DNA from: Prevotella sp.
GTDB lineage: Bacteria; Bacteroidota; Bacteroidia; Bacteroidales; Bacteroidaceae
DNA: 64,000 nucleotides
Direction: 5' to 3'
Assembly (NCBI GenBank): GCA_017619275.1
Contig: JAFZSR010000063.1
Span: 1-64,000, forward strand
Shown here: one piece after another, positions 1-64,000 of the stretch
How the letters are laid out: each line of letters opens with the position of its first letter
Position numbering within the stretch: the stretch's first letter is position 1
The notes under the pieces: model-generated
Databases searched by the model: none
The model's input: the letters and a program-made list of their open reading frames with translations, nothing else
Told to the model about the DNA's origin: nothing
Program-made: the position numbers and the translations under genes

Positions 1-459
1 AACGAGCTCCAGCATTTCCTCATCGTCGACCATGTCGCACTTGTTCAGGAACACAACCAGACGGGGAACGTTTACCTGGCGGGCGAGCAGAACGTGCTCA
101 CGAGTCTGAGGCATAGGACCATCGGTAGCGGCCACCACGAGGATAGCGCCATCCATCTGGGCAGCACCAGTAACCATGTTCTTCACATAGTCGGCGTGTC
201 CCGGGCAGTCCACGTGTGCATAGTGACGCTTCTCGGTCTCATACTCCACGTGAGCGGTGTTGATGGTGATACCACGCTCCTTCTCCTCAGGGGCGTTGTC
301 GATAGCGTCGAAGGACTTCACCTTGTCAGCGTTACCGGCCACACGCTTCGAAAGAACCAGCGTGATGGCAGCGGTCAAAGTTGTCTTACCATGGTCAACG
401 TGACCAATAGTGCCAATGTTGACGTGCGGTTTGGTGCGCACAAATTGCTCTTTTGCCAT
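1..459 (-). CDS. tuf: Elongation factor Tu, N-terminal part (runs off the window)
   Basis: EF-Tu is the GTPase that delivers aminoacyl-tRNA to the ribosome. The first 153 codons are present and the rest lies beyond base 1. The protein begins [20 protein letters not shown] and shows the P-loop GHVDHGKT near residues 19-26, the switch region RGITI, the G3 motif DCPGH and the G4 motif NKCD. The ATG is at 457-459, 67 bases after the last tRNA of the upstream cluster. No promoter is obvious in that gap, so it is probably cotranscribed with the four tRNAs from the promoter at 1071-1100. The family is about 395 residues, so about 60% is missing only because of the window edge. Confidence 0.98.
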
Positions 460-526
460 TGTTTGTTGTTTTTATTAATTTTGTTGATAATCAAACTGTT
501 TTTGCTCCTCCAATCATTTCTCAGAG

Positions 527-598
<72 letters not shown>

Positions 599-610
599 GT
601 TTGTTTATAG

Positions 611-683
611 AGCGGAAAACGGGGCTCAAACCCGCGACCCCCAGCTTGGAAGGCTAGTGCTCTATCAACTGAGCTATTTCCGC
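611..683 (-). tRNA. tRNA-Gly (anticodon TCC)
   Basis: A 73-base cloverleaf has acceptor stem GCGGAAA with TTTCCGC and discriminator T. The anticodon loop CTTCCAA gives TCC. The T-arm carries GTTTGAG. CCA is not encoded. It lies 12 bases upstream of tRNA-Thr(GGT) in the same transcript. Confidence 0.96.
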
Positions 684-768
684 AAGTACGGTATGTTTGG
701 CTTCGTCTCGGCATAAGCGAGCTTCTGCTCTCGACTTGCACAAAATTCCGCAAAAACACTCTTGAGAG

Positions 769-851
769 TGGGAGGTGATGGATTCGAACCACCGAAGTCG
801 AAAGACAACAGATTTACAGTCTGCCCCATTTGACCGCTCTGGAAACCTCCC
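769..851 (-). tRNA. tRNA-Tyr (anticodon GTA)
   Basis: An 83-base class II tRNA with a long variable arm. The acceptor stem GGGAGGT pairs with ACCTCCC and is followed by discriminator A. The anticodon loop CTGTAAA gives GTA, and the T-loop is GTTCGAATC. CCA is not encoded. Confidence 0.96.
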
Positions 852-944
852 AAATTTTTGCTTGCGCAGGGCACTCCCGCCCTGGCATCTTCCTTTCTTG
901 AGCCTTAAGAGGATTGGCTTTGCCTTTCCTCTGAGTCTCTTTCG

Positions 945-1018
945 AGCCTCTTGTCGGATTCGAACCAACGACCCCGAGATTACAAATCACGTGCTCTGGC
1001 CAACTGAGCTAAAGAGGC
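945..1018 (-). tRNA. tRNA-Thr (anticodon TGT)
   Basis: A 74-base cloverleaf with acceptor stem GCCTCTT, AAGAGGC and discriminator T. The anticodon loop TTTGTAA gives TGT. CCA is not encoded. It is the first gene of the tRNA-tuf cluster and lies about 50 bases downstream of the promoter at 1071-1100. Confidence 0.96.
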
Positions 1019-1070
1019 TTTTTAAGCAGCCGCTCTCGTTTCAGATTTATGACCTGTCGGAAAACGGCTG

Positions 1071-1100
1071 CAAAGTTACGACAATTTTTTTAATCTCCAA
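1071..1100 (-). promoter_or_regulatory. Promoter of the tRNA-tuf cluster
   Basis: On the minus strand TTG (1098-1100) is followed after 19 bases by TAACTTTG (1071-1078). This matches the Bacteroidota consensus TTG-N19-21-TAnnTTTG. It lies between the end of hpf and the first tRNA, so tRNAs and tuf can be transcribed independently of the rpsU-xerC-hpf genes. Confidence 0.8.
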
Positions 1101-1118
1101 AATATTTCGGGATTTTTT

Positions 1119-1421
1119 TTAGTAATTCCTCGATTTTTCTTTGATTTTCTGTAGTTGAACCCTCAGAGCGTCGACGCAAAGGTCGATTCCTTCCTCAAAA
1201 GTGTCGTTCACTTTCTCCACGTGAACAGGAGCCTGGCCGGGTATGGTCACCGTGATGCTCGTCTCCTTGTTCAGTGCCGTGGCGGGCTTAACCACTTTCA
1301 GCTGCACCTCTACTTTCTGTATATCTTCGTATGACTTTTCTAACTTGGCGACCTTCTTCTCGATGAACGCCTCTAACTTCTCGGTAGCGTCGAAGTGTAT
1401 CGACTGAATTTTAATTTCCAT
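1119..1421 (-). CDS. hpf: Ribosome hibernation promoting factor (HPF/RaiA family)
   Basis: A 100-residue protein of the short HPF type. This family binds the 30S decoding region and inactivates or dimerises ribosomes in slow growth. It begins MEIKIQSIHFDATEKLEAFI and shows the family pattern of a beta strand, an amphipathic helix with lysines (EKKVAKLEKSYEDIQKVEV), then the strand SITVTIPGQAPVHVEK and a final helix DTFEEGIDLCVDALRVQL. There is no C-terminal extension, so it is not the long dimerising form. The gene lies 38 bases after the xerC-like gene, in a run with rpsU and before the tuf promoter. This is a translation-related neighbourhood. Confidence 0.93.
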   Translation of the reverse strand: MEIKIQSIHFDATEKLEAFIEKKVAKLEKSYEDIQKVEVQLKVVKPATALNKETSITVTIPGQAPVHVEKVNDTFEEGIDLCVDALRVQLQKIKEKSRNY

Positions 1422-1459
1422 AGTTAATCTCCTATATTTTTAAAATTAAACTATAAAGT

Positions 1460-2350
1460 TCAGCCCCTTGGGTGGGCTTCTTTGTAAACTCGTTTCAGTT
1501 GCTCAAAGGTGGTGTGCGTGTAGATCTCGGTTGTCTGCAGGCTCTCGTGTCCCAACAGCTGTCTCACGCTTTCCAGTCCGGCACCGTGGTTGAGCATGGC
1601 GGTGGCGAATGAGTGTCTCAACACGTGTGGCGACCGTTTCTTCATGGTGGTCACCTTTGTCAGGTTCTCCCTGACAATGACATACACCTGGCTGCCAGTC
1701 ATGCGCCTCCCTTTGTTGTCGACAAACAAAGCATCCTCGTGTGAAGGAATCTCCTTGTCGCGCACCTCGATATACCTGTGCAACTGCTCGGCCAATTCTT
1801 TTCCGAATGGCACGATGCGCTGTTTGTTCCGCTTGCCAGTTACTTTCAACTGTCCTGTGGCGAAGTCCACATCCACATCGTTCAGTCCCGTGAGCTCTGC
1901 TCGTCTCAGTCCGGCCTCGTATAATAATAATAATATGGTACGCGCACGTACATTATTAATATCATCGCCCCACTCTTCACGGTCGAGCAAGTTGTCCATC
2001 TCGTTCTCTCGCACAAACTGCGGCAGGGGCTTTTTTTTCTTCGGCCCTATGATGCTGTGTGCGGGATCGCGTTCGACCAGCTTTCTGGCCAGCGCAAACC
2101 GATAGAACGATTTGAGCGCCGAGAGGTCGGTGTTCACTGTCGAGGCCATGTTGCCCCGGTCTATCAGGCTTTCCATCCATCCCCGGATGATGTCGGCATC
2201 CACCGATGCCCAGCTGAGCCCAGCGTCCAGGGACTGAAAATATGCCTCAAAGTCGCGAAGACTAGTCTCGTATCGCCCGACGGTCTGCTCACTGCGGTTC
2301 CGTTCATGGCTCAAATACGCGAGAAAAAGGTCAATCACGCTTTTCGGCAA
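1460..2350 (-). CDS. xerC: Tyrosine recombinase, XerC/XerD type
   Basis: A 296-residue tyrosine recombinase of the size expected for Xer proteins, which resolve chromosome dimers. The N-terminal SAM-like DNA-binding domain (FLAYLSHERNRSEQTVGRYETS) is followed by the catalytic domain with Arg in AGLRRAELTGL, Lys in VTGKRNKQRIV, HVLRHSF, LLGHESLQTT and the nucleophile Tyr in TEIYTHTT. All catalytic residues appear intact. The start is a TTG at 2348-2350, because no ATG lies near the expected N-terminus. It lies between rpsU and hpf on the same strand, with no phage or integron genes around it, so a housekeeping role is more likely than a mobile-element integrase. XerC versus XerD cannot be settled from sequence alone. 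Confidence 0.9.
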   Translation of the reverse strand: MPKSVIDLFLAYLSHERNRSEQTVGRYETSLRDFEAYFQSLDAGLSWASVDADIIRGWMESLIDRGNMASTVNTDLSALKSFYRFALARKLVERDPAHSIIGPKKKKPLPQFVRENEMDNLLDREEWGDDINNVRARTILLLLYEAGLRRAELTGLNDVDVDFATGQLKVTGKRNKQRIVPFGKELAEQLHRYIEVRDKEIPSHEDALFVDNKGRRMTGSQVYVIVRENLTKVTTMKKRSPHVLRHSFATAMLNHGAGLESVRQLLGHESLQTTEIYTHTTFEQLKRVYKEAHPRG

Positions 2351-2398
2351 CGAATTTACGGAAATTTTTCGAAACTACCAAATTTTCCGAGAACTTTT

Positions 2399-2593
2399 TT
2401 AATTTTCCTCGGCTGTACGCAGCTGCTGCACGTAGATGGCGTGTTCCATCTTCAGGCGCTTCAGTACAGAGGGCTTGTTGAATTGCTGACGGCGGCGCAG
2501 TTCTTTTACAACGCCAGTCTTCTCAAACTTTCTCTTAAACTTCTTGAGGGCCTTCTCGATGTTCTCGCCTTCTTTTACAGGTACAATGATCAT
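2399..2593 (-). CDS. rpsU: 30S ribosomal protein S21
   Basis: A 64-residue basic protein beginning MIIVPVKEGENIEKALKKFK with the typical S21 body KRKFEKTGVVKELRRRQQF and a C-terminus rich in Arg and Lys. The ATG at 2591-2593 is chosen over an upstream in-frame extension because S21 starts at MIIV. A well-formed promoter (2671-2701) lies 78 bases upstream. It is the first gene of rpsU-xerC-hpf. Confidence 0.95.
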   Translation of the reverse strand: MIIVPVKEGENIEKALKKFKRKFEKTGVVKELRRRQQFNKPSVLKRLKMEHAIYVQQLRTAEEN

Positions 2594-2670
2594 ACTGTTT
2601 TTTGACTTTAATTGTTTAATAGTTATACATTTCTGCTTCGTCCGCGCATGGCGCGCACGATTTGCGGCTG

Positions 2671-2701
2671 CAAAGGTACAACTATTTTGCGAAACTGCCA
2701 A
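2671..2701 (-). promoter_or_regulatory. Promoter of rpsU
   Basis: On the minus strand TTG (2699-2701), a 20-base spacer, then TACCTTTG (2671-2678). This is an exact match to the Bacteroidota vegetative promoter, about 80 bases upstream of the rpsU ATG. Confidence 0.82.
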
Positions 2702-2790
2702 GTTTTTCTACGTTTTTTTAAAGAAAGTGGGTAAAATGGGGTGAGAAAGAGGGGGTAAAAAGGCTGTTCCGAGCAAGGGAAATGAGCTAC

Positions 2791-2863
2791 AAAAAAATCT
2801 CGTACGAGATTTTTTCAAAAGTCGTTGACTTTTTTCAAAAAAGCGTTACCAAAATTTTGAAAG
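2791..2863 (+). repeat. Three-module palindromic intergenic repeat, copy A
   Basis: This is one of five copies of a roughly 70-base A/T-rich element. Its modules in order are the palindrome ATCTCGTACGAGAT bounded by A and T runs, a second imperfect palindrome AAAGTCGTTGACTTTTTT, and a tail of GCGTTACC then AAAATTTTGAAAG. This copy sits in the 600-base gap between the rpsU promoter and the alcohol dehydrogenase gene. Other copies are near 18.3, 30.2, 49.8 and 58.4 kb. Confidence 0.85.
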
Positions 2864-2955
2864 TCGGCAACAGGTTTTTGGAGACCCTGTGCGAGGGCCA
2901 CTGCGAGGTCATAAAAATTCTAAATAATTTGTGTAAAAGCATCGGGAATACACAG

Positions 2956-3138
2956 TTTTTTCATAACTTTGCGCTCTACGAGCGCTAAATTACTCTGTCT
3001 CGGCAAAAAAAGGAACAAGTTCCTTTGTTTTGCTCTCGTTTTTTCGTAACTTTGCCGTCTGCGACGGCGAAATCACTCCGTCTCGGCAAAAAAAGGAACT
3101 AAGTTCCTTTGTTTTGCTCTCGACTTTTCGTGATTTTG
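2956..3138 (+). repeat. Tandem 83/84-base repeat carrying promoter-like boxes
   Basis: Two direct copies (2956-3038 and 3039-3122) plus the start of a third (to 3138). Each unit holds TAACTTTG, a short GC-rich inverted repeat (GCGCTCTACGAGCGC or GCCGTCTGCGACGGC), CTGTCTCGGC or CCGTCTCGGC, the palindrome AAAGGAAC/GTTCCTTT and TTTTGCTCTCG. The end of one unit supplies TTG and the next supplies TAACTTTG with a 19-base spacer (3025-3054), a good promoter directed at the alcohol dehydrogenase gene. The next pair (3109-3138) has the weaker TGATTTTG. The rest of the 2705-3198 gap holds only this and repeat copy A. Confidence 0.8.
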
Positions 3139-3198
3139 GCAGCTAAACGTATGAAAAGAAAGATTGATTCATCATTATAACACATAAACGACAAAAAC

Positions 3199-4383
3199 AT
3201 GAAAGACTTTAATTACTACGCACCGACGGAAGTGGTGTTTGGAGAAAACTCCGAGGAGCAGGTGGCTTCTCTTGTGAAGAAATATGGTGGCACGAAGGTG
3301 CTGGTGCACTACGGTGGCAAGAGCGCAGTGAAATCGGGGCTGCTCGATAAGATTTGCGGGCTGTTGAAAGAGGGCGGTGTAGAGTTCGTCACCCTCGGCG
3401 GCGTAGTGCCCAACCCGCGATTGTCGCTGGCTCAGGAGGGCATCGCCCTCTGTCGCCGCGAGGGTGTCGACTTCATCCTAGCCGTGGGCGGTGGCAGCGT
3501 CATCGACTCGGCAAAGTGCATCGCCTATGGTGTGCCCTACGATGGCGACGTGTGGGACTTCTATCTCGGCAAGGGCACGCCCACCACAATGCTGCCCGTG
3601 GCTTGTGTGCTCACCATCCCCGCCGCCGGCAGTGAGATGAGCGAGGCGAGTGTCATCACCAACGAGGACGGCGACGTGAAGCTGGGCTACAGCAACAACC
3701 TCTCGCGCCCCAAGTTCGCCATCATGAACCCCCGCCGCACGTTCACTCTGCCTCCTTACCAGACGGCCGCCGGCGTCACCGACATGATGATGCACACGAT
3801 GGAGCGCTACTTCACCAAAGACGACGATATGGACTTCACGACCGATGTGGCCGAGGCCATGCTGCGCAACATCAAGCATGCGGTCTTTGCCGTGCTGAAG
3901 AATCCTGAGGACTACCGCTATCGTGCCCAGATTATGTGGGGCGGCAGCCTGATGCACAACGGACTGACGGGCTGCGGTGTTGCCGACGACTGGGCCACAC
4001 ACCAGTTGGAGCACGAGCTGAGCGGCATGTTCGACGTGACCCACGGTGCCGGTCTCGCCGCCATCTGGCCCAGCTGGGCTCGCTATGTGATGCACGAGAA
4101 CCTGAGTCGCTTTGTGCGATTCGCCGTCAACGTGATGGACGTGCCCAACGATTTCACCGACCCCGAAGGCACGGCCCTGCGCGGCATCGAGGCCATGGAG
4201 CGCTTCTACCATGCCATCGGCATGCCCATCAATATCCGCGAACTCATAGGCCGCGACATCATCGACGACGAGATACGTGAGATGACACGCAAGTGTAGCC
4301 GCGACTACCAGCACACCTGCGGATGTCTGAAGGTGCTGCACGCCGAAGATATGGAGGCCATCTACCAAATGGCAAAGGGGTGA
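3199..4383 (+). CDS. Iron-containing alcohol dehydrogenase (YqhD/butanol dehydrogenase type)
   Basis: A 394-residue group III metal-dependent alcohol dehydrogenase that should reduce aldehydes with NAD(P)H in the cytoplasm. The N-terminal Rossmann-like domain has the GGGSVIDSAK nucleotide motif near residues 97-106. The metal ligands fall at Asp195 and His199 (GVTDMMMHTMERYF), His268 (WATHQLEHELSG) and His282 (VTHGAGLA). These are one residue off the known E. coli YqhD ligands (194, 198, 267, 281), so the alignment is convincing. Length matches the family. The leader carries tandem promoter-like repeats. The next gene starts 45 bases downstream and may be cotranscribed. The substrate cannot be read from sequence. 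Confidence 0.93.
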   Translation: MKDFNYYAPTEVVFGENSEEQVASLVKKYGGTKVLVHYGGKSAVKSGLLDKICGLLKEGGVEFVTLGGVVPNPRLSLAQEGIALCRREGVDFILAVGGGSVIDSAKCIAYGVPYDGDVWDFYLGKGTPTTMLPVACVLTIPAAGSEMSEASVITNEDGDVKLGYSNNLSRPKFAIMNPRRTFTLPPYQTAAGVTDMMMHTMERYFTKDDDMDFTTDVAEAMLRNIKHAVFAVLKNPEDYRYRAQIMWGGSLMHNGLTGCGVADDWATHQLEHELSGMFDVTHGAGLAAIWPSWARYVMHENLSRFVRFAVNVMDVPNDFTDPEGTALRGIEAMERFYHAIGMPINIRELIGRDIIDDEIREMTRKCSRDYQHTCGCLKVLHAEDMEAIYQMAKG

Positions 4384-4428
4384 TGGCCGTGCCTGAAGAA
4401 TGTCAACTGTTTCCGCTTAAACTTGTCT

Positions 4429-6192
4429 ATGAGTAGGATAAAAATTTGGTTGTTTTCTGTTGTGATGACGCTCTGCGGCCTCACTATGTTCACGGGCTGC
4501 TCAAGCGATGACAACGACACGGAAGAACCAGCCCAGCCAATGCTGCAGGACGGCGAATGGACGGGCAGCGGCGAGGGCCGTAGTGGTAGCATCATTGCGA
4601 AGGTGGTGGTGAAAGAGCACCAGGTGGCTCAGGTCACCATCGTCAGCCAGTCGGAGTCGGTGTTCGCCCAAGATGCCATCAACAGCGTGGTGGCGAAAGC
4701 CATTGGCCGACAGGACGTGATGAGCGTGGAGGTGGACGGCGTGAGCGGTGCTACGCTGACCTCGACGGGCGTCATCGGAGCCATCAACATGGCCCTTCAG
4801 GCCGCGATGGGCAAGCCGGCCGACGCAGCCATGAACTACAAGGACGGCACCTGCGACATCGTGGTGGTGGGAGCTGGAGGTGCCGGACTCTCAGCAGCGG
4901 TGGCGGCGGCCGAAACGGGTAGCCTCAGCATCGTGGTGCTTGAGAAGCAGGGCATCATTGGCGGCAACACCAACTATTCTACGGGTGGTATCAACGCAGC
5001 GGAAACGGACATCCAGCGGGAACTGGGCATCGAGGACAGCAAGCAACTCTTCTACGACGACATTATGCGTGGCGGCAAGTATGAGAACATACCCGCCTTG
5101 GTGCGCAACTTTGTGGAGAATGCACCCATCACCATCTCGTGGCTTACGGACATGAGTGCCGACCTGACCGACGTGGGGCTGATGGGCGGCAGTAGCGTCA
5201 GCCGCACCCACCGTCCGAAAGGTGGCACGGCTATCGGCCCGCATCTGATGAAGGTGCTGAAAGCTGCTACCGACAAGGAGAACATCGAGATACGCACCTC
5301 GAACAAGGTGGTCGGTCTGCTCAACGACGGCGATGCCGTGACGGGCGTAAAAGTGCAGAATGCCGATGGGTCGACCTATTCGCTTCGGGCGAAGGCCGTC
5401 ATCATTGCCACGGGTGGCTTTGGCGCCAACCTTGCGATGGTGGCCCGGCTGCAGCCCTCGCTCAGTGGGTTTGCCACGCTGAACCATCCTGGTGCCACGG
5501 GCGACGCCTTCGACTGGGTGACGGCGCTCGGCGGCGCTACCATCCAGCTGAAGAACATCCAGATTCACCCCACGGCCGAAGCCACGAACCACATCCTCAT
5601 CACCGAGGCCGTCCGTGGCAATGGGGCCATCTTGGTGAACCACGCCGGCCGCCGCTTTGTGAACGAGATGGACACACGCGACGTCGTTTCTGCCGCCATC
5701 CTCGCGCAGGAATCTGCCGAGGCCTTCCTCATCTTCGACCAGGGCGTGCGCCAGTCGCTGGCCTCCATCGAGACCTACGCTAACCAGCACTTGCTCCTTC
5801 AGGGGAGCACCCTTGCCGAGCTTGCCAGCCTCTCCGACATTCCCGTCAGTGCGCTGACCGAGAGCGTGAGCCGCTATAACACCCAGCAGAAGAATGGGCT
5901 TGACGAGGACTTCGGGCGCAGCGCCACGGAGATGACGGCAGCCTTGGAGACCCCACCTTATTATGCAGTACGTGTTAAGCCTGCCATCCACCATACAATG
6001 GGCGGTTTGAGCGTCAACACCGAGACGCAGGTGCTCCGCGCCGACGGCACACCCATCATCGGGCTCTATGCCGCGGGCGAGGTGACAGGTGGACTTCATG
6101 GGGCTAACCGCCTCGGGGGTAATGGCGTGGCTGACATCGTGGTTAACGGTCGGCTTGCAGGTCAGGCAGCTGCCCGCCATTGTAATCCATGA
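4429..6192 (+). CDS. FMN- and FAD-binding lipoprotein reductase (fumarate/urocanate reductase-like)
   Basis: A 587-residue exported flavoprotein. A lipoprotein signal (VVMTLCGLTMFTGCSS) precedes an FMN-binding domain (about residues 40-130) with the covalent flavinylation motif DGVSGAT; Thr109 is the expected attachment site for ApbE. The rest is an FAD-dependent flavocytochrome-c-type reductase. It has the dinucleotide motif VVVGAGGAGLSAAVAAAE near 145, GGNTNYSTGGINA, a His-rich IHHTMGGL and GANRLGGNGVADIVVNGR near 557-575. Family members reduce fumarate, urocanate or similar C=C acceptors in anaerobic respiration, and the acceptor here is unknown. I chose the ATG at 4429 over an in-frame TTG six bases upstream. 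No haem CxxCH is present, so electrons probably pass through FMN. Confidence 0.88.
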   Translation: MSRIKIWLFSVVMTLCGLTMFTGCSSDDNDTEEPAQPMLQDGEWTGSGEGRSGSIIAKVVVKEHQVAQVTIVSQSESVFAQDAINSVVAKAIGRQDVMSVEVDGVSGATLTSTGVIGAINMALQAAMGKPADAAMNYKDGTCDIVVVGAGGAGLSAAVAAAETGSLSIVVLEKQGIIGGNTNYSTGGINAAETDIQRELGIEDSKQLFYDDIMRGGKYENIPALVRNFVENAPITISWLTDMSADLTDVGLMGGSSVSRTHRPKGGTAIGPHLMKVLKAATDKENIEIRTSNKVVGLLNDGDAVTGVKVQNADGSTYSLRAKAVIIATGGFGANLAMVARLQPSLSGFATLNHPGATGDAFDWVTALGGATIQLKNIQIHPTAEATNHILITEAVRGNGAILVNHAGRRFVNEMDTRDVVSAAILAQESAEAFLIFDQGVRQSLASIETYANQHLLLQGSTLAELASLSDIPVSALTESVSRYNTQQKNGLDEDFGRSATEMTAALETPPYYAVRVKPAIHHTMGGLSVNTETQVLRADGTPIIGLYAAGEVTGGLHGANRLGGNGVADIVVNGRLAGQAAARHCNP

Positions 6193-6214
6193 CGAAAGAA
6201 AAAGAGTTTATAAT

Positions 6215-6736
6215 ATGGAGAATAAAACGAAAGACATATATTTGGCCGGTGGCTGCTTCTGGGGAACGGAGCATTATTTCAAACAAATTGAGGGAGTGGT
6301 GGAAACAGAAGTGGGTTTCGCCAACGGACACACGAAGCACCCTACGTATCAGGAAGTTTATACCGACACGACGGGCTTCGCCGAGACCGTTCACGTCAGG
6401 TACAATCCGCAAGTGGTGAGTCTGCAATTCCTGTTGCAAATGTTCTTTAAGGCCATCGACCCAACCAGCCTGAACAAACAGGGACACGACGAGGGGACGC
6501 GCTATCGCACGGGTGTTTACTATACCGACCCTGCCGATCTGCCCGTCATCGAGAAGGTGTACCAACAGGAGCAGACGAACTATCAACAGCCTTTGGTTGT
6601 CGAGAAGTTGCCCTTGGAGAATTTCTATACAGCAGAAGAATACCATCAGGACTATCTCGACAAGAATCCCACCGGCTATTGCCATTTGCCACACTCGCTG
6701 TTTGAGTTTGCAAGAAAAGCCAAGGAAAAGCGATAA
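6215..6736 (+). CDS. msrA: Peptide-methionine (S)-S-oxide reductase MsrA
   Basis: A 173-residue MsrA that reduces methionine-S-sulfoxide in proteins. The start MENKTKDIYLAGGCFWGTEH places the catalytic Cys at residue 14 in the diagnostic GCFWGTE motif. Further family blocks are VVETEVGFANGHTKHPTYQEVYTDTTGFAE cut across residues 27-56, the DPTSLNKQGHDEGTRYR region and the C-terminal EEYHQDYLDKNP. There is no fused MsrB domain and no signal peptide, so it is cytoplasmic. It starts 22 bases after the flavoprotein and ends 2 bases before the phosphoesterase gene, so the three are probably one transcript. Confidence 0.95.
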   Translation: MENKTKDIYLAGGCFWGTEHYFKQIEGVVETEVGFANGHTKHPTYQEVYTDTTGFAETVHVRYNPQVVSLQFLLQMFFKAIDPTSLNKQGHDEGTRYRTGVYYTDPADLPVIEKVYQQEQTNYQQPLVVEKLPLENFYTAEEYHQDYLDKNPTGYCHLPHSLFEFARKAKEKR

Positions 6737-6738
6737 CA

Positions 6739-7845
6739 ATGTGGATGTTGCTGTTCCTGTTGCTGCCCCTGTCGGGCATTGCCTACGTTGCGTGGCACGT
6801 ATATGCTATCTTGCCGCTGTCGCCCGTATGGAAATGGGGCATCATCGCTGTCGGTGTGCTCTGCTTCCTTCTGCTGTTCGCCAACTTTGCGAGAGTTACC
6901 GACCGCCTGCCCTTGCCATTGGCGCGCGTGCTCTACGAGGTGGGCACGTCGTCGATCTTCATCCTGCTCTATCTCACGATGACCTTCCTGGTGCTCGACG
7001 TTGGGCGGCTGTTGCACATCGTCCCCTCGTCGTGGCTGCATGCCAACGCAACGGCTGCCACGGCCATCGCGGGATTCATCATCACCGTCTTCCTCTGCGG
7101 CAACATCCATTATTATAATAAGGTACGTGTACCATTGTCTTTTACTACGCAGAAGTCCCTTTCCCGTCCTTATCGCGTGGTGGTGATGAGCGACCTGCAT
7201 CTGGGCTATCATAACACGCGTGCCGACTTGGCGCGGTGGGTGAACATGGTGAACGCCGAGCAGCCCGACTTGGTGCTCATCGCGGGCGACATCATCGACG
7301 GCAGCTTGCGGCCGCTTGTAGAAGAGCAGATGGCGCAGGAGTTTCATCGCATTGAAGCTCCCGTCTATGCTTGTCTGGGAAACCACGAGTTCTATGCCAA
7401 CAAGCCGTTGGCGCTGCAGTTTTATCGCGATGCCAACATCCACTTGCTCATCGATTCTGCCGCCGTCGTCGACAGCACGCTCGTCATCATTGGGCGCGAC
7501 GACCGCACCAATCCTCACCGCAAGAGCATCAACCAGTTGGCCACCGAGGCACGACAGGCGGCAGAAAATCCCTACATCATCCTGCTCGACCATCAGCCCT
7601 ACCATTTAGAGGAGGCTGAGCGTGCGGGCATCGACCTCCAACTCAGTGGCCACACCCACCGTGGCCAGGTGTGGCCCATCTCGTGGATTACCGACCACGT
7701 CTACGAGTGTTCTTGGGGCAGTCACCGCCGTGGCGGCACGCAATACTACATCTCCAGCGGCATAGGCATCTGGGGCGGCAAGTTCCGCATCGGCACGCAG
7801 TCAGAATATGTCGTGCTCACGGTGGAAGCTGAGCGTCAGAAATGA
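6739..7845 (+). CDS. Membrane-anchored metallophosphoesterase
   Basis: A 368-residue protein. The first 130 residues contain about four hydrophobic segments, followed by a calcineurin-like phosphoesterase domain. The metal-binding motifs are complete: SDLHLG (Asp152, His154), GDIIDG, GNHEFY, LDHQP and SGHTHRGQ. This is the YkuE/YkoQ-like subgroup of bacterial metallophosphoesterases, some of which act on UDP-2,3-diacylglucosamine or other lipid-linked phosphates. The substrate here is unknown. The start abuts msrA. The last 10 bases overlap the end of the convergent gene at 7836. Confidence 0.88.
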   Translation: MWMLLFLLLPLSGIAYVAWHVYAILPLSPVWKWGIIAVGVLCFLLLFANFARVTDRLPLPLARVLYEVGTSSIFILLYLTMTFLVLDVGRLLHIVPSSWLHANATAATAIAGFIITVFLCGNIHYYNKVRVPLSFTTQKSLSRPYRVVVMSDLHLGYHNTRADLARWVNMVNAEQPDLVLIAGDIIDGSLRPLVEEQMAQEFHRIEAPVYACLGNHEFYANKPLALQFYRDANIHLLIDSAAVVDSTLVIIGRDDRTNPHRKSINQLATEARQAAENPYIILLDHQPYHLEEAERAGIDLQLSGHTHRGQVWPISWITDHVYECSWGSHRRGGTQYYISSGIGIWGGKFRIGTQSEYVVLTVEAERQK

Positions 7846-8891
7846 TAGCTCATCCCTATGTTGACCACACCTTCCATGCCATAGCCCAGCTCAGCGAAAA
7901 AGCGCATTGAGCCGCTTCCCATCTCAACACCTACTGGCGACAGCTGATAGGCCGCATGCCAGGTGCGGCGGCTGTCGTTGAAGAGGTTGCAGTTGTCGGC
8001 TGCGAAGTACTCATGCTGGCTCATGGCTCCGAAAGCCGCCTTGGAGTAGAGGCACGACTTCGACATGAAACACCATTTCAACTTGGCGGCGGGCATGAAG
8101 TACCAGTCGGTGCAGTTAAGATGACCGGCATACAATGGCTGGTTGGGGTCGTTGCCTTGGGCGCTGGTTATATTCTCAATCACCAGGTCATCGTAGGGGC
8201 GGCGACCCGTTCCCACAATGAGGCCAGCCGACCACTGCGGATTGAAATGATAGAAATAGGAAAGGCTGATGGAGGCGTTTATCACCGCTCCCAAACCGCA
8301 GGAAAAAGCGTCGGGGTCGTCAATCAGGTGCTGGCTCTCGCGCACAAGTTGACCAAAATGGTCGTAGGAAGCGTTGTTGAAGACATTGCCGAAGTTGGCG
8401 CTGAGTCTCAGCTCGTGGCGGAAGAAGGGGGTTGAAGAAGGTGGAGCCTTGAACGATGGCTTATCGGTTGATAGATTTTGCCGATAGTCGAGCAAGGGTA
8501 GTGGGGCGCGTAGCGTGTCTTTCCTGGCAGCATCCACATGATAGTAGTTCTGCACAGGCTTATAGGCGGCTCCGCTAACGATGTCGACCAGAATGCCGAC
8601 GCCAGTGCAGCAGAGGCTGAGAAGGCTGTAGGGGTTGTTGCGCTGTCCGGGAACGAGCGATGGGAACGCCCAGTGCTCCGACTCGAAGTGGATGGGCTGG
8701 TTCAAATTGTTCCTCTTCAGCTGCAGGGTCATGGGCTGGTTGGTGAAGGTGAGCGTGCCGGTGCTGGTGATGGCCGTCACTGGTTCGGGCACGTCGCAGC
8801 CTACGGTGATGGTGGCTTTGGTGCCTTCTATAATGGTCATGCAGGAACTTAGCAGCAACGAAACGATTATCAACGACAGTAAATCTCGCAT
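7836..8891 (-). CDS. Hypothetical outer-membrane lipoprotein
   Basis: A 351-residue protein I do not recognise by family. The N-terminus MRDLLSLIIVSLLLSSCMTI is a lipoprotein signal with Cys at 17. The first 80 residues look like an extracellular sandwich region (PVTAITSTGTLTFTNQPMTLQLKR). A short hydrophobic stretch, LLSLCCTGVGILVDIVSGA, follows. From about residue 160 there are alternating strands ending in aromatic residues (LRLSANFGNVFN, SISLSYFYHFN, AGLIVGTGRRPYDD, MRFFAELGYGMEGVVNIGMSYHF). The terminal Phe and this pattern suggest a small beta barrel in the outer membrane. It is transcribed alone, after the ispF terminator. Confidence 0.6.
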   Translation of the reverse strand: MRDLLSLIIVSLLLSSCMTIIEGTKATITVGCDVPEPVTAITSTGTLTFTNQPMTLQLKRNNLNQPIHFESEHWAFPSLVPGQRNNPYSLLSLCCTGVGILVDIVSGAAYKPVQNYYHVDAARKDTLRAPLPLLDYRQNLSTDKPSFKAPPSSTPFFRHELRLSANFGNVFNNASYDHFGQLVRESQHLIDDPDAFSCGLGAVINASISLSYFYHFNPQWSAGLIVGTGRRPYDDLVIENITSAQGNDPNQPLYAGHLNCTDWYFMPAAKLKWCFMSKSCLYSKAAFGAMSQHEYFAADNCNLFNDSRRTWHAAYQLSPVGVEMGSGSMRFFAELGYGMEGVVNIGMSYHF

Positions 8892-8964
8892 TGTTTGAAC
8901 TCTTTTCTTAGTTGTTATTCAAATAATAAACGTTTCAACCTCTAAAATCCTGCACTTAATATAA

Positions 8965-8990
8965 CAAAAAAGTCCCTAAAGAAGGGACTT
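8965..8990 (-). terminator. Rho-independent terminator of the por-ispF operon
   Basis: Perfect 8-base stem AAGTCCCT/AGGGACTT (8970-8977 and 8983-8990) with a 5-base loop. On the minus strand it is followed by a T run. It overlaps the last bases of the ispF stop codon. Confidence 0.85.
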
Positions 8991-9460
8991 TAAGCTTCGA
9001 GCAGCACAACGGCGTAGGCAGAGATGCCCTCCTGACGGCCCGTGAATCCTAGGCGCTCGGTGGTGGTGGCCTTGATGCTGATTTGGTCTGGGTCGCAGCC
9101 GATGACGCTGGCCAGTGTCTGTTGCATCTGCGGGATATGGGGATTCATCTTGGGTCGCTCGGCGCAGATGGTGGCATCGATATTTCCCAGCCTGTAGCCC
9201 TTGGTGGCTATCAACTCTACGGTCTTCTTCAAAATCACTTTGCTGTCCATGCCCAGCGTCTCATCGCTGGTGTCGGGGAAATGATAGCCAATGTCGCGCA
9301 TGTTGGCGGCACCGAGCATGGCGTCGCAGATGGCGTGGATGAGGACGTCGGCGTCGCTGTGTCCCAGCAAGCCCATGCTATGCTCCAACTTGATGCCGCC
9401 CATCCACAGTTCGCGCCCTTCCACCAATTGGTGGACATCGTAGCCAAAACCAATCCTCAT
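8990..9460 (-). CDS. ispF: 2-C-methyl-D-erythritol 2,4-cyclodiphosphate synthase
   Basis: A 156-residue enzyme of the non-mevalonate isoprenoid pathway that cyclises CDP-methylerythritol phosphate. The zinc ligands Asp8 and His10 (GFGYDVHQL) and His in LLGHSDADVLIHAI are present, as are DIGYHFPDTSDE and the C-terminal TTTERLGFTGRQEGISA. The length equals the family norm. Its ATG overlaps the porV stop (ATGA), so it is the last gene of the porU-porV unit. I recall the same neighbourhood in Porphyromonas gingivalis, which is knowledge rather than something seen here. A terminator lies at the stop codon. Confidence 0.96.
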   Translation of the reverse strand: MRIGFGYDVHQLVEGRELWMGGIKLEHSMGLLGHSDADVLIHAICDAMLGAANMRDIGYHFPDTSDETLGMDSKVILKKTVELIATKGYRLGNIDATICAERPKMNPHIPQMQQTLASVIGCDPDQISIKATTTERLGFTGRQEGISAYAVVLLEA

Positions 9461-10635
9461 TTTTTGAACAAGTCTTTGATGCCATCCATGTCGAAGGCCA
9501 GGGTGAAGCGGAGGGTTTGGTCGAGGGGATTCGACTGTGCGGTGGAGATGACGTAGCCCACATCGAGCGAGAAGACGTTCATGCGGAAGCCGCCACCCAC
9601 GGTGAAATATTTGCGGTTACCCTTCGACTGGCTCTCGTGATGGTAACCGGCACGCAGTGAGAACTGGTCGTGGTAGACATACTCGGCACCCACGCTCCAC
9701 TGCACCTCTTCCATCTCTTCCTTGAAGCCACCGGGTGCGTCGCTAAAGCTTTGGAACATACCCTTGATACTGCTCACGTCGCTGTATTCGCGGCGCACGC
9801 GGTCCTGGTAGTCGCTGTTGGTCTCTTCCACACCCTGCGGCGGCACGGTGGGCACCAGCAACTTGTTGGCATCGGCGGCCAGCGTGAATCGGTTGTACTC
9901 GTCGACGGGAATCATCAGCGAGGCACCGAGGCGCAGGTTGGCGGGGATGAACTGGCTCTCGTCGTCGCCGTAGAACGAGATTTTGCTACCCAAGTTCTGC
10001 AGCGTGGCACCCAGTCCCAGCTGACACTCGCGCGACCCCATCATGATATAATTATTGTAGTAGAGGGCGATGTCGGCGGCAAAGGCCGAGGCGGGCTTGG
10101 AGTCCTCGGAATAGTCGTAGCGCAGGTCGCTGTAGAGCCATCGCAGGCCCACACCCATGGAGAACGATTCGCTGAGCATGCGCGAATAGGCCACGTCGAG
10201 CGACATCTCGTAGGGGTTGACGGTCATGGCGTTCTCGTCGTCGCTGGTGAACACCTCGCCCAGCGAGAAATAACGCAGCGATCCGCTCAGAGCGCCATAG
10301 TCGCCAATGCGGTAGTAGCCGGCCATGTAGGCCAGGTCGATGTCGTTCACCAACTGGCGCAGCCATGGCGTGTAGTTCAGGGCGATGCCCGCGCGGCTGA
10401 TGCAGAAGGGATACTTGGCCAGGTTCCAATACTGCGAGTTGACGTCGGGGTCGGTGGCGGCACCCACGTCGCCCATACCGGCGGCACGGGCATCGGGGGC
10501 GATGGTCTGCGAGATGACGGCGTGCTCAACAGGGTTGAACGTTGAGGTCTTGTAGTCGTCGGCCAGTGCTCCAGCTGCTGTCAGCATGCTGGCGCACAGC
10601 AGGAGTGCCTTGATGTTTATGCTTCTGTGTTTCAT
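9457..10635 (-). CDS. porV: Type IX secretion system outer-membrane protein PorV
   Basis: A 392-residue beta-barrel protein of the PorV/LptO family. In type IX secretion it shuttles cargo from the translocon to the PorU attachment complex. A signal peptide (ALLLCASMLTAAGALA) is followed by the family start TSTFNPVEHAVISQTIAPDARAAGMGDVGAATDPDVNSQYWNPA-like region (here NLAKYPF). Long stretches of alternating strands end in SLDVGYVISTAQSNPLDQTLRFTLAF. The ATG at 10633-10635 is preferred over an in-frame TTG 9 bases upstream. It lies 53 bases downstream of the second porU-like gene and overlaps ispF. The gene order identifies it more securely than similarity alone. Confidence 0.9.
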   Translation of the reverse strand: MKHRSINIKALLLCASMLTAAGALADDYKTSTFNPVEHAVISQTIAPDARAAGMGDVGAATDPDVNSQYWNLAKYPFCISRAGIALNYTPWLRQLVNDIDLAYMAGYYRIGDYGALSGSLRYFSLGEVFTSDDENAMTVNPYEMSLDVAYSRMLSESFSMGVGLRWLYSDLRYDYSEDSKPASAFAADIALYYNNYIMMGSRECQLGLGATLQNLGSKISFYGDDESQFIPANLRLGASLMIPVDEYNRFTLAADANKLLVPTVPPQGVEETNSDYQDRVRREYSDVSSIKGMFQSFSDAPGGFKEEMEEVQWSVGAEYVYHDQFSLRAGYHHESQSKGNRKYFTVGGGFRMNVFSLDVGYVISTAQSNPLDQTLRFTLAFDMDGIKDLFKK

Positions 10636-10687
10636 TGTTCTCAATTATATGTCATTCGTAATTATTCTAACGTGATGGCCAACCCGA

Positions 10688-13600
10688 TTATTGCCTTCGG
10701 ACAATCTTTTTCCTCACCAAGCCATCGGGTGTGCGGCGCACAATGATGGCTGGCTGATGGCCGTTTAGCTGCTTGATGCTGCGTCCTTGCAGGTCGAAAT
10801 AACGTTGAGCGTTGAGCGTTGAACGTTCAACGTCGCTGATGCCCGTAGGCTTGGCCATGGGGTCGGCAGTCTCTTGCACGGTGAAGCCCAGCGTGAGCGT
10901 CGACGCATGGTTGAACACGTCCCAGGCTCGTAGTTGCAGCTCATGGAGGCCATCGCTGAGGTGTGGCAGACGGTATTCGAGCGTGCCGCTGCGGAAGTCG
11001 CCGAAATCGAAGGCGAAATAGCTGTTCAGCCAGTAGGTCTGCTCCATGCGCCCGTCAATGCACAGCTCAATCTGATGGCCTATGCCGGCGTCGCTCACGT
11101 TGATGCCGTCGTCGTCGGTGATTTCAGCGTGCAGTAGTGGCTCGGCACCCACCAAGCCGCCTTCGGCAAAGTCGGGATATTCCAGCCAAGCCTTGATGAC
11201 AGGGCCTGAGCCTTCGGCGGCATATGCGTCGGCGCTCACTACGGCGAAGGCGTCCGAAAGGCCATGCGCCACGATGGAGTGGTCGGTGCTGGTGGCGTGC
11301 ACCAGCATCAGTCCGCCATTATCGCCATAGTCGGCATCGCGGGGCACGGCGAAGGTGAAGGCGAAGCTGCCGTTGCTCACGCTGTCGCTTCCTGTGAAGA
11401 GCGTCGAGGGGCGGTCGCGATAGGTCAGCGGGGCCTTGGGCTCTTCGTCGGATTGTTGTGGATTCATGCGGCACACGATGGTCTGCTCGGCTCCCTTCAC
11501 CGTGAGCGAGGCCATGCCGTTGAAGTCGGGATGCCCTTCAATATGCCCTTTCACCGTGGCGACGCTCCCGGCTGGCAGGGCTACGAAGGCTCCGTCGGCC
11601 ACGCTCTCGCCATTGATGCTGTCGATGACGGCACGGGCAGTGGGCAGGGGCAGACGCAGAGCGGGGTCGCCCAGCAGGGCAAAATGCAGTCTGTTGATGC
11701 CGGCTTGCAGCTGCGTGCGCTGTCCCAGCACCTGTTCGTTCTTGGCCAAGCGCACAGCCTCGCCGATGGTGCGTGGCTCTCCGTTGTTGGTTTCAAGCAC
11801 ATGGGTGGTGAAAGCCTTGTTCATCGCACGGTTGTGAATGGCATAGACGGTGCGGGTGGTGCCCAGGAAGGCGATGGCTCCGCCGGCAGGGTTGAAAAGA
11901 GCCTGCTCGCCAATAGTCTCCTGACTGTTCGATTCGAAGGGGGCTACATCGCACGAGGCGGTGAACCACACGGGCAGACGCAGCGAGGTGGGAGCCTTGA
12001 AATCGCTGAGGTCAATCACGTTCTCGTGCGACAGCATGTAGGTAGAGCCATGACCGCTATAGTTCATCAGCAATGCACCTTCCAACATTTGCTGGCGAAT
12101 CAGCCGACCCACGTCGGGGTAGGCGTGGCCGAGGGCCGACTCGGTGCGCTCGTAGGCATCCCAATAAATCTTCTTGACGTTATAGGCGGGCCAATTCTCG
12201 TTGATGATGCCAGCCACAATCTCGGCATCGTTCATGTGCATGTTGGCATTGCCATCGTCGCCCATCATGCAGATGATGTTCTGCCAAGCTCCGTATTGTT
12301 CGTTCAGGCGGTAGCCGTAGGCTTTGTCGACAGCCGTCTTCGCCTCCTCAACAGTGCGGGCGGGGATGCGACCCACAGCCACATCAAGCTTGTCGTTTTT
12401 GACGATGTCTGCACCCTCGCCATTGTCGAGCATGCCAAAGAAGTCGTCGCTGACATAGCAGGCGGTCTCGCTCATCGAGTTATCGCTCTCGTAGCAGAGC
12501 AGGAAATCGTTGGGGCTTAGATTGCTGAACTCAGCCTGGCACATGCGGTTGTCGTAGATGGCATCGCCGAAGAGCAGCAGAAAGCGGGGCTTGTCGGCTT
12601 CGCTTTCGGCACGGTCGTAGAGCATCTTCAGATAGCGGCGATAGGCATTGGCGTCGGGGGTGCCGCTGCTAAACTCGTTGTAGAGCTCGTCGGCCTTGAC
12701 CACCCGCACGCGCAGATGGTCGAAGTCGCGGTGCATCTGTGCCAGCCGCTCGGCTTGTTGCATCAGATGAGCCGAAGATGCAACGATGATAATCATGTCG
12801 GCGGCCTCGTCGGCATGGCGGTCTTGGTTGGCTATGGCGCCCATCACCGTGGGATGTGGGAATGTCGTGGTGCTGAGCAAGGGCATAGGGCGCGACTGCT
12901 CCGACGTGAGTTCAATGCGGTCGAGCCGCATGTCGCGCCCGGAGAGCTGCTGGATGGTAATCGTCACACTGTCGGACAGAACGACGGGCAGCTGGAAAGT
13001 CCACTCGTCAACGGCAGCCCGCATATACTGGTCCATGTATTGCTTGCGCCCGGCTCCCTTCGTGGTGTTGGCATCGATAAGGATGTGGCCCAGCTCCAAG
13101 TCGCCCAAGGCCACGGTGGCGTCGCAGTAATTGTTGTACGACATCACCACCGTGACGGTGGCGGCGGCCCCCCTGACGGCGGGCAGCTTGTAGCTGTGCG
13201 CCACCTCGGGGCCGAAGAGTTTGCTGTCGTAGAGGTTGCGTCCGCCAGGATACCACGAGAAATCGTCGACCTCGTAAAGGCTATGGTAGATATTTGGCAG
13301 TGCTTTCCAGGCGGCAGACATCTGCGCGCTGTCGACGAGGAGCGCGTCTTCGTCTGTAGTGTCGGTAAGGAAATAGCACCCTGCATTGGCATAAGGGTTG
13401 CGGGTGCGGGCGGTGGAAGTGGATTTCTCCCAGTTGACGGGACCATAGGCGAGGAACAGGCGTTGGCCGCCAATATGACACAACGGCACCTGCGGCAGGT
13501 CGTCGGTGGCAGTGGGATAGGCTGTCTCCAGCTTTTCGGGCTGCAAGGCTCCCCCGTAGCCATAGATTTTCACTTGCTGCGGATTGCTGAAGCCGGCGGC

Positions 13601-13786
13601 AACGAGCAGGGAGTCGCTAAGTTGATAGATTCCTGTTTCGGGAATGCTGATTTTCACCCAATGGCCGTTGGCGAGCCGCGAGTGCGGGGCAAGGCTCTGC
13701 TGTGCCAAGGCAACCATGGGCAACAGCACCGCCAGCAGGAACAGGCAGCGTAACGAATGTATCGTAGAAAGGGTCGTTCGTTTCAT
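10688..13786 (-). CDS. Second PorU-like C25 cysteine peptidase (tandem paralogue)
   Basis: A 1032-residue exported protein homologous over most of its length to the porU product immediately upstream. Shared blocks include KIYGYGGALQPE, RTRNPY and NEFSSGTPDANAYRRYL. It has a signal peptide ending VALAQQ. The C25 catalytic pair is kept: His579 in NYSGHGSTYM and Cys612 in FTASCDVAPF, 33 residues apart as in gingipain-type enzymes. Compared with porU it lacks about 130 residues of N-terminal region and the C-terminal sorting-type domain. It ends instead with a short YFDLQGR...VRKKIVRRQ tail, whose coding sequence contains a 7-base repeat array. It may be a specialised second sortase or a diverging copy. 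Activity is inferred from residue conservation only. Confidence 0.85.
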   Translation of the reverse strand: MKRTTLSTIHSLRCLFLLAVLLPMVALAQQSLAPHSRLANGHWVKISIPETGIYQLSDSLLVAAGFSNPQQVKIYGYGGALQPEKLETAYPTATDDLPQVPLCHIGGQRLFLAYGPVNWEKSTSTARTRNPYANAGCYFLTDTTDEDALLVDSAQMSAAWKALPNIYHSLYEVDDFSWYPGGRNLYDSKLFGPEVAHSYKLPAVRGAAATVTVVMSYNNYCDATVALGDLELGHILIDANTTKGAGRKQYMDQYMRAAVDEWTFQLPVVLSDSVTITIQQLSGRDMRLDRIELTSEQSRPMPLLSTTTFPHPTVMGAIANQDRHADEAADMIIIVASSAHLMQQAERLAQMHRDFDHLRVRVVKADELYNEFSSGTPDANAYRRYLKMLYDRAESEADKPRFLLLFGDAIYDNRMCQAEFSNLSPNDFLLCYESDNSMSETACYVSDDFFGMLDNGEGADIVKNDKLDVAVGRIPARTVEEAKTAVDKAYGYRLNEQYGAWQNIICMMGDDGNANMHMNDAEIVAGIINENWPAYNVKKIYWDAYERTESALGHAYPDVGRLIRQQMLEGALLMNYSGHGSTYMLSHENVIDLSDFKAPTSLRLPVWFTASCDVAPFESNSQETIGEQALFNPAGGAIAFLGTTRTVYAIHNRAMNKAFTTHVLETNNGEPRTIGEAVRLAKNEQVLGQRTQLQAGINRLHFALLGDPALRLPLPTARAVIDSINGESVADGAFVALPAGSVATVKGHIEGHPDFNGMASLTVKGAEQTIVCRMNPQQSDEEPKAPLTYRDRPSTLFTGSDSVSNGSFAFTFAVPRDADYGDNGGLMLVHATSTDHSIVAHGLSDAFAVVSADAYAAEGSGPVIKAWLEYPDFAEGGLVGAEPLLHAEITDDDGINVSDAGIGHQIELCIDGRMEQTYWLNSYFAFDFGDFRSGTLEYRLPHLSDGLHELQLRAWDVFNHASTLTLGFTVQETADPMAKPTGISDVERSTLNAQRYFDLQGRSIKQLNGHQPAIIVRRTPDGLVRKKIVRRQ
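10804..10831. repeat. Head-to-head heptamer array inside the second porU-like gene
   Basis: Units on the plus strand are GTTGAGC, GTTGAGC, GTTGAAC and then GTTCAAC, so the array inverts at 10824/10825. It encodes VERSTLNAQR in the C-terminal tail. The same units flank the four-helix-bundle gene near 51.4-51.9 kb, but here there is no cargo between the arms. Confidence 0.8.
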
Positions 13787-13805
13787 TCGTTATGATAAAC
13801 TCTCT

Positions 13806-16800
13806 TTATTTGTTCAGCACGATGAGCTTCTGGGCTTTCGATGCCTTCTTGCTGCCGTCGGTGCTGATGAGCACGCGGTAGAGGTAGACGCCCGTCTGCA
13901 GACGGCTGCCGCTGGCGGTGGTGAGATCCCAGTCGAGGGTGTAGGTGTTGTCGGTGGAGACGCCCGTCTCGCCCTTGCGCCACAGCAGACGGCCAGATGC
14001 GTCGAATACCTCCAGTTCTACGTCCATCTCACTACCGGTGCGGTCGTGGTTGATGATGAACGAGGTGCTGGTGGTGGCGGGATTGCGGGTGCACTCCACG
14101 CTGAAGCAGTGGGGCTGCAAGCGGCGCTCCACGCGGAACTTCAGCTCGGCCACCGACGAGTTGTTGAGCACGTCCCAAGCACGGAACGTGAGGCTGTGCT
14201 CGCCCTCGCTGAGCTGCGGCAGGGAGTAGCCCACCGTGCCCGAGCGATAATCGCCGAAGTCGTATCGGAAGTATTCGTTGAGGTTATACGTCATCGACAG
14301 CTCGCCGTCGACGGTGAGCTCCAGGTCGTGGCCGAGCGAGCTGCCCGCGGCGTTGATGCCGTCTTTGTCGGTGATTTGCGCAAAGAAATAGGGGGTGGTG
14401 TTCACCGCTCCACCGTTTTGGAACGAGCTGGTGTTCAGATAGCAATAGATCGAGGGGCCGATGCCGTCGGTAACCACGTCGGCTTGTCCGCCCATTGTGA
14501 AAGCGGTGGTCTGGCCCTGTGCCTCGCGTTGGTGGTCGCTGCTCACGGCGTAGGCAATCATTTGGCCGGGCGCTTCGGAGTAGCTGATGTCTTGGGGCAG
14601 CACAAAGCTGATGCTGAAGCGCCCTTGGCGCACGCTGTCCTGCCCGGTGTAGATGGTGGTGGGACGGTCGGTGAACACAAACTCCTCTTCGGCACCGTCG
14701 GCACTTTGGTCGTTCAGACGGCACACCACGGTGCGCTCCACGTCTTTCACCAGCAGCGACAGCACTCCGTTGAAGTCGGCGGCGTGCTCCACGTGTCCTT
14801 TCACCGTCACCTTCTGCCCCGTGGCCAGGCTCACGCTTCCCGAGGAGAGCGGACTGCCGTTGATGCTGTCGATGACGATGTTCATCGTGGGGGCTGCCAG
14901 GCGCATGGCGGGATCGCCCAGCAGGGTGTAGTGCAACTTGTTGATGGGATAGCCTTCCGAGCCGTAGTCGTCGGGCTGCTCGCCGATGGCGCGCACCTCG
15001 TTCTTCGACAGTCTGACGGCGTCGCCCAGCGTGCGGCAACGGCCGTCCTCAATGGTGAGCACATGCTTCAGGAAGGCGCAGTTCATGTTCTTGTTGTCGC
15101 CTGTGTAAACGGTGCGGGTGGTGCCGAAGAAAGCCACGGCTCCACCGCGCGTGTTAAGCATGGCGGTCTCGCCGATGTTCTCTTCTTGCGTGTCGAAGGG
15201 CATGATGTCGCACGAGGCCGTCACCCACAGCGGCAGCCTGAGCGAGGTGGCGGCGGCAAAGTCCTCGGTGCGCAGCACCTGTTCGTGGCTGATGCAATAG
15301 GGGGCGCCATGTCCGCAATAGTCGATGATGAGAGCGCCGCTTTGCATTTGCTGGCGCGACAGCTTCTCCACGTCGGGATAGCGGTGGCCGGTGGCCAACG
15401 AGTTGCGCTCGTACGCATCCCAGTAGATTTTCTTCACGTTATAGGCCGGATGCTGTGCCAGCACCAGCTTGGCGGCATCGTCGACATCCTTCATGTGGGT
15501 GTTGTTGTTGCCATCGTCGCCCATGAAGCAGAGCGCGTTCTGCCAGTCGCCGGCATGCTCGTTGTTGGAGTAGGCCAGAATCTTGTCGACCATGATTTTG
15601 GCCTCGGCATCGGTGCGGGCGGGCAGTCGGCCCACGCCCACGTCGGTCTTGTCGCGCTTGGCCAGGTTGCCGCCCTCGCCATCGTCGAGCAGACAGAAGT
15701 AGTCGTCACTGACGTAGCTCATCGTGGTGCTGAACGAGTTTTCGCTCTCGTAGCAGAGCAGGAAATCGTTGGGTGAGTAGTTGCGCCAGCCACCCGACAG
15801 CATGCGGTTGTCCCAGGCGGCGTCGCCAAAGAGCAGCAGATAGCGGGGCATGTCGGCCTCGCTCTCGGCACGTTCATAGAGCATCCGCAGATAGCGGCGA
15901 TAGGCATTGGCGTCGGGCGTTCCGCTGCTGAACTCGTTGTAGAGTTCGTCGGCCGAGATGATGCGCACGCGCAGCGAGTCGTGCTCCTCGTGGTATTGCT
16001 TCAGCCGCTCTGCCTGGGCCTTTAGCTTCAGTGTGGCGGGGATGACGATTAGCATGTCGACGGGTGTGTCGGCATGATGGTCTTGGTTGGTGATGAAGAA
16101 ATCGAGCGATGGGGCGGGGAATGACGCGCTGCTCAGCTTTGGGACATCTGCCGGTTCGGGCATGGTCAGCGCCACATAGTCCAGTCGCATCGTCGCCTTG
16201 CCGTCGGTCTGGCGCAGGCGGATGGTGTTGGTGGGGCGCAGCAGACCGTCGAGGTTGAACTGCGTGGCCCTTACCTCGGCACTTGAGTTATCCGATGGAC
16301 TGTTGTTGATGGTCACGGTGCCCACCGTCGAGTCGTTCACCTCCACGCTGTAGGCGCACTTTCCGTCGTAGGTCATCACCACGGTGAGCGTGCCGCTACT
16401 GGTGTGGGCGGGCAGCTCGATGGTGCGGGGGGCGGTGGCGGTGATAGGCGTGCTCTCGTAGAGGTTGCGACCGCTGTGGTACCAAGCGTAGTCGTCGACC
16501 TCGTAGATGGCGTGGTAGTCGTTGTTGGTGGGATAGAACGCCTTCACAAAGTCGGCGCTGTCGGCGGTGAGCGGCTCACCGTCGTCGCTCTGCGTGATGA
16601 AGTAGCAGCCCACGTCGCTGTAGGGGTTGCGGGTGCGGGTGGTGGCCGAGCTGCTGCTCCAGCTCACGGGACCCACGGCATGAAACAGATGGCGACCGCC
16701 CACGATGCACTGTGGCACCTCGTGCAGGTCGTCGGTGCTGGCTATGTAGTCGGCCTTCAGCACTTCGGGCTGCAGAGCACCGCCATAGCCATAAATCTTT

Positions 16801-17357
16801 ACCTTGTTGATGTTGCTGAAGCCAGCGCGCTTCACCACGGCATCGGTGAGCTGATAGACACCCGTGGCGGGAACGCTGATGCGCGCCCACTTGCCGGTGG
16901 CCAGCACCGAGTGTGAGGCGTAGGTGGAATCGCCGGCTGCCCGGGCAGCCCTCGACAGGGCCGACTTCGGCGTGGCGTGCTTTTTCAGCTGGAAGCTGAC
17001 GAGCTTCTGGTACTTTCCATCGCGAAATACCAGCGGCACCAGCGATGCGTAGAGCGTTCCCTCGCCGCGCGATACGCCCACAAACTGCTTCACTTGGGGC
17101 AGCTCGGGCAGCGCCTTGCCGCTGATGGCTTGGTAGCGCAGCACATCCTGCGGCTGCATATCGATGAATTCAGGGTATTCGATGCTCACCGTGAAGGTGG
17201 AGTCGCGATGGGTATGGCCTAATGGAAATTCGTGGTGATAGACGGGCAAAATAGAATCAATCCTGACTTGCCGAGCAGTCAAGTTGATGAATTCCTGTGC
17301 ATGGAGCTGCAACGCTGCGCACAGGAACAACACGAGCAAAAGCCTTGGTCGTCTCAT
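13806..17357 (-). CDS. porU: PorU, type IX secretion C25 peptidase (sortase)
   Basis: An 1183-residue exported protein. PorU removes the C-terminal signal of type IX cargo and attaches the protein to lipopolysaccharide at the cell surface. Features in order are a signal peptide (about 1-21, ending LHAQ), an N-terminal region to about 150, and the Ig-like/propeptide part with KIYGYGGALQPE. The C25 catalytic domain follows with His683 (DYCGHGAPYC) and Cys716 (VTASCDIMPF). Beta-sandwich regions come next, and finally a C-terminal domain from about 1085 (ELEVFDASGRLLW...TGVYLYRVLIS...KAQKLIVLNK) of the type A sorting kind. The length is close to P. gingivalis PorU (about 1158). A 19-base gap separates it from the paralogue downstream. 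Confidence 0.9.
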   Translation of the reverse strand: MRRPRLLLVLFLCAALQLHAQEFINLTARQVRIDSILPVYHHEFPLGHTHRDSTFTVSIEYPEFIDMQPQDVLRYQAISGKALPELPQVKQFVGVSRGEGTLYASLVPLVFRDGKYQKLVSFQLKKHATPKSALSRAARAAGDSTYASHSVLATGKWARISVPATGVYQLTDAVVKRAGFSNINKVKIYGYGGALQPEVLKADYIASTDDLHEVPQCIVGGRHLFHAVGPVSWSSSSATTRTRNPYSDVGCYFITQSDDGEPLTADSADFVKAFYPTNNDYHAIYEVDDYAWYHSGRNLYESTPITATAPRTIELPAHTSSGTLTVVMTYDGKCAYSVEVNDSTVGTVTINNSPSDNSSAEVRATQFNLDGLLRPTNTIRLRQTDGKATMRLDYVALTMPEPADVPKLSSASFPAPSLDFFITNQDHHADTPVDMLIVIPATLKLKAQAERLKQYHEEHDSLRVRIISADELYNEFSSGTPDANAYRRYLRMLYERAESEADMPRYLLLFGDAAWDNRMLSGGWRNYSPNDFLLCYESENSFSTTMSYVSDDYFCLLDDGEGGNLAKRDKTDVGVGRLPARTDAEAKIMVDKILAYSNNEHAGDWQNALCFMGDDGNNNTHMKDVDDAAKLVLAQHPAYNVKKIYWDAYERNSLATGHRYPDVEKLSRQQMQSGALIIDYCGHGAPYCISHEQVLRTEDFAAATSLRLPLWVTASCDIMPFDTQEENIGETAMLNTRGGAVAFFGTTRTVYTGDNKNMNCAFLKHVLTIEDGRCRTLGDAVRLSKNEVRAIGEQPDDYGSEGYPINKLHYTLLGDPAMRLAAPTMNIVIDSINGSPLSSGSVSLATGQKVTVKGHVEHAADFNGVLSLLVKDVERTVVCRLNDQSADGAEEEFVFTDRPTTIYTGQDSVRQGRFSISFVLPQDISYSEAPGQMIAYAVSSDHQREAQGQTTAFTMGGQADVVTDGIGPSIYCYLNTSSFQNGGAVNTTPYFFAQITDKDGINAAGSSLGHDLELTVDGELSMTYNLNEYFRYDFGDYRSGTVGYSLPQLSEGEHSLTFRAWDVLNNSSVAELKFRVERRLQPHCFSVECTRNPATTSTSFIINHDRTGSEMDVELEVFDASGRLLWRKGETGVSTDNTYTLDWDLTTASGSRLQTGVYLYRVLISTDGSKKASKAQKLIVLNK

Positions 17358-17393
17358 TTTTATATATAACGCGCGAAAATGCAGATTATTGTG

Positions 17394-18140
17394 TCAGCGG
17401 CAATAGAAGTCGAGCACCCGCTCGTCGCCCAGATAGCCTTGCAGGTGGTCGCCGATGTGCACGGGTCCCACGCCGGCGGGTGTCCCCGTGAAGATGAGGT
17501 CGCCCGTGCGTAAGGTGAAGAAGCGCGAGAGGTAGCTGATGATTTCGTCTACCGAGAACAGCATGTCGGCCATACAGCCCTGCTGCACCGTCTGGCCGTT
17601 TATGGAGAGGTGGAAAGAAGAACAAGACCCACCGGACCCGGACCCACCGGACCCCCCAGGCCCCCCGGACCCACCCCCGGCCCCTCCCTTGTAGGGAGGG
17701 GAGTATATAGACTTGTCGTCAGTTTTTTCTACAGCAAAACTATCTACTCCCCTCCTTTCAGGGAGGGGTAGGGGGAGGGTCTTCCATTCCCCTATCACTG
17801 CGCTACCGTCGAAGCCCTTGCAGATGGTCCAGGGCATGCCTTGGCTGCGGGCCTGCTGCTGCAGGGTGCGCGCCGTGAAGTCGATGCCCACGGTGAGCGC
17901 ATCCCAGTAGCGGTGGGCGAAGCGCACGGGGATGCCCTTGCCCAGGCGACAGATGCGCACCACCAGCTCGGCCTCGTAGTCAACGTGTCCTGCCCAGTCG
18001 GGCACGAAAAAGGGCTTGCCGTTCTTCAGCAGCGCCGAGTCGGCCTTCAAGAATATCACGGGTTCTGCCGGACGATAGGCCCGACCGTCAAGCTCCTCCG
18101 TATGCTGGAGGTAGTTCATGCCAACACCAAATATCTTCAT
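17394..18140 (-). CDS. Fumarylacetoacetate hydrolase family protein with in-frame insertion
   Basis: A 248-residue protein of the FAH/YcgM family, metal-dependent enzymes that hydrolyse or decarboxylate small keto acids (acylpyruvates, oxaloacetate). The start MKIFGVGMNYLQHTEEL, the block PVIFLKADSALLKNGKPFF, the metal-binding HVDYEAELVVRI, GIDFTARTLQ and ICKGFDGSAVIG, and the end LIFTGTPAGVGPVHIGDHLQGYL are all present. Between GEWKT and FHLSINGQTVQQG lie about 45-50 extra residues, including a Gly/Ser-rich run (GGAGGGSGGPGG). They are encoded by a GC-rich repeat that keeps the frame. The family is usually about 205-210 residues. Whether the enzyme stays active is unknown, because the insert falls in a surface region before the metal-site C-terminal part. 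Confidence 0.85.
   Translation of the reverse strand: MKIFGVGMNYLQHTEELDGRAYRPAEPVIFLKADSALLKNGKPFFVPDWAGHVDYEAELVVRICRLGKGIPVRFAHRYWDALTVGIDFTARTLQQQARSQGMPWTICKGFDGSAVIGEWKTLPLPLPERRGVDSFAVEKTDDKSIYSPPYKGGAGGGSGGPGGSGGSGSGGSCSSFHLSINGQTVQQGCMADMLFSVDEIISYLSRFFTLRTGDLIFTGTPAGVGPVHIGDHLQGYLGDERVLDFYCR
17618..17785. repeat. GC-rich inverted-repeat element inserted in the FAH-family gene
   Basis: Two hairpins face each other: CCCCTCCC/GGGAGGGG (17681-17701) and CCCCTCC/GGAGGGG (17749-17768). The outer arms GGGGAGTA (17698-17705) and TACTCCCC (17745-17752) also pair. A run of CCCACCGGA-like 9-base units lies at 17629-17680. Composition differs sharply from the surrounding gene. The boundaries are approximate and were set by where FAH-family homology stops and resumes. 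Confidence 0.7.
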
Positions 18141-18148
18141 AGAGGTGG

Positions 18149-18206
18149 CAAAGGTACGAATAAGCGGGCAAAAAGCGAAAGAAAAACGCGTTTTTCTTTC
18201 GCTTTT
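18149..18206 (-). promoter_or_regulatory. Palindrome-plus-promoter module upstream of the FAH-family gene
   Basis: On the minus strand a perfect 36-base palindrome (arms AAAAGCGAAAGAAAAACG at 18171-18188 and its complement at 18189-18206) is followed by a TTTTTGCCCGCTTATTCG spacer and the -7 box TACCTTTG (18149-18156). The ATG is 9 bases further on. No good TTG lies at the -33 position. Closely similar modules occur at 27.4, 27.5 and 29.6 kb. Confidence 0.7.
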
Positions 18207-18258
18207 TCGCACCAAAACTTGCTATTTCCTATGTCGTTCTCGCAAGCGTTGGCGACGT

Positions 18259-18332
18259 TCAAAATTTTGGTAACGACTTTTTTCAAAAAATCGTTACCGT
18301 TTTGAAAAATCTCGTACGACTTTTTTTTCAAT
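18259..18332 (-). repeat. Three-module palindromic intergenic repeat, copy B
   Basis: Minus-strand copy of the five-copy element: AGTCGTACGAGAT, then CGGTAACGATTTTTTGAAAA, then AAGTCGTTACCAAAATTTTG (three separate segments). Its central module is the most diverged of the set. It fills the 18207-18367 gap between the FAH-family gene and the TPR/HTH gene. Confidence 0.8.
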
Positions 18333-18367
18333 AGCGGCACTCTTGATTTTTGCCCTGCATTTTCCTT

Positions 18368-19987
18368 TCAAGAAGAGCGTTCGCACAAGCGGCACACATA
18401 GCGGTCGAGGGCAGCTCCACAGCCGTCTTCGCCGGTTAGTTTATTGTAGAGGCGACGGCGCAGGTTGCTCACGTTGCTCTTCGTGCAGACCATGAGGACA
18501 GCCATCTGCTGGGGACTGCAACGGATGGCGAGCAGACCCACGGCGCGGCGCTCCTGCAGGGTCATGGCCTGGCCAGGCTGGTGCTCGGCATACTGCTGCT
18601 GGAGCGTGGAGAAGAGCTGCGGATGCAGATGGTCGATCGCTTTGTCAAGGGCTTGCCATTCCTCAGCCGTGGGATGGGCGTCCTGCGAGGAGAGGTCGTG
18701 AAAGCGGCGGGCGATGTCGGTGTCGAGGAGCGAGGGGCGCTGTTGCTGTTGCAGCGACTTGATCATCTCGGCATATTCGCGGTTCTGCTCCAATGTCTCG
18801 CGGTGCTCCCGCCGCATCTTGCGGAAAAGGACGACGGCGAGGCCTGCGACGACGAACAACAGCAGCAGCCCCACGACGAGCAGCGTGCGCTGGCGTTCCA
18901 GCTGCAGCTCGTGGTTGATGAGTGCGTTGCGCTGGCGGTATTCGTCCTCGTTCTCCAGGAAACGGTCGCGCTTCACGTCCATGTAGCCCTCAACATATTT
19001 GGAGTCGAGCTTGCAGCGTAGTTCGTAGCCGGGGTCGCGGTCGGGAAACTTGTCGTAGAGGTTCAGCAGCCTCTCGTAGCCCTGCAGGTGGACGTAATTC
19101 CACGGATGGTCGAGCTTCATATAGTAATAGTGGGCGGAGTCGAAATCGCCCTTGCGCAGGTAGTAGTCGCCGCGCAGCATCCAGTATTGGATGGCGGCAT
19201 ACGAGCCTACGTGCTCCAGGACCTCGTGGGTGTACTGCTCGTAGCGCTGCATCCACTGCGTCATCGAGTCGGGCACGGCCGCATCTTCGTTGTCGAGGAT
19301 GGGTGCTACGCCCCTGGGGCCTTTGAGGAAGGCTTTGATGTCGCCGTCGAGGCAGTCGATGATCTCGTCGAGCGACTTGCGGTCGAAGTTCAGAAGGTAG
19401 GACATATAGGGGATGAAGGCATCGACGGCCCAGTCCTTCCGGCCCCGCTGCCACAGCTCGCTGAAGGCTTGGTAGGCAATGGGTAGGAATTGCACCTCGA
19501 TGTTCACGGTCAGCGCCACATTGGCTTCCCTTCCCATACATCTATAATATAATAAGGTGTCGCCCGCCCGCTGTGCCAGCTCCATGCCGCGCCGGGCCGT
19601 TTGCCGCGCCAGCCAATCGTCGTAACTAAACTGCTGGTTGATGCTCCACTCGTAGCAAATCTCGGCCAGGGCGCGCGGGTCGAAGTCGCTGCTCAGCGAG
19701 TCCACGCAGTCGGCGGCCATCTCGTAGGCGAAGCCCTCGTACATCAGCGCCCCGTGCCGGCGGTACATCTTTGCCATCATGCGCCACGCCTGCTGCAATT
19801 CGCGCGGCGAGCCGTGGCGTTCCATATAGAAGAGCACGGCACGGGCGTCGGAGTCGTTGGGCATCACGTCATAGTTTTCGGTAGCCTCCAGCAGATTATT
19901 CAACATCTGCACCTGCCGTTCGTGTTCCGATTGGCACGAGGTCAGTATCGCCAACAACAGGCAAAGAATTGTAGCTGTTTGTCTCAT
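18368..19987 (-). CDS. Membrane-anchored TPR protein with C-terminal helix-turn-helix
   Basis: A 539-residue protein of an architecture common in Bacteroidota. It has a lipoprotein-like N-terminal signal (CLLLAILTSCQSE), about 330 residues of TPR-like helices (for example YWMLRGDYYLRKGDFDSAHYYYMKL), one transmembrane segment (TLLVVGLLLLFVVAGLAVVLF, about 370-390), a coiled coil, and a cytoplasmic tail. The tail carries a LuxR-like helix-turn-helix (TLQERRAVGLLAIRCSPQQMAVLMVCTKSNVSNLRRRL, about 475-515). It probably senses an envelope signal and acts on DNA from the membrane. It is divergent from the GLPGLI gene at 20120, a plausible target. I cannot name the signal. Confidence 0.72.
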   Translation of the reverse strand: MRQTATILCLLLAILTSCQSEHERQVQMLNNLLEATENYDVMPNDSDARAVLFYMERHGSPRELQQAWRMMAKMYRRHGALMYEGFAYEMAADCVDSLSSDFDPRALAEICYEWSINQQFSYDDWLARQTARRGMELAQRAGDTLLYYRCMGREANVALTVNIEVQFLPIAYQAFSELWQRGRKDWAVDAFIPYMSYLLNFDRKSLDEIIDCLDGDIKAFLKGPRGVAPILDNEDAAVPDSMTQWMQRYEQYTHEVLEHVGSYAAIQYWMLRGDYYLRKGDFDSAHYYYMKLDHPWNYVHLQGYERLLNLYDKFPDRDPGYELRCKLDSKYVEGYMDVKRDRFLENEDEYRQRNALINHELQLERQRTLLVVGLLLLFVVAGLAVVLFRKMRREHRETLEQNREYAEMIKSLQQQQRPSLLDTDIARRFHDLSSQDAHPTAEEWQALDKAIDHLHPQLFSTLQQQYAEHQPGQAMTLQERRAVGLLAIRCSPQQMAVLMVCTKSNVSNLRRRLYNKLTGEDGCGAALDRYVCRLCERSS

Positions 19988-20075
19988 ATCGGCCGCAAAA
20001 TTACGAAAAATCCCCGAAAACTGCTTGTAAACTCGGTTTACAAATCACTTGTAAACTATTTGCAAACTCAAACAT

Positions 20076-20107
20076 TTGGCGCTTAGCCTGCTTTTATCAT
20101 ACCTTTG
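20076..20107 (+). promoter_or_regulatory. Promoter of the GLPGLI gene
   Basis: TTG (20076-20078), a 21-base spacer, then TACCTTTG (20100-20107). The ATG lies only 12 bases after the -7 box, so the mRNA leader is very short. The stretch upstream (20035-20070) contains three copies of a TGTAAAC or TGCAAAC motif (TTGTAAACTCGG, TTGTAAACTATT, TTGCAAACTCAA), which could be operator sites. Confidence 0.78.
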
Positions 20108-20119
20108 CGGAAAAAAGCA

Positions 20120-21043
20120 ATGATGAAAGTATTTATGACAATGATGGCCCTGGCGCTGACGGTGTCGGCGCAGGCACAGCAAGATGATGGCATAGCCGAC
20201 ATCATGGCGGCAATGATTGCAGCCAAGATTCATCAGGACAGCATCGACACGTCGAGCCTGATGGCAGTGTATGACTATGAATGCCAGACGCAGGACGCTG
20301 AGGGCAAGGCGGTGACCGACAGGATGAAGCTCTGCGTGCTGGTGGGTTCGCGGTGCACGCGCAGCTTTCCCTACCGCAAGTACCACAAGGAACGGCAGTG
20401 GGCAAGTGGCGACAACTCCGACATGAGAAGCCGGGAAGGCAGCGGCGGACAGCTGGAATTCCAGGAGGGCTACGATTTCTTTAGCGATGAAGACTTTCCG
20501 CTGCTGAAGTCGGAATCATACTGCCACGTGCCCGATGTGTGGACGAACTATCCTGATGGCAAGACGACTGTTCGCGACGCCATCCCTCCCACCATCTATG
20601 AGACGCGTGAGGAGCGTAGGCCGATTGACTGGACGCTCAGCGAGGGAATGGCTACCTGCCAGCTGCACGGGCGCAAGTGGACGGTGCGCTACGACGAGGC
20701 CATCCCCACAACGGCTGGCCCTTGGAAGCTCTGCGGTCTGCCGGGCCTGATTGTCGAGGCCGTGAGCGAGGACAGCATCCACCGCTTCACGCTCATCGAC
20801 GTCCAGCATGTTGCCGCTCCCATCTACTATGAGACCAGCGCCATCAGCGTGAAGACCTCCGAGGCAAAACTCATCAAGAACCGCATCAAAACCTTCGGCA
20901 ACAGGCTCTATCTAAAAAATCCATGCTACTACATTACCGACCATGGCACAGCGGATGAGGTCTACACCAACGATGGCCTGCTCATCAACGGCGTGTTTGT
21001 AAATAACAAGGCGCATGCCTTTCAGCCATTGGAATTAGAGTGA
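20120..21043 (+). CDS. GLPGLI family exported protein
   Basis: A 307-residue protein with a signal peptide (MMKVFMTMMALALTVSAQA) and the family signature GPWKLCGLPGLIVEA near the middle. GLPGLI proteins are restricted to Bacteroidota and have no established biochemical function. Other features are a Cys pair (KLCVLVGSRC) and a region FTLIDVQHVAAPIYYE after the signature. The ATG at 20120 is used because the upstream TTG lies inside the promoter -7 box. It is divergent from the TPR/HTH regulator, which may control it. Confidence 0.85.
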   Translation: MMKVFMTMMALALTVSAQAQQDDGIADIMAAMIAAKIHQDSIDTSSLMAVYDYECQTQDAEGKAVTDRMKLCVLVGSRCTRSFPYRKYHKERQWASGDNSDMRSREGSGGQLEFQEGYDFFSDEDFPLLKSESYCHVPDVWTNYPDGKTTVRDAIPPTIYETREERRPIDWTLSEGMATCQLHGRKWTVRYDEAIPTTAGPWKLCGLPGLIVEAVSEDSIHRFTLIDVQHVAAPIYYETSAISVKTSEAKLIKNRIKTFGNRLYLKNPCYYITDHGTADEVYTNDGLLINGVFVNNKAHAFQPLELE

Positions 21044-21157
21044 TGCGTCGGCTTTTCAATTACAATCTCCATGGGGAGCAACACAAAAATATTGCTTCTC
21101 ATGGTTCTTTTTTCGCAATAATTTCGTACCTTTGCCCGCAAAATAAAGAAAAAAACA

Positions 21158-21574
21158 ATGGAAATCATCATTCCCTCGCTCGATGGCCTCCACGAGGCCG
21201 CACGGCAATTCATCACGATGATGCAGGGCCACACCGTCTTCGCCTTCTACGGAAAGATGGGGGCTGGCAAGACCACTTTTATTAAGGCACTCTGCCAGGA
21301 ACTGGGCGTGCAGGACGTCATTACCTCGCCCACCTTCGCCATCGTGAACGAATATGGCACTGCCGACGACGATACCATTTACCACTTCGATTTCTATCGC
21401 ATTAAGCGCATAGAGGAGGTCTACGACTTGGGCTATGAGGATTACTTCTACAGCGGGGCACTCTGCTTTATCGAGTGGCCCGAACTGATTGAGGACTTGT
21501 TGCCTGAGGACGCTGTGCGGGTGGACATCGGCGAACAGCCCGATGGTTCCCGGGTTATTAACTGTAGACTTTAA
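21158..21574 (+). CDS. tsaE: tRNA threonylcarbamoyladenosine biosynthesis ATPase TsaE
   Basis: A 138-residue P-loop ATPase needed with TsaB/C/D for t6A37 modification of ANN-decoding tRNAs. The Walker A motif [15 protein letters not shown] lies near residues 31-45. [12 protein letters not shown], the Walker B-like FDFYRI and [14 protein letters not shown] are all typical. A -7 box TACCTTTG (21127-21134) lies 23 bases upstream of the ATG, and no convincing TTG is seen at -33. The stop codon falls inside a 7-base repeat array that separates it from the convergent GH30 gene. Confidence 0.94.
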
Positions 21575-21590
21575 ACTTTAGACTTTAGAC
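21566..21590. repeat. AGACTTT heptamer array at the tsaE stop codon
   Basis: Units AGACTTT, AAACTTT, AGACTTT and AGAC follow each other without gap. The tsaE stop TAA is formed within the second unit. The array fills the 19-base space between the convergent tsaE and GH30 genes. Confidence 0.7.
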
Positions 21591-21593
21591 GCT

Positions 21594-23153
21594 TTATGGC
21601 TGCGCCACGAAGGTGACGATGCAGCGCGGGGGTAGCGTGGTGTTGCCGTTGGTGGTGCCCACAGGGCGCAACGTCTCGCCATCGGTATCGCTGGTGCGAT
21701 ACATCTGCCAGGTGAGGGCCTGCTGGGTGGAGAGGTTGAGCTGCAAGGGCTGTGGCTCCTGGCTGTAGTTGATGGCCACGGCCACCCACTGCCCGTTGGC
21801 GTTGCGATAGGCCGAAAGCATCACGCCGTAGGGGTCGAAGCGCGCGCTACTGTTTACTTCGTAGCGCACGGCACCAGGGCGCACAAAGCGGCTGTAGTTG
21901 CCCAGCGCCCACATCAGGCGCGAAGCCTCGCATCGCCCGCTGCGGATGGTGCCATCAGCCTGCTGCTCGCGGGGGCTGAGGCCGCCGTAGGCGCGGATGA
22001 GGCCGTCCTTGTAGTCGCCGCCTACGGCACGCCACCACGACCAACTCTCGGCATCGCCAAACACCAAGTCGTGATGGATGACGCGCGCCACATAGAGCGC
22101 GGTCTTCATGGTGAAGTCGTAGCCACCGCCACCACCAATCTCCTCGTCGTTGCCCATGATGCACAGCTCGGTCTGCCAGTAGGCTACGCCCAGCTGGCGT
22201 AGCTCGTCGCGCAGCTGCTGGCGCAGTCGACGCATGTAGGGGATGGGGGTGTTGGTCCAATAGCTGTGGGCGGCCATCACATGTGGCACGTGGGGCGTGT
22301 TGCCCAGATAGGTGGCGGTGCTGTCGGGGTTGAAGAAGGTGCTGAGGGCGTGGCCGCGCTCCCAAGTGGTCTGGTAGATGCCCAGCACACAGCGCAGGTC
22401 GCTCGACTCGTCAACGAGTATCTGCGTGTTCATCTGCTGACGGGTCATCACGCTGTCAATGCTGCGCACCAAGCGTGCAATCTCGCGGTGCGTGGCGGGC
22501 GAACCCTCTTGCTTGGGACCCGTCCAGTTCCAGTGGCCGTCGGGCTCGTTCACAGGACTCAGGTAGTCGAAGTGTATGCTATCGCGCTCCTCGATGCCTT
22601 TCAGTGCCGTGGCGATGAAGCGTGCAAAGTCGTCATAGCAATCGAGGCGCAGGTTGATGGTGCCGCCGCGCCCGGTGTTGGTGGCCAGTCCGTTCTGGGT
22701 GAAGTACACGGGTGCCGAGTTGAGGAATGCCAGGAAGTGGGGAACGCCATGACGGCGCGCCATGCGCAGGAAGCGGCGCTGACCGGCCTGTCGGCTCCAG
22801 TCGTAGCTGCCGTCGGCCTGTAGCAGACATTCGGTGCGGTTGGAGGCGTTGATTTGTGCATTGCGGCCTTGCTCGCTGCTGCCGGCTCCCAGGTTGAAGC
22901 GCCACAGGCTGAGGCCGATGCCCTTGGGCTGACCGTTGGCGTCGGTTTGGAGGGAGAAGAGCCAGTCGGCCACTTGTTGCTGCTCGCGCTCGTTGTCCCA
23001 CAGTCCGATGTACTGCATCGACCAGGCGTCGGATGCGCCGAAGTGGCGGATGGTCTGCCGGGGCTGGTCGGCCTGAATGGTGAACGTCTGCGCCGCCGTC
23101 GGGCAGACAGCAAGCATGAAAAGGATGGAAAGAATAGTAGTTTTCGTGTTCAT
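21594..23153 (-). CDS. Secreted glycoside hydrolase family 30 enzyme
   Basis: A 519-residue exported glycosidase with a signal peptide (LSILFMLAVCPTAAQ). The TIM-barrel carries the GH30/clan A acid-base Glu in LSPVNEPDGHWNW and the nucleophile Glu in AYWQTELCIMG. A C-terminal beta-sandwich (about 430-519, YGVMLSAYRNANGQWVAVAIN) completes the GH30 layout. GH30 members cleave beta-1,6-galactan, beta-1,6-glucan or xylan, and the subfamily cannot be fixed here. There is no susC/susD pair alongside. It is last in a run of rlmL-like, DPP IV and thioesterase genes, 43 bases after the thioesterase. Confidence 0.87.
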   Translation of the reverse strand: MNTKTTILSILFMLAVCPTAAQTFTIQADQPRQTIRHFGASDAWSMQYIGLWDNEREQQQVADWLFSLQTDANGQPKGIGLSLWRFNLGAGSSEQGRNAQINASNRTECLLQADGSYDWSRQAGQRRFLRMARRHGVPHFLAFLNSAPVYFTQNGLATNTGRGGTINLRLDCYDDFARFIATALKGIEERDSIHFDYLSPVNEPDGHWNWTGPKQEGSPATHREIARLVRSIDSVMTRQQMNTQILVDESSDLRCVLGIYQTTWERGHALSTFFNPDSTATYLGNTPHVPHVMAAHSYWTNTPIPYMRRLRQQLRDELRQLGVAYWQTELCIMGNDEEIGGGGGYDFTMKTALYVARVIHHDLVFGDAESWSWWRAVGGDYKDGLIRAYGGLSPREQQADGTIRSGRCEASRLMWALGNYSRFVRPGAVRYEVNSSARFDPYGVMLSAYRNANGQWVAVAINYSQEPQPLQLNLSTQQALTWQMYRTSDTDGETLRPVGTTNGNTTLPPRCIVTFVAQP

Positions 23154-23196
23154 GATGGGGATAGTAGTCTTAGTTGTTTAGGTTGTCTTTTTAGTT

Positions 23197-23625
23197 TCAA
23201 TCGCTGGCAGCGTCGGGCGGTTGCACACCTTCGAGCTTGGTGTCGAGCTTTCGATAGCCGCCGGAAGTGAAAATGGCTATCAAATGGTTTTCGTCGTCGG
23301 TGAGTCGCACCTCGGCATAGGGCATGCGATGATGGTCCACCAGTTCGCGGGCCTCCGCATAGACGGTGGCGCCGAGGGGCACCGAGCGGAAGTAGGTGAT
23401 GTTGGAGCTGGTGCTGACGGTGAGCACCAGGTGGCTGTTCACGGCGGCGGCGAAGGCCAGATCGGCCAGCGTGAAAAGAGCTCCGCCCTGGCAGAAGTCG
23501 CCACCATTGAGATGGCGCTCCTCCACAGTCATGCGGGCACGGGCATAGCCCTCGCGAATCTCCAACAGCTCGCAGCCTGCCAGCACCGCAAAGCGGTCGC
23601 GCTTGAAAAATTCTTTCAGCGTCAT
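23197..23625 (-). CDS. PaaI-family hotdog thioesterase
   Basis: A 142-residue hotdog-fold protein. The motif HLNGGDFCQGGALFTLADLAF matches the PaaI/YdiI signature, in which the Gly-Gly and the Asp of LAD lie at the active site. SSNITYFRSVPLGATVYAEARE is the central strand block. It should hydrolyse an acyl-CoA, but the acyl chain is unknown. Its ATG overlaps the DPP IV stop (ATGA), so translation is coupled. Confidence 0.87.
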   Translation of the reverse strand: MTLKEFFKRDRFAVLAGCELLEIREGYARARMTVEERHLNGGDFCQGGALFTLADLAFAAAVNSHLVLTVSTSSNITYFRSVPLGATVYAEARELVDHHRMPYAEVRLTDDENHLIAIFTSGGYRKLDTKLEGVQPPDAASD

Positions 23626-25820
23626 TTCAAATAATCCTCGAAATACTGGGTGATGCGCTCGTGCAGATGCACGCTGGCGTGGCCCGCCATGTTGTGCCCC
23701 TCGCCGGGATAGACGAAGAAGTCGGGCTGCGTTTCGGCCTCGACACAGGCCTTCAGGAACGAGAGGGCGTGCTGGGGAACGACGGTGGGGTCATTATAGC
23801 CGATGATGATTTGCAGCTTGCCCTTCAGGTTCTTGGCTTTGTTGATAAGGCTGGTCTTGGCATAGCCGTCGGGATTCTGCTGCGGGCTGTCCATGTAGCG
23901 CTCGCCGTACATCACCTCATACCAGTGCCAGTCGATGACGGGACCGCCGGCCACGCCCACCTTGAAGACATCGGGATAGTTGGTCATGAGCGAGATGGTC
24001 ATGTAGCCGCCGTAGCTCCAGCCGTGTACGCCGAGGCGTTTGCTGTCGACGTAAGGCAGGCTTTTTAGGTAATCCACTCCCTTCATCTGGTCTTGCATCT
24101 CCACCTGGCCGAGCTGGCGGAAGGTGGCCTGCTCAAAGTCGCGGCCGCGGTTCTCGCTGCCCCGGTTGTCGAGGATGAAGACGATGTAGCCCTTCTGCGC
24201 CATGTAGGTCTCCCACGAGCGGCTGTACCAGTGCCACGAGGCTTCCACGTTGTGGGCGTGGGTGCCGCCGTAGACGTAGACCACGGTGGGGTATTTCTTA
24301 GCGGGATTGAAATTATGGGGCTTCACCATGCGCCAGTAGAGGTCGGTCGTGCCATCGGCAGCTTTGAGCGTGCCGCTCTCAAAGATGGGCTGCACGTACT
24401 CGGCCCAAGGATCGGCGGCAGTCAGGAGATTTTTCGTTTGAGGCTTTGCTTTTGCTATTTGTACCACGTCGATGTTGTTTGGCGTGGTGGGCGTCTGCCA
24501 TTTGTCGTAGAGCAGGGTGCCGGTGCCCTTTGAGAGCACGCCGCGATGCACGCCCTCGCCATTGTCAATCGGGGTGCGCTTGCCCGTCAAGACATCGACG
24601 GCGTAGAGGTTGCGCTGCAGGGGATGCTTCTCGTTGCTGGCGATAATGACGCTCTTCGTCTTCTGGTTGAAGCCCAGCACGTCGAGCACCACCCACGGGC
24701 CGCTGGTGAGCTGCCTGATGCACTCGCCCTTGATGCTGTAGAGATAGAGGTGGTTGTAGCCGTCCTTCTGGCTCTGGAGGATGAAGAGGTTCTTGTCCCA
24801 AGGCAGGAACTCGATGGGGTTCAGGGGCTCTACGTATTTGTCGCTTGTCTCGCGGCAAAGCTCGTACTCGCGCTTGCCTGTCTCGGCATCGTAGCTCACG
24901 AGGCGGCAATCGTTCTGGTCGCGGTTCAGCTCCTGGATGAAGATGTGCTTGGAGTCGGGGCTCCAGCTGATGTTGGTGAAGTAGCAGGGTTGCTGCAACG
25001 CTGTTGCAGCATAGGAGACAGCAGGAGTTTGCAGGTAGATGGTGTTTTTGGTGCGGAGGTCGAAGACACCGATGGTGACCACGTGGGTGTTGGTGCCGGC
25101 CATGGGATATTTGTCGGGCTCCATCTTGGCGATGCCCTTTTGGTTATCGGGGGTGACATTCACCTGCGGATAGTCGGTCACCATGCTCTGGTCCATGCGA
25201 TAGAATGCCAGGCGCTGGCCGTCGGGACTCCAGAAGGTGCCTTTCGTGATGCCCCACTCGTCGCGGTGAACGCTCTGTCCGTAGACAATTTCGCGCGAGC
25301 CGTCGGTAGAGAGCTGGTGCTTCTGCCCTTCAGCATCAACGACGAAGAGTTGCTGGTTTTCCACATAGGCCGTGGCCCGCGACTGCGAGCTCCAGTCGTT
25401 GGCCTCTTGGCCGGATATGCTGTCCTGCCAAACGATTTGCTTCGCCTTGAAGTCGATGAGCACGAAGGCACGACGGTTCCCTACGGCCACGATGGGCTTG
25501 TCGGGGTAGGGGAAGGTGGCCGACGAGAGATGGCGCACCTGTCGCTCGGTGCCGTCGCTCCCCGCCCAACGGTTGATGTCGTCGAGGGTGAAGAGGATGG
25601 TTTTCTTGCCCGTTTTCACGTCGATGAGGCGGCACTCCTCAATATCGGTCTGCACCAGTTGGTCGCCCCACCAAGTAAGGAACATATTCTGCGGGCGCAG
25701 ACTGTGGTAGTTGCGGCCTCCGAAGTTCAAGTCTTCCAGCGTGAAAAGCTTCTGCTGGGCTGTCATGGGAGCAAATGTGAGTAAAGAGAGCAATAGGATT
25801 GTTGTGAACTTAGTCTTCAT
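23622..25820 (-). CDS. Dipeptidyl peptidase IV (S9 prolyl oligopeptidase family)
   Basis: A 732-residue exported serine peptidase that removes X-Pro dipeptides from peptides in the periplasm. A signal peptide (LLLSLLTFAPMTAQQ) is followed by an eight-bladed propeller with WSPDGQRLAFYRMDQS and WSPDSKHIFIQELNRDQ. The alpha/beta-hydrolase domain comes last, with nucleophile Ser in GVHGWSYGGYMT, Asp in IIGYNDPTVVPQH and His in YPGEGHNMAGH. The length matches P. gingivalis-type DPP IV. The ATG at 25818-25820 overlaps the end of the methyltransferase gene by 11 bases, and a long upstream in-frame extension is only the antisense-frame tail of that gene. Confidence 0.93.
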   Translation of the reverse strand: MKTKFTTILLLSLLTFAPMTAQQKLFTLEDLNFGGRNYHSLRPQNMFLTWWGDQLVQTDIEECRLIDVKTGKKTILFTLDDINRWAGSDGTERQVRHLSSATFPYPDKPIVAVGNRRAFVLIDFKAKQIVWQDSISGQEANDWSSQSRATAYVENQQLFVVDAEGQKHQLSTDGSREIVYGQSVHRDEWGITKGTFWSPDGQRLAFYRMDQSMVTDYPQVNVTPDNQKGIAKMEPDKYPMAGTNTHVVTIGVFDLRTKNTIYLQTPAVSYAATALQQPCYFTNISWSPDSKHIFIQELNRDQNDCRLVSYDAETGKREYELCRETSDKYVEPLNPIEFLPWDKNLFILQSQKDGYNHLYLYSIKGECIRQLTSGPWVVLDVLGFNQKTKSVIIASNEKHPLQRNLYAVDVLTGKRTPIDNGEGVHRGVLSKGTGTLLYDKWQTPTTPNNIDVVQIAKAKPQTKNLLTAADPWAEYVQPIFESGTLKAADGTTDLYWRMVKPHNFNPAKKYPTVVYVYGGTHAHNVEASWHWYSRSWETYMAQKGYIVFILDNRGSENRGRDFEQATFRQLGQVEMQDQMKGVDYLKSLPYVDSKRLGVHGWSYGGYMTISLMTNYPDVFKVGVAGGPVIDWHWYEVMYGERYMDSPQQNPDGYAKTSLINKAKNLKGKLQIIIGYNDPTVVPQHALSFLKACVEAETQPDFFVYPGEGHNMAGHASVHLHERITQYFEDYLK

Positions 25821-27372
25821 CGCGGTTGAATCGTTTGTTGTTCTTGCGTTTGTCTCCGCCTTGGCGGTCGAATCGCTCATGGCCGCCTCGGTTTGGCTTC
25901 TCGTTTTTGAATGATCTGGACTTTCTATCGTCTTGGGGATATTTTCCGTCCTTTTGGAATCGTCCTTTTCTTGAATCGCTGGGCTTCCTGGAAAAACCTG
26001 GTTTTCCGGGTCTTCTGGTTTCTTCGGAATCGCTGAATTCCCTTGGCGTGCGGGGCTTTCTTTCCGGCTTAAGCTCATGGCGGTGGAAGGTAAACGAGCG
26101 GATGTCGGCTTCTTCGTTCTCCTCCTGCTCGGTAAGGCGCTGCTTGAAGTCGCGCTCCTTCTTGAAACGGCGTTTCTCGGCCATCTGGCGCTTCTCCTCG
26201 TCGGTCTTCACAGTGCCTCCCTCGCTGCGGAACACTTTCATCTTGCCGTCGAACATCTGATATTTGCGCAGCTCGCACTCCAGGCTTCCGTTGAAGAGCG
26301 GAATCTTGATGCTGGGCTTCAGACCTATCTGCTCGAAGCACTCCTCGCGGTAGCTCAGAATCCAGGCGTCGCCACCCGTAAACTGGTGCTTCAGCCGCTC
26401 GCCTATCATGCGATAGGTGTCGAGCAGATTGGGCGTGGAGATACGCTCGCCGTAGGGTGGGTTGGTGACGATGATGGCTTTCTGCTGTGGCTGGGTGAAG
26501 TCCTTGAAGTCCTGCTGCTCGATGGTGATGCAGTCGCTGAGTCCTGCGGCCTTCACGTTCTTGCGGGCGGTGTTCACGGCCTTGAAGTCCACATCGTAGC
26601 CGTAGATGTGGTGATTGAACTCACGCTCCTGCGAGTCGTCGTTATAAATCTCGTCGAACAGGTCGGCATCGAAGTCGGGCCATTTCTCGAAGGCAAACTC
26701 CTTGCGGAAGAGGCCGGGAGCCATGTTGCGTGCGATGAGGGCTGCCTCGATGAGCAGGGTGCCGCTGCCGCACATGGGGTCGATGAAGTCGGTGTCGCCC
26801 TTCCAGCCCGTCATCAGGATGATGCCGGCGGCGAGCACCTCGTTGAGCGGAGCCTCTACACTCTCCTGACGGTAGCCTCGGCGGTGCAGACTCTCGCCGC
26901 TGCTGTCGAGACAGAGCGTGCAGTCGTCCTCGGCGATGTGGATGTGCAGGCGCAGGTCGGGGTTGGTGACGCTGATGTTGGGCCGCTTGCCCGTACGCTC
27001 GCGCAGTTGGTCGACGATGGCGTCCTTCACCTTGTAGCTGACGAACTTGGAATGGCGGAACTCCTCGCTGAACACCACGCTGTCGACGGCGAAGGTCTTG
27101 TCGTCGGCGAGATACTCGCCCCAGTCGATTTTCTTGATTTCCTCGTAGACGTCGTCGGCGCTGCTGGCCTTGAAATGGCGGATGGGCTTCAGGATTTTGA
27201 TGGCCGTGTGCAACTGGAAGTTGGCTCTGTACATCATCTCCTTATCACCCGTAAACGACACCATGCGTCTACCTATCTGTACATCGTTGGCCCCCAGTTG
27301 AGTCAGCTCTTTTGCCAGGACGGGCTCCAGTCCCATGAAGGTTTTGGCAATGAGCTCAAAGTTTTGTTCCAT
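25810..27372 (-). CDS. THUMP-domain rRNA large-subunit guanine-N2 methyltransferase (RlmL-like)
   Basis: A 520-residue class I methyltransferase like the N-terminal half of RlmL, which makes m2G2445 in 23S rRNA. The start MEQNFELIAKTFMGLEPVLAKEL is typical, followed by a THUMP domain (about 45-155). The catalytic domain has LDSSGESLHRRGYR, DPMCGSGTLLIEAAL and the catalytic motif NPPYG (VTNPPYGERI). From about residue 435 the protein becomes a disordered Lys/Arg/Asp-rich tail (KPERKPRTPREF... to KRFNRDED), probably RNA binding. The second methyltransferase domain of E. coli RlmL is absent. The promoter module at 27392-27442 lies immediately upstream. Confidence 0.88.
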   Translation of the reverse strand: MEQNFELIAKTFMGLEPVLAKELTQLGANDVQIGRRMVSFTGDKEMMYRANFQLHTAIKILKPIRHFKASSADDVYEEIKKIDWGEYLADDKTFAVDSVVFSEEFRHSKFVSYKVKDAIVDQLRERTGKRPNISVTNPDLRLHIHIAEDDCTLCLDSSGESLHRRGYRQESVEAPLNEVLAAGIILMTGWKGDTDFIDPMCGSGTLLIEAALIARNMAPGLFRKEFAFEKWPDFDADLFDEIYNDDSQEREFNHHIYGYDVDFKAVNTARKNVKAAGLSDCITIEQQDFKDFTQPQQKAIIVTNPPYGERISTPNLLDTYRMIGERLKHQFTGGDAWILSYREECFEQIGLKPSIKIPLFNGSLECELRKYQMFDGKMKVFRSEGGTVKTDEEKRQMAEKRRFKKERDFKQRLTEQEENEEADIRSFTFHRHELKPERKPRTPREFSDSEETRRPGKPGFSRKPSDSRKGRFQKDGKYPQDDRKSRSFKNEKPNRGGHERFDRQGGDKRKNNKRFNRDED

Positions 27373-27391
27373 TAAAAGAAGATATTTGCTG

Positions 27392-27442
27392 CAAAGGTAC
27401 GAATAAGCGAGCAAAAAATGAAAGAAAATTTTGATTTTCTTT
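27392..27442 (-). promoter_or_regulatory. Palindrome-plus-promoter module upstream of the methyltransferase gene
   Basis: On the minus strand an inverted repeat AAAGAAAAT/ATTTTCTTT (27421-27442), then TTTTTTGCTCGCTTATTCG and the -7 box TACCTTTG (27392-27399). The spacer is nearly identical to that of the module at 18149-18206. Confidence 0.7.
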
Positions 27443-27485
27443 TAATTTTTCGAGCGGGAGTACTTTCGGCGGAGCCAGAGGTGGG

Positions 27486-27526
27486 AATAAGCGAGCAAAA
27501 AACGAAAGAAAAAAACGTTTTTCTTT
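27486..27526 (-). repeat. Decayed copy of the palindrome-promoter module
   Basis: Inverted repeat AAAGAAAAA/TTTTTCTTT (27505-27526) and the same GCTCGCTTATTC spacer, but the -7 box has decayed to CACCTCTG. It lies back to back with the tRNA-Leu promoter, whose TTG begins within its edge. Confidence 0.6.
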
Positions 27527-27555
27527 GGTTGGCTGCAAAATATTTCTTATCTTTG
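27525..27555 (+). promoter_or_regulatory. Promoter of tRNA-Leu
   Basis: TTG (27525-27527), a 20-base spacer, then TATCTTTG (27548-27555). The tRNA starts 26 bases downstream. Confidence 0.8.
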
Positions 27556-27580
27556 CAGCCGCAAAAAAGCACAGTGGACT

Positions 27581-27665
27581 GCCGCGATGGTGGAATGGTA
27601 GACACGAGGGACTTAAAATCCCTTGACCCGGAAGGGTTGTGCGGGTTCGAGTCCCGCTCGCGGCA
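27581..27665 (+). tRNA. tRNA-Leu (anticodon TAA)
   Basis: An 85-base class II tRNA with acceptor stem GCCGCGA, TCGCGGC and discriminator A. The anticodon loop CTTAAAA gives TAA, there is a long variable arm, and the T-loop is GTTCGAGTC. The bases after the discriminator are CCT, so CCA is not encoded. Confidence 0.97.
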
Positions 27666-27672
27666 CCTGTGA

Positions 27673-27728
27673 AAAAAGAAACACGAATCTCACGAGACGC
27701 TGGGTCGGTGAGATTCGTGTTTCTTTTT
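27673..27728. terminator. Bidirectional terminator between tRNA-Leu and serS
   Basis: A perfect 21-base stem (27673-27693 with 27708-27728) encloses a 14-base loop. The outer parts of the arms are A-rich and T-rich, so a U tract is formed in both directions. It separates the convergent tRNA-Leu and serS genes. Confidence 0.9.
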
Positions 27729-27739
27729 GTTGTATCTGC

Positions 27740-29059
27740 TTAGTCGATGATGTCGAAGCCCGTGTACTTCTGCAGTGCCTTGGGGATGCGGATGCCCTCG
27801 GGCGTTTGGTTGTTCTCCAGCAGGGCGGCCACGATGCGGGGCAGGGCGAGCGCCGAGCCGTTGAGGGTGTGGCAGAGCTCGGTCTTCTTGTTGTCGGCGC
27901 GGCGATAGCGGCACTTCAGGCGGTTGGCCTGATAGGTGTCGAAGTTGCTCACGCTGCTCACTTCGAGCCAGCGACCTTGTGCCTCGCTGTACACCTCGAA
28001 GTCGTAGCAGATGGCCGAGGTGAAGCTCTGGTCGCCACCACAGAGCAGCAGGATGCGGTAGGGCAGTTCCAGCTTCTTCAGCAGACCCTCGACGTGTGCC
28101 AGCATCTCCTTGTGGCTCTCCTTCGAGTGCTCGGGCTTGTCGATGCGCACAATCTCAATCTTTGAGAACTCGTGCAGACGGTTCAGACCACGCACGTCCT
28201 TGCCATACGAGCCAGCCTCGCGGCGGAAGCACTCGGTATAGGCGCAGTTCTTGATGGGCAGCTGGGCCTCGTCGAGGATAACGTCGCGGTAGATGTTCGT
28301 CACGGGCACCTCGGCGGTGGGGATGAGGTAGAAGTCGTCCACCTCGCAGTGATACATCTGCCCCTCCTTGTCGGGCAGCTGTCCGGTGCCGTAGCCGCTG
28401 GCGGCATTCACCACCGTGGGCGGCATAATCTCGGTGTAGCCGCTGGCACGGGCCTCGTCGAGGAAGAAGTTGATGAGTGCGCGCTGCAGCTGGGCACCCT
28501 TGCCGATGTAGACGGGGAAGCCAGCGCCCGTAATCTTCACGCCCAGGTCGAAGTCGATGAGGTTGTACTTCTTGGCCAGCTCCCAGTGGGGCAGCGGGTT
28601 GTCGATGCCCAGCGTGGGGTTCACCGTCCAGTTGCCTACGGTGTCGTCGGCCGTACACTCCTTCAGATTCGACTTCACCACACGGTTGTCCTCGGCGGCA
28701 GCACCCTCGGGCACTTCGTCGTAGGGGATATTGGGAATCTGGCACAGCAGGCGTGTCATCTCCTCCTGTGCCTGGTTCATGGTCTCTTCCAGCTGACGCG
28801 AGCTTTCCTTCAGGGCGCTCACGGCTTGCTTGGCCTGCTCGGCCTCGTCTTTCTTGCCTTCCTTCATCAGTCGGCCTATCTGCCCCGACTGCTTCTTTTG
28901 TTCGTTCAAATTCTTGTCCAACTGCTGCTGGGCATCGCGGCGCTGGCGGTCGACGGCCAGCACCTCGTCAATGGCTTCACGTGCACCCTTGAAGTGCTTC
29001 TTTTCCAAACCGCGAATCACTCGCTCGGTGTCGTCGGTGATGAGTTTCAGTGTTAACAT
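27740..29059 (-). CDS. serS: Seryl-tRNA synthetase
   Basis: A 439-residue class II synthetase that charges tRNA-Ser. The N-terminal coiled-coil arm covers about residues 30-105 (RQRRDAQQQLDKNLNEQKKQSGQIG). The catalytic domain carries motif 2 CFRREAGSYGKDVRGLNRLHEF and motif 3 NGSALALPRIVAALLENNQ. TAEVPVTN is the serine-binding TxE motif. The ATG at 29057-29059 follows a clear promoter (29086-29116). Confidence 0.97.
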   Translation of the reverse strand: MLTLKLITDDTERVIRGLEKKHFKGAREAIDEVLAVDRQRRDAQQQLDKNLNEQKKQSGQIGRLMKEGKKDEAEQAKQAVSALKESSRQLEETMNQAQEEMTRLLCQIPNIPYDEVPEGAAAEDNRVVKSNLKECTADDTVGNWTVNPTLGIDNPLPHWELAKKYNLIDFDLGVKITGAGFPVYIGKGAQLQRALINFFLDEARASGYTEIMPPTVVNAASGYGTGQLPDKEGQMYHCEVDDFYLIPTAEVPVTNIYRDVILDEAQLPIKNCAYTECFRREAGSYGKDVRGLNRLHEFSKIEIVRIDKPEHSKESHKEMLAHVEGLLKKLELPYRILLLCGGDQSFTSAICYDFEVYSEAQGRWLEVSSVSNFDTYQANRLKCRYRRADNKKTELCHTLNGSALALPRIVAALLENNQTPEGIRIPKALQKYTGFDIID

Positions 29060-29085
29060 ATTACGTTTATGGAATAATTTGGCTG

Positions 29086-29116
29086 CAAAGGTACTGCTTT
29101 TCGTCGAAACAGCCAA
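29086..29116 (-). promoter_or_regulatory. Promoter of serS
   Basis: On the minus strand TTG (29114-29116), a 20-base spacer, then TACCTTTG (29086-29093), 27 bases upstream of the ATG. Confidence 0.82.
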
Positions 29117-29125
29117 CGTTTTGGG

Positions 29126-29554
29126 CTATTTTCTGCGAATGAAAGTAAGCGTGCCGGGCAGCTTCTGCCATTTGTTGTTGTTGGGCACTTTGATGGTCGA
29201 GCCACTGCCCTGGCGCAGCACGTAGGTGCTATCGTTGAGCTGTGTGAGTGTGGCGCGCAGGTCGTCGCTGCCCGTGTCGTTCACCATCTCCAGCTCCGCC
29301 TTGCGACCATCGACGGTGGCGTCGGTGACTATCCAGCAATTGCTGTTGCCGTTTTTTGCGAGAAAACCAGGCAGGGGTCCAAACAGCTCCTGCCAGGGGA
29401 TGACCACGTCCTGCTCATAGAAGTTGATGCGCATGTAGACATCATACTCATTATTATATATATACGCGCGAAAGGCGGTGCTGTCGGCCTGCTGTGCTTT
29501 TGCGCCCACGGCCAGGCATGCCAGCAGGGCCATCGTTGTCAATATTCTTTTCAT
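29126..29554 (-). CDS. Hypothetical exported protein
   Basis: A 142-residue protein with a signal peptide (TTMALLACLAVGAKA). It is rich in short strands: AYIYNNEYDVYMRINFYEQDVVIP, FGPLPGFLAKNGNSNCWIVTDA and KAELEMVNDTGSDDLRATLTQLNDSTYVLRQ (three separate segments). The pattern suggests a small beta-rich periplasmic protein. I do not recognise a family. The ATG at 29552-29554 sits just after a full promoter (29576-29605), and the gene ends 9 bases before the serS promoter. Confidence 0.65.
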   Translation of the reverse strand: MKRILTTMALLACLAVGAKAQQADSTAFRAYIYNNEYDVYMRINFYEQDVVIPWQELFGPLPGFLAKNGNSNCWIVTDATVDGRKAELEMVNDTGSDDLRATLTQLNDSTYVLRQGSGSTIKVPNNNKWQKLPGTLTFIRRK

Positions 29555-29575
29555 TGCAGTGGCTGATTTTGGGCG

Positions 29576-29605
29576 CAAAGGTAAGCAAAAGCGGGCAGAA
29601 TGCAA
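29576..29605 (-). promoter_or_regulatory. Promoter of the hypothetical exported gene (palindrome-promoter module)
   Basis: On the minus strand TTG (29603-29605), 19 bases, then TACCTTTG (29576-29583). With the adjoining imperfect palindrome (29604-29627) it resembles the modules at 18.1 and 27.4 kb. Confidence 0.75.
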
Positions 29606-29625
29606 AAGAAAAAGCCGAATTTCTT

Positions 29626-29655
29626 TTGATTTCTCCATGCTTTTGCTTACCTTTG
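29626..29655 (+). promoter_or_regulatory. Promoter of the DUF4924 gene
   Basis: TTG (29626-29628), a 19-base spacer, then TACCTTTG (29648-29655), 9 bases from the ATG. It is back to back with the minus-strand promoter at 29576-29605, sharing the palindrome between them. Confidence 0.8.
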
Positions 29656-29663
29656 CAGCCACT

Positions 29664-30206
29664 ATGTTTATTTCAAAAGAACTACGCAAGAAGAATATTG
29701 CCGAATACCTGCTCTATATGTGGCAGGTGGAAGACACAATACGCGCCTTCGGCTGTTCGCTGCCCCGTCTGCGCCGCGAATACGTGGAGCGATTCGACTA
29801 TAGCGACGAGCAGAAGGAAGAACTCATCGACTGGTATGGCAACCTGATTCGCATGATGAACGAGGAGGGATGCCGCGAGCGCGGACATCTGCAAATCAAT
29901 CGTGCCACACTGCAGCTGTTGACCGAACTGCACCTGCAGTTGCTCGAATCGCCCAAGTTCCCCTTCTATAATGCCGCCTACTACAAGGTGCTGCCCTTCA
30001 TCGTGGAGCTGCGCAGCCGAGGCGCCCACAAGGACGAGGGCGAGATTGAAACCTGCCTGAACCTGCTCTACGGCGTGATGATGCTGCGGCTGCAGAAGAG
30101 GGAGATTTCGCCCGACACGCAGCACGCCGTGAAGGAGATTTCGAACCTCGTGGGCATGCTAAGCGACTATTACAAGCAGGACAAAGAACAGCCTCTTTTC
30201 GACTAA
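29664..30206 (+). CDS. DUF4924 family protein
   Basis: A 180-residue, largely helical protein found in Bacteroidota, beginning MFISKELRKKNIAEYLLYMW. It matches my recollection of DUF4924, whose function is unknown. It has no signal peptide or membrane segment, so it is cytoplasmic. Conserved-looking blocks are VEDTIRAFGCSLPRLRREYVE and the C-terminal VKEISNLVGMLSDYYKQD. The very short leader matches other genes here. Repeat copy C follows its stop codon. Confidence 0.75.
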   Translation: MFISKELRKKNIAEYLLYMWQVEDTIRAFGCSLPRLRREYVERFDYSDEQKEELIDWYGNLIRMMNEEGCRERGHLQINRATLQLLTELHLQLLESPKFPFYNAAYYKVLPFIVELRSRGAHKDEGEIETCLNLLYGVMMLRLQKREISPDTQHAVKEISNLVGMLSDYYKQDKEQPLFD

Positions 30207-30217
30207 GCATAACCGCT

Positions 30218-30290
30218 TGAAAAAAGTCGTACGACTTTTTTAAAAATCTCAACGACTTTTTTCAAAAAGTCGGCGCCAAAATTTTTTAAG
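30218..30290 (+). repeat. Three-module palindromic intergenic repeat, copy C
   Basis: Plus-strand copy: palindrome AAAAGTCGTACGACTTTT, then AATCTCAACGACTTTTTTC, then AAAAGTCGGCGCC and AAAATTTTTTAAGTC. The first palindrome is the AGTCGTACGACT variant of the ATCTCGTACGAGAT found in copies A, D and E. It lies between the DUF4924 gene and rfbD. The remaining bases to 30360 show no other element. Confidence 0.8.
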
Positions 30291-30360
30291 TCGCGCTCCG
30301 TTTTCCAGAGCGTCGACCATCGAGAGAAAAAAAGGAGTTTTCATCTATAAAAAAAGAGCC

Positions 30361-31221
30361 ATGAACATACTGATTACCGGCTGCAACGGCCAACTGGGCA
30401 ACGAGATGCAACTGCTGCAGCGTGAGCATACCGCCCATCGATACTTCAACACCGACGTAGCCGAGCTGGACATCACCGACCAGGACGCCATCGAGACCTT
30501 TGTGGAGGAGAATCAAATCGACGGCATAGTGAACTGTGCCGCCTATACGGCTGTGGACAAGGCCGAGGCAAACGAGGAACTGTGCCAGCGACTGAATGCC
30601 GAGGCCCCGGCTTATCTGGCCCATGCCATGGGGCGGCGCGGGGGATGGATGATACAGATTTCAACCGACTATGTGTTCGACGGCACCAACTGCACGCCTT
30701 ATACCGAGGACGAAGACACCTGCCCCAACAGCGTCTACGGAAAAACCAAGCTGGTGGGTGAGCTGAATGTGCAGAAGCTGTGCCAGCAGTCGATGATTAT
30801 CCGCACGGCATGGCTCTATAGCACTTTTGGAAATAACTTTGTGAAGACGATGCTGCGCCTGGGGCGCGAGCGGAGCGAACTGGGCGTGATTTTCGACCAG
30901 ATAGGCACACCCACTTACGCCCGCGACTTGGCTGTGGCCATCTTTGCCGCCATCGAGCAGGGCATCAAGCCCGGCGTGTACCACTTTTCCAACGAGGGTG
31001 TCATCTCTTGGTACGATTTCACCAAGGCCATCCACCGCTTGGCGGGCATCAACGGTTGCCATGTGCGTCCATTGCACACGGCCGAATATCCCACCCCTGC
31101 TGCCCGGCCCCATTATTCGGTGCTGGACAAGACAAAGATAAAGGAGGCTTACGCGCTGGAGATTCCCTATTGGGAAGAGTCGCTGCGCGAGTGCGTGGAG
31201 CAGTTAATAAAGGAATCCTAA
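30361..31221 (+). CDS. rfbD: dTDP-4-dehydrorhamnose reductase
   Basis: A 286-residue short-chain dehydrogenase/reductase that makes dTDP-L-rhamnose for surface polysaccharide. The Rossmann motif ITGCNGQLGNEM lies at the N-terminus. ISTDYVFDGT, PNSVYGKTKLVGE (the YxxxK catalytic pair) and IRTAWLYSTFGNNFV are all RmlD signatures. The other rml genes are not in the window. The 3' end overlaps the convergent ATPase gene by 18 bases. Confidence 0.92.
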   Translation: MNILITGCNGQLGNEMQLLQREHTAHRYFNTDVAELDITDQDAIETFVEENQIDGIVNCAAYTAVDKAEANEELCQRLNAEAPAYLAHAMGRRGGWMIQISTDYVFDGTNCTPYTEDEDTCPNSVYGKTKLVGELNVQKLCQQSMIIRTAWLYSTFGNNFVKTMLRLGRERSELGVIFDQIGTPTYARDLAVAIFAAIEQGIKPGVYHFSNEGVISWYDFTKAIHRLAGINGCHVRPLHTAEYPTPAARPHYSVLDKTKIKEAYALEIPYWEESLRECVEQLIKES

Positions 31222-32391
31222 GAGCCAGAGGGGAATCTGGTTGTCTTGCCCTACCTCGGTGTTGTAGCGGGCATAAATGACGTCGGGCTGCATGCGCGGC
31301 TTGCTGCGGGCTTGCGCGTCGCAGACGCGGAACTTCAGCCGCTCGTCAACCAAGAATGTCTGGTCGTGCCCTGTCTGGTTCACCTTGTGGTCCTTCCACA
31401 AAGAATTTACGAAGAACGTCTCCATGGCCGTCTGCCTCTCCACGTGGATGGGATAGATGGCATAGAGCAGGTTCGAGTTGTGCAGCATCACCTTCGACGG
31501 CTTCTTCGGGAATTCCTCGCCCGCGGGGTAGATCATATTCAGCAGCCGGGCGTCGGTGAGGTATTTGATATAATTCATCACCGTGGCGCGGCTGGTTTCA
31601 ATGCTCTCGGCCAACTTCGACACATTGGGGGCCTTGGGACCCTGCTCGGCCAATTGGTAGAACAACTTCTTAATTTTCGTCAGATACTTCAGGTCAATCT
31701 GCTTGATGAGCAGGATGTCCACCTCGGTCATCATGTTCATCGTCTTCAGCAGGTTCTCACTGTAGTTGCGGCGCTCTTGGAAGAAGGGGTAGAAGCCGTG
31801 GTGGATGTAGTCTTGGAAGTGCTGTCGAGGCGACACGTAGGGCAGAATCTTCTTTACGATATGCTGGTGGTCGGCCAATATCTCGTCGAGCGAGTAGGGC
31901 GTGAAGCTGCTGCCAGTGAGCAGGTTGAGGAACTCGCGGAATGAGAAGCCTCGCAAATTGTAGGAGTCTACGATACCGTTCAGCTCGGGATTCTCTTCTT
32001 TGAGGCGCATCACGCTGGAGCCGGTGAACACGATTTTCAGTCCAGGATAGAGGTCGTAGCACTTGCGCAGTTCGGCACTCCAGTCGGGCTGTTTGAACAC
32101 TTGGTCGATGAGCAGCACGCGGCCGCCCCGGTGATAGAACTCACCGGCAAAGTCGGCAATGCCACGGCCCTGGAAGTAGAAATTGTTCATGTTCACGTAG
32201 AGACACTGCTGGTCGTCCACGTCGAAGTTCTCTTTGGCATATTGTAGCAGGAACGTGGTCTTGCCGATGCCGCGCGTGCCCTTGATGCCTATCATCCTAC
32301 GGCTCCAGTCAATCTCGTCCATGAGGACGCGACGGACTGGAGCGTTGACATGCTCTACTAAGTATCTGTGGGTGCGGAAAAAAGCCTCCAT
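31204..32391 (-). CDS. AAA-family ATPase with DUF4143-type C-terminus
   Basis: A 395-residue ATPase. The Walker A motif GTRGIGKTTFLLQYA lies near residue 40, the Walker B region is RVLLIDQVFKQPDW, and the sensor-like IVFTGSSVMRL follows. The C-terminal half (YLTKIKKLFYQLAEQGPKAPNVSKLAESIETSRATVMNYIKYL) contains a winged-helix-like segment and then the DUF4143 region. Proteins of this type are widespread in Bacteroidota and are sometimes discussed as mobile or defence-linked. No function is established. It has its own promoter (32421-32450). Confidence 0.82.
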   Translation of the reverse strand: MEAFFRTHRYLVEHVNAPVRRVLMDEIDWSRRMIGIKGTRGIGKTTFLLQYAKENFDVDDQQCLYVNMNNFYFQGRGIADFAGEFYHRGGRVLLIDQVFKQPDWSAELRKCYDLYPGLKIVFTGSSVMRLKEENPELNGIVDSYNLRGFSFREFLNLLTGSSFTPYSLDEILADHQHIVKKILPYVSPRQHFQDYIHHGFYPFFQERRNYSENLLKTMNMMTEVDILLIKQIDLKYLTKIKKLFYQLAEQGPKAPNVSKLAESIETSRATVMNYIKYLTDARLLNMIYPAGEEFPKKPSKVMLHNSNLLYAIYPIHVERQTAMETFFVNSLWKDHKVNQTGHDQTFLVDERLKFRVCDAQARSKPRMQPDVIYARYNTEVGQDNQIPLWLLGFLY

Positions 32392-32420
32392 CTCGTTTAG
32401 AAAACTTGTTTTAGGAGGTG

Positions 32421-32450
32421 CAAAGTTACGAAGAATTCTTCAAATTGCAA
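32421..32450 (-). promoter_or_regulatory. Promoter of the AAA ATPase gene
   Basis: On the minus strand TTG (32448-32450), a 19-base spacer, then TAACTTTG (32421-32428), 30 bases from the ATG. Confidence 0.75.
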
Positions 32451-32483
32451 AGCCGAGATTGCAAAATCTTGCATCTCGGCTTT
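32449..32483. terminator. Hairpin after the aldo/keto reductase operon
   Basis: An 11-base perfect stem AAAGCCGAGAT/ATCTCGGCTTT (32449-32459 and 32473-32483). It lies between the last gene of the tat operon and the ATPase promoter, and its edge overlaps that promoter's TTG. The T run is better on the plus-strand side (TTTGTTTTTG), so termination of the minus-strand operon here is uncertain. Confidence 0.55.
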
Positions 32484-32516
32484 GTTTTTGTTGCTTGCGC
32501 TCGGTTGAGGGCAGGT

Positions 32517-33875
32517 CTATCGCAGGGTTTCCACGATGCGCGCCAACTGGTTGGGGATGCGTATTTGCTGTGGGCACTTCGACAGGCACACCTCGCAGTC
32601 TTGGCATTTCTTAGCCCAGGCGTTCTCATCGGGCAGGGCCAGCTTGTAGCCGTCGGCAAACTTCTTCTGACGCTCGGCAAAGTCGGCAGCTCCACGGTCG
32701 GGCAGAGGCAGGATGTGGTCGGTGACGGCCTCGTTGTAGTAGGCGAAGTTCTGCGGGATGTTCACACCATAGGGGCATGGCATGCAGTAGGAGCAAGTGG
32801 TGCAGGGGATGGTGGGGAAGCCCGACATCTGGTCGGCGATGGAGGCCAGCAGCTGGTTCTCCTTCTCGTTGCAGGGGTCGAGAGGCGAGAAGGTCTTCAC
32901 GTTCTCCTCCAGATGGTCCATGCGGTTCATGCCGCTGAGCACGGTGAGGATGTTGGGGTAGGAGCCCACCCAGCGGAAGGCCCATCGGGCGGTGCTGTCG
33001 TCGGGGTGGACGGCCTTCATCTGGTCGGTAAGCTCCTGTGCCATGCGGCCAAAGGCACCGCCGCGCAGGGGTTCCATCACCACGCATTGCACACCGGTCT
33101 TGTTGCACTTGTCGTAGAGATACTCGGCGTCGGCATCGCTGCGGCGGCCTCCGCGCATGGAGGCGTGGCGCCAATCGAGGAAGTTCATCTGAATCTGCAC
33201 AAAGTCCCAGTGATACTCATCCTGACGGTCGAGCAGCCAGTCGAAGTCACGCACATCGCCGTGGTAGGAGAAGCCCAGGTGCTTGATGCGTCCAGCCTCG
33301 CGCTCCTTCAGCAGGAAATCGAGGATACCGTTGTCGAGGAAGCGCCCCTTGAGGGAGTCCATGCCTCCGCCGATGCCATGCAGCAGGTAGTAGTCGATAT
33401 GGTCTACCTTCAGCTTCTCCATCGACCGCTCGTACATGGCCTTTGAATCGTCGAACGACCACTGGCGGCGGTTCTGGTTCGACATCTTGGTGGCCACATA
33501 GTATTTCTCGCGGGGGTGGCGCGACAGGGCGTTACCCATGAGCACCTCCGATTGTCCTCCCATATACATCGGTGCCGTGTCGTAGTAGTTCACGCCGTGC
33601 TCGATGGCGTAGTCCACCAGCTGGTTCACCTCGTCCTGGTTATTGGGCAGGCGCATCATGCCAAAGCCCAGCAACGAGATTTGCTCACCGCTGCCGTGCT
33701 GCACACGGTAGGTCATGTGGTTGTTGGGGTTTGCGGCCGATTGCTGTGAGTCCTTTGTCAGCTGTTTGAGCGAGCGGCAGCTGTCAAGGGCCATGAGGGC
33801 CATGGCCGATCCGGCGCCCAGTCCTATGCGTCGTAGAAATTCGCGACGGCTCATGTCGTGTTGCTTCTTTTCCAT
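32517..33875 (-). CDS. Tat-exported aldo/keto reductase with 4Fe-4S domain (second copy)
   Basis: A 452-residue protein. A twin-arginine signal (MSRREFLRRIGLGAGSAMALMAL) is followed by an aldo/keto reductase barrel (LLGFGMMRLPNNQDEV, VNYYDTAPMYMGGQSE, DHIDYYLLHGIGG) and a C-terminal ferredoxin-like part. That part has two cysteine clusters, CTTCSYCMPCPYGVNIP and CQDCEVCLSKCPQQIRIP. It is therefore predicted to fold in the cytoplasm, load its clusters and cross the inner membrane by Tat. It is paralogous to the gene just upstream. With that gene, a membrane polyferredoxin, tatC and tatA, it forms one minus-strand operon. The substrate is unknown. Confidence 0.88.
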   Translation of the reverse strand: MEKKQHDMSRREFLRRIGLGAGSAMALMALDSCRSLKQLTKDSQQSAANPNNHMTYRVQHGSGEQISLLGFGMMRLPNNQDEVNQLVDYAIEHGVNYYDTAPMYMGGQSEVLMGNALSRHPREKYYVATKMSNQNRRQWSFDDSKAMYERSMEKLKVDHIDYYLLHGIGGGMDSLKGRFLDNGILDFLLKEREAGRIKHLGFSYHGDVRDFDWLLDRQDEYHWDFVQIQMNFLDWRHASMRGGRRSDADAEYLYDKCNKTGVQCVVMEPLRGGAFGRMAQELTDQMKAVHPDDSTARWAFRWVGSYPNILTVLSGMNRMDHLEENVKTFSPLDPCNEKENQLLASIADQMSGFPTIPCTTCSYCMPCPYGVNIPQNFAYYNEAVTDHILPLPDRGAADFAERQKKFADGYKLALPDENAWAKKCQDCEVCLSKCPQQIRIPNQLARIVETLR

Positions 33876-33912
33876 ATTGCTTATGTTTTTGGTCGTGATT
33901 GATGATGGCGCC

Positions 33913-35331
33913 TTACTCTGGATGGCGCTTCAGCTGCTCGATGAGGGTACTCAGACGGTTCATCTCGCTGGGGATGTTGATTTGCTGCGGGCAGTGCTTC
34001 TCGTGAATGCAGCGGCCGCACTGGATGCAGTGGTCGGGCTGGCGCTCGCGGGGAACGACGCGGTCGAGGCTGACGAGATAGCGCCGGCGCTTCTCGCGAT
34101 ATTGCGGGTCGGCTTGGCTCTGTGGGTCGCTTTCTGCAGCCGTGGGGTCGGGCAGGAATCCCTCAATCTTCAGTTTATTGTAGTGGGTGAAGATGGTGGG
34201 GATGTCGATGCCGTAGGGGCAGGGCATGCAATACTGGCAAGCGTTGCAGGGGATGGTTTCCTCCTCCATCATCTGGTGGGCAGTCTTTGTGTCGAGGAAT
34301 TGCTGCTCTTCCTCGGTCAGCGGCTTCAGGGGGCAATAGGTGAGCAAGTTGTCCTTCAGGTGCTCCATAAAGGTCATGCCGCTGAGCACGGTGAGCACGC
34401 CCTCGGGCGTTCCGGCGTAGCGGAAGGCCCACGAGGCAATGGTCTTCTCGGGGTCGCGCCGCTTCAGCTCGTTGGCCACATACTGCGGCAGCTTGGCTAA
34501 GCGTCCGCCCAGCAGAGGCTCCATGATGACTGCGGGAATGCCCAGCTTCTGCAACTCGGCATAGAGGTAGCTGGCGTCAACGTTGCCCTGGTTGATTTCG
34601 TTGGCATAGTTCCAGTCGAGCCAGTTCAGTTCTATCTGCACAAAGTCCCAGTGGTACTTGTCGTGCAGGGTGAGCACCTCGTCGAACACCTCCTGCCGGC
34701 CGTGGAATGAGAAGCCCAGGTGGCGGATGCGCCCTGCCTCGCGTTCGGCCATGAGGAAGTCCATGATGCCATTGTCGACGTAACGGCGGTTGAACTCTTC
34801 CATGCTTCCGCCGATGGCGTGCAGCAGGTAGTAGTCGATGTAGTCCACCTGCATCTCGCTCATGGAGTCGTGGTACATCTTCTTGGCTCCTTCGGCCGAC
34901 TGGAAGCGCGGGTCGAAGTTCGAAAGTTTCGTGGCCACATAGTAGCTGTCGCGCGGATGCCGTTTGAGCGCGATGCCCGTGCAGCGCTCGCTCTCGCCTT
35001 TGCAGTAAACGGGGCTGGTGTCGAAATAGTTCACGCCGTGTTCGATGGCGTAGTCTATCTGGCGGTTGATCATCTCCTGGTCGTACTCCCCGCCGCCCTC
35101 AATCTCGGGCAGGCGCATCATGCCGTAGCCCAGCAGCGACACGCGCTCGCCGGTCTTGGGGTCGGTGCGGTAGGTCATCTGGCCCACGGGTGGCTCCACC
35201 TGGTTCTTATAGTCGTCCTGCGCTGCGTCGGTGCTCTTCTTGCCGGCACAGGCGGCCACGGCTGCGGCTCCACCTACGCCAAGCATTTTCAGAAAAGAGC
35301 GACGGTTGATGGTATTGTTCTTCTTTTCCAT
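33913..35331 (-). CDS. Tat-exported aldo/keto reductase with 4Fe-4S domain (first copy)
   Basis: A 472-residue paralogue of the next gene. The twin-arginine signal is NRRSFLKMLGVGGAAAVAACAG; the Cys near the cleavage site could also make it a lipoprotein. The barrel shows LLGYGMMRLPEIEGG, VNYFDTSPVYCKGESE and DYIDYYLLHAIGG. The C-terminal clusters are CNACQYCMPCPYGIDIP and CIQCGRCIHEKHCPQQINIP. It starts 3 bases after the polyferredoxin gene. Its position suggests it exchanges electrons with that membrane protein, which is inference. Confidence 0.88.
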   Translation of the reverse strand: MEKKNNTINRRSFLKMLGVGGAAAVAACAGKKSTDAAQDDYKNQVEPPVGQMTYRTDPKTGERVSLLGYGMMRLPEIEGGGEYDQEMINRQIDYAIEHGVNYFDTSPVYCKGESERCTGIALKRHPRDSYYVATKLSNFDPRFQSAEGAKKMYHDSMSEMQVDYIDYYLLHAIGGSMEEFNRRYVDNGIMDFLMAEREAGRIRHLGFSFHGRQEVFDEVLTLHDKYHWDFVQIELNWLDWNYANEINQGNVDASYLYAELQKLGIPAVIMEPLLGGRLAKLPQYVANELKRRDPEKTIASWAFRYAGTPEGVLTVLSGMTFMEHLKDNLLTYCPLKPLTEEEQQFLDTKTAHQMMEEETIPCNACQYCMPCPYGIDIPTIFTHYNKLKIEGFLPDPTAAESDPQSQADPQYREKRRRYLVSLDRVVPRERQPDHCIQCGRCIHEKHCPQQINIPSEMNRLSTLIEQLKRHPE

Positions 35332-35334
35332 GGC

Positions 35335-36828
35335 TCAAATGTGTTTGTGTACTTCGTGACCTTCAACATGAATGGCGGAGAGAGGCCTGACGGGGCAGAC
35401 ATATTCGCAGGCACCGCAACCGATGCACTGGGCTTCGTTAATGGCGGGCACGGTGGGCGACAGGTCGTCGGCGGGGTCGCTGGGCACCATTTCGATGGCT
35501 CCCGTAGGACAGTGGCGGGCGCAGTTGCCGCACTCGTCTTGTCCCTGTGCCGAGATGCACTCCTTGGCCACCACGATGGCGTGGCCAATCTGGATGCTGG
35601 TCTTCTCTTCCTCGTCTATGGACTTGATGGCGCCAGCGGGACAAACCTCCGAACAGGTGGTGCATTCGGAACGGCAGAAACCGCGGTCGTACGACATCTC
35701 GGGCAGCATCAAGTGCATCAAGTCGGAAGACGGACGGAGCACGTCGTTAGGACATTTCGACACACATAGCTGGCAACCGGTGCAGCATTGAGCAAAATGT
35801 TTGAAGGACTGCGAGCCAGGAGGCGTGAGCGGCGTGATGCGCTTGGGGCTTTGCTTGGCCTTGATGGTGGCCAGGCCGCCATCCACCAGTTTGTCCTGGG
35901 CCAAAACGGCGGTAGTAGCCAGGGCAGTGCTCAAAAGGAAAGCGCGCTTCGAAGCATCGGCTGGACTAGAAGAACTAGTCTGGCTAGATGGGCTAGAAAG
36001 GCTAGATTTTCTAGCTGGCCCAGCATACTTCAGCGCCCCGCCCTTGCACTTGGCGATGCAGTCGCCGCAGACCACGCAGCGGCTATAATCCACGGTGTGC
36101 GTCTTGTAGTCGATGCACGAGGCCTTGCAGTTCTTGGTGCAGAGCGAGCAGTTCTTGCACTTGTCGGCGTCGAAGCGTATCTTCAGCCACGAGAAGCGGC
36201 TGATGAACGACAGTACGGTGCCCACGGGGCAGATGGTGTTACAGTAGGTGCGGCCACCGCGCCAGGCCAGCACGGCCAGCAGCAGGAGCGTGGCAATGGC
36301 GATGATGAGCACGGGCAGTGACTTCACCCACACGTCGACCGAGTAGAAGGTGTAGCTGTCGACTCGCTCGGCAATGCTCGCCAGCACATTGTTGCCCAGC
36401 TGCCACAGGGGCTGGAAAATCGCGGTCATGATGCGGCCGAAGGCAGAGTAGGGGGCCAGCAATTGAAACAGCGAGCCGATGCCCGCCACCAATGCCACCA
36501 CCATTACCACCAGCATGGCATAGCGCAGCCAGCGCAGCTCCGGCGAGTAGGTGTAGCGGTTTTTCTTGGCTTTCTTGCCAAACCATCCGAAGATGTCTTG
36601 CAAGATGCCCAACGGGCAGATGACGGAGCAGTAGATGCGGCCGAAGATGAGTGTGAGCACGACGAGGGCCACGATGACCACCACGTTCAGTGCCAGCACG
36701 GCCTCCAGCGCCTGTGCCTTCGCCATCCACGCCAGCCAGCGGTGGGCTGTGCCCGTGAAGTCGAGAAAGAGCAGCGCCAACCCCACGAAGAAGATGGCGG
36801 CCAGGGTGATACGTACTTTTCTAAGCAT
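35335..36828 (-). CDS. Membrane polyferredoxin (NapH/NosR-like 4Fe-4S protein)
   Basis: A 497-residue membrane protein. About five hydrophobic segments lie in residues 1-215, with two CxxxCP motifs on the loops (YCSVICPLGILQD and YCNTICPVGTVLS) as in NapH/NosR/CcoG-type proteins. Then come six ferredoxin-like clusters: CKNCSLCTKNC, CVVCGDCIAKC, CCTGCQLCVSKCP, CRSECTTCSEVCP, CGNCARHCP and CIGCGACEYVCP. A Ser-rich linker (SSLSSPSSQTSSSSPA, about 272-287) precedes a second hydrophobic stretch. Such proteins carry electrons from the quinone pool or cytoplasm across the membrane. It sits between tatC and two Tat-exported redox proteins, which are its likely partners. Confidence 0.88.
   Translation of the reverse strand: MLRKVRITLAAIFFVGLALLFLDFTGTAHRWLAWMAKAQALEAVLALNVVVIVALVVLTLIFGRIYCSVICPLGILQDIFGWFGKKAKKNRYTYSPELRWLRYAMLVVMVVALVAGIGSLFQLLAPYSAFGRIMTAIFQPLWQLGNNVLASIAERVDSYTFYSVDVWVKSLPVLIIAIATLLLLAVLAWRGGRTYCNTICPVGTVLSFISRFSWLKIRFDADKCKNCSLCTKNCKASCIDYKTHTVDYSRCVVCGDCIAKCKGGALKYAGPARKSSLSSPSSQTSSSSPADASKRAFLLSTALATTAVLAQDKLVDGGLATIKAKQSPKRITPLTPPGSQSFKHFAQCCTGCQLCVSKCPNDVLRPSSDLMHLMLPEMSYDRGFCRSECTTCSEVCPAGAIKSIDEEEKTSIQIGHAIVVAKECISAQGQDECGNCARHCPTGAIEMVPSDPADDLSPTVPAINEAQCIGCGACEYVCPVRPLSAIHVEGHEVHKHI
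35966..36014. repeat. 9-base CTAG array coding a Ser-rich linker
   Basis: Six CTAG tetramers occur at exactly 9-base steps (35966, 35975, 35984, 35993, 36002, 36011). Because 9 is three codons, the array reads in frame on the minus strand as SSL-SSP-SSQ-TSS-SSP. CTAG is usually rare in bacterial DNA, so the cluster stands out. Confidence 0.8.
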
Positions 36829-36833
36829 AATGT

Positions 36834-37583
36834 TTATTTAGTTTTGTTATTGGGTACAAGCAGGATGCTTACTTCATAGAGCAGCCAGATAGGCAACGAG
36901 ACGATGAGCAGCGTGAAGACATCGGTCGTTGGGGTGATGATGGCCGCCACGATGAGGATGGCCACAACGGCATGGCGGCGATAGCGGCGCATCATGCTCC
37001 GGTTCACCATGTGCATGCGCCCCAGCAGGGCGCTCACCACAGGCAACTCGAACACTACGCCGATGACGAGGCACATCGAGATGAGCGTGTCGATATACGA
37101 CTGCAGCGTGAGCATGTTCTTCACTTCGGCACTCACCTGATACGTGCCCAGGAAGCGCACTGTGAGTGGGAAGATGATGAAGTAGCACACCAGCGTGCCC
37201 AGCAGGAACATCAAGTAGGCCGAACCCACTATCCACAGCGCCCCGCGGCGCTCGTTCTGATAGAGTCCTGGCGACACGAAGCTAAACAGCTGGTAGAGCA
37301 CATAGGGCGAGGCGCAGAGCAGTCCGGCGTAGGCAGCCGTGCGAACATGGGTCATAAACTGCTCGGTGATTCCGGTGTTCATCAGGTTGATACTGAAGGG
37401 CTCGCTGCCCATCAGACGGAAGGTGATGAAATCGCTTGTGCGCGGCGCCAGCACCACCGTGAAGAGCCAGTCCTTCAAGCAGAAGGCCACCACGGCAAAC
37501 GCCACCACCACCACCAGCGAGCGGATGATGGTCCAGCGCAGCACGTCGAGGTGCTCCCAGAAGGTGGCCGGCTGCTGGCTCAT
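36834..37583 (-). CDS. tatC: Sec-independent protein translocase subunit TatC
   Basis: A 249-residue integral membrane protein with six predicted segments, the receptor for twin-arginine signals. [10 protein letters not shown] at the N-terminus, [10 protein letters not shown] and [14 protein letters not shown] are the diagnostic conserved motifs. Its ATG overlaps the tatA stop (ATGA). Downstream genes encode two proteins with twin-arginine signals. Confidence 0.95.
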
Positions 37584-37777
37584 TTCTTGTCGTCCTTCGT
37601 GTCTATCTCGTCGTCAATCTCCTTCATGCCGTCCTTGAAGCTCTTCACGCCCTTGCCCAGGCCCTTCATTAGTTCGGGAATCTTGGCGCCACCGAAGAGC
37701 AGCAGCACAACGAGGGCTATGAGCAGAATCTCCTGGCCTCCGAGACCGAAAAGCAACAGGGTTTTTAGTCCTATCAT
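37580..37777 (-). CDS. tatA: Twin-arginine translocase subunit TatA
   Basis: A 65-residue protein. One N-terminal transmembrane helix ([18 protein letters not shown]), the hinge [20 protein letters not shown] and an acidic/basic tail are typical of TatA/E. No tatB is seen, so this is a minimal TatA-TatC system. It is the first gene of the operon and has a full promoter at 37811-37841. Confidence 0.94.
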
Positions 37778-37810
37778 ATTTTTTTAGCTTTGTTGAATAA
37801 AAACTGCATG

Positions 37811-37841
37811 CAAAAATACACATTTTTTGCCGAAACTGCAA
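37811..37841 (-). promoter_or_regulatory. Promoter of the tat operon
   Basis: On the minus strand TTG (37839-37841), a 20-base spacer, then TATTTTTG (37811-37818), 34 bases upstream of the tatA ATG. Confidence 0.8.
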
Positions 37842-37888
37842 ATTTACGGGGGATTTTGTGTACCTTTGCACGCAACAATTTGCAAGTT

Positions 37889-38764
37889 ATGGGATTTTGG
37901 AAAACCTTTTTTGGCGGAGAAGCCAATCCTGAGGAGGAGAAGAAGAATGCCGAGCAGCGCAACTTCGACCTGTTGAAGTATGATGGTGTGAAGGCTATGC
38001 GCATCGGACAGTTCGACTATGCCGTGAAGTGCTTTCAGAAAGCATTGGAGACGAAGGACGACCCCGAGGTGCACGACTACCTGTCGCGCGCTTATCTGCA
38101 GCTGGGACGTACCGACGAGGCACTGCGCGAGTTGCAGCTGTTGCTGCGCCAAGAACCAGATAACGTGAACCTGATGTTGCAAGCTGCCAGCGTGGCCTAT
38201 CTTGGCGAGTCGTATTCGGAGCTGGCCGAGATGTGTGAGCGCGCCCTGGCCGTCGATGCCGACAATGCACTGGCGCACCTGATATATGCCAAGGGCGAGC
38301 TGGCCCAGGACAACTTGGTGCAGGGCATTGCCCGCCTGACGAAGACCATCGCCATCGACGAGCGGCTGGTGGAGCCGCACCTGCTGCGTGGACAGACGCT
38401 GCTGCGCATGGGCGACGTGAATGGAGCCGGGGAGGATGTGGCGTGGCTCAACGCCCATGCCGAGCCCACCGAAGAAGTGCTGCTGCTGGGAGCACGTCTG
38501 CAGCATGCCTTGGGTCATGACGACGAGGCCGTGGCCATCTATGCCGAGGTAATCGATTTGAACCCCTTCCAGATAGATGCCTATCGCGAGCGGGGTCAGA
38601 TTCGCTTTGAGCAAGGCGACAAGCAGGGCGCCGAGGAAGACATGCAGAAGGTGCTGGAGCTGAACCCCCAGGAGATGGCCGACGTCAACGGCGAGTATTC
38701 GGCCGAGGGCATCGAGCAGAAGACGCGCCAGGCCTATTCCAATCTCAATCCTTTTGGACTTTAA
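37889..38764 (+). CDS. TPR-repeat protein
   Basis: A 291-residue cytoplasmic protein made almost entirely of tetratricopeptide repeats (MRIGQFDYAVKCFQKALETKDDPEVHDYLSRAYLQLGRTDEALRELQ region, then several more). A short N-terminal MGFWKTFFGGEANPEEEKKN precedes them. TPRs mediate protein contacts, and no enzymatic domain is visible. The -7 box TACCTTTG lies at 37861-37868, with no good TTG upstream. The following pseudouridine synthase gene starts 9 bases after the stop, so the two are probably cotranscribed. Confidence 0.8.
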   Translation: MGFWKTFFGGEANPEEEKKNAEQRNFDLLKYDGVKAMRIGQFDYAVKCFQKALETKDDPEVHDYLSRAYLQLGRTDEALRELQLLLRQEPDNVNLMLQAASVAYLGESYSELAEMCERALAVDADNALAHLIYAKGELAQDNLVQGIARLTKTIAIDERLVEPHLLRGQTLLRMGDVNGAGEDVAWLNAHAEPTEEVLLLGARLQHALGHDDEAVAIYAEVIDLNPFQIDAYRERGQIRFEQGDKQGAEEDMQKVLELNPQEMADVNGEYSAEGIEQKTRQAYSNLNPFGL

Positions 38765-38773
38765 GTTGAAGCT

Positions 38774-39670
38774 ATGCGAATCAACACAGGACACAATCGC
38801 GAGGGCGACTACGAGCACTTGGTGGTGGAGCAAGAGGCCCCTTTGCTGGAATGGCTGCTGGCCAACGTGAAGGAAAGCCGCACCAAGGTGAAGGCTACGC
38901 TGCAAGGCCGTGGCATCAAGGTAGATGGGAAGACCGTCACCCAGTTCGACTTTCTCTTGAAGCCCGGCATGAAGGTGGCGGTGAGCAAGACGAAGCGCAA
39001 CCAGCAGCGCTTCAAGAGCCGCTATGTGAAGATTGTCTACGAAGACCGCTGGCTCATTGTGGTGGAGAAAGCCGTGGGCATCCTCTCGATGGCTGCCGGC
39101 CACTCGTCGCTCAATGTGAAGAGCGTGCTCGACGACTATTTCAAGAAGAGCCGCCAGAAATGCACCGCCCATGTGGTGCACCGTCTCGACCGCGACACCA
39201 GTGGCCTCATGGTCTATGCCAAGGACATCGACACGGAGCAGGCCTTCGAGCACAACTGGCACCAGATTGTCTACGACCGCCGCTATGTGGCCGTGGTGAG
39301 TGGCGAGATGGAGCACGACGAGGGCACCATCGAGAACTGGCTGAAGGACAACAAGGCCTACGTCACCTATTCCTCACCGGTGGATAATGGCGGCAAGCTG
39401 GCCATCACCCATTTTCACGTCATCGACCGCACCACCGAGCACTCGCTGGTGGAGTTTTGCCTGGAGACAGGGCGCAAGAACCAGATTCGCGTGCATGCTG
39501 CCGACATGGGGCATCCCGTGTGTGGCGACGTCAAGTACGGCAATGGCGACGACCCGCTGCACCGTCTCTGTCTGCATGCTTGGCTGCTCTGCTTCACCCA
39601 TCCTGTGACGGGCGAGCGCCTGGAATTCGAGACCCCCGTGCCCACCGCTTTCAAACAACTGTTCAAATAA
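38774..39670 (+). CDS. RluA-family pseudouridine synthase
   Basis: A 298-residue enzyme that isomerises uridines in rRNA or tRNA. The N-terminal S4-like RNA-binding part covers about residues 18-75 (LLEWLLANVKESRTKVKATLQGRGIKVDGK). The catalytic motif HRLDRDTSGLMVY places the catalytic Asp at 139. The C-terminal LETGRKNQIRVHAADMGHPVCGDVKYG block is typical of RluA/C/D. The target position cannot be assigned. It lies directly downstream of the TPR gene. Confidence 0.92.
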   Translation: MRINTGHNREGDYEHLVVEQEAPLLEWLLANVKESRTKVKATLQGRGIKVDGKTVTQFDFLLKPGMKVAVSKTKRNQQRFKSRYVKIVYEDRWLIVVEKAVGILSMAAGHSSLNVKSVLDDYFKKSRQKCTAHVVHRLDRDTSGLMVYAKDIDTEQAFEHNWHQIVYDRRYVAVVSGEMEHDEGTIENWLKDNKAYVTYSSPVDNGGKLAITHFHVIDRTTEHSLVEFCLETGRKNQIRVHAADMGHPVCGDVKYGNGDDPLHRLCLHAWLLCFTHPVTGERLEFETPVPTAFKQLFK

Positions 39671-39673
39671 GGA

Positions 39674-39895
39674 ATGATGGAAATGAGTAATACGGGATTC
39701 TACATTTTCGCCGTCGTGGCGATCATCATCGCCGCCTTTATTCTGAAGAATGTCGTCACCTGCCTCATGCGCACCGTCGTCATCGTGGTGTTGCTGGTTG
39801 TACTGGCTGTGGTCTACTATTTTTTCGTTGGCCAGTACGACCCTGAAGTGCACGATGCCGTGCAAGGAGCATGGGATAAATATAACAAGCAGTAG
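39674..39895 (+). CDS. Small membrane protein, hypothetical
   Basis: A 73-residue protein with two hydrophobic segments (FYIFAVVAIIIAAFIL and TVVIVVLLVVLAVVYYFFV). They are separated by KNVVTCLMR and followed by a polar tail ending QGAWDKYNKQ. It starts 3 bases after the pseudouridine synthase stop, and a second ATG lies 3 bases in. No family is recognised. Confidence 0.6.
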   Translation: MMEMSNTGFYIFAVVAIIIAAFILKNVVTCLMRTVVIVVLLVVLAVVYYFFVGQYDPEVHDAVQGAWDKYNKQ

Positions 39896-39907
39896 CTTTT
39901 ATTCTTC

Positions 39908-39991
39908 AAACTACGTCGTGGTTTTTATAAACTACGTCGTAATTTATAAAAACTGCGTCATGGTTTATATAAACTACGTCGCAGTTTAAAC
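39908..39991 (+). repeat. Four tandem 21-base repeats
   Basis: Four units with exact 21-base spacing (39908, 39929, 39950, 39971) begin AAACTACGTCGT, AAACTACGTCGT, AAACTGCGTCAT and AAACTACGTCGC. Each is partly self-complementary (AAACTACGTCG with a TTT tail). The array lies between the convergent small membrane protein gene and the HD gene. There are no spacers, so it is not a CRISPR. Confidence 0.8.
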
Positions 39992-40011
39992 AAATAGAAG
40001 CCATTTTGTTG

Positions 40012-40650
40012 TTACCTGGGAGTTTCTTCCAAGAAATAGCGTTCAAACTGCTGGCGCAGCAGCTTTTCGTCGGCAATGATGGCACGCAGCTCCTTCAGGC
40101 GCTCCTCGTTGGCCGAGCCGGGAATCCACAGGCGGATATAGCCGTGGGCTGAGTATTTCTGCTCCATGTGCTCGCGAAAGCGCTGCCACTGGTGTTCCTT
40201 GTCCAGTTCGGGATAGTTGCTCAGGCCGAACTGTACGGTACGACGAAACACCTGTTCGGGCACGATGTCGCGGTCGGCCTCAGCCACAATTTTGCCGTAG
40301 AGGCTGCGTGGTGCTCGCGCTGCCGAAGCCCGATGGTCTTCCACGGCTTCCTTCATCATCTTTATCTGCTCGCTGCTGAACCAGCGTTTCAGGCGGGCGT
40401 CCTGGGCCAGAATCTTTCCGCCCGTGAGGTGGTGAACGGCGCGTGGCCCAGCCATGCCCAGGTCGTGGTAGGCCGCAATGGCATACACCATGTTGGCATC
40501 GGCGCCGGTGCGTGCCGCCAGTTCCATCGAGCGGCGTATCACACGGGTCACGTGCTCCAGGTTATGGGCTTTGTCAAACTCAGCATACTTTGGCAGTATC
40601 TGCGTTTCGATGAATTCCATTAAGTCAAGGCTGGGAGAAGCTGCGGGCAT
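40012..40650 (-). CDS. HD-domain phosphohydrolase
   Basis: A 212-residue protein of the HD superfamily. The metal ligands are His in AHNLEHVTRVI and the HD pair in AAYHDLGM, with a later VEDHRASAARAPRSLYGKIVAEADRD region giving the third His and the final Asp. HD proteins hydrolyse nucleotides or cyclic dinucleotides, and the substrate here is unknown. The ATG at 40648-40650 follows a promoter. It is divergent from menA across a 34-base bidirectional promoter. Confidence 0.82.
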   Translation of the reverse strand: MPAASPSLDLMEFIETQILPKYAEFDKAHNLEHVTRVIRRSMELAARTGADANMVYAIAAYHDLGMAGPRAVHHLTGGKILAQDARLKRWFSSEQIKMMKEAVEDHRASAARAPRSLYGKIVAEADRDIVPEQVFRRTVQFGLSNYPELDKEHQWQRFREHMEQKYSAHGYIRLWIPGSANEERLKELRAIIADEKLLRQQFERYFLEETPR

Positions 40651-40670
40651 AAAAGTTTTGGTTTGAAAGT

Positions 40671-40704
40671 TTGCAAATGTAGTCATTTTTTTCTACTTTT
40701 GCAA
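40671..40704. promoter_or_regulatory. Fully overlapping bidirectional promoter (HD gene and menA)
   Basis: Plus strand: TTG (40671-40673), 20 bases, TACTTTTG (40694-40701), serving menA. Minus strand: TTG (40702-40704), 20 bases, TACATTTG (40674-40681), serving the HD gene. Each -33 element abuts the other promoter's -7 element, so the same 34 bases serve both directions and polymerase can occupy only one at a time. Confidence 0.8.
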
Positions 40705-40727
40705 GCAAAAAGCAGAAAAAGTTTCGT

Positions 40728-41630
40728 ATGGATGTAAAGAAAGACTCTTTCCAGGCTTGGCTGCTGGCTGCAAGGCCCAAGACGCTGTCGGGGGCAGCCG
40801 TGCCGGTGATGATTGGCGTGGCGCTGGCTTGGGTGGATGCCCACCAATTCTATGTGCCTGGCACCTTCAGCTGGGTGGCCGCCGTGCTCTGTCTGCTCTT
40901 CGCCTTCATCATGCAGATAGATGCTAATTTCATCAACGACTTCGTGGACTATGCCCGTGGCACCGACGACCGCGCCACCCGCCTGGGCCCTGAGCGGGCT
41001 TGCACGCAGGGCTGGGTGAGCATCAACCGCATGAAGCATGCCATCGCCCTCACCACCTGCCTGGCCTGTCTGGTAGGGCTGCCACTGGTGTGGTTTGGCG
41101 GATGGGATATGGTGCTCATCGGAATATTGTGCGTGGCGTTCTGCTTCCTCTATACCACTCATCTTTCCTATATGGGGCTGGGCGATGTGCTGGTGCTCGT
41201 TTTCTTCGGACTGGTGCCCGTGTGCATCACCTACTATGTGCAGCTACACACTGTCACCCTGCAGGTGGTGGTGGCTTCGCTGGCCTGCGGTCTGGTCATC
41301 GACACGTTGCTGCTGGTGAACAACTTTCGCGACCGCGATACCGACCGCACGGCGGGCAAGCGCACGCTGGTGGTGCGCATCGGGGCGAGTGCCGGGCTGT
41401 GGCTCTATCTGGGCGTGGGCGTCGCCGCCTGTCTGCTGGGGCTGGTGTTCGGTTTGAATGGCCATTGGATGGCCTTTGTGCTGCCGCTGCTCTATCTGCT
41501 GCTGCATTACATCACCTTCTTGAAGATGAAGCGCACGTGGCAGGGCCGCGAACTCAACGCCGTCCTGGGGCTGACCGCCCGCAACATGTTCGTCTATGGT
41601 TTGCTGGTGGCCGTGGGGCTGCTGCTGTGA
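40728..41630 (+). CDS. menA: 1,4-dihydroxy-2-naphthoate polyprenyltransferase
   Basis: A 300-residue UbiA-family membrane enzyme that attaches the isoprenoid tail in menaquinone synthesis. The first Asp-rich motif is DANFINDFVDYARGTDD, the second is LVNNFRDRDTDRTAGKRTL, and eight to nine hydrophobic segments surround them. The start MDVKKDSFQAWLLAARPKTL is typical of MenA. Menaquinone supports the anaerobic reductases suggested elsewhere in the window. No other men gene is present. Confidence 0.93.
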   Translation: MDVKKDSFQAWLLAARPKTLSGAAVPVMIGVALAWVDAHQFYVPGTFSWVAAVLCLLFAFIMQIDANFINDFVDYARGTDDRATRLGPERACTQGWVSINRMKHAIALTTCLACLVGLPLVWFGGWDMVLIGILCVAFCFLYTTHLSYMGLGDVLVLVFFGLVPVCITYYVQLHTVTLQVVVASLACGLVIDTLLLVNNFRDRDTDRTAGKRTLVVRIGASAGLWLYLGVGVAACLLGLVFGLNGHWMAFVLPLLYLLLHYITFLKMKRTWQGRELNAVLGLTARNMFVYGLLVAVGLLL

Positions 41631-41741
41631 TGGATAATTATATTTATCGGCCTATAATTCAAGTTAAAAGTTTTCGCCATTATAAAACTTTTTCGTACTT
41701 TTGCATCCCATATTGAGAAAGAACGAAAATTTTCGACCATT

Positions 41742-42584
41742 TTGAAAGTACCGTATATTTTATTGGCCGTTTTGGCGCTGACGCTCATGTCAAGCTGCGG
41801 CGACTCTGCCGAAGAGGCCGAGCGGCAGCGGCGCGAGCAGCAGCGGCAGGACTCGCTGGCGCTGAAGGTGGCGGTGACGCCCACCCTCGACTGTCTGCCC
41901 CTATACATTGCCGAGCAGCAGGGATGGTTCGAGCGCGAGGGCGTGAGCGTTCAGCTGCGCCCCTATACCGCCCAGATGGACCAGGACACGGCGCTGGTGC
42001 GGCATCGCGTGGAGGGTATGACCACCGACCTGCACCGCCTGGAGTGGATCAGGGAGCAGGGGATGCCCGTGCGACAGGTGGCCACCACCAGCCTGAAATG
42101 GCAGCTCATCAGCAATAAGACGGCGCGTATCAAGCAGCTGCGGCAGCTCGACGACAAGATGGTGGCCATGACGCGCCGCTCGGCCACCGACTGGCTTGCC
42201 AGCCATATTGCCGATAGCGCAGGGCTGAAGCCTGAGCGGCTGTTCCGCATACAGGTGAACGATGTGCATGTGCGTCTCGATATGTTGCTCACCGGCATCA
42301 TGGATGCCATGTTCCTGCCCGAACCGCAGGCCACCGTGGCCCGACGCGATGGCCACTATGTGCTGCTCGATACCGACTCCATGGGCTTGCACTTGGGCGT
42401 CATCGTGTTCAGCGAACAGGCCTTGGCCGACACCATGCGCCAGCGTCAGGTGGAGCAGTTCCTGAAAGTTTATCAGATGGCGGTGGACACCATCGCATCC
42501 AAGGGATTACAGCCCTGGGGCCAACTCATCGCCGACAAGTGCAGAGTGCCAAAGGAAGTGATAAGTGAAATTAGTGAAGAGTGA
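41742..42584 (+). CDS. Substrate-binding lipoprotein (SsuA/THI5-like)
   Basis: A 280-residue lipoprotein with signal YILLAVLALTLMSSCGDS. The mature part has the periplasmic binding-protein opening LKVAVTPTLDCLPLYIAEQQGWFEREGVSVQL, typical of the NMT1/SsuA group that binds sulfonates or thiamine precursors. No ABC permease or ATPase lies next to it. The start is a TTG at 41742. The -7 box TACTTTTG is at 41696-41703 with only a weak TTT at -33. The stop overlaps the GTG of the next gene (GTGA). Confidence 0.75.
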   Translation: MKVPYILLAVLALTLMSSCGDSAEEAERQRREQQRQDSLALKVAVTPTLDCLPLYIAEQQGWFEREGVSVQLRPYTAQMDQDTALVRHRVEGMTTDLHRLEWIREQGMPVRQVATTSLKWQLISNKTARIKQLRQLDDKMVAMTRRSATDWLASHIADSAGLKPERLFRIQVNDVHVRLDMLLTGIMDAMFLPEPQATVARRDGHYVLLDTDSMGLHLGVIVFSEQALADTMRQRQVEQFLKVYQMAVDTIASKGLQPWGQLIADKCRVPKEVISEISEE

Positions 42585-44797
42585 AGAAGAACGAAACGCT
42601 TGATCAGATATTCCAGCTGGTGGCCGATGCCCGGCTGGGCGAGGCCATGGATGCCCTTGAGAATTACCTGCTGGGGCAGGTGGGGCAGGGGAGTGCTGTG
42701 CGCCAGCAAGACCTGGAGCAGATGAATGCGCTGCGCGACGACTATCGCCTGATGGCCGAATATTGGCAGCGCGGATACGACGACCCCCAGCGCGAGGCGG
42801 TGGCACAGCGGCTGTTGCGCCGCGTGTGGGTGCTCACCGCCAATGTCTATGGTCGCTGGATGCTCCTGGGCAGTCCGTTCATGAAGGTGCTCCACCAACG
42901 GCCACGCACCCAGCATGCCGACTGGTCGATAGCGTCGGTGCGCAACGACATGGAGTCCTTTGTGACTAATCTGGCTTTGCTCGACCTGGAGCCTGAACAC
43001 ACTCGGCAGCAGAAGACGGTCGACTTGTACAAGGAACATGCCGAGCAGATGCGCAATCTCTTCGATTATATTCTCACCTCGCGCCAGTGGAGCGAGGGCT
43101 TGGCCGACGCCTTCATCGGCATCGTGCTGTCGCCCACGCTGGCCAGCATCGACCAGCAGCTCATTGTCAGCGCGGTGATGCTCTCGGCCATGCAGCTGTT
43201 CTGTCCGCAGAAGTTCCGCGTGCTTTGCGAGGTTTATCGCCAGGCCACCGACGAGCAGCTGCGCCAGCGCGCCCTCATCGGATGGGCACTCACGGCCGAC
43301 GGCCAGGCCTCAAAAGTGTTCCCCGAAGTGGCGCAGCGCATCGGCGACCTCTGTGCCGACGAGCGCACGCAGCAGGAGCTGGCCGAGATGCAGATGCAGC
43401 TCTTCTACTGCTTGCAGGCCGACCAGGACCGCGACACCATCCAGAACGAGATCATCCCCGACATCATGAGCGGCAGCAAGCTGAAAGTCACTGGCCGAGG
43501 ACTGGAGGAGGTGGAGGACGAACAGCTGGACGACATCCTGCATCCCGAAGCCGAGGAGCTGGCCATGGAGCGCATGGAGCAGAGCGTGCAGCGCATGGCC
43601 GAGATGCAGCGCCAGGGAGCCGACATCTATTTCGGCGGATTCTCGCAGATGAAGCGGTTCCCCTTCTTCAACGATGTTACTAATTGGTTTGTGCCTTTCT
43701 ATCCTCAGCATCCCGCCATCAGCCAGACGTGGAACGGCACACGCGCCAGTCGCCTGCTGAAGACCATCACCCGCTTGGGGGCATTCTGCGACAGCGACAA
43801 ATACTCCTTTGTGCTGGCCTTCAATATGGTGCTCGACCGTCTGCCCAAGAATGTGCTGAAAATGGTTGAGGAGGGCGAGGCCATGGCTTTGCCTGTGGGC
43901 GGCGAGGTCAGCATTGTCGACCAGCAGCAGCCCGCCTTCGTCCGTCGGGTTTGTTTGCAAAATCTCTACCGCTTCTTCCGCCTCTTCTCGGCACGCGGTG
44001 AGTTCAACAATCCTTTTGTCGAGGAGCGTCGTGTGCTCTTCTTCTGCAACGAACTGTTCCGCCAGCCCTCGCTGTCGCAACAGGCCATGGCCGTGGGACG
44101 CTTCCTGATGAAGCGCCGCCAGTGGACCGAGGCCATGAAAGTGCTATCGAACATTGCGCCCGAGAAGCGTGGCGTGCCCCTCTACATTATGCTAGGCACG
44201 GCCATGCAGCATCTTTCGTCCACGTCCTCCCCCTCGCCAGCCGAATGCTTCCGCCAGGCACTGCAGATGGAACCCGACAACGAGCGGGCACAGGCAGGAC
44301 TGGCACGCGCCCTCTTTGCCTCGCACGACTACGAAGAGGCGTTGGCCGTCTACGAGAAACTGCTTGCCCTGAAGCCCGACCACAGCAGCTATCAGCAGGG
44401 AGCCGCCGTGTGCATGCTCCATGTGGGGCGCGAGGAGGAAGCCTTGCAACTGCTCTATAAGCTCAGTTTCCTGCACGCCGACGATGTGGGCGTGAGCCGC
44501 ATCTTGGCTTGGGCGCTCACCCTGACGGGCAAGTTCGACCAGGCCAATAAAATCTACGACCAGTTGCTTGGCGTGGAATCGCCCAATCCACAAGACATCC
44601 TCAACCAGGCTTATTGCCACTGGCTGGCCCACCGCATTGGCCAGGCCATCCCGCTGTTCCGCCGCTTCGTGGAGCTGCAGGGCGATGCCGACTTCAGTCT
44701 GGAGCAGGAGTTCATGCAGACCGAGCACCAGCATCTGGCACAGCGCGGCATCACCGACACCGAGATTCGCCTGATGCTCGACGCCGTGAGGGCCTGA
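42581..44797 (+). CDS. Large TPR-repeat protein, hypothetical
   Basis: A 738-residue helical protein starting at a GTG that overlaps the previous stop. The first 500 residues are helical without a clear family (DQIFQLVADARLGEAMDALENYL start; KRFPFFNDVTNWFVPFYPQHP near 350). TPRs follow from about 540 (AECFRQALQMEPDNERAQAGLARALFASHDYEEALAVYEKLLALKPDHSSYQQGAAV and two more). There is no signal peptide. The 4-base overlap implies coupled translation with the binding lipoprotein. The function is unknown. Confidence 0.75.
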   Translation: MKKNETLDQIFQLVADARLGEAMDALENYLLGQVGQGSAVRQQDLEQMNALRDDYRLMAEYWQRGYDDPQREAVAQRLLRRVWVLTANVYGRWMLLGSPFMKVLHQRPRTQHADWSIASVRNDMESFVTNLALLDLEPEHTRQQKTVDLYKEHAEQMRNLFDYILTSRQWSEGLADAFIGIVLSPTLASIDQQLIVSAVMLSAMQLFCPQKFRVLCEVYRQATDEQLRQRALIGWALTADGQASKVFPEVAQRIGDLCADERTQQELAEMQMQLFYCLQADQDRDTIQNEIIPDIMSGSKLKVTGRGLEEVEDEQLDDILHPEAEELAMERMEQSVQRMAEMQRQGADIYFGGFSQMKRFPFFNDVTNWFVPFYPQHPAISQTWNGTRASRLLKTITRLGAFCDSDKYSFVLAFNMVLDRLPKNVLKMVEEGEAMALPVGGEVSIVDQQQPAFVRRVCLQNLYRFFRLFSARGEFNNPFVEERRVLFFCNELFRQPSLSQQAMAVGRFLMKRRQWTEAMKVLSNIAPEKRGVPLYIMLGTAMQHLSSTSSPSPAECFRQALQMEPDNERAQAGLARALFASHDYEEALAVYEKLLALKPDHSSYQQGAAVCMLHVGREEEALQLLYKLSFLHADDVGVSRILAWALTLTGKFDQANKIYDQLLGVESPNPQDILNQAYCHWLAHRIGQAIPLFRRFVELQGDADFSLEQEFMQTEHQHLAQRGITDTEIRLMLDAVRA

Positions 44798-44815
44798 CTT
44801 CTTTTGAATACGATT

Positions 44816-46495
44816 ATGCTACGACAACTATACATTCGCAATTTTGCCCTCATCGACGAACTCGACATGGAGTTCCGCCCCGGGTTTTCGGTTATCACCG
44901 GCGAGACGGGAGCGGGCAAGAGCATCATCCTGGGAGCCATCGGCTTGCTGCTGGGTCAGCGCGCCGACATGAAGACCATCAAGCAGGGAGCCGAGAAGTG
45001 CATCGTCGAGGCGCATTTCGACCTGCAGCGCATGGGCGATGGCATGGAGCGTTTCTTCGAGGAGAACGAACTTGATGCCGACCTGCCCGACACCATCATC
45101 AGGCGCGAACTCACAGCCACTGGCAAGAGCCGTGCCTTCGTCAACGATGTGCCCGTGAGCCTGGCCGTGCTGAAGGATTTGGGCGAGCGCATCATCGACG
45201 TACACTCGCAGCACCAGAACCTGCTCTTGGGCAAGCACGATTTCCAGTTGGCCGTCGTCGATGGCGTAGCTGCCGACCAGCCGCAGCTCGCCGCCTATCG
45301 CCAAATCTATGCACAGTGGCGCCAGGCCAGCCGCGAGCTGGAGGCTTTGCGCGAGCAGATTGCCCAGAACCGCCAGAATCAGGACTTCATGCAGTTCCAG
45401 TTTGACGAGCTGACGGCCGCCCGCTTGGTGGATGGTGAGCAGGAGGAGCTGGAGGCCCGCAGCGACACCATGGAGCATGCCGAGGAAATCAAACAGTCGC
45501 TCTATCAGGCCGACAACGCCCTGCAAGGCGAGGCCACAGGCATCGTTGCCCAGTTGCGTACGGCCGCCCACGCCCTGCACGGCATAGAGCGCGTGTTTGC
45601 CGATGCCGCCGAGATGGCGCAGCGCCTCGACAGTGCCTATATCGAACTGAAGGACGTGGCCGCCGAGGTGAGTGCCAGCATGGACGATGTGGACTTTGAC
45701 CCTGCCGAGCTGGAGAGCGTCAACAGTCGGCTGGACCGCCTCTACAGTTTGCAGAAGAAATACCGGGTGGATAGCGTGGCTCAGCTATTGGACATCCGCG
45801 ACGACCTGGGAGCCAAGCTGAACGCCATCGAGAGTGGCGACGAGCTGTTGGCCGACAAAGAGCAAACCCTGCAACAACTGCTGGCACAGTGCTTGCAGCA
45901 GGGCAGCGCCCTGAGTCAGCAGCGCACCAAGGCCGCCCGCCAGATTGAGCAGCAGATGCAGCAGCGCCTGGTGGCGTTGGGCATGCCCCACGCCCGTTTC
46001 CAGATAGATATCAGCCAAGTTTCCGAACCCACTGCCAACGGCATCGACCGCGTGGCCTTCCTCTTCTCGGCCAACACGTCGTCGGCACTGCAACCCGTGT
46101 CGCAGGTGGCCAGTGGTGGCGAGATTGCCCGTGTGATGCTTGCCTTGAAGGCGATGGCTGCGGGCAGCGACGGCCCCACCATCATCTTCGATGAGATTGA
46201 TACTGGCGTGAGTGGAAAGATTGCCGAGCAGATGGCCGTTATCATGGCCGAGATGGGAGCTTGCCAGCGCCAAGTGATCAGTATCACCCATCTGCCCCAA
46301 ATTGCCGCCATGGGCACCACTCATTACAAGGTGTGGAAGGAGGAGACGCCGCAGGGCACCACCACCCACATGGCGATGCTCGCGCAGCAGCAGCGCATTG
46401 CCGAGATTGCCCAGATGCTCTCGGGCAGCAGCGTGAGCGAAGCCGCCATTGCCAACGCCAAACAACTTTTAAATGTAAGTGCCAGTTCAAATTAA
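44816..46495 (+). CDS. recN: DNA repair protein RecN
   Basis: A 559-residue SMC-like ATPase for double-strand break repair. The Walker A motif GETGAGKSIILGAIGLLLG is near residue 30. Two coiled coils (about 150-200 and 290-360) flank the middle. The ABC signature ASGGEIARVMLALKA and Walker B TIIFDEIDTGVSG are near the C-terminus, with the D/H-loop QVISITHLPQIAA after them. The ATG at 44816 is preferred over an in-frame TTG at 44804. The start is 18 bases after the TPR gene. Confidence 0.96.
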   Translation: MLRQLYIRNFALIDELDMEFRPGFSVITGETGAGKSIILGAIGLLLGQRADMKTIKQGAEKCIVEAHFDLQRMGDGMERFFEENELDADLPDTIIRRELTATGKSRAFVNDVPVSLAVLKDLGERIIDVHSQHQNLLLGKHDFQLAVVDGVAADQPQLAAYRQIYAQWRQASRELEALREQIAQNRQNQDFMQFQFDELTAARLVDGEQEELEARSDTMEHAEEIKQSLYQADNALQGEATGIVAQLRTAAHALHGIERVFADAAEMAQRLDSAYIELKDVAAEVSASMDDVDFDPAELESVNSRLDRLYSLQKKYRVDSVAQLLDIRDDLGAKLNAIESGDELLADKEQTLQQLLAQCLQQGSALSQQRTKAARQIEQQMQQRLVALGMPHARFQIDISQVSEPTANGIDRVAFLFSANTSSALQPVSQVASGGEIARVMLALKAMAAGSDGPTIIFDEIDTGVSGKIAEQMAVIMAEMGACQRQVISITHLPQIAAMGTTHYKVWKEETPQGTTTHMAMLAQQQRIAEIAQMLSGSSVSEAAIANAKQLLNVSASSN

Positions 46496-46522
46496 GTTTA
46501 TACAAATGAAAATTTTTTTCCA

Positions 46523-46596
46523 CAACGGATTAAAACGGATTTCACGGATTTTGGCTACACATGGCCCTCATCCGTTAAATCCGTTTTAATCCGTTG
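46523..46596. repeat. Long inverted repeat after recN
   Basis: 27-base arms (46523-46549 and 46570-46596) match at 26 positions around a 20-base loop. Each arm contains three spaced copies of ACGGAT or its complement (CAACGGATTAAAACGGAT...). It lies in the 148-base gap between recN and the next plus-strand gene. It could terminate recN, but no strong T run follows. Confidence 0.75.
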
Positions 46597-46643
46597 TTGA
46601 TAAAAGATAATTGTGTTCATCTACTAAAAGATAATAGTAAAAA

Positions 46644-48335
46644 ATGAGACGGATAATCAATTGTAGTTTCTTTGTTCTTTGTTCTTTGTTCATCTGCATT
46701 AATACCAGTGCGCAGTCGTGGGTGAAGAAAGCCGCCAAATCAATATTCACGGTTCAGACGTTTGCGTCCGATGGCTCGCTGCTGGGCAGCGCTACGGGCG
46801 TGTTCGTGGGCGAGCAGGGCGAGGCCATCAGCAGCTTTGCACCCTTCCGTGGGGCCAGCAGGGCAGTGGTCATCGATGCCGCCGGCAAGGAGTGGCCCGT
46901 GGAGGTGATGCTCGGGGCCAACGAGACCTACGACGTGGCCCGCTTCCGTGTGGCCATCAAGAAGTCGCAGCCCGCAGCGCTGGCACCGCAGTCGGCTGCC
47001 GAGGGCACCGCCGTATGGCTGTTGCCCCAGCGCGAGGCCAAGCAGGCCATCGCTGGCACCGTGCGGCGCGCCGAGACCTTCAACACCCACTACAGCTACT
47101 ACACCGTGAAGCTCGCCAATCAAAGCTCGATGCCCAATAGCCAGCAATCGGGCCTTCCTTTCTTCGATGCCGAAGGCCAGCTGCTGGCACTGATGCAGCA
47201 GCCGGCGACCGATGCCGATACGGTGGCCTATGCCGTGAGCGCCCTCTTTGCCGACAGCCTGAAGATGGTGGGCTTGAGCATCAACGACGCCGCCCTTCGC
47301 TCCGTTGGCATCAAGAAGGCACTGCCCGACGACTTCGGCCAGGCCCAGCTCACGCTTTATGTGGCTCCCAGCACGCTCGACTCGTTGGCCTACGTCAAGC
47401 TGCTCGGCGATTTCATCGCCAAGTTCCCCCAGCATCCCGACGGCTACGTCAGCCGTGCACTGTTGGCTGCCGATGGTGGACATTGTGCCGATGCCGACCG
47501 CGACATGGCCGAGGCGCTGCGCGTCAGCGACAAGCTCGACGAGACCCACTATAACTACTCGCGGATGATTTACCAGAAGCTTATCTACCGTCCGGAGCCG
47601 CAGTACGAGCCGTGGACCTTCGACCGTGCTTTCCAGGAGGCTGAGGCGGCCTACGAGGCCAACCCCCAGGCGCTCTATCGCCAGCAGCAAGCCTACGTGC
47701 GCTTTGCACAGCAGAAGTATGCCGAGGCCGCTGGCATCTACGCCACCATCCTTAACAGCGAACTGCGCTCGCCCGACCTCTTTTTCGAGGCTGCCCGCTG
47801 TCATCTGATGCAAAATGACACCACTGCCTACATCGCCATGCTCGACTCGGCCGTGTCGCTCTTTTCGCGTCCTTATCTGAAGGAGGCCGCCCCCTACATC
47901 CTGGCTCGTGCAAAGGCTCGGCTCGACGCGGGCAAGTATCGCGATGCCACTGCCGACCTGAACGACTACGAGCAGCTGATGGCAGTGCAGGTGAACGACC
48001 AATTCTACTACCTGCGCTTCCAGGCCGAGCGTGGAGGCCGCCTGTTCCAGCAGGCACTGAACGACATTGCCAAGGCCATCGACATGAACCCCGCCCAAGA
48101 GCTGTACTATGCCGAGAAAGCATCGATCGAGGTGCGGGTGGGACTCTACGACGACGCCATCAAGACCGCCACTGAGTGCATCGCCCATGCTCCCGAATAC
48201 AGCGACGGCCATTTGTTCCTGGGCCTGGCCCGTTGTCTGAAGGGGCAGAAGGCCGAGGGCGTGAAGAGCTTGCAGCGTGCCCGAGAGTTGGGCGACCCCC
48301 AGGCCGATGCCTTGATTGAGAAGTACGGCAAGTGA
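46644..48335 (+). CDS. Exported protein with degenerate trypsin-like domain and TPRs
   Basis: A 563-residue exported protein (signal SFFVLCSLFICINTSA). Residues 25-190 resemble an HtrA-like protease fold: SIFTVQTFASDGSLLGSATGVFVGEQG, YDVARFRV, and NSQQSGLPFFDAEGQLLAL where GNSGGPLFN would be expected. The catalytic His position reads SSFAPF and the Ser motif is altered, so it is probably inactive. From about 250 on, TPR-like repeats (YVRFAQQKYAEAAGIYATIL, ALNDIAKAIDMNPAQELYYAEKA) run to the end. The likely role is binding or scaffolding in the periplasm. The stop overlaps the GTG start of the symporter gene. Confidence 0.72.
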   Translation: MRRIINCSFFVLCSLFICINTSAQSWVKKAAKSIFTVQTFASDGSLLGSATGVFVGEQGEAISSFAPFRGASRAVVIDAAGKEWPVEVMLGANETYDVARFRVAIKKSQPAALAPQSAAEGTAVWLLPQREAKQAIAGTVRRAETFNTHYSYYTVKLANQSSMPNSQQSGLPFFDAEGQLLALMQQPATDADTVAYAVSALFADSLKMVGLSINDAALRSVGIKKALPDDFGQAQLTLYVAPSTLDSLAYVKLLGDFIAKFPQHPDGYVSRALLAADGGHCADADRDMAEALRVSDKLDETHYNYSRMIYQKLIYRPEPQYEPWTFDRAFQEAEAAYEANPQALYRQQQAYVRFAQQKYAEAAGIYATILNSELRSPDLFFEAARCHLMQNDTTAYIAMLDSAVSLFSRPYLKEAAPYILARAKARLDAGKYRDATADLNDYEQLMAVQVNDQFYYLRFQAERGGRLFQQALNDIAKAIDMNPAQELYYAEKASIEVRVGLYDDAIKTATECIAHAPEYSDGHLFLGLARCLKGQKAEGVKSLQRARELGDPQADALIEKYGK

Positions 48336-49798
48336 TCGTCGTTGTCACCATCCTCGTTTATTTTGCAGCCCTGATGCTGCTCAGCTGTTGGAGTGCCCGC
48401 CGCGGTGCCACCAACGACACCTTCTTCCGTGGTGAGCGGCGCTCGCCGTGGCGCATGGTGGCCTTTGGTATGGTGGGCGCCAGCATTTCGGGCGTCACCT
48501 TTGTCAGCGTGCCCGGCATGGTGCTCGGCAGCGGCATGACCTACCTGCAGCTGTGCCTGGGCTTCATCTTGGGCTATCTGGCCGTGGCTTTTGTACTGCT
48601 GCCTCTCTACTATCGGCTCAACCTCACCAGCATCTATGCCTATCTGGGGCAGCGCCTGGGGCGGCGTTCCTATCAGTCGGGAGCCAGTTTCTTCCTGCTC
48701 TCGAAGATGATGGGCACGGCGGTGAAGTTCTATGTGGCCTGCCTCATCGTGCAGCAGTTTGCAGCCGCCCCGCAAGGCATCCCCTTCGCGCTCACCGTGG
48801 TGCTCATGGTGATGCTCATCTGGCTCTACACCCATCGTGGCGGCGTGCGCACCCTCGTTTTCACCGACTCGCTGCAGACGCTCTGCCTCATCGCTTCGCT
48901 TCTCCTTATTATATATATAGTGATGCAGCGGCTCGACTATTCGCTCTCCGATGCCGTCGGTTCCATCATGGCCGACGAGCGCAGCCGCGTCTTCGTCTTC
49001 GACGACTGGGCATCGCCGCAATGCTTTTGGAAACAGTTGCTCAGCGGAGCTTTCATCGTGGTGGTGATGACGGGATTGGACCAGGACATGATGCAGAAGA
49101 ACCTCACCTGTCGCACACTGCGCGAGGCACAGAAAAACATGTGCAGCTATGGCGTGGCTTTTGTGCCCGTCAACCTGCTTTTCCTCGCCCTTGGCATCCT
49201 GCTGGCGCAGCTCTTTCAGGCTCAGAGCCTCCCCCTGCCGTCACAAGGCGACGAGCTGCTGCCCATGTTCATCTCCCAGTCGGTCCATTCGCTTTTAGTG
49301 GTTCTCTTCACGCTGGGCATCGTGGCCGCCTCGTTCTCGTCGGCCGATTCGGCGCTCACCGCCCTCACCACCATCTACTGTGTCGACATCCGCCGTCGCC
49401 CCGCCGACGAACGACTGCGCCGCCGCGCACACCTGCTGATGTGTGTGCTCTTGGTGGTGTGCATCCTGATGATTAGGATGGTGAACAGCACCTCGCTCAT
49501 CGATGCCATCTACACCATCGTGGCCTATACCTACGGCCCGTTGTTGGGCCTCTTTGCCTTCGGCCTCTTCACCCGTCGTCAAGTGCGCGACCGCTGGGTG
49601 CCGCTGGTGTGTGTGGCCTCGCCGCTGCTCTGCTTCCTGCTCGACGCAGGTTGCCGCCACCTGCTTGGCTATCGCTTCGGCTACGAGCTGCTGCTCATCA
49701 ACGGCCTCCTCACCTTCGTGGCCCTGCTGGCCCTCTCGGTGCGTAAGGGCAGCGCTCCTTCCCTCTTCTCCTCCTTTGAAAATCCCCCCATAGAATAG
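48332..49798 (+). CDS. Sodium:solute symporter family protein
   Basis: A 488-residue membrane protein of the SSS family with about 13 hydrophobic segments. The start is a GTG overlapping the previous stop by 4 bases. GMVGASISGVTFVSVPG near the N-terminus and VAASFSSADSALTALTTIYCVDI near 330-350 are SSS sodium-site regions. The substrate (sugar, amino acid or organic acid) is not predictable. Overlap with the protease-like gene suggests the two are expressed together. Confidence 0.85.
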   Translation: MIVVVTILVYFAALMLLSCWSARRGATNDTFFRGERRSPWRMVAFGMVGASISGVTFVSVPGMVLGSGMTYLQLCLGFILGYLAVAFVLLPLYYRLNLTSIYAYLGQRLGRRSYQSGASFFLLSKMMGTAVKFYVACLIVQQFAAAPQGIPFALTVVLMVMLIWLYTHRGGVRTLVFTDSLQTLCLIASLLLIIYIVMQRLDYSLSDAVGSIMADERSRVFVFDDWASPQCFWKQLLSGAFIVVVMTGLDQDMMQKNLTCRTLREAQKNMCSYGVAFVPVNLLFLALGILLAQLFQAQSLPLPSQGDELLPMFISQSVHSLLVVLFTLGIVAASFSSADSALTALTTIYCVDIRRRPADERLRRRAHLLMCVLLVVCILMIRMVNSTSLIDAIYTIVAYTYGPLLGLFAFGLFTRRQVRDRWVPLVCVASPLLCFLLDAGCRHLLGYRFGYELLLINGLLTFVALLALSVRKGSAPSLFSSFENPPIE

Positions 49799-49812
49799 CC
49801 TAACGCCACAGG

Positions 49813-49884
49813 AAAAAAAACCGTACGAGATTTTTTAAAAAGTCGTTGACTTTTTTCAAAAAATCGTTACCAAAATTTTGAAAG
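49813..49884 (+). repeat. Three-module palindromic intergenic repeat, copy D
   Basis: Plus-strand copy: CCGTACGAGATTTTTT, AAAAGTCGTTGACTTTTTTC, then AATCGTTACC and AAAATTTTGAAAG. It is almost identical to copy A in the last two modules. It lies between the convergent symporter and araD genes. Confidence 0.85.
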
Positions 49885-49895
49885 GCGTCTCGAGA

Positions 49896-49928
49896 TAAAA
49901 AGAGCGGCTGCCCACAGGGTAGCCGCTC
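49896..49928 (-). terminator. Terminator of the arabinose-type operon
   Basis: Stem GAGCGGCT (49902-49909) pairs with AGCCGCTC (49921-49928), extended by three C:G pairs and one wobble. On the minus strand it is followed by TTTTTAT. It is 30 bases past the araD stop. Confidence 0.85.
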
Positions 49929-49958
49929 GATGTTGATAGGGGGAAAGGAAGGCCTGGA

Positions 49959-50669
49959 TTAGTGCTTCTGCCCTTTCTGTCCGTAGTAGGCGTTGGGGCC
50001 GTGCTTGCGCATGTAGTGCTTCTCGATGAGGAGCGGGTTCATGGTGAGGTTGGGGTTGACCGAGAAGGCCACAAAGGCCATCTTGGCGCACTGCTCCATC
50101 ACCTTGGCGTTGTAGACGGCGTTGTCGGGACTGGTGCCCCACGAGAAGGGGCCGTGGTTCTTCACCAGCACGGCGGGGGTGTGGTCGGGGTTGATCTTGC
50201 GGATGTTCAGGATCTCGTCGACGATGACGTTGCCCGTCTCCAGCTCATACTGTCCCTTCACCTCGGCCTCGGTCATGTCGCGCGTGCAGGGGATGTCCTT
50301 GTAGAAGTAGTCGGCGTGCGTGGTGCCGATGTTGGGGATGTCGCGGCCGGCCTGTGCGAAGGCGGTGGCATAGGTGCTGTGGGTGTGCACCACGCCCTGG
50401 ATGTTGGGGAACGCCTTATATAATATAAGATGTGTAGGCGTGTCGCTGCTGGGGTTGAGGTCGCCTTCAACCACCTTGCCGCTTTCGAGGTCGACGACCA
50501 CCATATCGCTGGCTTTCATTTCGTCGTAGCTCACGCCGCTGGGCTTGATGACGACGAGGCCTTTCTCACGGTCGATGCCGGAGACGTTGCCCCAGGTGAA
50601 GATGACCAGTCCCTGCTTCACCAGGTCGAGGTTGGCCTTGAATACTTTTTGTTTGAGTTCTTCGAGCAT
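49959..50669 (-). CDS. araD: L-ribulose-5-phosphate 4-epimerase
   Basis: A 236-residue class II aldolase-fold enzyme that converts L-ribulose-5-phosphate to D-xylulose-5-phosphate. It begins [42 protein letters not shown] binds the phosphate; the zinc ligands lie in [15 protein letters not shown] and a later [12 protein letters not shown] region, and [11 protein letters not shown] is conserved in AraD. It is the last gene of an arabinose-type operon with an AraR-like regulator, an SGLT transporter and an aldose epimerase. araA and araB are not in the window. Confidence 0.95.
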
Positions 50670-50676
50670 GATATTT

Positions 50677-50730
50677 GTAGGGGTTTGGTAGGTTTAGTAG
50701 GTTTAGTAGGTTAGGTAGGTTTTGTAGGGG
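50677..50730. repeat. 9-base tandem array between araR-like gene and araD
   Basis: Four consecutive 9-base units (GTAGGTTTA, GTAGGTTTA, GTAGGTTAG, GTAGGTTTT; 50688-50723) are flanked on both sides by GTAGGGG. They fill the 62-base spacer between the two genes. Confidence 0.75.
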
Positions 50731-50731
50731 A

Positions 50732-51448
50732 TTATAATTTGAAAGTGGGGTCCTCCTTGTAGACGCTGTCGTTGAATCGGTAGAGGGCGGCGCCGCGCTT
50801 CGACGAAAGCTTGTCGATGAACTCGGTCTTCTCGATGAAGTCCATCTCCTTGATGCGCTTGCGGAAATTGCGCTTGTCGATTTCGCTGCCGCTGACGGCC
50901 TCGTAGAGGCGCTGCAGCTGGGTGAGCGTGAACAGGTTGGGCAGCAGGCGGAAGCCGATGGGCTCGGTGCGCATCTTTAGCTGCATACGTCGCCAAGCCT
51001 GGCGAACCATTTCGTTGTGGTCGGAGTAGAGTGGGGGTAGCTGGTTGATGTCCACCCATTCCAATCCATGTTCCTGACGTAGCCGCTCGTCGTAGTCGTG
51101 TACGTTGATGAGTGCATAGTAGGCGATGGAGACCACGCGCTCGCCGGGGTCGCGGTCAGGGGCGCCGAAGGCTCCCACCTGGCGCATGAAGAGGTTTTTC
51201 AGGCCTGTCAGCTCTTGCAACGTGCGTGCGGCACATTCGTTGATGCCCTCATTGGGGGCGACGAAGCCTCCGTAGAGGCTCCAGTCGCCACGTCCAGGAT
51301 CCATCTGGCGTCGGCCGATGAGCACCTTCAGCTTGCCTTGGTCGAAGCCAAAGATAATCACGTCGACCGACAGCCAGACTTTATCGTGTTCACGATAATA
51401 CGTTGAACGTTGAACGTTGAGCGTTGAACGACAATTGACTTCTGTCAT
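50732..51448 (-). CDS. AraR-like Nudix-domain transcriptional regulator
   Basis: A 238-residue protein. An N-terminal Nudix domain (about 27-150: GGFVAPNEGINECAARTLQELTGL in the Nudix-box position) is followed by a winged-helix C-terminus (LFTLTQLQRLYEAVSGSEIDKRNFRKRIKEM). In Bacteroides thetaiotaomicron a Nudix-type regulator of this layout, AraR, controls arabinose genes. The arabinose-type neighbours here support the same role. The Nudix box is degenerate, as in the regulatory members. The first 18 residues (MTEVNCRSTLNVQRSTYY) are read partly through a heptamer array, and the ATG overlaps the four-helix-bundle stop. The native N-terminus was probably replaced. Confidence 0.85.
   Translation of the reverse strand: MTEVNCRSTLNVQRSTYYREHDKVWLSVDVIIFGFDQGKLKVLIGRRQMDPGRGDWSLYGGFVAPNEGINECAARTLQELTGLKNLFMRQVGAFGAPDRDPGERVVSIAYYALINVHDYDERLRQEHGLEWVDINQLPPLYSDHNEMVRQAWRRMQLKMRTEPIGFRLLPNLFTLTQLQRLYEAVSGSEIDKRNFRKRIKEMDFIEKTEFIDKLSSKRGAALYRFNDSVYKEDPTFKL
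51402..51429. repeat. Left heptamer array (GTTGAAC units)
   Basis: Four units on the plus strand: GTTGAAC, GTTGAAC, GTTGAGC, GTTGAAC. The inner edge reads TTGAACGACAAT (51425-51436). It codes RSTLNVQRST of the AraR-like protein on the minus strand. Confidence 0.85.
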
Positions 51449-51819
51449 TGTTTTTTTTCTTTCATTCGTTTAATGATCTTGATGAGGATAGCACGAATCT
51501 TTTCGTTGTCATCGTATATAGACTCGAAACTGTCTTTTGACAAATAATCCGACTCATGAAGTAGTTCCAGCCAAGTTTTCGTCTCGTCAGCTTCTTTTAG
51601 CGCTATTGACAATTTACTGATAAAGTCATTCGTACTTTGTGCATCAACACTCTCGGTGATGTTTGCACAAATGCTTGTGCCACTTCTCAGTACTTGGTCG
51701 GTAAGCACATATACAGTTCTATTGTGTTGATAAGACTTGAAAAGATATTCAGACATCTTTATAATCCTAAGCGCAAACGCCTTGGATAACCTTAATATCT
51801 GGTTGTCATCTCCCATCAT
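51445..51819 (-). CDS. Four-helix bundle protein (S23/IVP-like family)
   Basis: A 124-residue, mostly helical protein with the family pattern ILRLSKAFALRIIKMSEYLFKS, then QVLRSGTSICANITESVDAQS, then DFISKLSIALKEADETKTWLELLHES. This family includes proteins encoded in 23S rRNA intervening sequences and resembles the Avd accessory protein of diversity-generating retroelements. No biochemical role is established for the stand-alone members. It has two adjacent ATGs (51817-51819 used). Its stop overlaps the AraR-like start (ATGA). Codon use is more A/T-rich than in the flanking arabinose genes, which suggests separate origin. No reverse transcriptase or rRNA is nearby. Confidence 0.85.
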   Translation of the reverse strand: MMGDDNQILRLSKAFALRIIKMSEYLFKSYQHNRTVYVLTDQVLRSGTSICANITESVDAQSTNDFISKLSIALKEADETKTWLELLHESDYLSKDSFESIYDDNEKIRAILIKIIKRMKEKKQ

Positions 51820-51831
51820 CTATCTATTGTC

Positions 51832-51897
51832 GTTCAATGTTCAACGTTCAATGTTCAACGTTCAATGTTCAACGTTCAACGTTCAACGTTCAACGTT
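51832..51897. repeat. Right heptamer array (GTTCAAC/GTTCAAT units)
   Basis: Nine uninterrupted 7-base units on the plus strand, alternating GTTCAAT and GTTCAAC three times and then three more GTTCAAC, plus a final GTT. The SGLT transporter stop codon is formed at the outer edge (TTA at 51896-51898). Confidence 0.9.
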
Positions 51898-53614
51898 AGA
51901 AGAAGTACCAGTAGAAGCAGCCGCAGAGGATGATGACACCAAGTGTTGCCACGATGTCCCAAACGCCCCAGCTCTGGCGAATTTGCTTCCAATACTCTGG
52001 CGTGAAGGTGATGGCCTCCACCTGAGCCTTCGAGGGAGCAGGAGTGAAGAAGCTCACTACCACCATCAGCAGAACGATGAACACCAGCAGCCAACACTCG
52101 AACACCAGCCAGTTGGTCTGCCAGAACCATGCGGTGGCATCCCAGAAGGCACCGTCCATGACGGCCTTGCCCGTGTCGGTAAAGATGTTGGTAAGCAGGC
52201 GCAGCATACCGATGACGAAGCCACCGATGAGACCCCATTCACCTGCCTTTGGCGTAATCTTCTTCGAGAAGATACCCAGCGTGAACACGGCCACCATGGC
52301 GGGAGCCAGCAGCGACTGGATGCCCTGCAGATAGCTGTAGAGCGTATCCATCGACATCATCACGGGCATCCAAGCCAGACCCAGCAGCACGACAACGACG
52401 GTGGCTGTACGGCCTACGAACACGTAGTGAGCCTCGCTCTTACCTTTCTTCATGGGCTTGTAGAAGTCCTCGGTGAACAGGGTGGCGCAGCTGTTGAAGA
52501 AGGCAGCCAACGAAGCCACGAGGGCGCAGATGAAGCCGATGGTGACGATACCCTTCACACCCATGGGCAGCACCTGCTTCACCATGCCGGCAAAGGCGGC
52601 GTCGGTGTTGCTCAGGTCGAACTGTCCGTTCTGGGCCAGGGCAGCGGCAATCATACCGGGGATAAGGAACATGAACACGGGGAGCAGCTTGAAGTAACCG
52701 GCGGCGATGGTACCACGGCGGGCACGCTTCATCACTTCCACATTGCTCTCACCCTTCTGCTGACCAAGCACACGCTGAACGATGTGCTGGTCGGTACACC
52801 AGTACCAGAAGCCGATGATCGAGGCACCGATGAACACCACGAAGCCGGGATACTCGCTGTAGAGCGGGTCGCCCTCTTCCCAGTGGAACATGTGGGTGGT
52901 GCCGTAGCCGTCGTGCAGCTGTCCGCAGTAGTCCATCATGGCTGTCCAGCCTTCAGAGATGCTGCCGCCACCGAGGGCTGCCAGTCCGAGGAAGAGCACG
53001 AGGAACGAGCCGATGATGAGGATAGGAGTCTGAATGGCCGAGAGCGTCATCACGCCCTTCATGCCACCGAAGACCGTAAACACGGCGGTGATGGCGATGA
53101 GGCCGATGGCACCCCACCAGAAGGGAAGGCCCAGCAGATACTCGAAGAAGATACCACCCGTGAAAGCGGTTACAGAGACTTTCGTCAGCACATAGGCCAC
53201 CAGCGTGATGATGCTGAGCCACGAGCCGGTGGCATTGGTGTAGCGGAACTTCAGGAAGTCGGGCATGGTGATAATCTTGCCCAGCTTGTTGTTCAGCAGC
53301 TGATAGAAGGGAACGAAGAGCCAGCCGAGGATGAGGATCATCCAGCCCTGCATCTCCCAGTGGGCCATACCCACGCCGTCCTTGGCACCAGTACCGGCCA
53401 AGCCCACGAGGTGCTCGGAACCGATGTTGGCGGCAAAGATAGCCGCACCAATAATGTACCAAGGCTCGCCCTTACCGAACAGGTAGTCCTGTGAGTCGGC
53501 GCCAGCCATTTTCTTCTTGTCCTTCTGAATGGAATGATACACTGCCCATACCACTCCTAAAACTCCGACGGCCAGGATGAGCCAGTCGAGCCATTGAAAT
53601 TCGTGTGAAGTCAT
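51896..53614 (-). CDS. Sodium/sugar cotransporter, SGLT type
   Basis: A 572-residue membrane protein of the SSS family, SGLT branch, with about 14 hydrophobic segments. YIIGAAIFAANIGSEHLVGLAGTGAK is the first sodium-site helix and ALVASLAAFFNSCATLFTEDFY is the TM8-like sodium-site block. GFWYWCTDQHIVQRVLGQQ is a hallmark of SGLT-type sugar transporters. It is placed between an aldose 1-epimerase and arabinose genes, so L-arabinose or a related sugar is the likely substrate. It ends at the heptamer array. Confidence 0.92.
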   Translation of the reverse strand: MTSHEFQWLDWLILAVGVLGVVWAVYHSIQKDKKKMAGADSQDYLFGKGEPWYIIGAAIFAANIGSEHLVGLAGTGAKDGVGMAHWEMQGWMILILGWLFVPFYQLLNNKLGKIITMPDFLKFRYTNATGSWLSIITLVAYVLTKVSVTAFTGGIFFEYLLGLPFWWGAIGLIAITAVFTVFGGMKGVMTLSAIQTPILIIGSFLVLFLGLAALGGGSISEGWTAMMDYCGQLHDGYGTTHMFHWEEGDPLYSEYPGFVVFIGASIIGFWYWCTDQHIVQRVLGQQKGESNVEVMKRARRGTIAAGYFKLLPVFMFLIPGMIAAALAQNGQFDLSNTDAAFAGMVKQVLPMGVKGIVTIGFICALVASLAAFFNSCATLFTEDFYKPMKKGKSEAHYVFVGRTATVVVVLLGLAWMPVMMSMDTLYSYLQGIQSLLAPAMVAVFTLGIFSKKITPKAGEWGLIGGFVIGMLRLLTNIFTDTGKAVMDGAFWDATAWFWQTNWLVFECWLLVFIVLLMVVVSFFTPAPSKAQVEAITFTPEYWKQIRQSWGVWDIVATLGVIILCGCFYWYFF

Positions 53615-53635
53615 TTGTATTGTTTTTATTTGCTT

Positions 53636-54835
53636 TTATTTAACGCTAAACTTGTAGGCTGCATGGCTGTAGTAAGGCTTGTCGGGCGTCACCACGGGGC
53701 TGGGCCATTCGGGATGGTTGGGGCTGTCGGGATACTTCTGGCTCTCCAAGCAGACAGAGACATACTGAGGATACTTCTTGTCGAGCTTGTGGCGGATGTT
53801 AGGCTCGTTGCCGATGCCCTGGAAGTTGCCAGTGTAGACCTGCACGCCCGGCTCGTTAGTGAACATCTCCATGAAGATGCCGGTCTTGGGGCTGTAGAGG
53901 CTGGCGCACACCTGGGTGTCGTCGCCCTTGGTGTTCAGACACCAGTTGTGGTCGTAGCCGCCGTTGGCGTTCTTAATCTGGTCGTACTCACGATCCAGTC
54001 CGTCGAGGATGACGTGCTCCGTGCGCAGGTCCATCGGTGTTCCCTCCACGGCCTTGACCTCGCCAGTGGGCATGTACGAGTCGTCGGCCACGGTGAAGTA
54101 GTCGGCGTTCACCATCAGCATCTGCTTCAGTCCGCCTTCTGCTTCCTCAAAGTCGCCGCTCAGGTTGTAGTAGTTGTGGTTGGTCTGGTTGATGATGGTG
54201 GGAGCGTCGGTGGTGGCGTTCCATGCGATGTCGAGCGTGTTGCCGTTCACGATTTTGTAGGTGGTGGTAGCCACAACGTTGCCGGGGAATCCGTTCTCGC
54301 CGTCGGCAGCCTCGATGGTCAGCACGAGCGTGGCGCTGTCGGTCTGCTCAGCCTTGTAGATGCGGTTCATCCAGCCCGTGTCGCCGCCGCCGTGCAGACA
54401 GTGGTTGCGGTCGCCGGGGTGCGTGTCGTTCTGCTTCAGCTGATACTCCTTGCCGTCGAGTGTGAACTTGCCCAGGTTGATGCGGTTGGCATAGCGGCCT
54501 ACGCTTGAACCGTAGTCGGAGGGCGAATTCTGCGTGTCCATATACTGTGCCACGTTGTCGTAGCCCAGCACCACGTCGGTGAGCTTGCCGTCGCGGTCGG
54601 GCACCATCAGCGATACCACGCGAGCGCCGTAGTTGGTGATGCACACCTCCATGCCGTTGGCGCCTTTGAGGGTGTAGAGCTTCACGGTGTCGGCTCCCAC
54701 GATGGTGTCAAACTTGGCCGGGTTCAAGCCCGATGCCGTCAGCTTTGGTTCTGCCGGCTGCTGGCCGGTACATGCTGCCAAGGCCAGGGCCACCACGGCT
54801 CCTGCACCCAGCAATTTTCCTTTGAAAATCTTCAT
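53636..54835 (-). CDS. Aldose 1-epimerase, lipoprotein form
   Basis: A 399-residue mutarotase with a lipoprotein signal (GAGAVVALALAACTGQ), so it acts in the periplasm or at the outer membrane. The barrel shows VCITNYGARVVSLMVPDRDGK, GRYANRINLGKFTLDGKEYQL and LHGGGDTGWMNRIYKAEQ. The catalytic pair is expected at the His of NQTNHNYYNLSG and the Glu of TNEPGVQVYTGNF. It supplies the anomer used by the transporter, whose gene starts 21 bases downstream. It is the first gene of the arabinose-type operon. Confidence 0.92.
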   Translation of the reverse strand: MKIFKGKLLGAGAVVALALAACTGQQPAEPKLTASGLNPAKFDTIVGADTVKLYTLKGANGMEVCITNYGARVVSLMVPDRDGKLTDVVLGYDNVAQYMDTQNSPSDYGSSVGRYANRINLGKFTLDGKEYQLKQNDTHPGDRNHCLHGGGDTGWMNRIYKAEQTDSATLVLTIEAADGENGFPGNVVATTTYKIVNGNTLDIAWNATTDAPTIINQTNHNYYNLSGDFEEAEGGLKQMLMVNADYFTVADDSYMPTGEVKAVEGTPMDLRTEHVILDGLDREYDQIKNANGGYDHNWCLNTKGDDTQVCASLYSPKTGIFMEMFTNEPGVQVYTGNFQGIGNEPNIRHKLDKKYPQYVSVCLESQKYPDSPNHPEWPSPVVTPDKPYYSHAAYKFSVK

Positions 54836-54885
54836 TTGTTAGTTGTTTTTGAGTGATTATTTAGGTGAGTTTTAGTTTTTGGGTG

Positions 54886-54916
54886 TAAAGTTACACATAT
54901 TTTTTTATTCGACCAA
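54886..54916 (-). promoter_or_regulatory. Promoter of the arabinose-type operon
   Basis: On the minus strand TTG (54914-54916), a 20-base spacer, then TAACTTTA (54886-54893). An AraR operator would be expected nearby, but I could not define one. The interval 54917-55029 is A/T-rich with no gene. Confidence 0.65.
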
Positions 54917-55029
54917 ATAATCTTGCAGGTAAAATTGCGGAAGATAATCTTTTTTACAAACAGCTCGGTCTATAACGTTCTTTTTGGGTGTTTTTATCTT
55001 TGATAAAACTGTATTCTTTTGGCAAGAAA

Positions 55030-55068
55030 AAACAAAAATCCCCCACAGCCATCCGACTGCGGGGGATT
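55030..55068 (-). terminator. Terminator of the secreted-protein gene
   Basis: Stem AATCCCCC (55037-55044) with GGGGGATT (55061-55068), extended by CAG/CTG across one mismatch. On the minus strand a T-rich run follows (TTTTTGTTTTTT). Confidence 0.85.
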
Positions 55069-55090
55069 GCGCGTGGGCTTTGCGTTTTGG

Positions 55091-57214
55091 TTATTTCACC
55101 ACGACCACCTTGCCGTTTTGGATGTATAGTCCCTTCGTGGGCTTGGCGATGCGCTGGCCGTTGATGGTGTACCACACATCCGACTGGCCGTTGGCCTGTG
55201 TGTGCAGGTCGGTGATGCCTGTGGTAACACCTCCTTCCTCAGACTCATTGGTCAGCAGATAAAGCTGTCCGCCATAGAAAGGATTGCAAGTGCCAAAATA
55301 AAGTCCTTCCTCGGTGGCGAGGAACGAGGAACAGCCGTAGTTGTATTTGTCGTTAAAGCCATTACGGGTGATAACCTCAAATGTCTCGCCGTCGGTGGTG
55401 CGGAAGAGGTCGAAGCCCCATTCGTTGTTGCTCACCAGTTGGTTGATGAAGAGATACTTCTGTATGCCTTCAATATCAATCTTGCTGTAGAGATCCAACA
55501 AGGCCTGCTGCAGGCTCGACATTATTTGTTGGAGGAAATCCTGCAATGTGCTGTTATCGCTATACTGCTCGTCGGCATCGCCTGTCAGGGCATCCATTAT
55601 CATCTCTATGATGATGTCCCTGAAAATCGTTGCCATGCTCTGGAGGTCGCTTAGCAGTTGTTCAAAGTTGACGATGGTCTGCACGTTTTCATCGTCTATC
55701 TGGACGGTCTCGACGTAGTTCTCCAAGAAAGATTTCAGCGTTTCCAACATCGAACGCAGTGTGTCGGCCAGCTCCTCTCCCTTTGCCTGAAGCAGTATCT
55801 GGATGACCGAATTGATATAGGCCAGTTTTGTGAGCCGCTCCTCCAGCGTCATGTTCAGGAAGCTGCCGTTGGTGAGCTGAGTCATATAGTTGTAGAAGAT
55901 GCCGGCGTCCATGGTGGCGATGTAAAGTTGGCCGTCGTACTCGCCCATTCGCCAGATATACTCGTTGGTGGTTCCTTCGGTGAGTGCCGTGAAATTAGTC
56001 AGTTCTTCAAACTTTCCCGTCTCGTCGTTCAGGCACCACACTTTCTGGGGGTTCTGCAGAGAGTTGTATATATATTCCAGATAGTCGCTGGCTTTGACGT
56101 CTTGTCCGGCCAGTGTCTGCATCATGCCTGCAAAGGCTGATGCCTCGCCGCCAAAGGCGTGGTCGAAGTTGTAGGCATAGAGCTGTCCGTTGAACTCATA
56201 GACCGAGCCAATGAGCGAGCGCATGGTGCCTAACTCTCCGCCTTCAACATCGCTCAGGCCGGGGTTGTTGATGCCGTTGGTGGGGCCTGCCACCTCCTGC
56301 CAATACCAGCCGTACTCGTTGGCCGTCTCGTCGGCGGCTGCGGGGTGTCCCTTGTAGATGACGAAGCCTGCATGGGTGGGGGCTGTGGCATAGATGTAGC
56401 CGTTGTGCGTAGCCAGTTCCCAGATGGGGGCACCGGCCCAGTTGGTGTGGATGGGATCGAAGGCCGTCTGGCCAAAGTCGCGGTAGTCGGCCACGCGGTC
56501 CCACACGGTGTCGTCGTCGTTGCTCTTGCGCAGCACGGCCATCTTGGCCACCACGTCCTCGTCGCCCGGCGCGATGACCTCGCGGTCGTCGGCACCAGCA
56601 AAGAACAGATGCCCGTCGTACTCGCAATTGGCACGCAGTGAGACGCTGCCCATGGTCTCAAAAACCTTGGTGAAGTTACCGTCCTTGTCGAGTTTCAGGA
56701 TATACTGACCGACGTTGGGGTCGGCGGAATAGGAACCGAAATAAACGTTGTCGCCGTAGGTGACGGCCATGCGGTAGTAGACCTTGCTTTCGCCTGTGTA
56801 GACCACGCGGAACTCACCCGTCTGGCGGTTGTAGCTGATGATATTGGCACCCTCATTGGCATCGTTGCGGGGAATGTCGCCATTGGTCACGGCATCAATG
56901 ATGGCCCAGAAGCTGTCGAGGCTCATACCGCTGGCCGTGAACGACGGGGCATACATGTTGACCAGCGCGCTGGCAATGTTGCGCGTGGTGGCGATGAAGA
57001 TTTCGTCGCCACGCATGGCCAGTCGCCATGTGTAGCTGTTCTCACGGTCGCCTCCGGCCATCAAGCCGTCCACCTCGCGCTCGCCTCGGTCGGGGTTCGA
57101 GATTTTCGTCACCGTGTAACTCTTGCTTTCTTCAGTGTTGGTCGTTTGGGCCGAGGCACTTGCAGCGCTGCAGATAAGGGCTACAGCCATCATCCATTGC
57201 GTAATATGTTTCAT
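55091..57214 (-). CDS. Large secreted protein, hypothetical
   Basis: A 707-residue exported protein with signal MMAVALICSAASASAQ. Residues 30-400 have repeated short strands of the type DGHLFFAGADDREVIA, NGYIYATAPTHAGFVIY and NGQLYAYNFDHAFG, suggesting a propeller. A helical section follows (EERLTKLAYINSVIQILLQAKGEELADTLRSMLETLKSFL region, about 470-610), then more strands. The last 30 residues (DVWYTINGQRIAKPTKGLYI then QNGKVVVVK) are the short C-terminal motif common on Prevotella exported proteins. The ATG at 57212-57214 is chosen for the signal peptide. It is a single-gene unit with a full promoter and terminator. Confidence 0.75.
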   Translation of the reverse strand: MKHITQWMMAVALICSAASASAQTTNTEESKSYTVTKISNPDRGEREVDGLMAGGDRENSYTWRLAMRGDEIFIATTRNIASALVNMYAPSFTASGMSLDSFWAIIDAVTNGDIPRNDANEGANIISYNRQTGEFRVVYTGESKVYYRMAVTYGDNVYFGSYSADPNVGQYILKLDKDGNFTKVFETMGSVSLRANCEYDGHLFFAGADDREVIAPGDEDVVAKMAVLRKSNDDDTVWDRVADYRDFGQTAFDPIHTNWAGAPIWELATHNGYIYATAPTHAGFVIYKGHPAAADETANEYGWYWQEVAGPTNGINNPGLSDVEGGELGTMRSLIGSVYEFNGQLYAYNFDHAFGGEASAFAGMMQTLAGQDVKASDYLEYIYNSLQNPQKVWCLNDETGKFEELTNFTALTEGTTNEYIWRMGEYDGQLYIATMDAGIFYNYMTQLTNGSFLNMTLEERLTKLAYINSVIQILLQAKGEELADTLRSMLETLKSFLENYVETVQIDDENVQTIVNFEQLLSDLQSMATIFRDIIIEMIMDALTGDADEQYSDNSTLQDFLQQIMSSLQQALLDLYSKIDIEGIQKYLFINQLVSNNEWGFDLFRTTDGETFEVITRNGFNDKYNYGCSSFLATEEGLYFGTCNPFYGGQLYLLTNESEEGGVTTGITDLHTQANGQSDVWYTINGQRIAKPTKGLYIQNGKVVVVK

Positions 57215-57321
57215 TATCGTGGTTGTTATTTGATTGTTTGAAGTTCTTTTTCGCATTCTTCTTTCTGCCTCACCATGGGGAGAAACACACCAAAAGCGAG
57301 CCAGAATGAGCATTTCGTGTG

Positions 57322-57351
57322 CAAAGGTACGAAAAAAACATTCAATTGCAA
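57322..57351 (-). promoter_or_regulatory. Promoter of the secreted-protein gene
   Basis: On the minus strand TTG (57349-57351), a 19-base spacer, then TACCTTTG (57322-57329). The leader is about 105 bases, long for this genome. Confidence 0.78.
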
Positions 57352-57389
57352 ATGTTTATTAAATATTTATTTGTACCTTTGCACCCCCA

Positions 57390-58307
57390 ATGAAGATTGC
57401 AGCCATACTCACCGTGCATAATCGCAGACAGAAGACACTCTCCTGTCTGCAACATTTGTTTAGTGCCGCGCAAGCCTACAACCGCACGGCTCAGGACACG
57501 GTGGCGCTGACGGTGTTCCTCACCGACGATGGCTGTACCGATGGCACTGCCGAGGCCGTCAGGACTGCTTTTGCCGATGCCGACATCCGAATCTTGCAGG
57601 GCGACGGCCAGCTGTTCTGGGCCGGAGGTATGCGCCGGGCATGGCGGGCCGCCATCGACGAGGGCACGCACTGGGACTTTTTTCTATTGCTCAACGACGA
57701 CACCAACGTGGCCGACAATGTGTTCGACGAACTGCTGGAGGCCGACCGTCATGGAGCCGCCACCAGCGGGCGACATGGCCTGTCGTCGGGTATCACCTGC
57801 GAGCCTGGTCATCCCGACGTCATCTCCTACGGAGGCCTGAACTTCGTGAACAAGACGCGCGGCCGCCAGGTGCTGCTGCAGCCCAGCGGTCAGCCACAGC
57901 ACATCGACATGAGCCACGCCAACATCCTGCTGGTGCATGCCGAGGCTGTGGAGTGCATGGGCATCTTCCACGAGGGATTCCAGCATGGCTGTGCCGACAT
58001 CGACTATAGCATGATGGCCCACCGCCATGGTCTGCCTGTGTTCTCCACCTCCCACGTCTGCGGCGAGTGCGAGTGCGACCACGGCACCAGCCGCGACGAG
58101 ATCGACCTCCTCTGCACCATGACGCTGGCCGAGCGTCGCCAGTATGTCAACTCCCCCACCCATAGCGACCGCGACTACCTGCTCTTCGTCAGGCGCAACA
58201 TGCCCCTGCGCTATCCCATTGCAGCCCTCCTCAGGTCCATCCGTCTCCGCTTCCCCCGCCTCTATCGTTCCATCACCCATTTCCGGGGTGTCTACAAGTC
58301 AAGGTAA
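57390..58307 (+). CDS. Family 2 glycosyltransferase
   Basis: A 305-residue GT-A fold glycosyltransferase. MKIAAILTVHNRRQKTLSCL is the nucleotide-sugar entry, TDDGCTDGTAEAV and the DxD-like LLLNDDTNVADN follow, and QLFWAGGMRRAWRAAI resembles rhamnosyl/galactofuranosyl-type GT2 enzymes. There is no membrane segment. The sugar and acceptor are unknown; cell-surface polysaccharide is likely. The -7 box TACCTTTG (57374-57381) is 8 bases from the ATG. Confidence 0.87.
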   Translation: MKIAAILTVHNRRQKTLSCLQHLFSAAQAYNRTAQDTVALTVFLTDDGCTDGTAEAVRTAFADADIRILQGDGQLFWAGGMRRAWRAAIDEGTHWDFFLLLNDDTNVADNVFDELLEADRHGAATSGRHGLSSGITCEPGHPDVISYGGLNFVNKTRGRQVLLQPSGQPQHIDMSHANILLVHAEAVECMGIFHEGFQHGCADIDYSMMAHRHGLPVFSTSHVCGECECDHGTSRDEIDLLCTMTLAERRQYVNSPTHSDRDYLLFVRRNMPLRYPIAALLRSIRLRFPRLYRSITHFRGVYKSR

Positions 58308-58369
58308 CCGTCTATTCCTGCTCGCTTTCCGCCATCTCAATTACATGCTGCAATAGGCATGTGGCACCC

Positions 58370-58440
58370 TCCAAAATTTTGGTAACGACTTTTTGAAAAA
58401 AGTTAACGACTTTTGAAAAAATCTCGTACGAGATTTTTGG
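58370..58440 (-). repeat. Three-module palindromic intergenic repeat, copy E
   Basis: Minus-strand copy: AAATCTCGTACGAGATTTTT, AAAAGTCGTTAACTTTTTTC, then AAAGTCGTTACC and AAAATTTTGG. It lies between the glycosyltransferase and lpxD genes. From 58441 to the lpxD promoter the DNA is A/T-rich without a recognisable gene. Confidence 0.85.
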
Positions 58441-58587
58441 GCGGGTCGATATGCTGTTGAATTTTGCGCATAGCAATAGTTTTTTTGCTTGGCACAAAAC
58501 TTGCGAAAGAGGGTGCATAAGTAAAAGCGTTATTCATAAAAAATCAGAAAAAAAGGCTTTTATTATGGTGTTTCAATAAAAAATGTG

Positions 58588-58595
58588 TACCTTTG
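58588..58595 (+). promoter_or_regulatory. -7 box upstream of lpxD
   Basis: TACCTTTG lies 29 bases before the lpxD ATG. No clear TTG is seen at -33, so only the -7 element is claimed. Confidence 0.6.
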
Positions 58596-58624
58596 CAGAA
58601 TCAAATGAAAACCGGAAGCATTTT

Positions 58625-59662
58625 ATGGAGTTTACAGCCAAACAAATCGCTGAGCTGACGGGAGGTCGTGTGGAGGGCAACGAGCAGGCCGCCGTGAGCA
58701 CTTTTGCCAAGATTGAAGAGGGGCACGAAGGAGCCATCTCCTTCCTTTCCAACCCTAAATATACCCATTTTCTTTACGAAACCAAGTCGACCATCGTGCT
58801 GGTGGATGAGACGCTGGAGCTGGAGCACCCCGTGAGTGCTACGCTCATCCGCGTGAAGAGCGCCTACGAGGCCGTGGGCCGTCTGCTGCAGCTCTATGAG
58901 CAGATGAAACCCCGCAAGACGGGCGTGGATCCGCTGGCCTTCGTCTCGCCTAAAGCCACCATCGGCAAGGATGTCTACATCGGAGCCTTTGCCTGCATTG
59001 GTGATGGCACCGTCATCGGCGACGGCACGCAGGTGTATCCCCACGTGGTGGTGGGCGACGGCGTGACCATCGGCGAGCAGTGTCTGCTCTATCCCAACGT
59101 GACCATCTATCAGGGTTGTCGTCTGGGCAATCGCGTCACCATCCATGCCGGCAGCGTCATCGGTGCCGACGGCTTTGGCTTCGCCCCGAACCAAGAGGGC
59201 TACGACAAGATTCCGCAGATAGGCATCGTGGTGATTGAGGACGATGTGGAGATTGGTGCCAATACGTGCGTGGACCGCAGTACCATGGGCCAGACCGTCA
59301 TCCGCCACGGCGTGAAGCTCGACAACCTCATCCAGGTGGCCCACAACTGCGAGGTGGGCGAGAACACCGTGATGTCGGCCCAGGTGGGTCTGGCCGGAAG
59401 CACAAAGATTGGCTCCTGGTGCATGGTGGGTGGCCAGGCAGGCTTTGCCGGGCACATCCAGGTGGCCGACAAGACATTCGTTGGTGCGCAGTGCGGCGTG
59501 ATCAGCAACACCAAGGGGCAGGGCGAACAGCTCATCGGCTCGCCCGCTATGGACCCCAAGCAGTTCTTCCGTTCCATGGCCGTGGTGAAGCGTCTGCCCG
59601 ACATCTACCGCGAGCTGAACGAGCTGAAGAAACGAGTGGAAGAGCTGTCGAAAAACCAGTAG
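58625..59662 (+). CDS. lpxD: UDP-3-O-acylglucosamine N-acyltransferase
   Basis: A 345-residue left-handed beta-helix acyltransferase, the third step of lipid A synthesis. The N-terminal uridine-binding domain ([17 protein letters not shown]) is followed by hexapeptide repeats from about residue 105 ([24 protein letters not shown]). The catalytic His240 lies in [14 protein letters not shown], matching His239 of E. coli. The ATG at 58625 is chosen over an upstream in-frame extension that begins inside the -7 box. It heads the lpxD, lpxC/fabZ, lpxA, miaA and pbp run. Confidence 0.96.
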
Positions 59663-59699
59663 AAACAGATTTGAAAATTTTTATTTTTGAAATAGAATA

Positions 59700-61082
59700 A
59701 TGAAGCAGAAAACCTTGAGAGGCAGTTTCTCGCTCTGCGGGAAAGGCCTACATACCGGACTGAGCCTGACGGTGACGTTCAATCCAGCACCCGAGAACCA
59801 TGGCTACAAGATTCAGCGCATCGACCTGGACGGCATGCCCACCATCGATGCCGTGGCCGAGAAGGTGGTCGACACGCAGCGTGGCACCGTGCTGGGCCAG
59901 GGCGATGTGCGCGTGAGCACCGTGGAGCATGCCCTTAGTGCGCTCTATGCCCTGGGCATCGACAACTGCCTGATACAGGTGAGCGGTCCGGAGTTTCCCA
60001 TCCTCGACGGCTCGGCTTGGCAGTATGTGGAGAAGATTCGCGAGGTGGGCATCGAAGAGCAGAATGCGCCGAAGGACTGGTATGTCATTCGCAAGAAGAT
60101 AGAAGTGAAGGACGAGGAGAGTGGTTCGTGCATCACCATCTTGCCCGACGATGAGTTCTCGCTGACGACGATGTGCTCGTTTGAGTCGAAGTTCATCAAC
60201 TCGCAGTTTGCCACCCTCGACGACATCCATAAGTATGCCGAGGAGATTGCACCGGCACGCACCTTCGTCTTTGTGCGCGACCTGGAACCGTTGTTGCAGG
60301 CCAACCTCATCAAGGGCGGCGACCTCGACAATGCCATCGTCATCTACGAGCGGCAGACCACCCAGGAGCGCCTCGACAAGCTGGCCGACATGCTGAATGT
60401 GGAGCACCGCGACGCCACCGAGCTGGGCTATGTGCAGCACAAGCCGCTGGTGTGGGAGAACGAGTGCACACGCCACAAGCTGCTCGACGTCATCGGCGAC
60501 ATGGCCCTCATCGGTCGACCCATCAAGGGACGCATCGTGGCCACTCGTCCAGGGCATACAATAAATAATAGGTTCGCGCGCGAGATGCGCAAGGAGATTC
60601 GCAAGCACGAGATACAGGCTCCGTTCTACGATCCGAACGAGACGCCCGTGATGGATGTGAACCGCATCCGCGAGCTGCTGCCCCACCGCTATCCCATGCA
60701 GCTGGTGGACAAGGTCATCGAGATTGGCCCCAACAGCATCGTAGGCGTAAAGAACATCACGGCCAACGAACCTTTCTTCCAAGGTCACTTCCCACAGGAG
60801 CCCGTCATGCCCGGCGTGCTGCAGGTGGAGGCCATGGCCCAGGTGGGAGGACTGCTGGTGCTGAACAGCGTGGAGGAACCCGAGCGCTGGAGCACCTACT
60901 TCCTGAAGATTGACGGCGTAAAGTTCCGCCAGAAGGTGGTGCCGGGCGACACGCTGCTCTTCAAGGTCGAGATGTTGGCTCCCCTGCGCCACGGCATCTC
61001 CACGATGAAAGGCTATGTCTTCGTGGGCGACCACGTCGTTTCGGAAGCATCATTCACCGCACAAATCGTCAAAAACAAATAA
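59700..61082 (+). CDS. lpxC/fabZ: Fused LpxC deacetylase / FabZ dehydratase
   Basis: A 460-residue bifunctional protein. Residues 1 to about 305 are LpxC, the zinc deacetylase committing lipid A synthesis, with zinc ligands in VSTVEHALSALYA and HKLLDVIGDMALIG. From Met318 on it is FabZ, the 3-hydroxyacyl-ACP dehydratase, with LPHRYPMQLVDKV, the catalytic His in PFFQGHFPQEPVMPG, and VLQVEAMAQVGG. The LpxC-FabZ fusion is established in Bacteroidota. The stop overlaps the lpxA ATG by one base. Confidence 0.96.
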   Translation: MKQKTLRGSFSLCGKGLHTGLSLTVTFNPAPENHGYKIQRIDLDGMPTIDAVAEKVVDTQRGTVLGQGDVRVSTVEHALSALYALGIDNCLIQVSGPEFPILDGSAWQYVEKIREVGIEEQNAPKDWYVIRKKIEVKDEESGSCITILPDDEFSLTTMCSFESKFINSQFATLDDIHKYAEEIAPARTFVFVRDLEPLLQANLIKGGDLDNAIVIYERQTTQERLDKLADMLNVEHRDATELGYVQHKPLVWENECTRHKLLDVIGDMALIGRPIKGRIVATRPGHTINNRFAREMRKEIRKHEIQAPFYDPNETPVMDVNRIRELLPHRYPMQLVDKVIEIGPNSIVGVKNITANEPFFQGHFPQEPVMPGVLQVEAMAQVGGLLVLNSVEEPERWSTYFLKIDGVKFRQKVVPGDTLLFKVEMLAPLRHGISTMKGYVFVGDHVVSEASFTAQIVKNK

Positions 61083-61852
61083 TGAATCAGATACATCCCT
61101 TAGCCGTCGTCTCGCCAGAAGCCCAGCTGGGCGACAACAATGTGATTGGCCCCTTCTGCGTGATTGATGCCAATGTGGTGATGGGCTCGGGCAATACGCT
61201 GCTCAACAGCGTCACCATCCACACTGGCGCCCGCATCGGCGACAACAACGAGTTCTTCCCCGGAGCCAGCATCTCGACCAAGCCGCAGGACTTGAAGTTC
61301 AAGGGCGAGGAGAGCCTGTGCATCCTGGGCAACAACAACTCAATCCGCGAGAATGTCACCATCAGCCGTGGCACCGCCTCGCGCGGCAAGACCGTGGTGG
61401 GCAATGGCAATCTGCTCATGGAGAACATGCACATCGCCCACGACTGCATCATCGGCAACGGCTGCATCATCGGCAACAGCACGAAGTTTGCCGGCGAGGT
61501 GGAGGTTGACGACTATGCCATCATCTCGGCCGAGGTGCTCTTCCACCAGTTCATTCGCATAGGCAGCTATGTGATGGTGCAGGGCGGAAGCCGCACCAGT
61601 CAGGACATCCCCCCCTACATCGTGGCAGGCAAAGAACCCATCCGCTTTGCGGGCATCAACTTGATAGGCCTGCGCCGCCGTGGCTTCAGCAATGAGACCA
61701 TCGAGATGATTCACGATGCCTATCGCATCATCTATGCCCAGGGTATCATCAAGGACGGCATTGCCAATGCCCGTGCCAAGTATCCCGACTCGAAGGAGGT
61801 GGACTATATCTGCTCTTTCATCGAGAAATCCAAGCGGGGAATCATCAGATAA
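61082..61852 (+). CDS. lpxA: UDP-N-acetylglucosamine O-acyltransferase
   Basis: A 256-residue left-handed beta-helix enzyme, first step of lipid A synthesis. Hexapeptide repeats start at residue 5 (LAVVSPEAQLGDNNVIGPF). The catalytic His120 lies in NMHIAHDCIIGNG. The C-terminal helical part includes INLIGLRRRGFSNETIEMIHDAYR. The length equals the family norm. The miaA ATG follows its stop directly. Confidence 0.97.
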   Translation: MNQIHPLAVVSPEAQLGDNNVIGPFCVIDANVVMGSGNTLLNSVTIHTGARIGDNNEFFPGASISTKPQDLKFKGEESLCILGNNNSIRENVTISRGTASRGKTVVGNGNLLMENMHIAHDCIIGNGCIIGNSTKFAGEVEVDDYAIISAEVLFHQFIRIGSYVMVQGGSRTSQDIPPYIVAGKEPIRFAGINLIGLRRRGFSNETIEMIHDAYRIIYAQGIIKDGIANARAKYPDSKEVDYICSFIEKSKRGIIR

Positions 61853-62749
61853 ATGAAGACCCTCATCGTAGTCACTGGCCCCACCGCAGTGGGCAAGACC
61901 GCCCTCTGCCTACAGCTGGCAAGCCATTACGGCATTCCCATCATCAATGCCGACAGCCGCCAGATATACCGTGAACTGCGTATAGGAACAGCCGCACCCA
62001 CCGAAGAGCAGCTTCGGCAGGTGCGGCACTATTTTGTGGGGACGCTGGAGCTGGACGACTACTATAGTGCGTCGATGTATGAGCAGCAGGTGACGGAGTT
62101 GCTGCAACAGCTCTTCGCCACGGCCGACTATGCCCTGCTGGCGGGTGGCTCGATGATGTATATCGATGCGGTGTGCAATGGCATCGACGACATTCCCACC
62201 GTCGACGACGAGACGCGTGCCACCATGAAGCGGCGCCTGGCCACCGAGGGGTTGGAGGCGCTCTGCGAAGAGCTGCGCCGTCTGGACCCCGAGCACTATG
62301 CCATCGTGGACCGGCAGAATCCGCGTCGCGTGGTGCATGCTTTGGAGATTTGCCACATGACGGGCCGCACCTACACATCGTTTCGCAAGAACGAGCGCAA
62401 GGCACGCCCTTTCAATATTGTAAAAATCGGTCTCAACCGGTCCCGCGAGGTGCTCTATCAGCGTATCAACCAGCGCGTGGACCAGATGATGGCCGACGGA
62501 CTGCTCGACGAGGCCCGACAGCTGTTGCCGCGCCGACACTTGAATGCACTGAACACCGTGGGCTACAAGGAGATGTTTGCACACCTCGATGGCACATGGA
62601 CACTCTCCGAGGCTGTGGAGCGCATGAAGGGCAACACCCGCCGCTATGCCCGCAAGCAGCTCACTTGGTTCAAGAAAGATTCTGAAGTAAATTGGTTCAC
62701 ACCCGATGATCAAGACAATATTATCCGCCATATTCAGGGTCATTGCTAA
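61853..62749 (+). CDS. miaA: tRNA dimethylallyltransferase
   Basis: A 298-residue enzyme that isopentenylates A37 in tRNAs reading UNN codons. The P-loop [15 protein letters not shown] lies at the N-terminus. [44 protein letters not shown] and the C-terminal QLTWFKKD are MiaA signatures. It overlaps the next gene by 44 bases. Confidence 0.96.
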
Positions 62750-64000
62750 GCCTTTCCATTGGTATGCAATGCTCTATAAGGGACGGCCGTGGTATATCAA
62801 GATACTCTCGGCAATAGTTTCGTTCATCCTTTTCATCGTCCTCTACTTGGGAGCCGTCGACATCAACTTCCTGGGACTCTTCGGACGCTCGCCCAGCATG
62901 AAGACCATCCTGAGCACAAGGCCCGCCCAGGCATCGGAAATCTACAGTGCCGATGGCGTGCTCATTGGCAAGTTCTTCAACGAGAACCGCACGCCGGTGA
63001 AGTACGAAGATGTGAACCCCGTCTTCTGGAACGCACTAATCGACACCGAGGACGAGCGCTACTATAGCCACTTCGGCATCGACGTGCCCGCCTTCTTCGC
63101 CGCCCTGAAGGACTATGTGTTGCACAACGACGCCCGTGGTGCCTCGACCATCACGCAGCAGTTGGCCAAGAACCTCTTCCGCATGCGTAATGCTTATTCC
63201 ACCGGACTATTGGGAAAAATCCCAGGGCTGGGCATGCTGGTGATGAAGAGCAAGGAGTGGGTGACGGCCATGAAGTTGGAGTGGAACTTCAGCAAGGAGG
63301 AAATCCTCACGATGTATGCCAACACGGTGGACTTCGGTTCGGGTGCTTACGGCATCAAGACCGCCAGCAAGACCTATTTCGGCACCACGCCAGCCGAGCT
63401 GCGCCCCGAACAGGCCGCCGTGCTCGTAGGCATGCTCAAGGCCACCACCACCTACAACCCCCGTCTGAACCCCGAGAACAGTCAGCGCCGGCGCAATGTG
63501 GTGCTGGGAAACATGCTGCAGCACGGACACCTGAGCCAGGCGCTCTACGACAGCATCTGTCCCGAGCCCATCAAGCTCGACTACAATGTGGAGAACGTCT
63601 ACGACGGTCAGGCCACCTACTTCCGCCAGGCCTTGCAGGACAATATCCAAGAGTGGTGTCATGCCCACGGCATCGACCCCTATACCGACGGTCTGAAGAT
63701 TTATACCACCATCGACACTCGCATGCAGAACTATGCCGAGCAGGCTGCCAACGAGCAGATGAGGAACATCCAGAACAGCTTTAACCAGCATTGGCAAGGC
63801 ATGAATCCCTGGCAAGACGAGCACTACCGCGAGATTCCCGACTTCATCGAGAACTGTGCCCGCCGTCTGCCTATCTTCAAGAAGCTGCAACAGCAATATC
63901 CCGACCAGCCCGACTCGGTGTGGGCTCGCCTGAACGAGCCTCATGAGATGGAGCTGTTCACCTACGACGGCAAAATCAAACGCCAGATGAGCACGCTCGA
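62706..64000 (+). CDS. Class A penicillin-binding protein 1A, N-terminal part (runs off the window)
   Basis: The first 431 codons are present. A transmembrane anchor covers about 31-52 ([21 protein letters not shown]). The glycosyltransferase-51 domain has catalytic Glu115 ([14 protein letters not shown]), [40 protein letters not shown] and [22 protein letters not shown]. The transpeptidase domain begins near the end ([20 protein letters not shown]), and its active-site Ser lies beyond base 64000. The ATG at 62706 is inside miaA. It polymerises and cross-links peptidoglycan. Confidence 0.95.

What the first reader, a model, noticed from the sequence alone, without database searches (positions are those of the whole stretch)
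51402..51897. Four-helix-bundle gene framed by inverted heptanucleotide arrays: a candidate new mobile cassette
Seen: plus-strand GTTGAAC x4 on the left, GTTCAA(C/T) x9 on the right, a perfect 12-base inverted repeat (TTGAACGACAAT / ATTGTCGTTCAA) at the inner edges, and one small gene of the four-helix-bundle (S23/IVP) family between. The unit lies inside an otherwise compact arabinose operon, and the gene is more A/T-rich than its neighbours. Known: this family occurs in rRNA intervening sequences and resembles Avd of diversity-generating retroelements, but free-standing members have no known role. Inference: the protein and arrays form one transposable or domesticated unit with no transposase.
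Basis: partly seen in the sequence, partly recalled or inferred. Interest (0 to 1): 0.88.

Follow-up and report, generated by a model that had tools for sequence, protein, structure and literature searches.

The report
Gene cassette with inverted heptamer arms
A small bacterial gene of long-unknown role sits between two mirror-image stretches of a repeated 7-letter DNA word, and the same layout turned up around most of the relatives examined in other bacteria, including one inside a ribosomal RNA gene, which suggests one overlooked family of insertion-like gene cassettes.

Summary
The S23/IVP four-helix-bundle gene at 51445-51819 (minus) lies between RTTGAAC x4 and GTTCAAY x9. S23 genes elsewhere share the plan with other heptamers, in Bacteroidota, Cyanobacteria and Treponema; one sits inside an Azospirillum 23S rRNA (a classical IVS).

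Among 46 dereplicated loci, 32 exceed the 99th percentile of 471 neighbouring genes for matched inverted flanks. In 30 fresh loci, 44 of 60 flanks show the 7/8-nt period (19 of 180 control windows), but only 9 loci pass the strict inverted-arm test. In a 400-kb contig the only inverted array pair 200-900 nt apart held its only full-length S23 gene.

Arm sequence follows protein kinship across sites. The protein is under purifying selection. Three junctions are occupied in one or two genomes and empty in others: 17, 19 and 1.

Most likely: an IVS-like selfish cassette in operon junctions, closed at RNA level by a stem. Mobility and mechanism are inferred. In the three GTTCAAC cases the host start codon lies between gene and right arm, so simple arm-to-arm transposition is not shown.

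The parts
51402..51429 (+). Left heptamer arm, RTTGAAC x4; read on the minus strand it is GTTCAAC and lies within the N-terminal codons of the Nudix regulator
51424..51435 (+). Inner edge of the left arm, TTGAACGACAAT, perfect inverted repeat with 51826-51837
51445..51819 (-). S23/IVP four-helix-bundle gene, 124 aa; its stop overlaps the ATG of the Nudix gene (ATGA)
   Evidence: 2rld_A E 7.4e-26
51826..51837 (+). Inner edge of the right arm, ATTGTCGTTCAA
51832..51894 (+). Right heptamer arm, GTTCAAY x9; it ends beside the stop codon of the symporter gene
50732..51448 (-). Nudix/winged-helix regulator downstream in the operon; N-terminus MTEVNCRSTLNVQRSTYY is partly encoded by the arm
51896..53614 (-). 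Sodium/solute symporter upstream in the operon
49959..50669 (-). AraD, L-ribulose-5-phosphate 4-epimerase, context only

Best explanation
This is one member of a widespread class of IVS-like cassettes: one S23/IVP four-helix-bundle gene enclosed by inverted arrays of a 7-nt (sometimes 8-nt) word, lying in junctions between operon genes. Shown: the association, its period, its polarity (upstream arm mostly purine-rich), matched arms within a locus, arms that follow protein kinship across sites, purifying selection on the protein, and presence or absence at fixed junctions. The same anatomy is shown for one 23S rRNA intervening sequence. Inferred: in the transcript the arms pair into a long stem around the gene; the protein, a pentamer in solved relatives (recalled, and the title of a reference seen), binds this stem or its DNA form and helps the cassette persist and spread, selfishly, by a route that tolerates ending up at or inside a downstream start. 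Also inferred: arrays without the gene are left-overs, partial copies or landing sites of such cassettes.
For: Matched inverted flanks: 46 dereplicated loci, median score 19.0 against 7.5 for mismatched pairs; 32 of 46 above the 99th percentile (14) of 471 neighbouring genes. The top three scorers among those neighbours are themselves S23-like by sequence, two distinct genes. Period: flanks with at least 18/21 self-match, left 25 of 46, right 21 of 46, controls 6 of 272, shuffles 0 of 92. Fresh set: 29 of 30 loci on at least one side, 15 on both, that is 44 of 60 flanks, against 19 of 180 control windows. Scan of a 400-kb contig for paired arrays. Plasmid loci: 12 of 18 read (of 39 records) above score 14, with 200-nt flanks. 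23S IVS arms score 23.5, lag 7 sole best in both arms, best of 2000 shuffles 11. Arms track protein across sites, duplicates removed: 30 of 38 pairs with at least 0.65 protein similarity share arms, against 26 of 2215 below 0.45 (the 38 pairs rest on few lineages). dN/dS 0.024-0.09 in the 9 of 12 pairs measurable. Empty junctions: ssf-nudix 17 relatives, map-tsaD 19, smpB-glycosidase 1. Low G+C of the gene. Stem z-score -7.0.
Against: No transposase, recombinase or reverse transcriptase lies in the cassette, no target duplication was recognised, and no movement was seen. In nudix, tsaD and the glycosidase-like gene of G033 the right arm lies within the downstream coding sequence, so host DNA is enclosed. 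Conserved positions (atpA-atpG, 36 loci; serC-serA, 17 loci) look vertically inherited. Arms co-vary within one site only weakly (serC-serA P 0.011; atpA-atpG P 0.48). Only 9 of 30 fresh loci pass the strict inverted-arm score; 14 of 46 loci did not exceed the control threshold; 6 of 18 plasmid loci did not pass, two of them with a misplaced ORF. Only one rRNA IVS was examined. The fresh loci are the best-scoring PF05635 matches, not a random draw.
Confidence: 0.62

Rival explanations
1. Landing-site model: heptamer arrays are host repeats that arise by slippage or another process, and S23 genes of any origin settle between or next to them by short homology, so arms belong to the host and not to the element.
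For: GTTCAAC arrays are dispersed in this genome, 193 14-mers, mostly without S23. The sister G023 has a two-unit array (second unit imperfect) and no gene at the same ssf-nudix junction. Host start codons lie inside the arms in three cases. The four genomes in which I saw GTTCAAC-armed S23 are array-rich: ranks 1, 2, 4 and 5 of 83 genus genomes counted.
Against: Arms follow the protein from site to site. In the same genome the GGAGTTA word has only 6 exact 14-mer matches, 4 of them in the arms of one S23 gene. The one inverted pair with a long interior in a 400-kb contig holds an S23 gene.
Confidence: 0.2
2. Host-gene model: S23 proteins are resident regulators of the operons that hold them, and the arms are an RNA processing or attenuation device; the unit is domesticated or never was mobile.
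For: Strong purifying selection, both neighbours on the same strand in 39 of 49 loci scored, 5 more unclear, fixed positions in atpA-atpG and serC-serA, stop/start overlap with the Nudix gene.
Against: Neighbours are different operons in different lineages; the same operon lacks the gene in 17 and 19 relatives; low G+C; some copies oppose their neighbours, such as cas2-[S23]-cas1 in Nostoc and Anabaena.
Confidence: 0.15
3. Chance or composition artefact: A/T-rich intergenic DNA makes weak repeats everywhere.
For: Period-7/8 arrays occur elsewhere too: 52 in 400 kb.
Against: Controls in the same loci, mismatched pairs and shuffles do not reproduce it.
Confidence: 0.02

Closest known systems
23S rRNA intervening sequences (IVS) with an S23 ORF
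   Same: Same protein family; ORF enclosed by complementary ends; the one IVS examined (Azospirillum lipoferum plasmid) has inverted heptamer arms with the same polarity
   Different: The window's copy lies in a protein-coding operon junction; cutting by RNase III was not tested here
Heptanucleotide tandem repeats of Bacteria (LSSR, cyanobacterial STRR, TAACTGA repeats of Beggiatoaceae; the STRR label is recalled)
   Same: Seven-base units, intergenic, scattered taxa; most cyanobacterial S23 genes read have such arrays as arms
   Different: What I read of PMC4679880 and PMC6344855 proposes no link to S23 genes; here arrays are paired, inverted and tied to that gene
REP sequences and their RAYT proteins; MITEs
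   Same: Dispersed repeats, some as palindromic pairs, together with one gene framed by inverted copies (comparison recalled)
   Different: No HUH transposase; the word differs between copies in one genome
Avd of diversity-generating retroelements
   Same: Four-helix bundle; homology of Avd to PF05635 suggested in PMC10053308 (passage read)
   Different: No reverse transcriptase, template or variable repeat was searched for here

Membership tests
S23/IVP four-helix-bundle protein (PF05635, TIGR02436) | Profile match above curated cut-off | tested here: met
   91.5 bits against 33.8; 102.3 against 24
S23/IVP four-helix-bundle protein (PF05635, TIGR02436) | Four-helix fold, pentamer | not testable with these tools
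   Structure prediction switched off; sequence match to solved 2rld_A, five chains in the entry
23S rRNA intervening sequence | Located within a 23S rRNA gene | tested here: not met
   The window's copy lies between symporter and Nudix genes, no rRNA match in the window; met for L213 only
23S rRNA intervening sequence | Complementary ends that close a stem | tested here: met
   Arms 90-97% complementary, fold z-score -7.0
23S rRNA intervening sequence | Excision by RNase III | not testable with these tools
   Needs a cleavage assay
Insertion sequence / DNA transposon | Encodes a transposase | tested here: not met
   The only ORF of at least 80 aa lying wholly between the arms is the S23 gene
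Insertion sequence / DNA transposon | Target-site duplication at a filled site against empty sites | tested here: inconclusive
   Empty sites read; no duplication recognised, junctions rewritten by arrays
RAYT/REP element | Y1/HUH transposase beside REP palindromes | tested here: not met
   The protein between the arms matches PF05635 only in Pfam
Diversity-generating retroelement | Reverse transcriptase with template and variable repeats | not tested
   No such search was run
Heptanucleotide tandem repeats | Tandem units of 7 nt | tested here: met
   Tandem Repeats Finder period 7 on both sides

The most novel reading that the evidence does not exclude
S23/IVP cassettes, rRNA intervening sequences included, are one ancient family of minimal mobile elements whose ends are self-renewing heptamer arrays, like telomeres at both ends of a tiny element. 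They spread through a stem-closed intermediate bound by the four-helix-bundle pentamer, with a polymerase borrowed from the host. Many of the heptamer tandem repeats that are so common in bacterial intergenic DNA, cyanobacterial STRRs among them, are the solo ends, scars or deleted copies of these elements.
Probability: 0.2. Interest if true: 0.95.

Novelty: new variant of a known kind. Interest (0 to 1): 0.85.

Why it matters
Two open questions meet here. A survey of 7006 prokaryotic genomes called tandem heptamers the most abundant intergenic repeats of a wide range of species and saw no clear clue to their function (PMC6344855, passage read). The functionality and origin of rRNA intervening sequences are said to remain unclear (PMC4990558, passages read). 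Joining the two gives a direct test: do S23 proteins bind heptamer arms, and do cassettes move? It could also explain why this family is named in a figure legend on CRISPR-linked genes (PMC10910872, one passage): insertion into operon junctions, as in cas2-[S23]-cas1.

Tried and rejected
A single-motif search suggested that only 1 of 5 S23 genes of the genome had arrays; this was a false negative, because the words differ. The idea that arms at one site co-vary strongly between species was tested: weak at serC-serA (P 0.011), absent at atpA-atpG (P 0.48). A strict rule that upstream arms hold stops in all frames was not borne out: 22 of 52 left arms, 11 of 52 right arms. Simple insertion of an arm-to-arm segment does not fit the three GTTCAAC cases. 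Gene-less, short-interior inverted pairs as deletion derivatives: seven with the polarity of the cassette among 53 array regions read (L222, L225, L230, L246, L251, L252, L260) and one of the other polarity (L250); suggestive only. Literature: in the listings (titles and starts of abstracts) I saw no paper that links S23 genes to heptamer arrays. The library holds open-licence PubMed Central papers only, so a subscription paper could exist.

Names not from a call: atpA-atpG, serC-serA, map, tsaD, smpB and 'glycosidase-like' were recognised by me from the sequences, with no profile search. Rows dropped before counts: one search used 119 of 132 parsed loci (the rest had an ORF outside 90-200 aa or a short flank); one search left 5 of 54 loci unclear for neighbour strand, and its pair list held duplicates (one cassette under two locus ids), so repeats it with duplicates removed; its 38 close pairs rest mainly on L179 and L193 against the serC-serA group, two Nostoc pairs and window against G033. 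In one search the high-scoring neighbours were called S23-like by reading their sequence. In one search the motif was not found in 12 of 21 relatives tried, so letters were read for 9; the count of 17 empty junctions is from tblastn. One search examined 22 of 30 loci 22 of 28. The contig was chosen for length, knowing that it held one S23 match; pairs more than 900 nt apart were not sought. The list was cut, that was not.

Full report
What is there. The window lies in a 3.59-Mb assembly; the closest named relatives of its S23 protein come from records labelled Prevotellaceae. Between a sodium/solute symporter gene and a Nudix/winged-helix regulator gene lies a 124-aa S23/IVP gene (51445-51819, minus), G+C 37% against 58-59% for its neighbours. 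On the plus strand RTTGAAC x4 stands on the left and GTTCAAY x9 on the right, with a 12-base perfect inverted repeat at the inner edges. Folded as RNA, the cassette closes with a long terminal stem, z-score -7.0, 0 of 100 shuffles as good.

Relatives with the same arms. Protein searches found S23 genes with the same GTTGAAC/GTTCAAC arms at three junctions: symporter-nudix (window; RUG403, seen as L099 and L168), smpB-glycosidase-like (RUG11071/G033, L098 and L167) and map-tsaD (G175, L100 and L169). More distant relatives have other words: ATTGAAC/CATTGAC at serC-serA in the window's genus, GAGTTCA-like words at atpA-atpG in Flavobacteriia, GGTGAAA, GGACAAT, TTAACGG and others. The five S23 genes of the window's own genome that pass the family cut-off each have an array pair, with different words (scores 21.5-51). 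Gene names such as serC or map are my reading of the sequences.

Statistics. For 46 loci with less than 60% protein similarity, the matched inverted score of the two 150-nt flanks has median 19.0; mismatched pairs of the same flanks have 7.5, and 471 other genes in the same loci have 8.0 with a 99th percentile of 14. Of the 46 S23 loci, 32 exceed that percentile and 14 do not. The three highest scorers among the 'other' genes proved to be S23-like too, two distinct genes. The best lag is 7, less often 8 or 14; flanks with strong self-match are 25 of 46 (left) and 21 of 46 (right), against 6 of 272 control windows and 0 of 92 shuffles. The upstream arm is mostly purine-rich: 28 of 33 arms, 42 of 52.

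Independent tests. Thirty loci from a phylum-wide profile search (208 of 296 Bacteroidota genomes have a match at E <= 1e-12), the best-scoring ones at no more than one per genome, had not been looked at before. In 29 of 30 at least one flank has lag 7 or 8 as sole best lag among 4-13, in 15 both have, so 44 of 60 flanks against 19 of 180 control windows. The strict inverted score is passed by 9 of 30, against 1 of 65 neighbouring genes and 1.8% of 870 mismatched pairs, so arms are often worn. In a 400-kb contig, chosen for its length and known to hold one S23 match, there were 52 arrays and 9 inverted pairs within 900 nt; only one pair had an interior above 200 nt, and it held the only full-length S23 gene that my profile found there. 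Two longer proteins with a weak S23 match lay outside such pairs; one of them has 8-nt arrays on both sides and an inverted flank score of 18. In the 64-kb window the only inverted pair is the one reported.

Other phyla and the rRNA link. Of 39 plasmid records with a match, 18 were read: with 200-nt flanks 12 exceed score 14 (five Nostoc, and one each of Dolichospermum, Euhalothece, Planktothrix, Gloeocapsa, Leptolyngbya, Treponema and Bernardetia), and 6 do not (L201, L206, L207, L208, L210, L213), of which L201 and L213 had a misplaced ORF. L213, Azospirillum lipoferum AZO_p2, holds its S23 ORF inside a 23S rRNA gene (Rfam LSU match across 190-3204). Measured at the true ends, its stem arms score 23.5 (best of 2000 shuffles 11), and lag 7 is the sole best lag in both arms. 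A classical intervening sequence thus has the same anatomy; this is a single case.

Arms travel with the protein. Among pairs at different sites, duplicates removed, 30 of 38 pairs with at least 0.65 protein similarity share arm sequence, 59 of 168 at 0.55-0.65, 32 of 411 at 0.45-0.55, and 26 of 2215 below 0.45. The 38 close pairs rest on few lineages. The four genomes in which I saw GTTCAAC-armed S23 hold ranks 1, 2, 4 and 5 for that repeat among 83 genus genomes counted; others with many copies (G064 54, G083 31, G166 27) were not checked for armed S23 beyond the loci listed. In contrast, the GGAGTTA word of another S23 gene gives only 6 exact 14-mer matches in the genome, 4 of them in its own arms.

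Selection and presence/absence. dN/dS is 0.024-0.09 in the 9 of 12 pairs that can be measured; two pairs were saturated and one had no synonymous change. Seventeen relatives have symporter and Nudix matches 7-127 nt apart with no S23 match; one of them, G023, has a two-unit array there. Nineteen of 21 relatives' loci examined have map next to tsaD without S23, and two have another gene upstream. For smpB-glycosidase one relative, G007, is adjacent and empty; in the others examined no smpB match was near.

What does not fit a simple element. In nudix, tsaD and the glycosidase-like gene the right arm lies in the downstream coding sequence, read in frame (MTEVNCRSTLNVQRSTYY, MEEKRSTFNVQRST, SSFNVQRSTFNV), with what looks like the host start codon, and once a whole signal peptide, between S23 gene and right arm. 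Either arms and gene arrive in more than one step, or arrays are renewed or copied in place. At serC-serA and atpA-atpG the right arm lies before the downstream start.

How it most likely works. The anatomy says: one protein, two complementary arms of a short word, junctions of operons, no recombinase. The best-supported reading is a selfish IVS-like cassette. The transcript is closed by the stem; the S23 protein probably binds that stem or its DNA form; the cassette persists by sitting where it does little harm. The heptamer period, the self-matching arms and the dispersed arrays ask for a process that renews arrays; which one is not known. Rivals are the landing-site model and the host-gene model. 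The atpA-atpG and serC-serA copies show that a cassette can stay at one place for long.

Known work. Passages read: PMC6344855 (tandem heptamers most abundant in intergenic regions, no clear clue to function); PMC4990558 (IVS of Coxiella called selfish, 28-bp stem, RNase III, functionality and origin unclear); PMC10053308 (homology of Avd and PF05635 suggested); PMC10910872 (S23/IVP named in a figure legend on CRISPR-linked genes). Of PMC4679880 I read abstract, outline, passages and introduction (TAACTGA heptamers in Beggiatoaceae, Cyanobacteria and Bacteroidetes, no mechanism evident; the terms S23, four helix and intervening do not occur). In the listings of the searches made I saw no paper linking S23 genes with heptamer arrays.

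Noticed in passing
L247, L256, L257, L258 (array near the middle of each): In the window's genome GTTCAAC arrays stand in open frames just before stretches that read like YDLQGR, which recall type 9 secretion C-termini (recalled label); the array would encode FNVQRST linkers.
   Followed up: partly
L250 152-179 and 449-476: A GTTCAAC array lies just outside, and a GTTGAAC array inside, the RNase P RNA gene of this genome (Rfam RNaseP_bact_a 187-630 minus).
   Followed up: partly
L275 4371-5132; L006-L009: Longer proteins (about 220-260 aa) with a weak S23 domain, one with a topoisomerase-type zinc ribbon; some have 8- or 9-nt repeats beside them, seen by eye for L006-L009.
   Followed up: partly
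window 50682-50728; L099 5121-5475: The window has a GGTTTAGTA array at the nudix-araD junction; RUG403 has a second S23-like gene with CGAATTC-type arms there.
   Followed up: partly
L205, L206, L201, L202, L207: Plasmid S23 matches lie inside defence operons: cas2-S23-cas1, hsdS-S23-hsdR, helicase-S23-methylase region.
   Followed up: no
L099 and L168, S23 gene: The RUG403/G330 copy at ssf-nudix seems frameshifted near its 3' end while its arms are intact.
   Followed up: no
window 10804-10824 and 21561-21590: Further heptamer arrays in the window: GTTGAGC/GTTGAAC x3 and ACTTTAG x4, with no S23 profile hit beside them.
   Followed up: no
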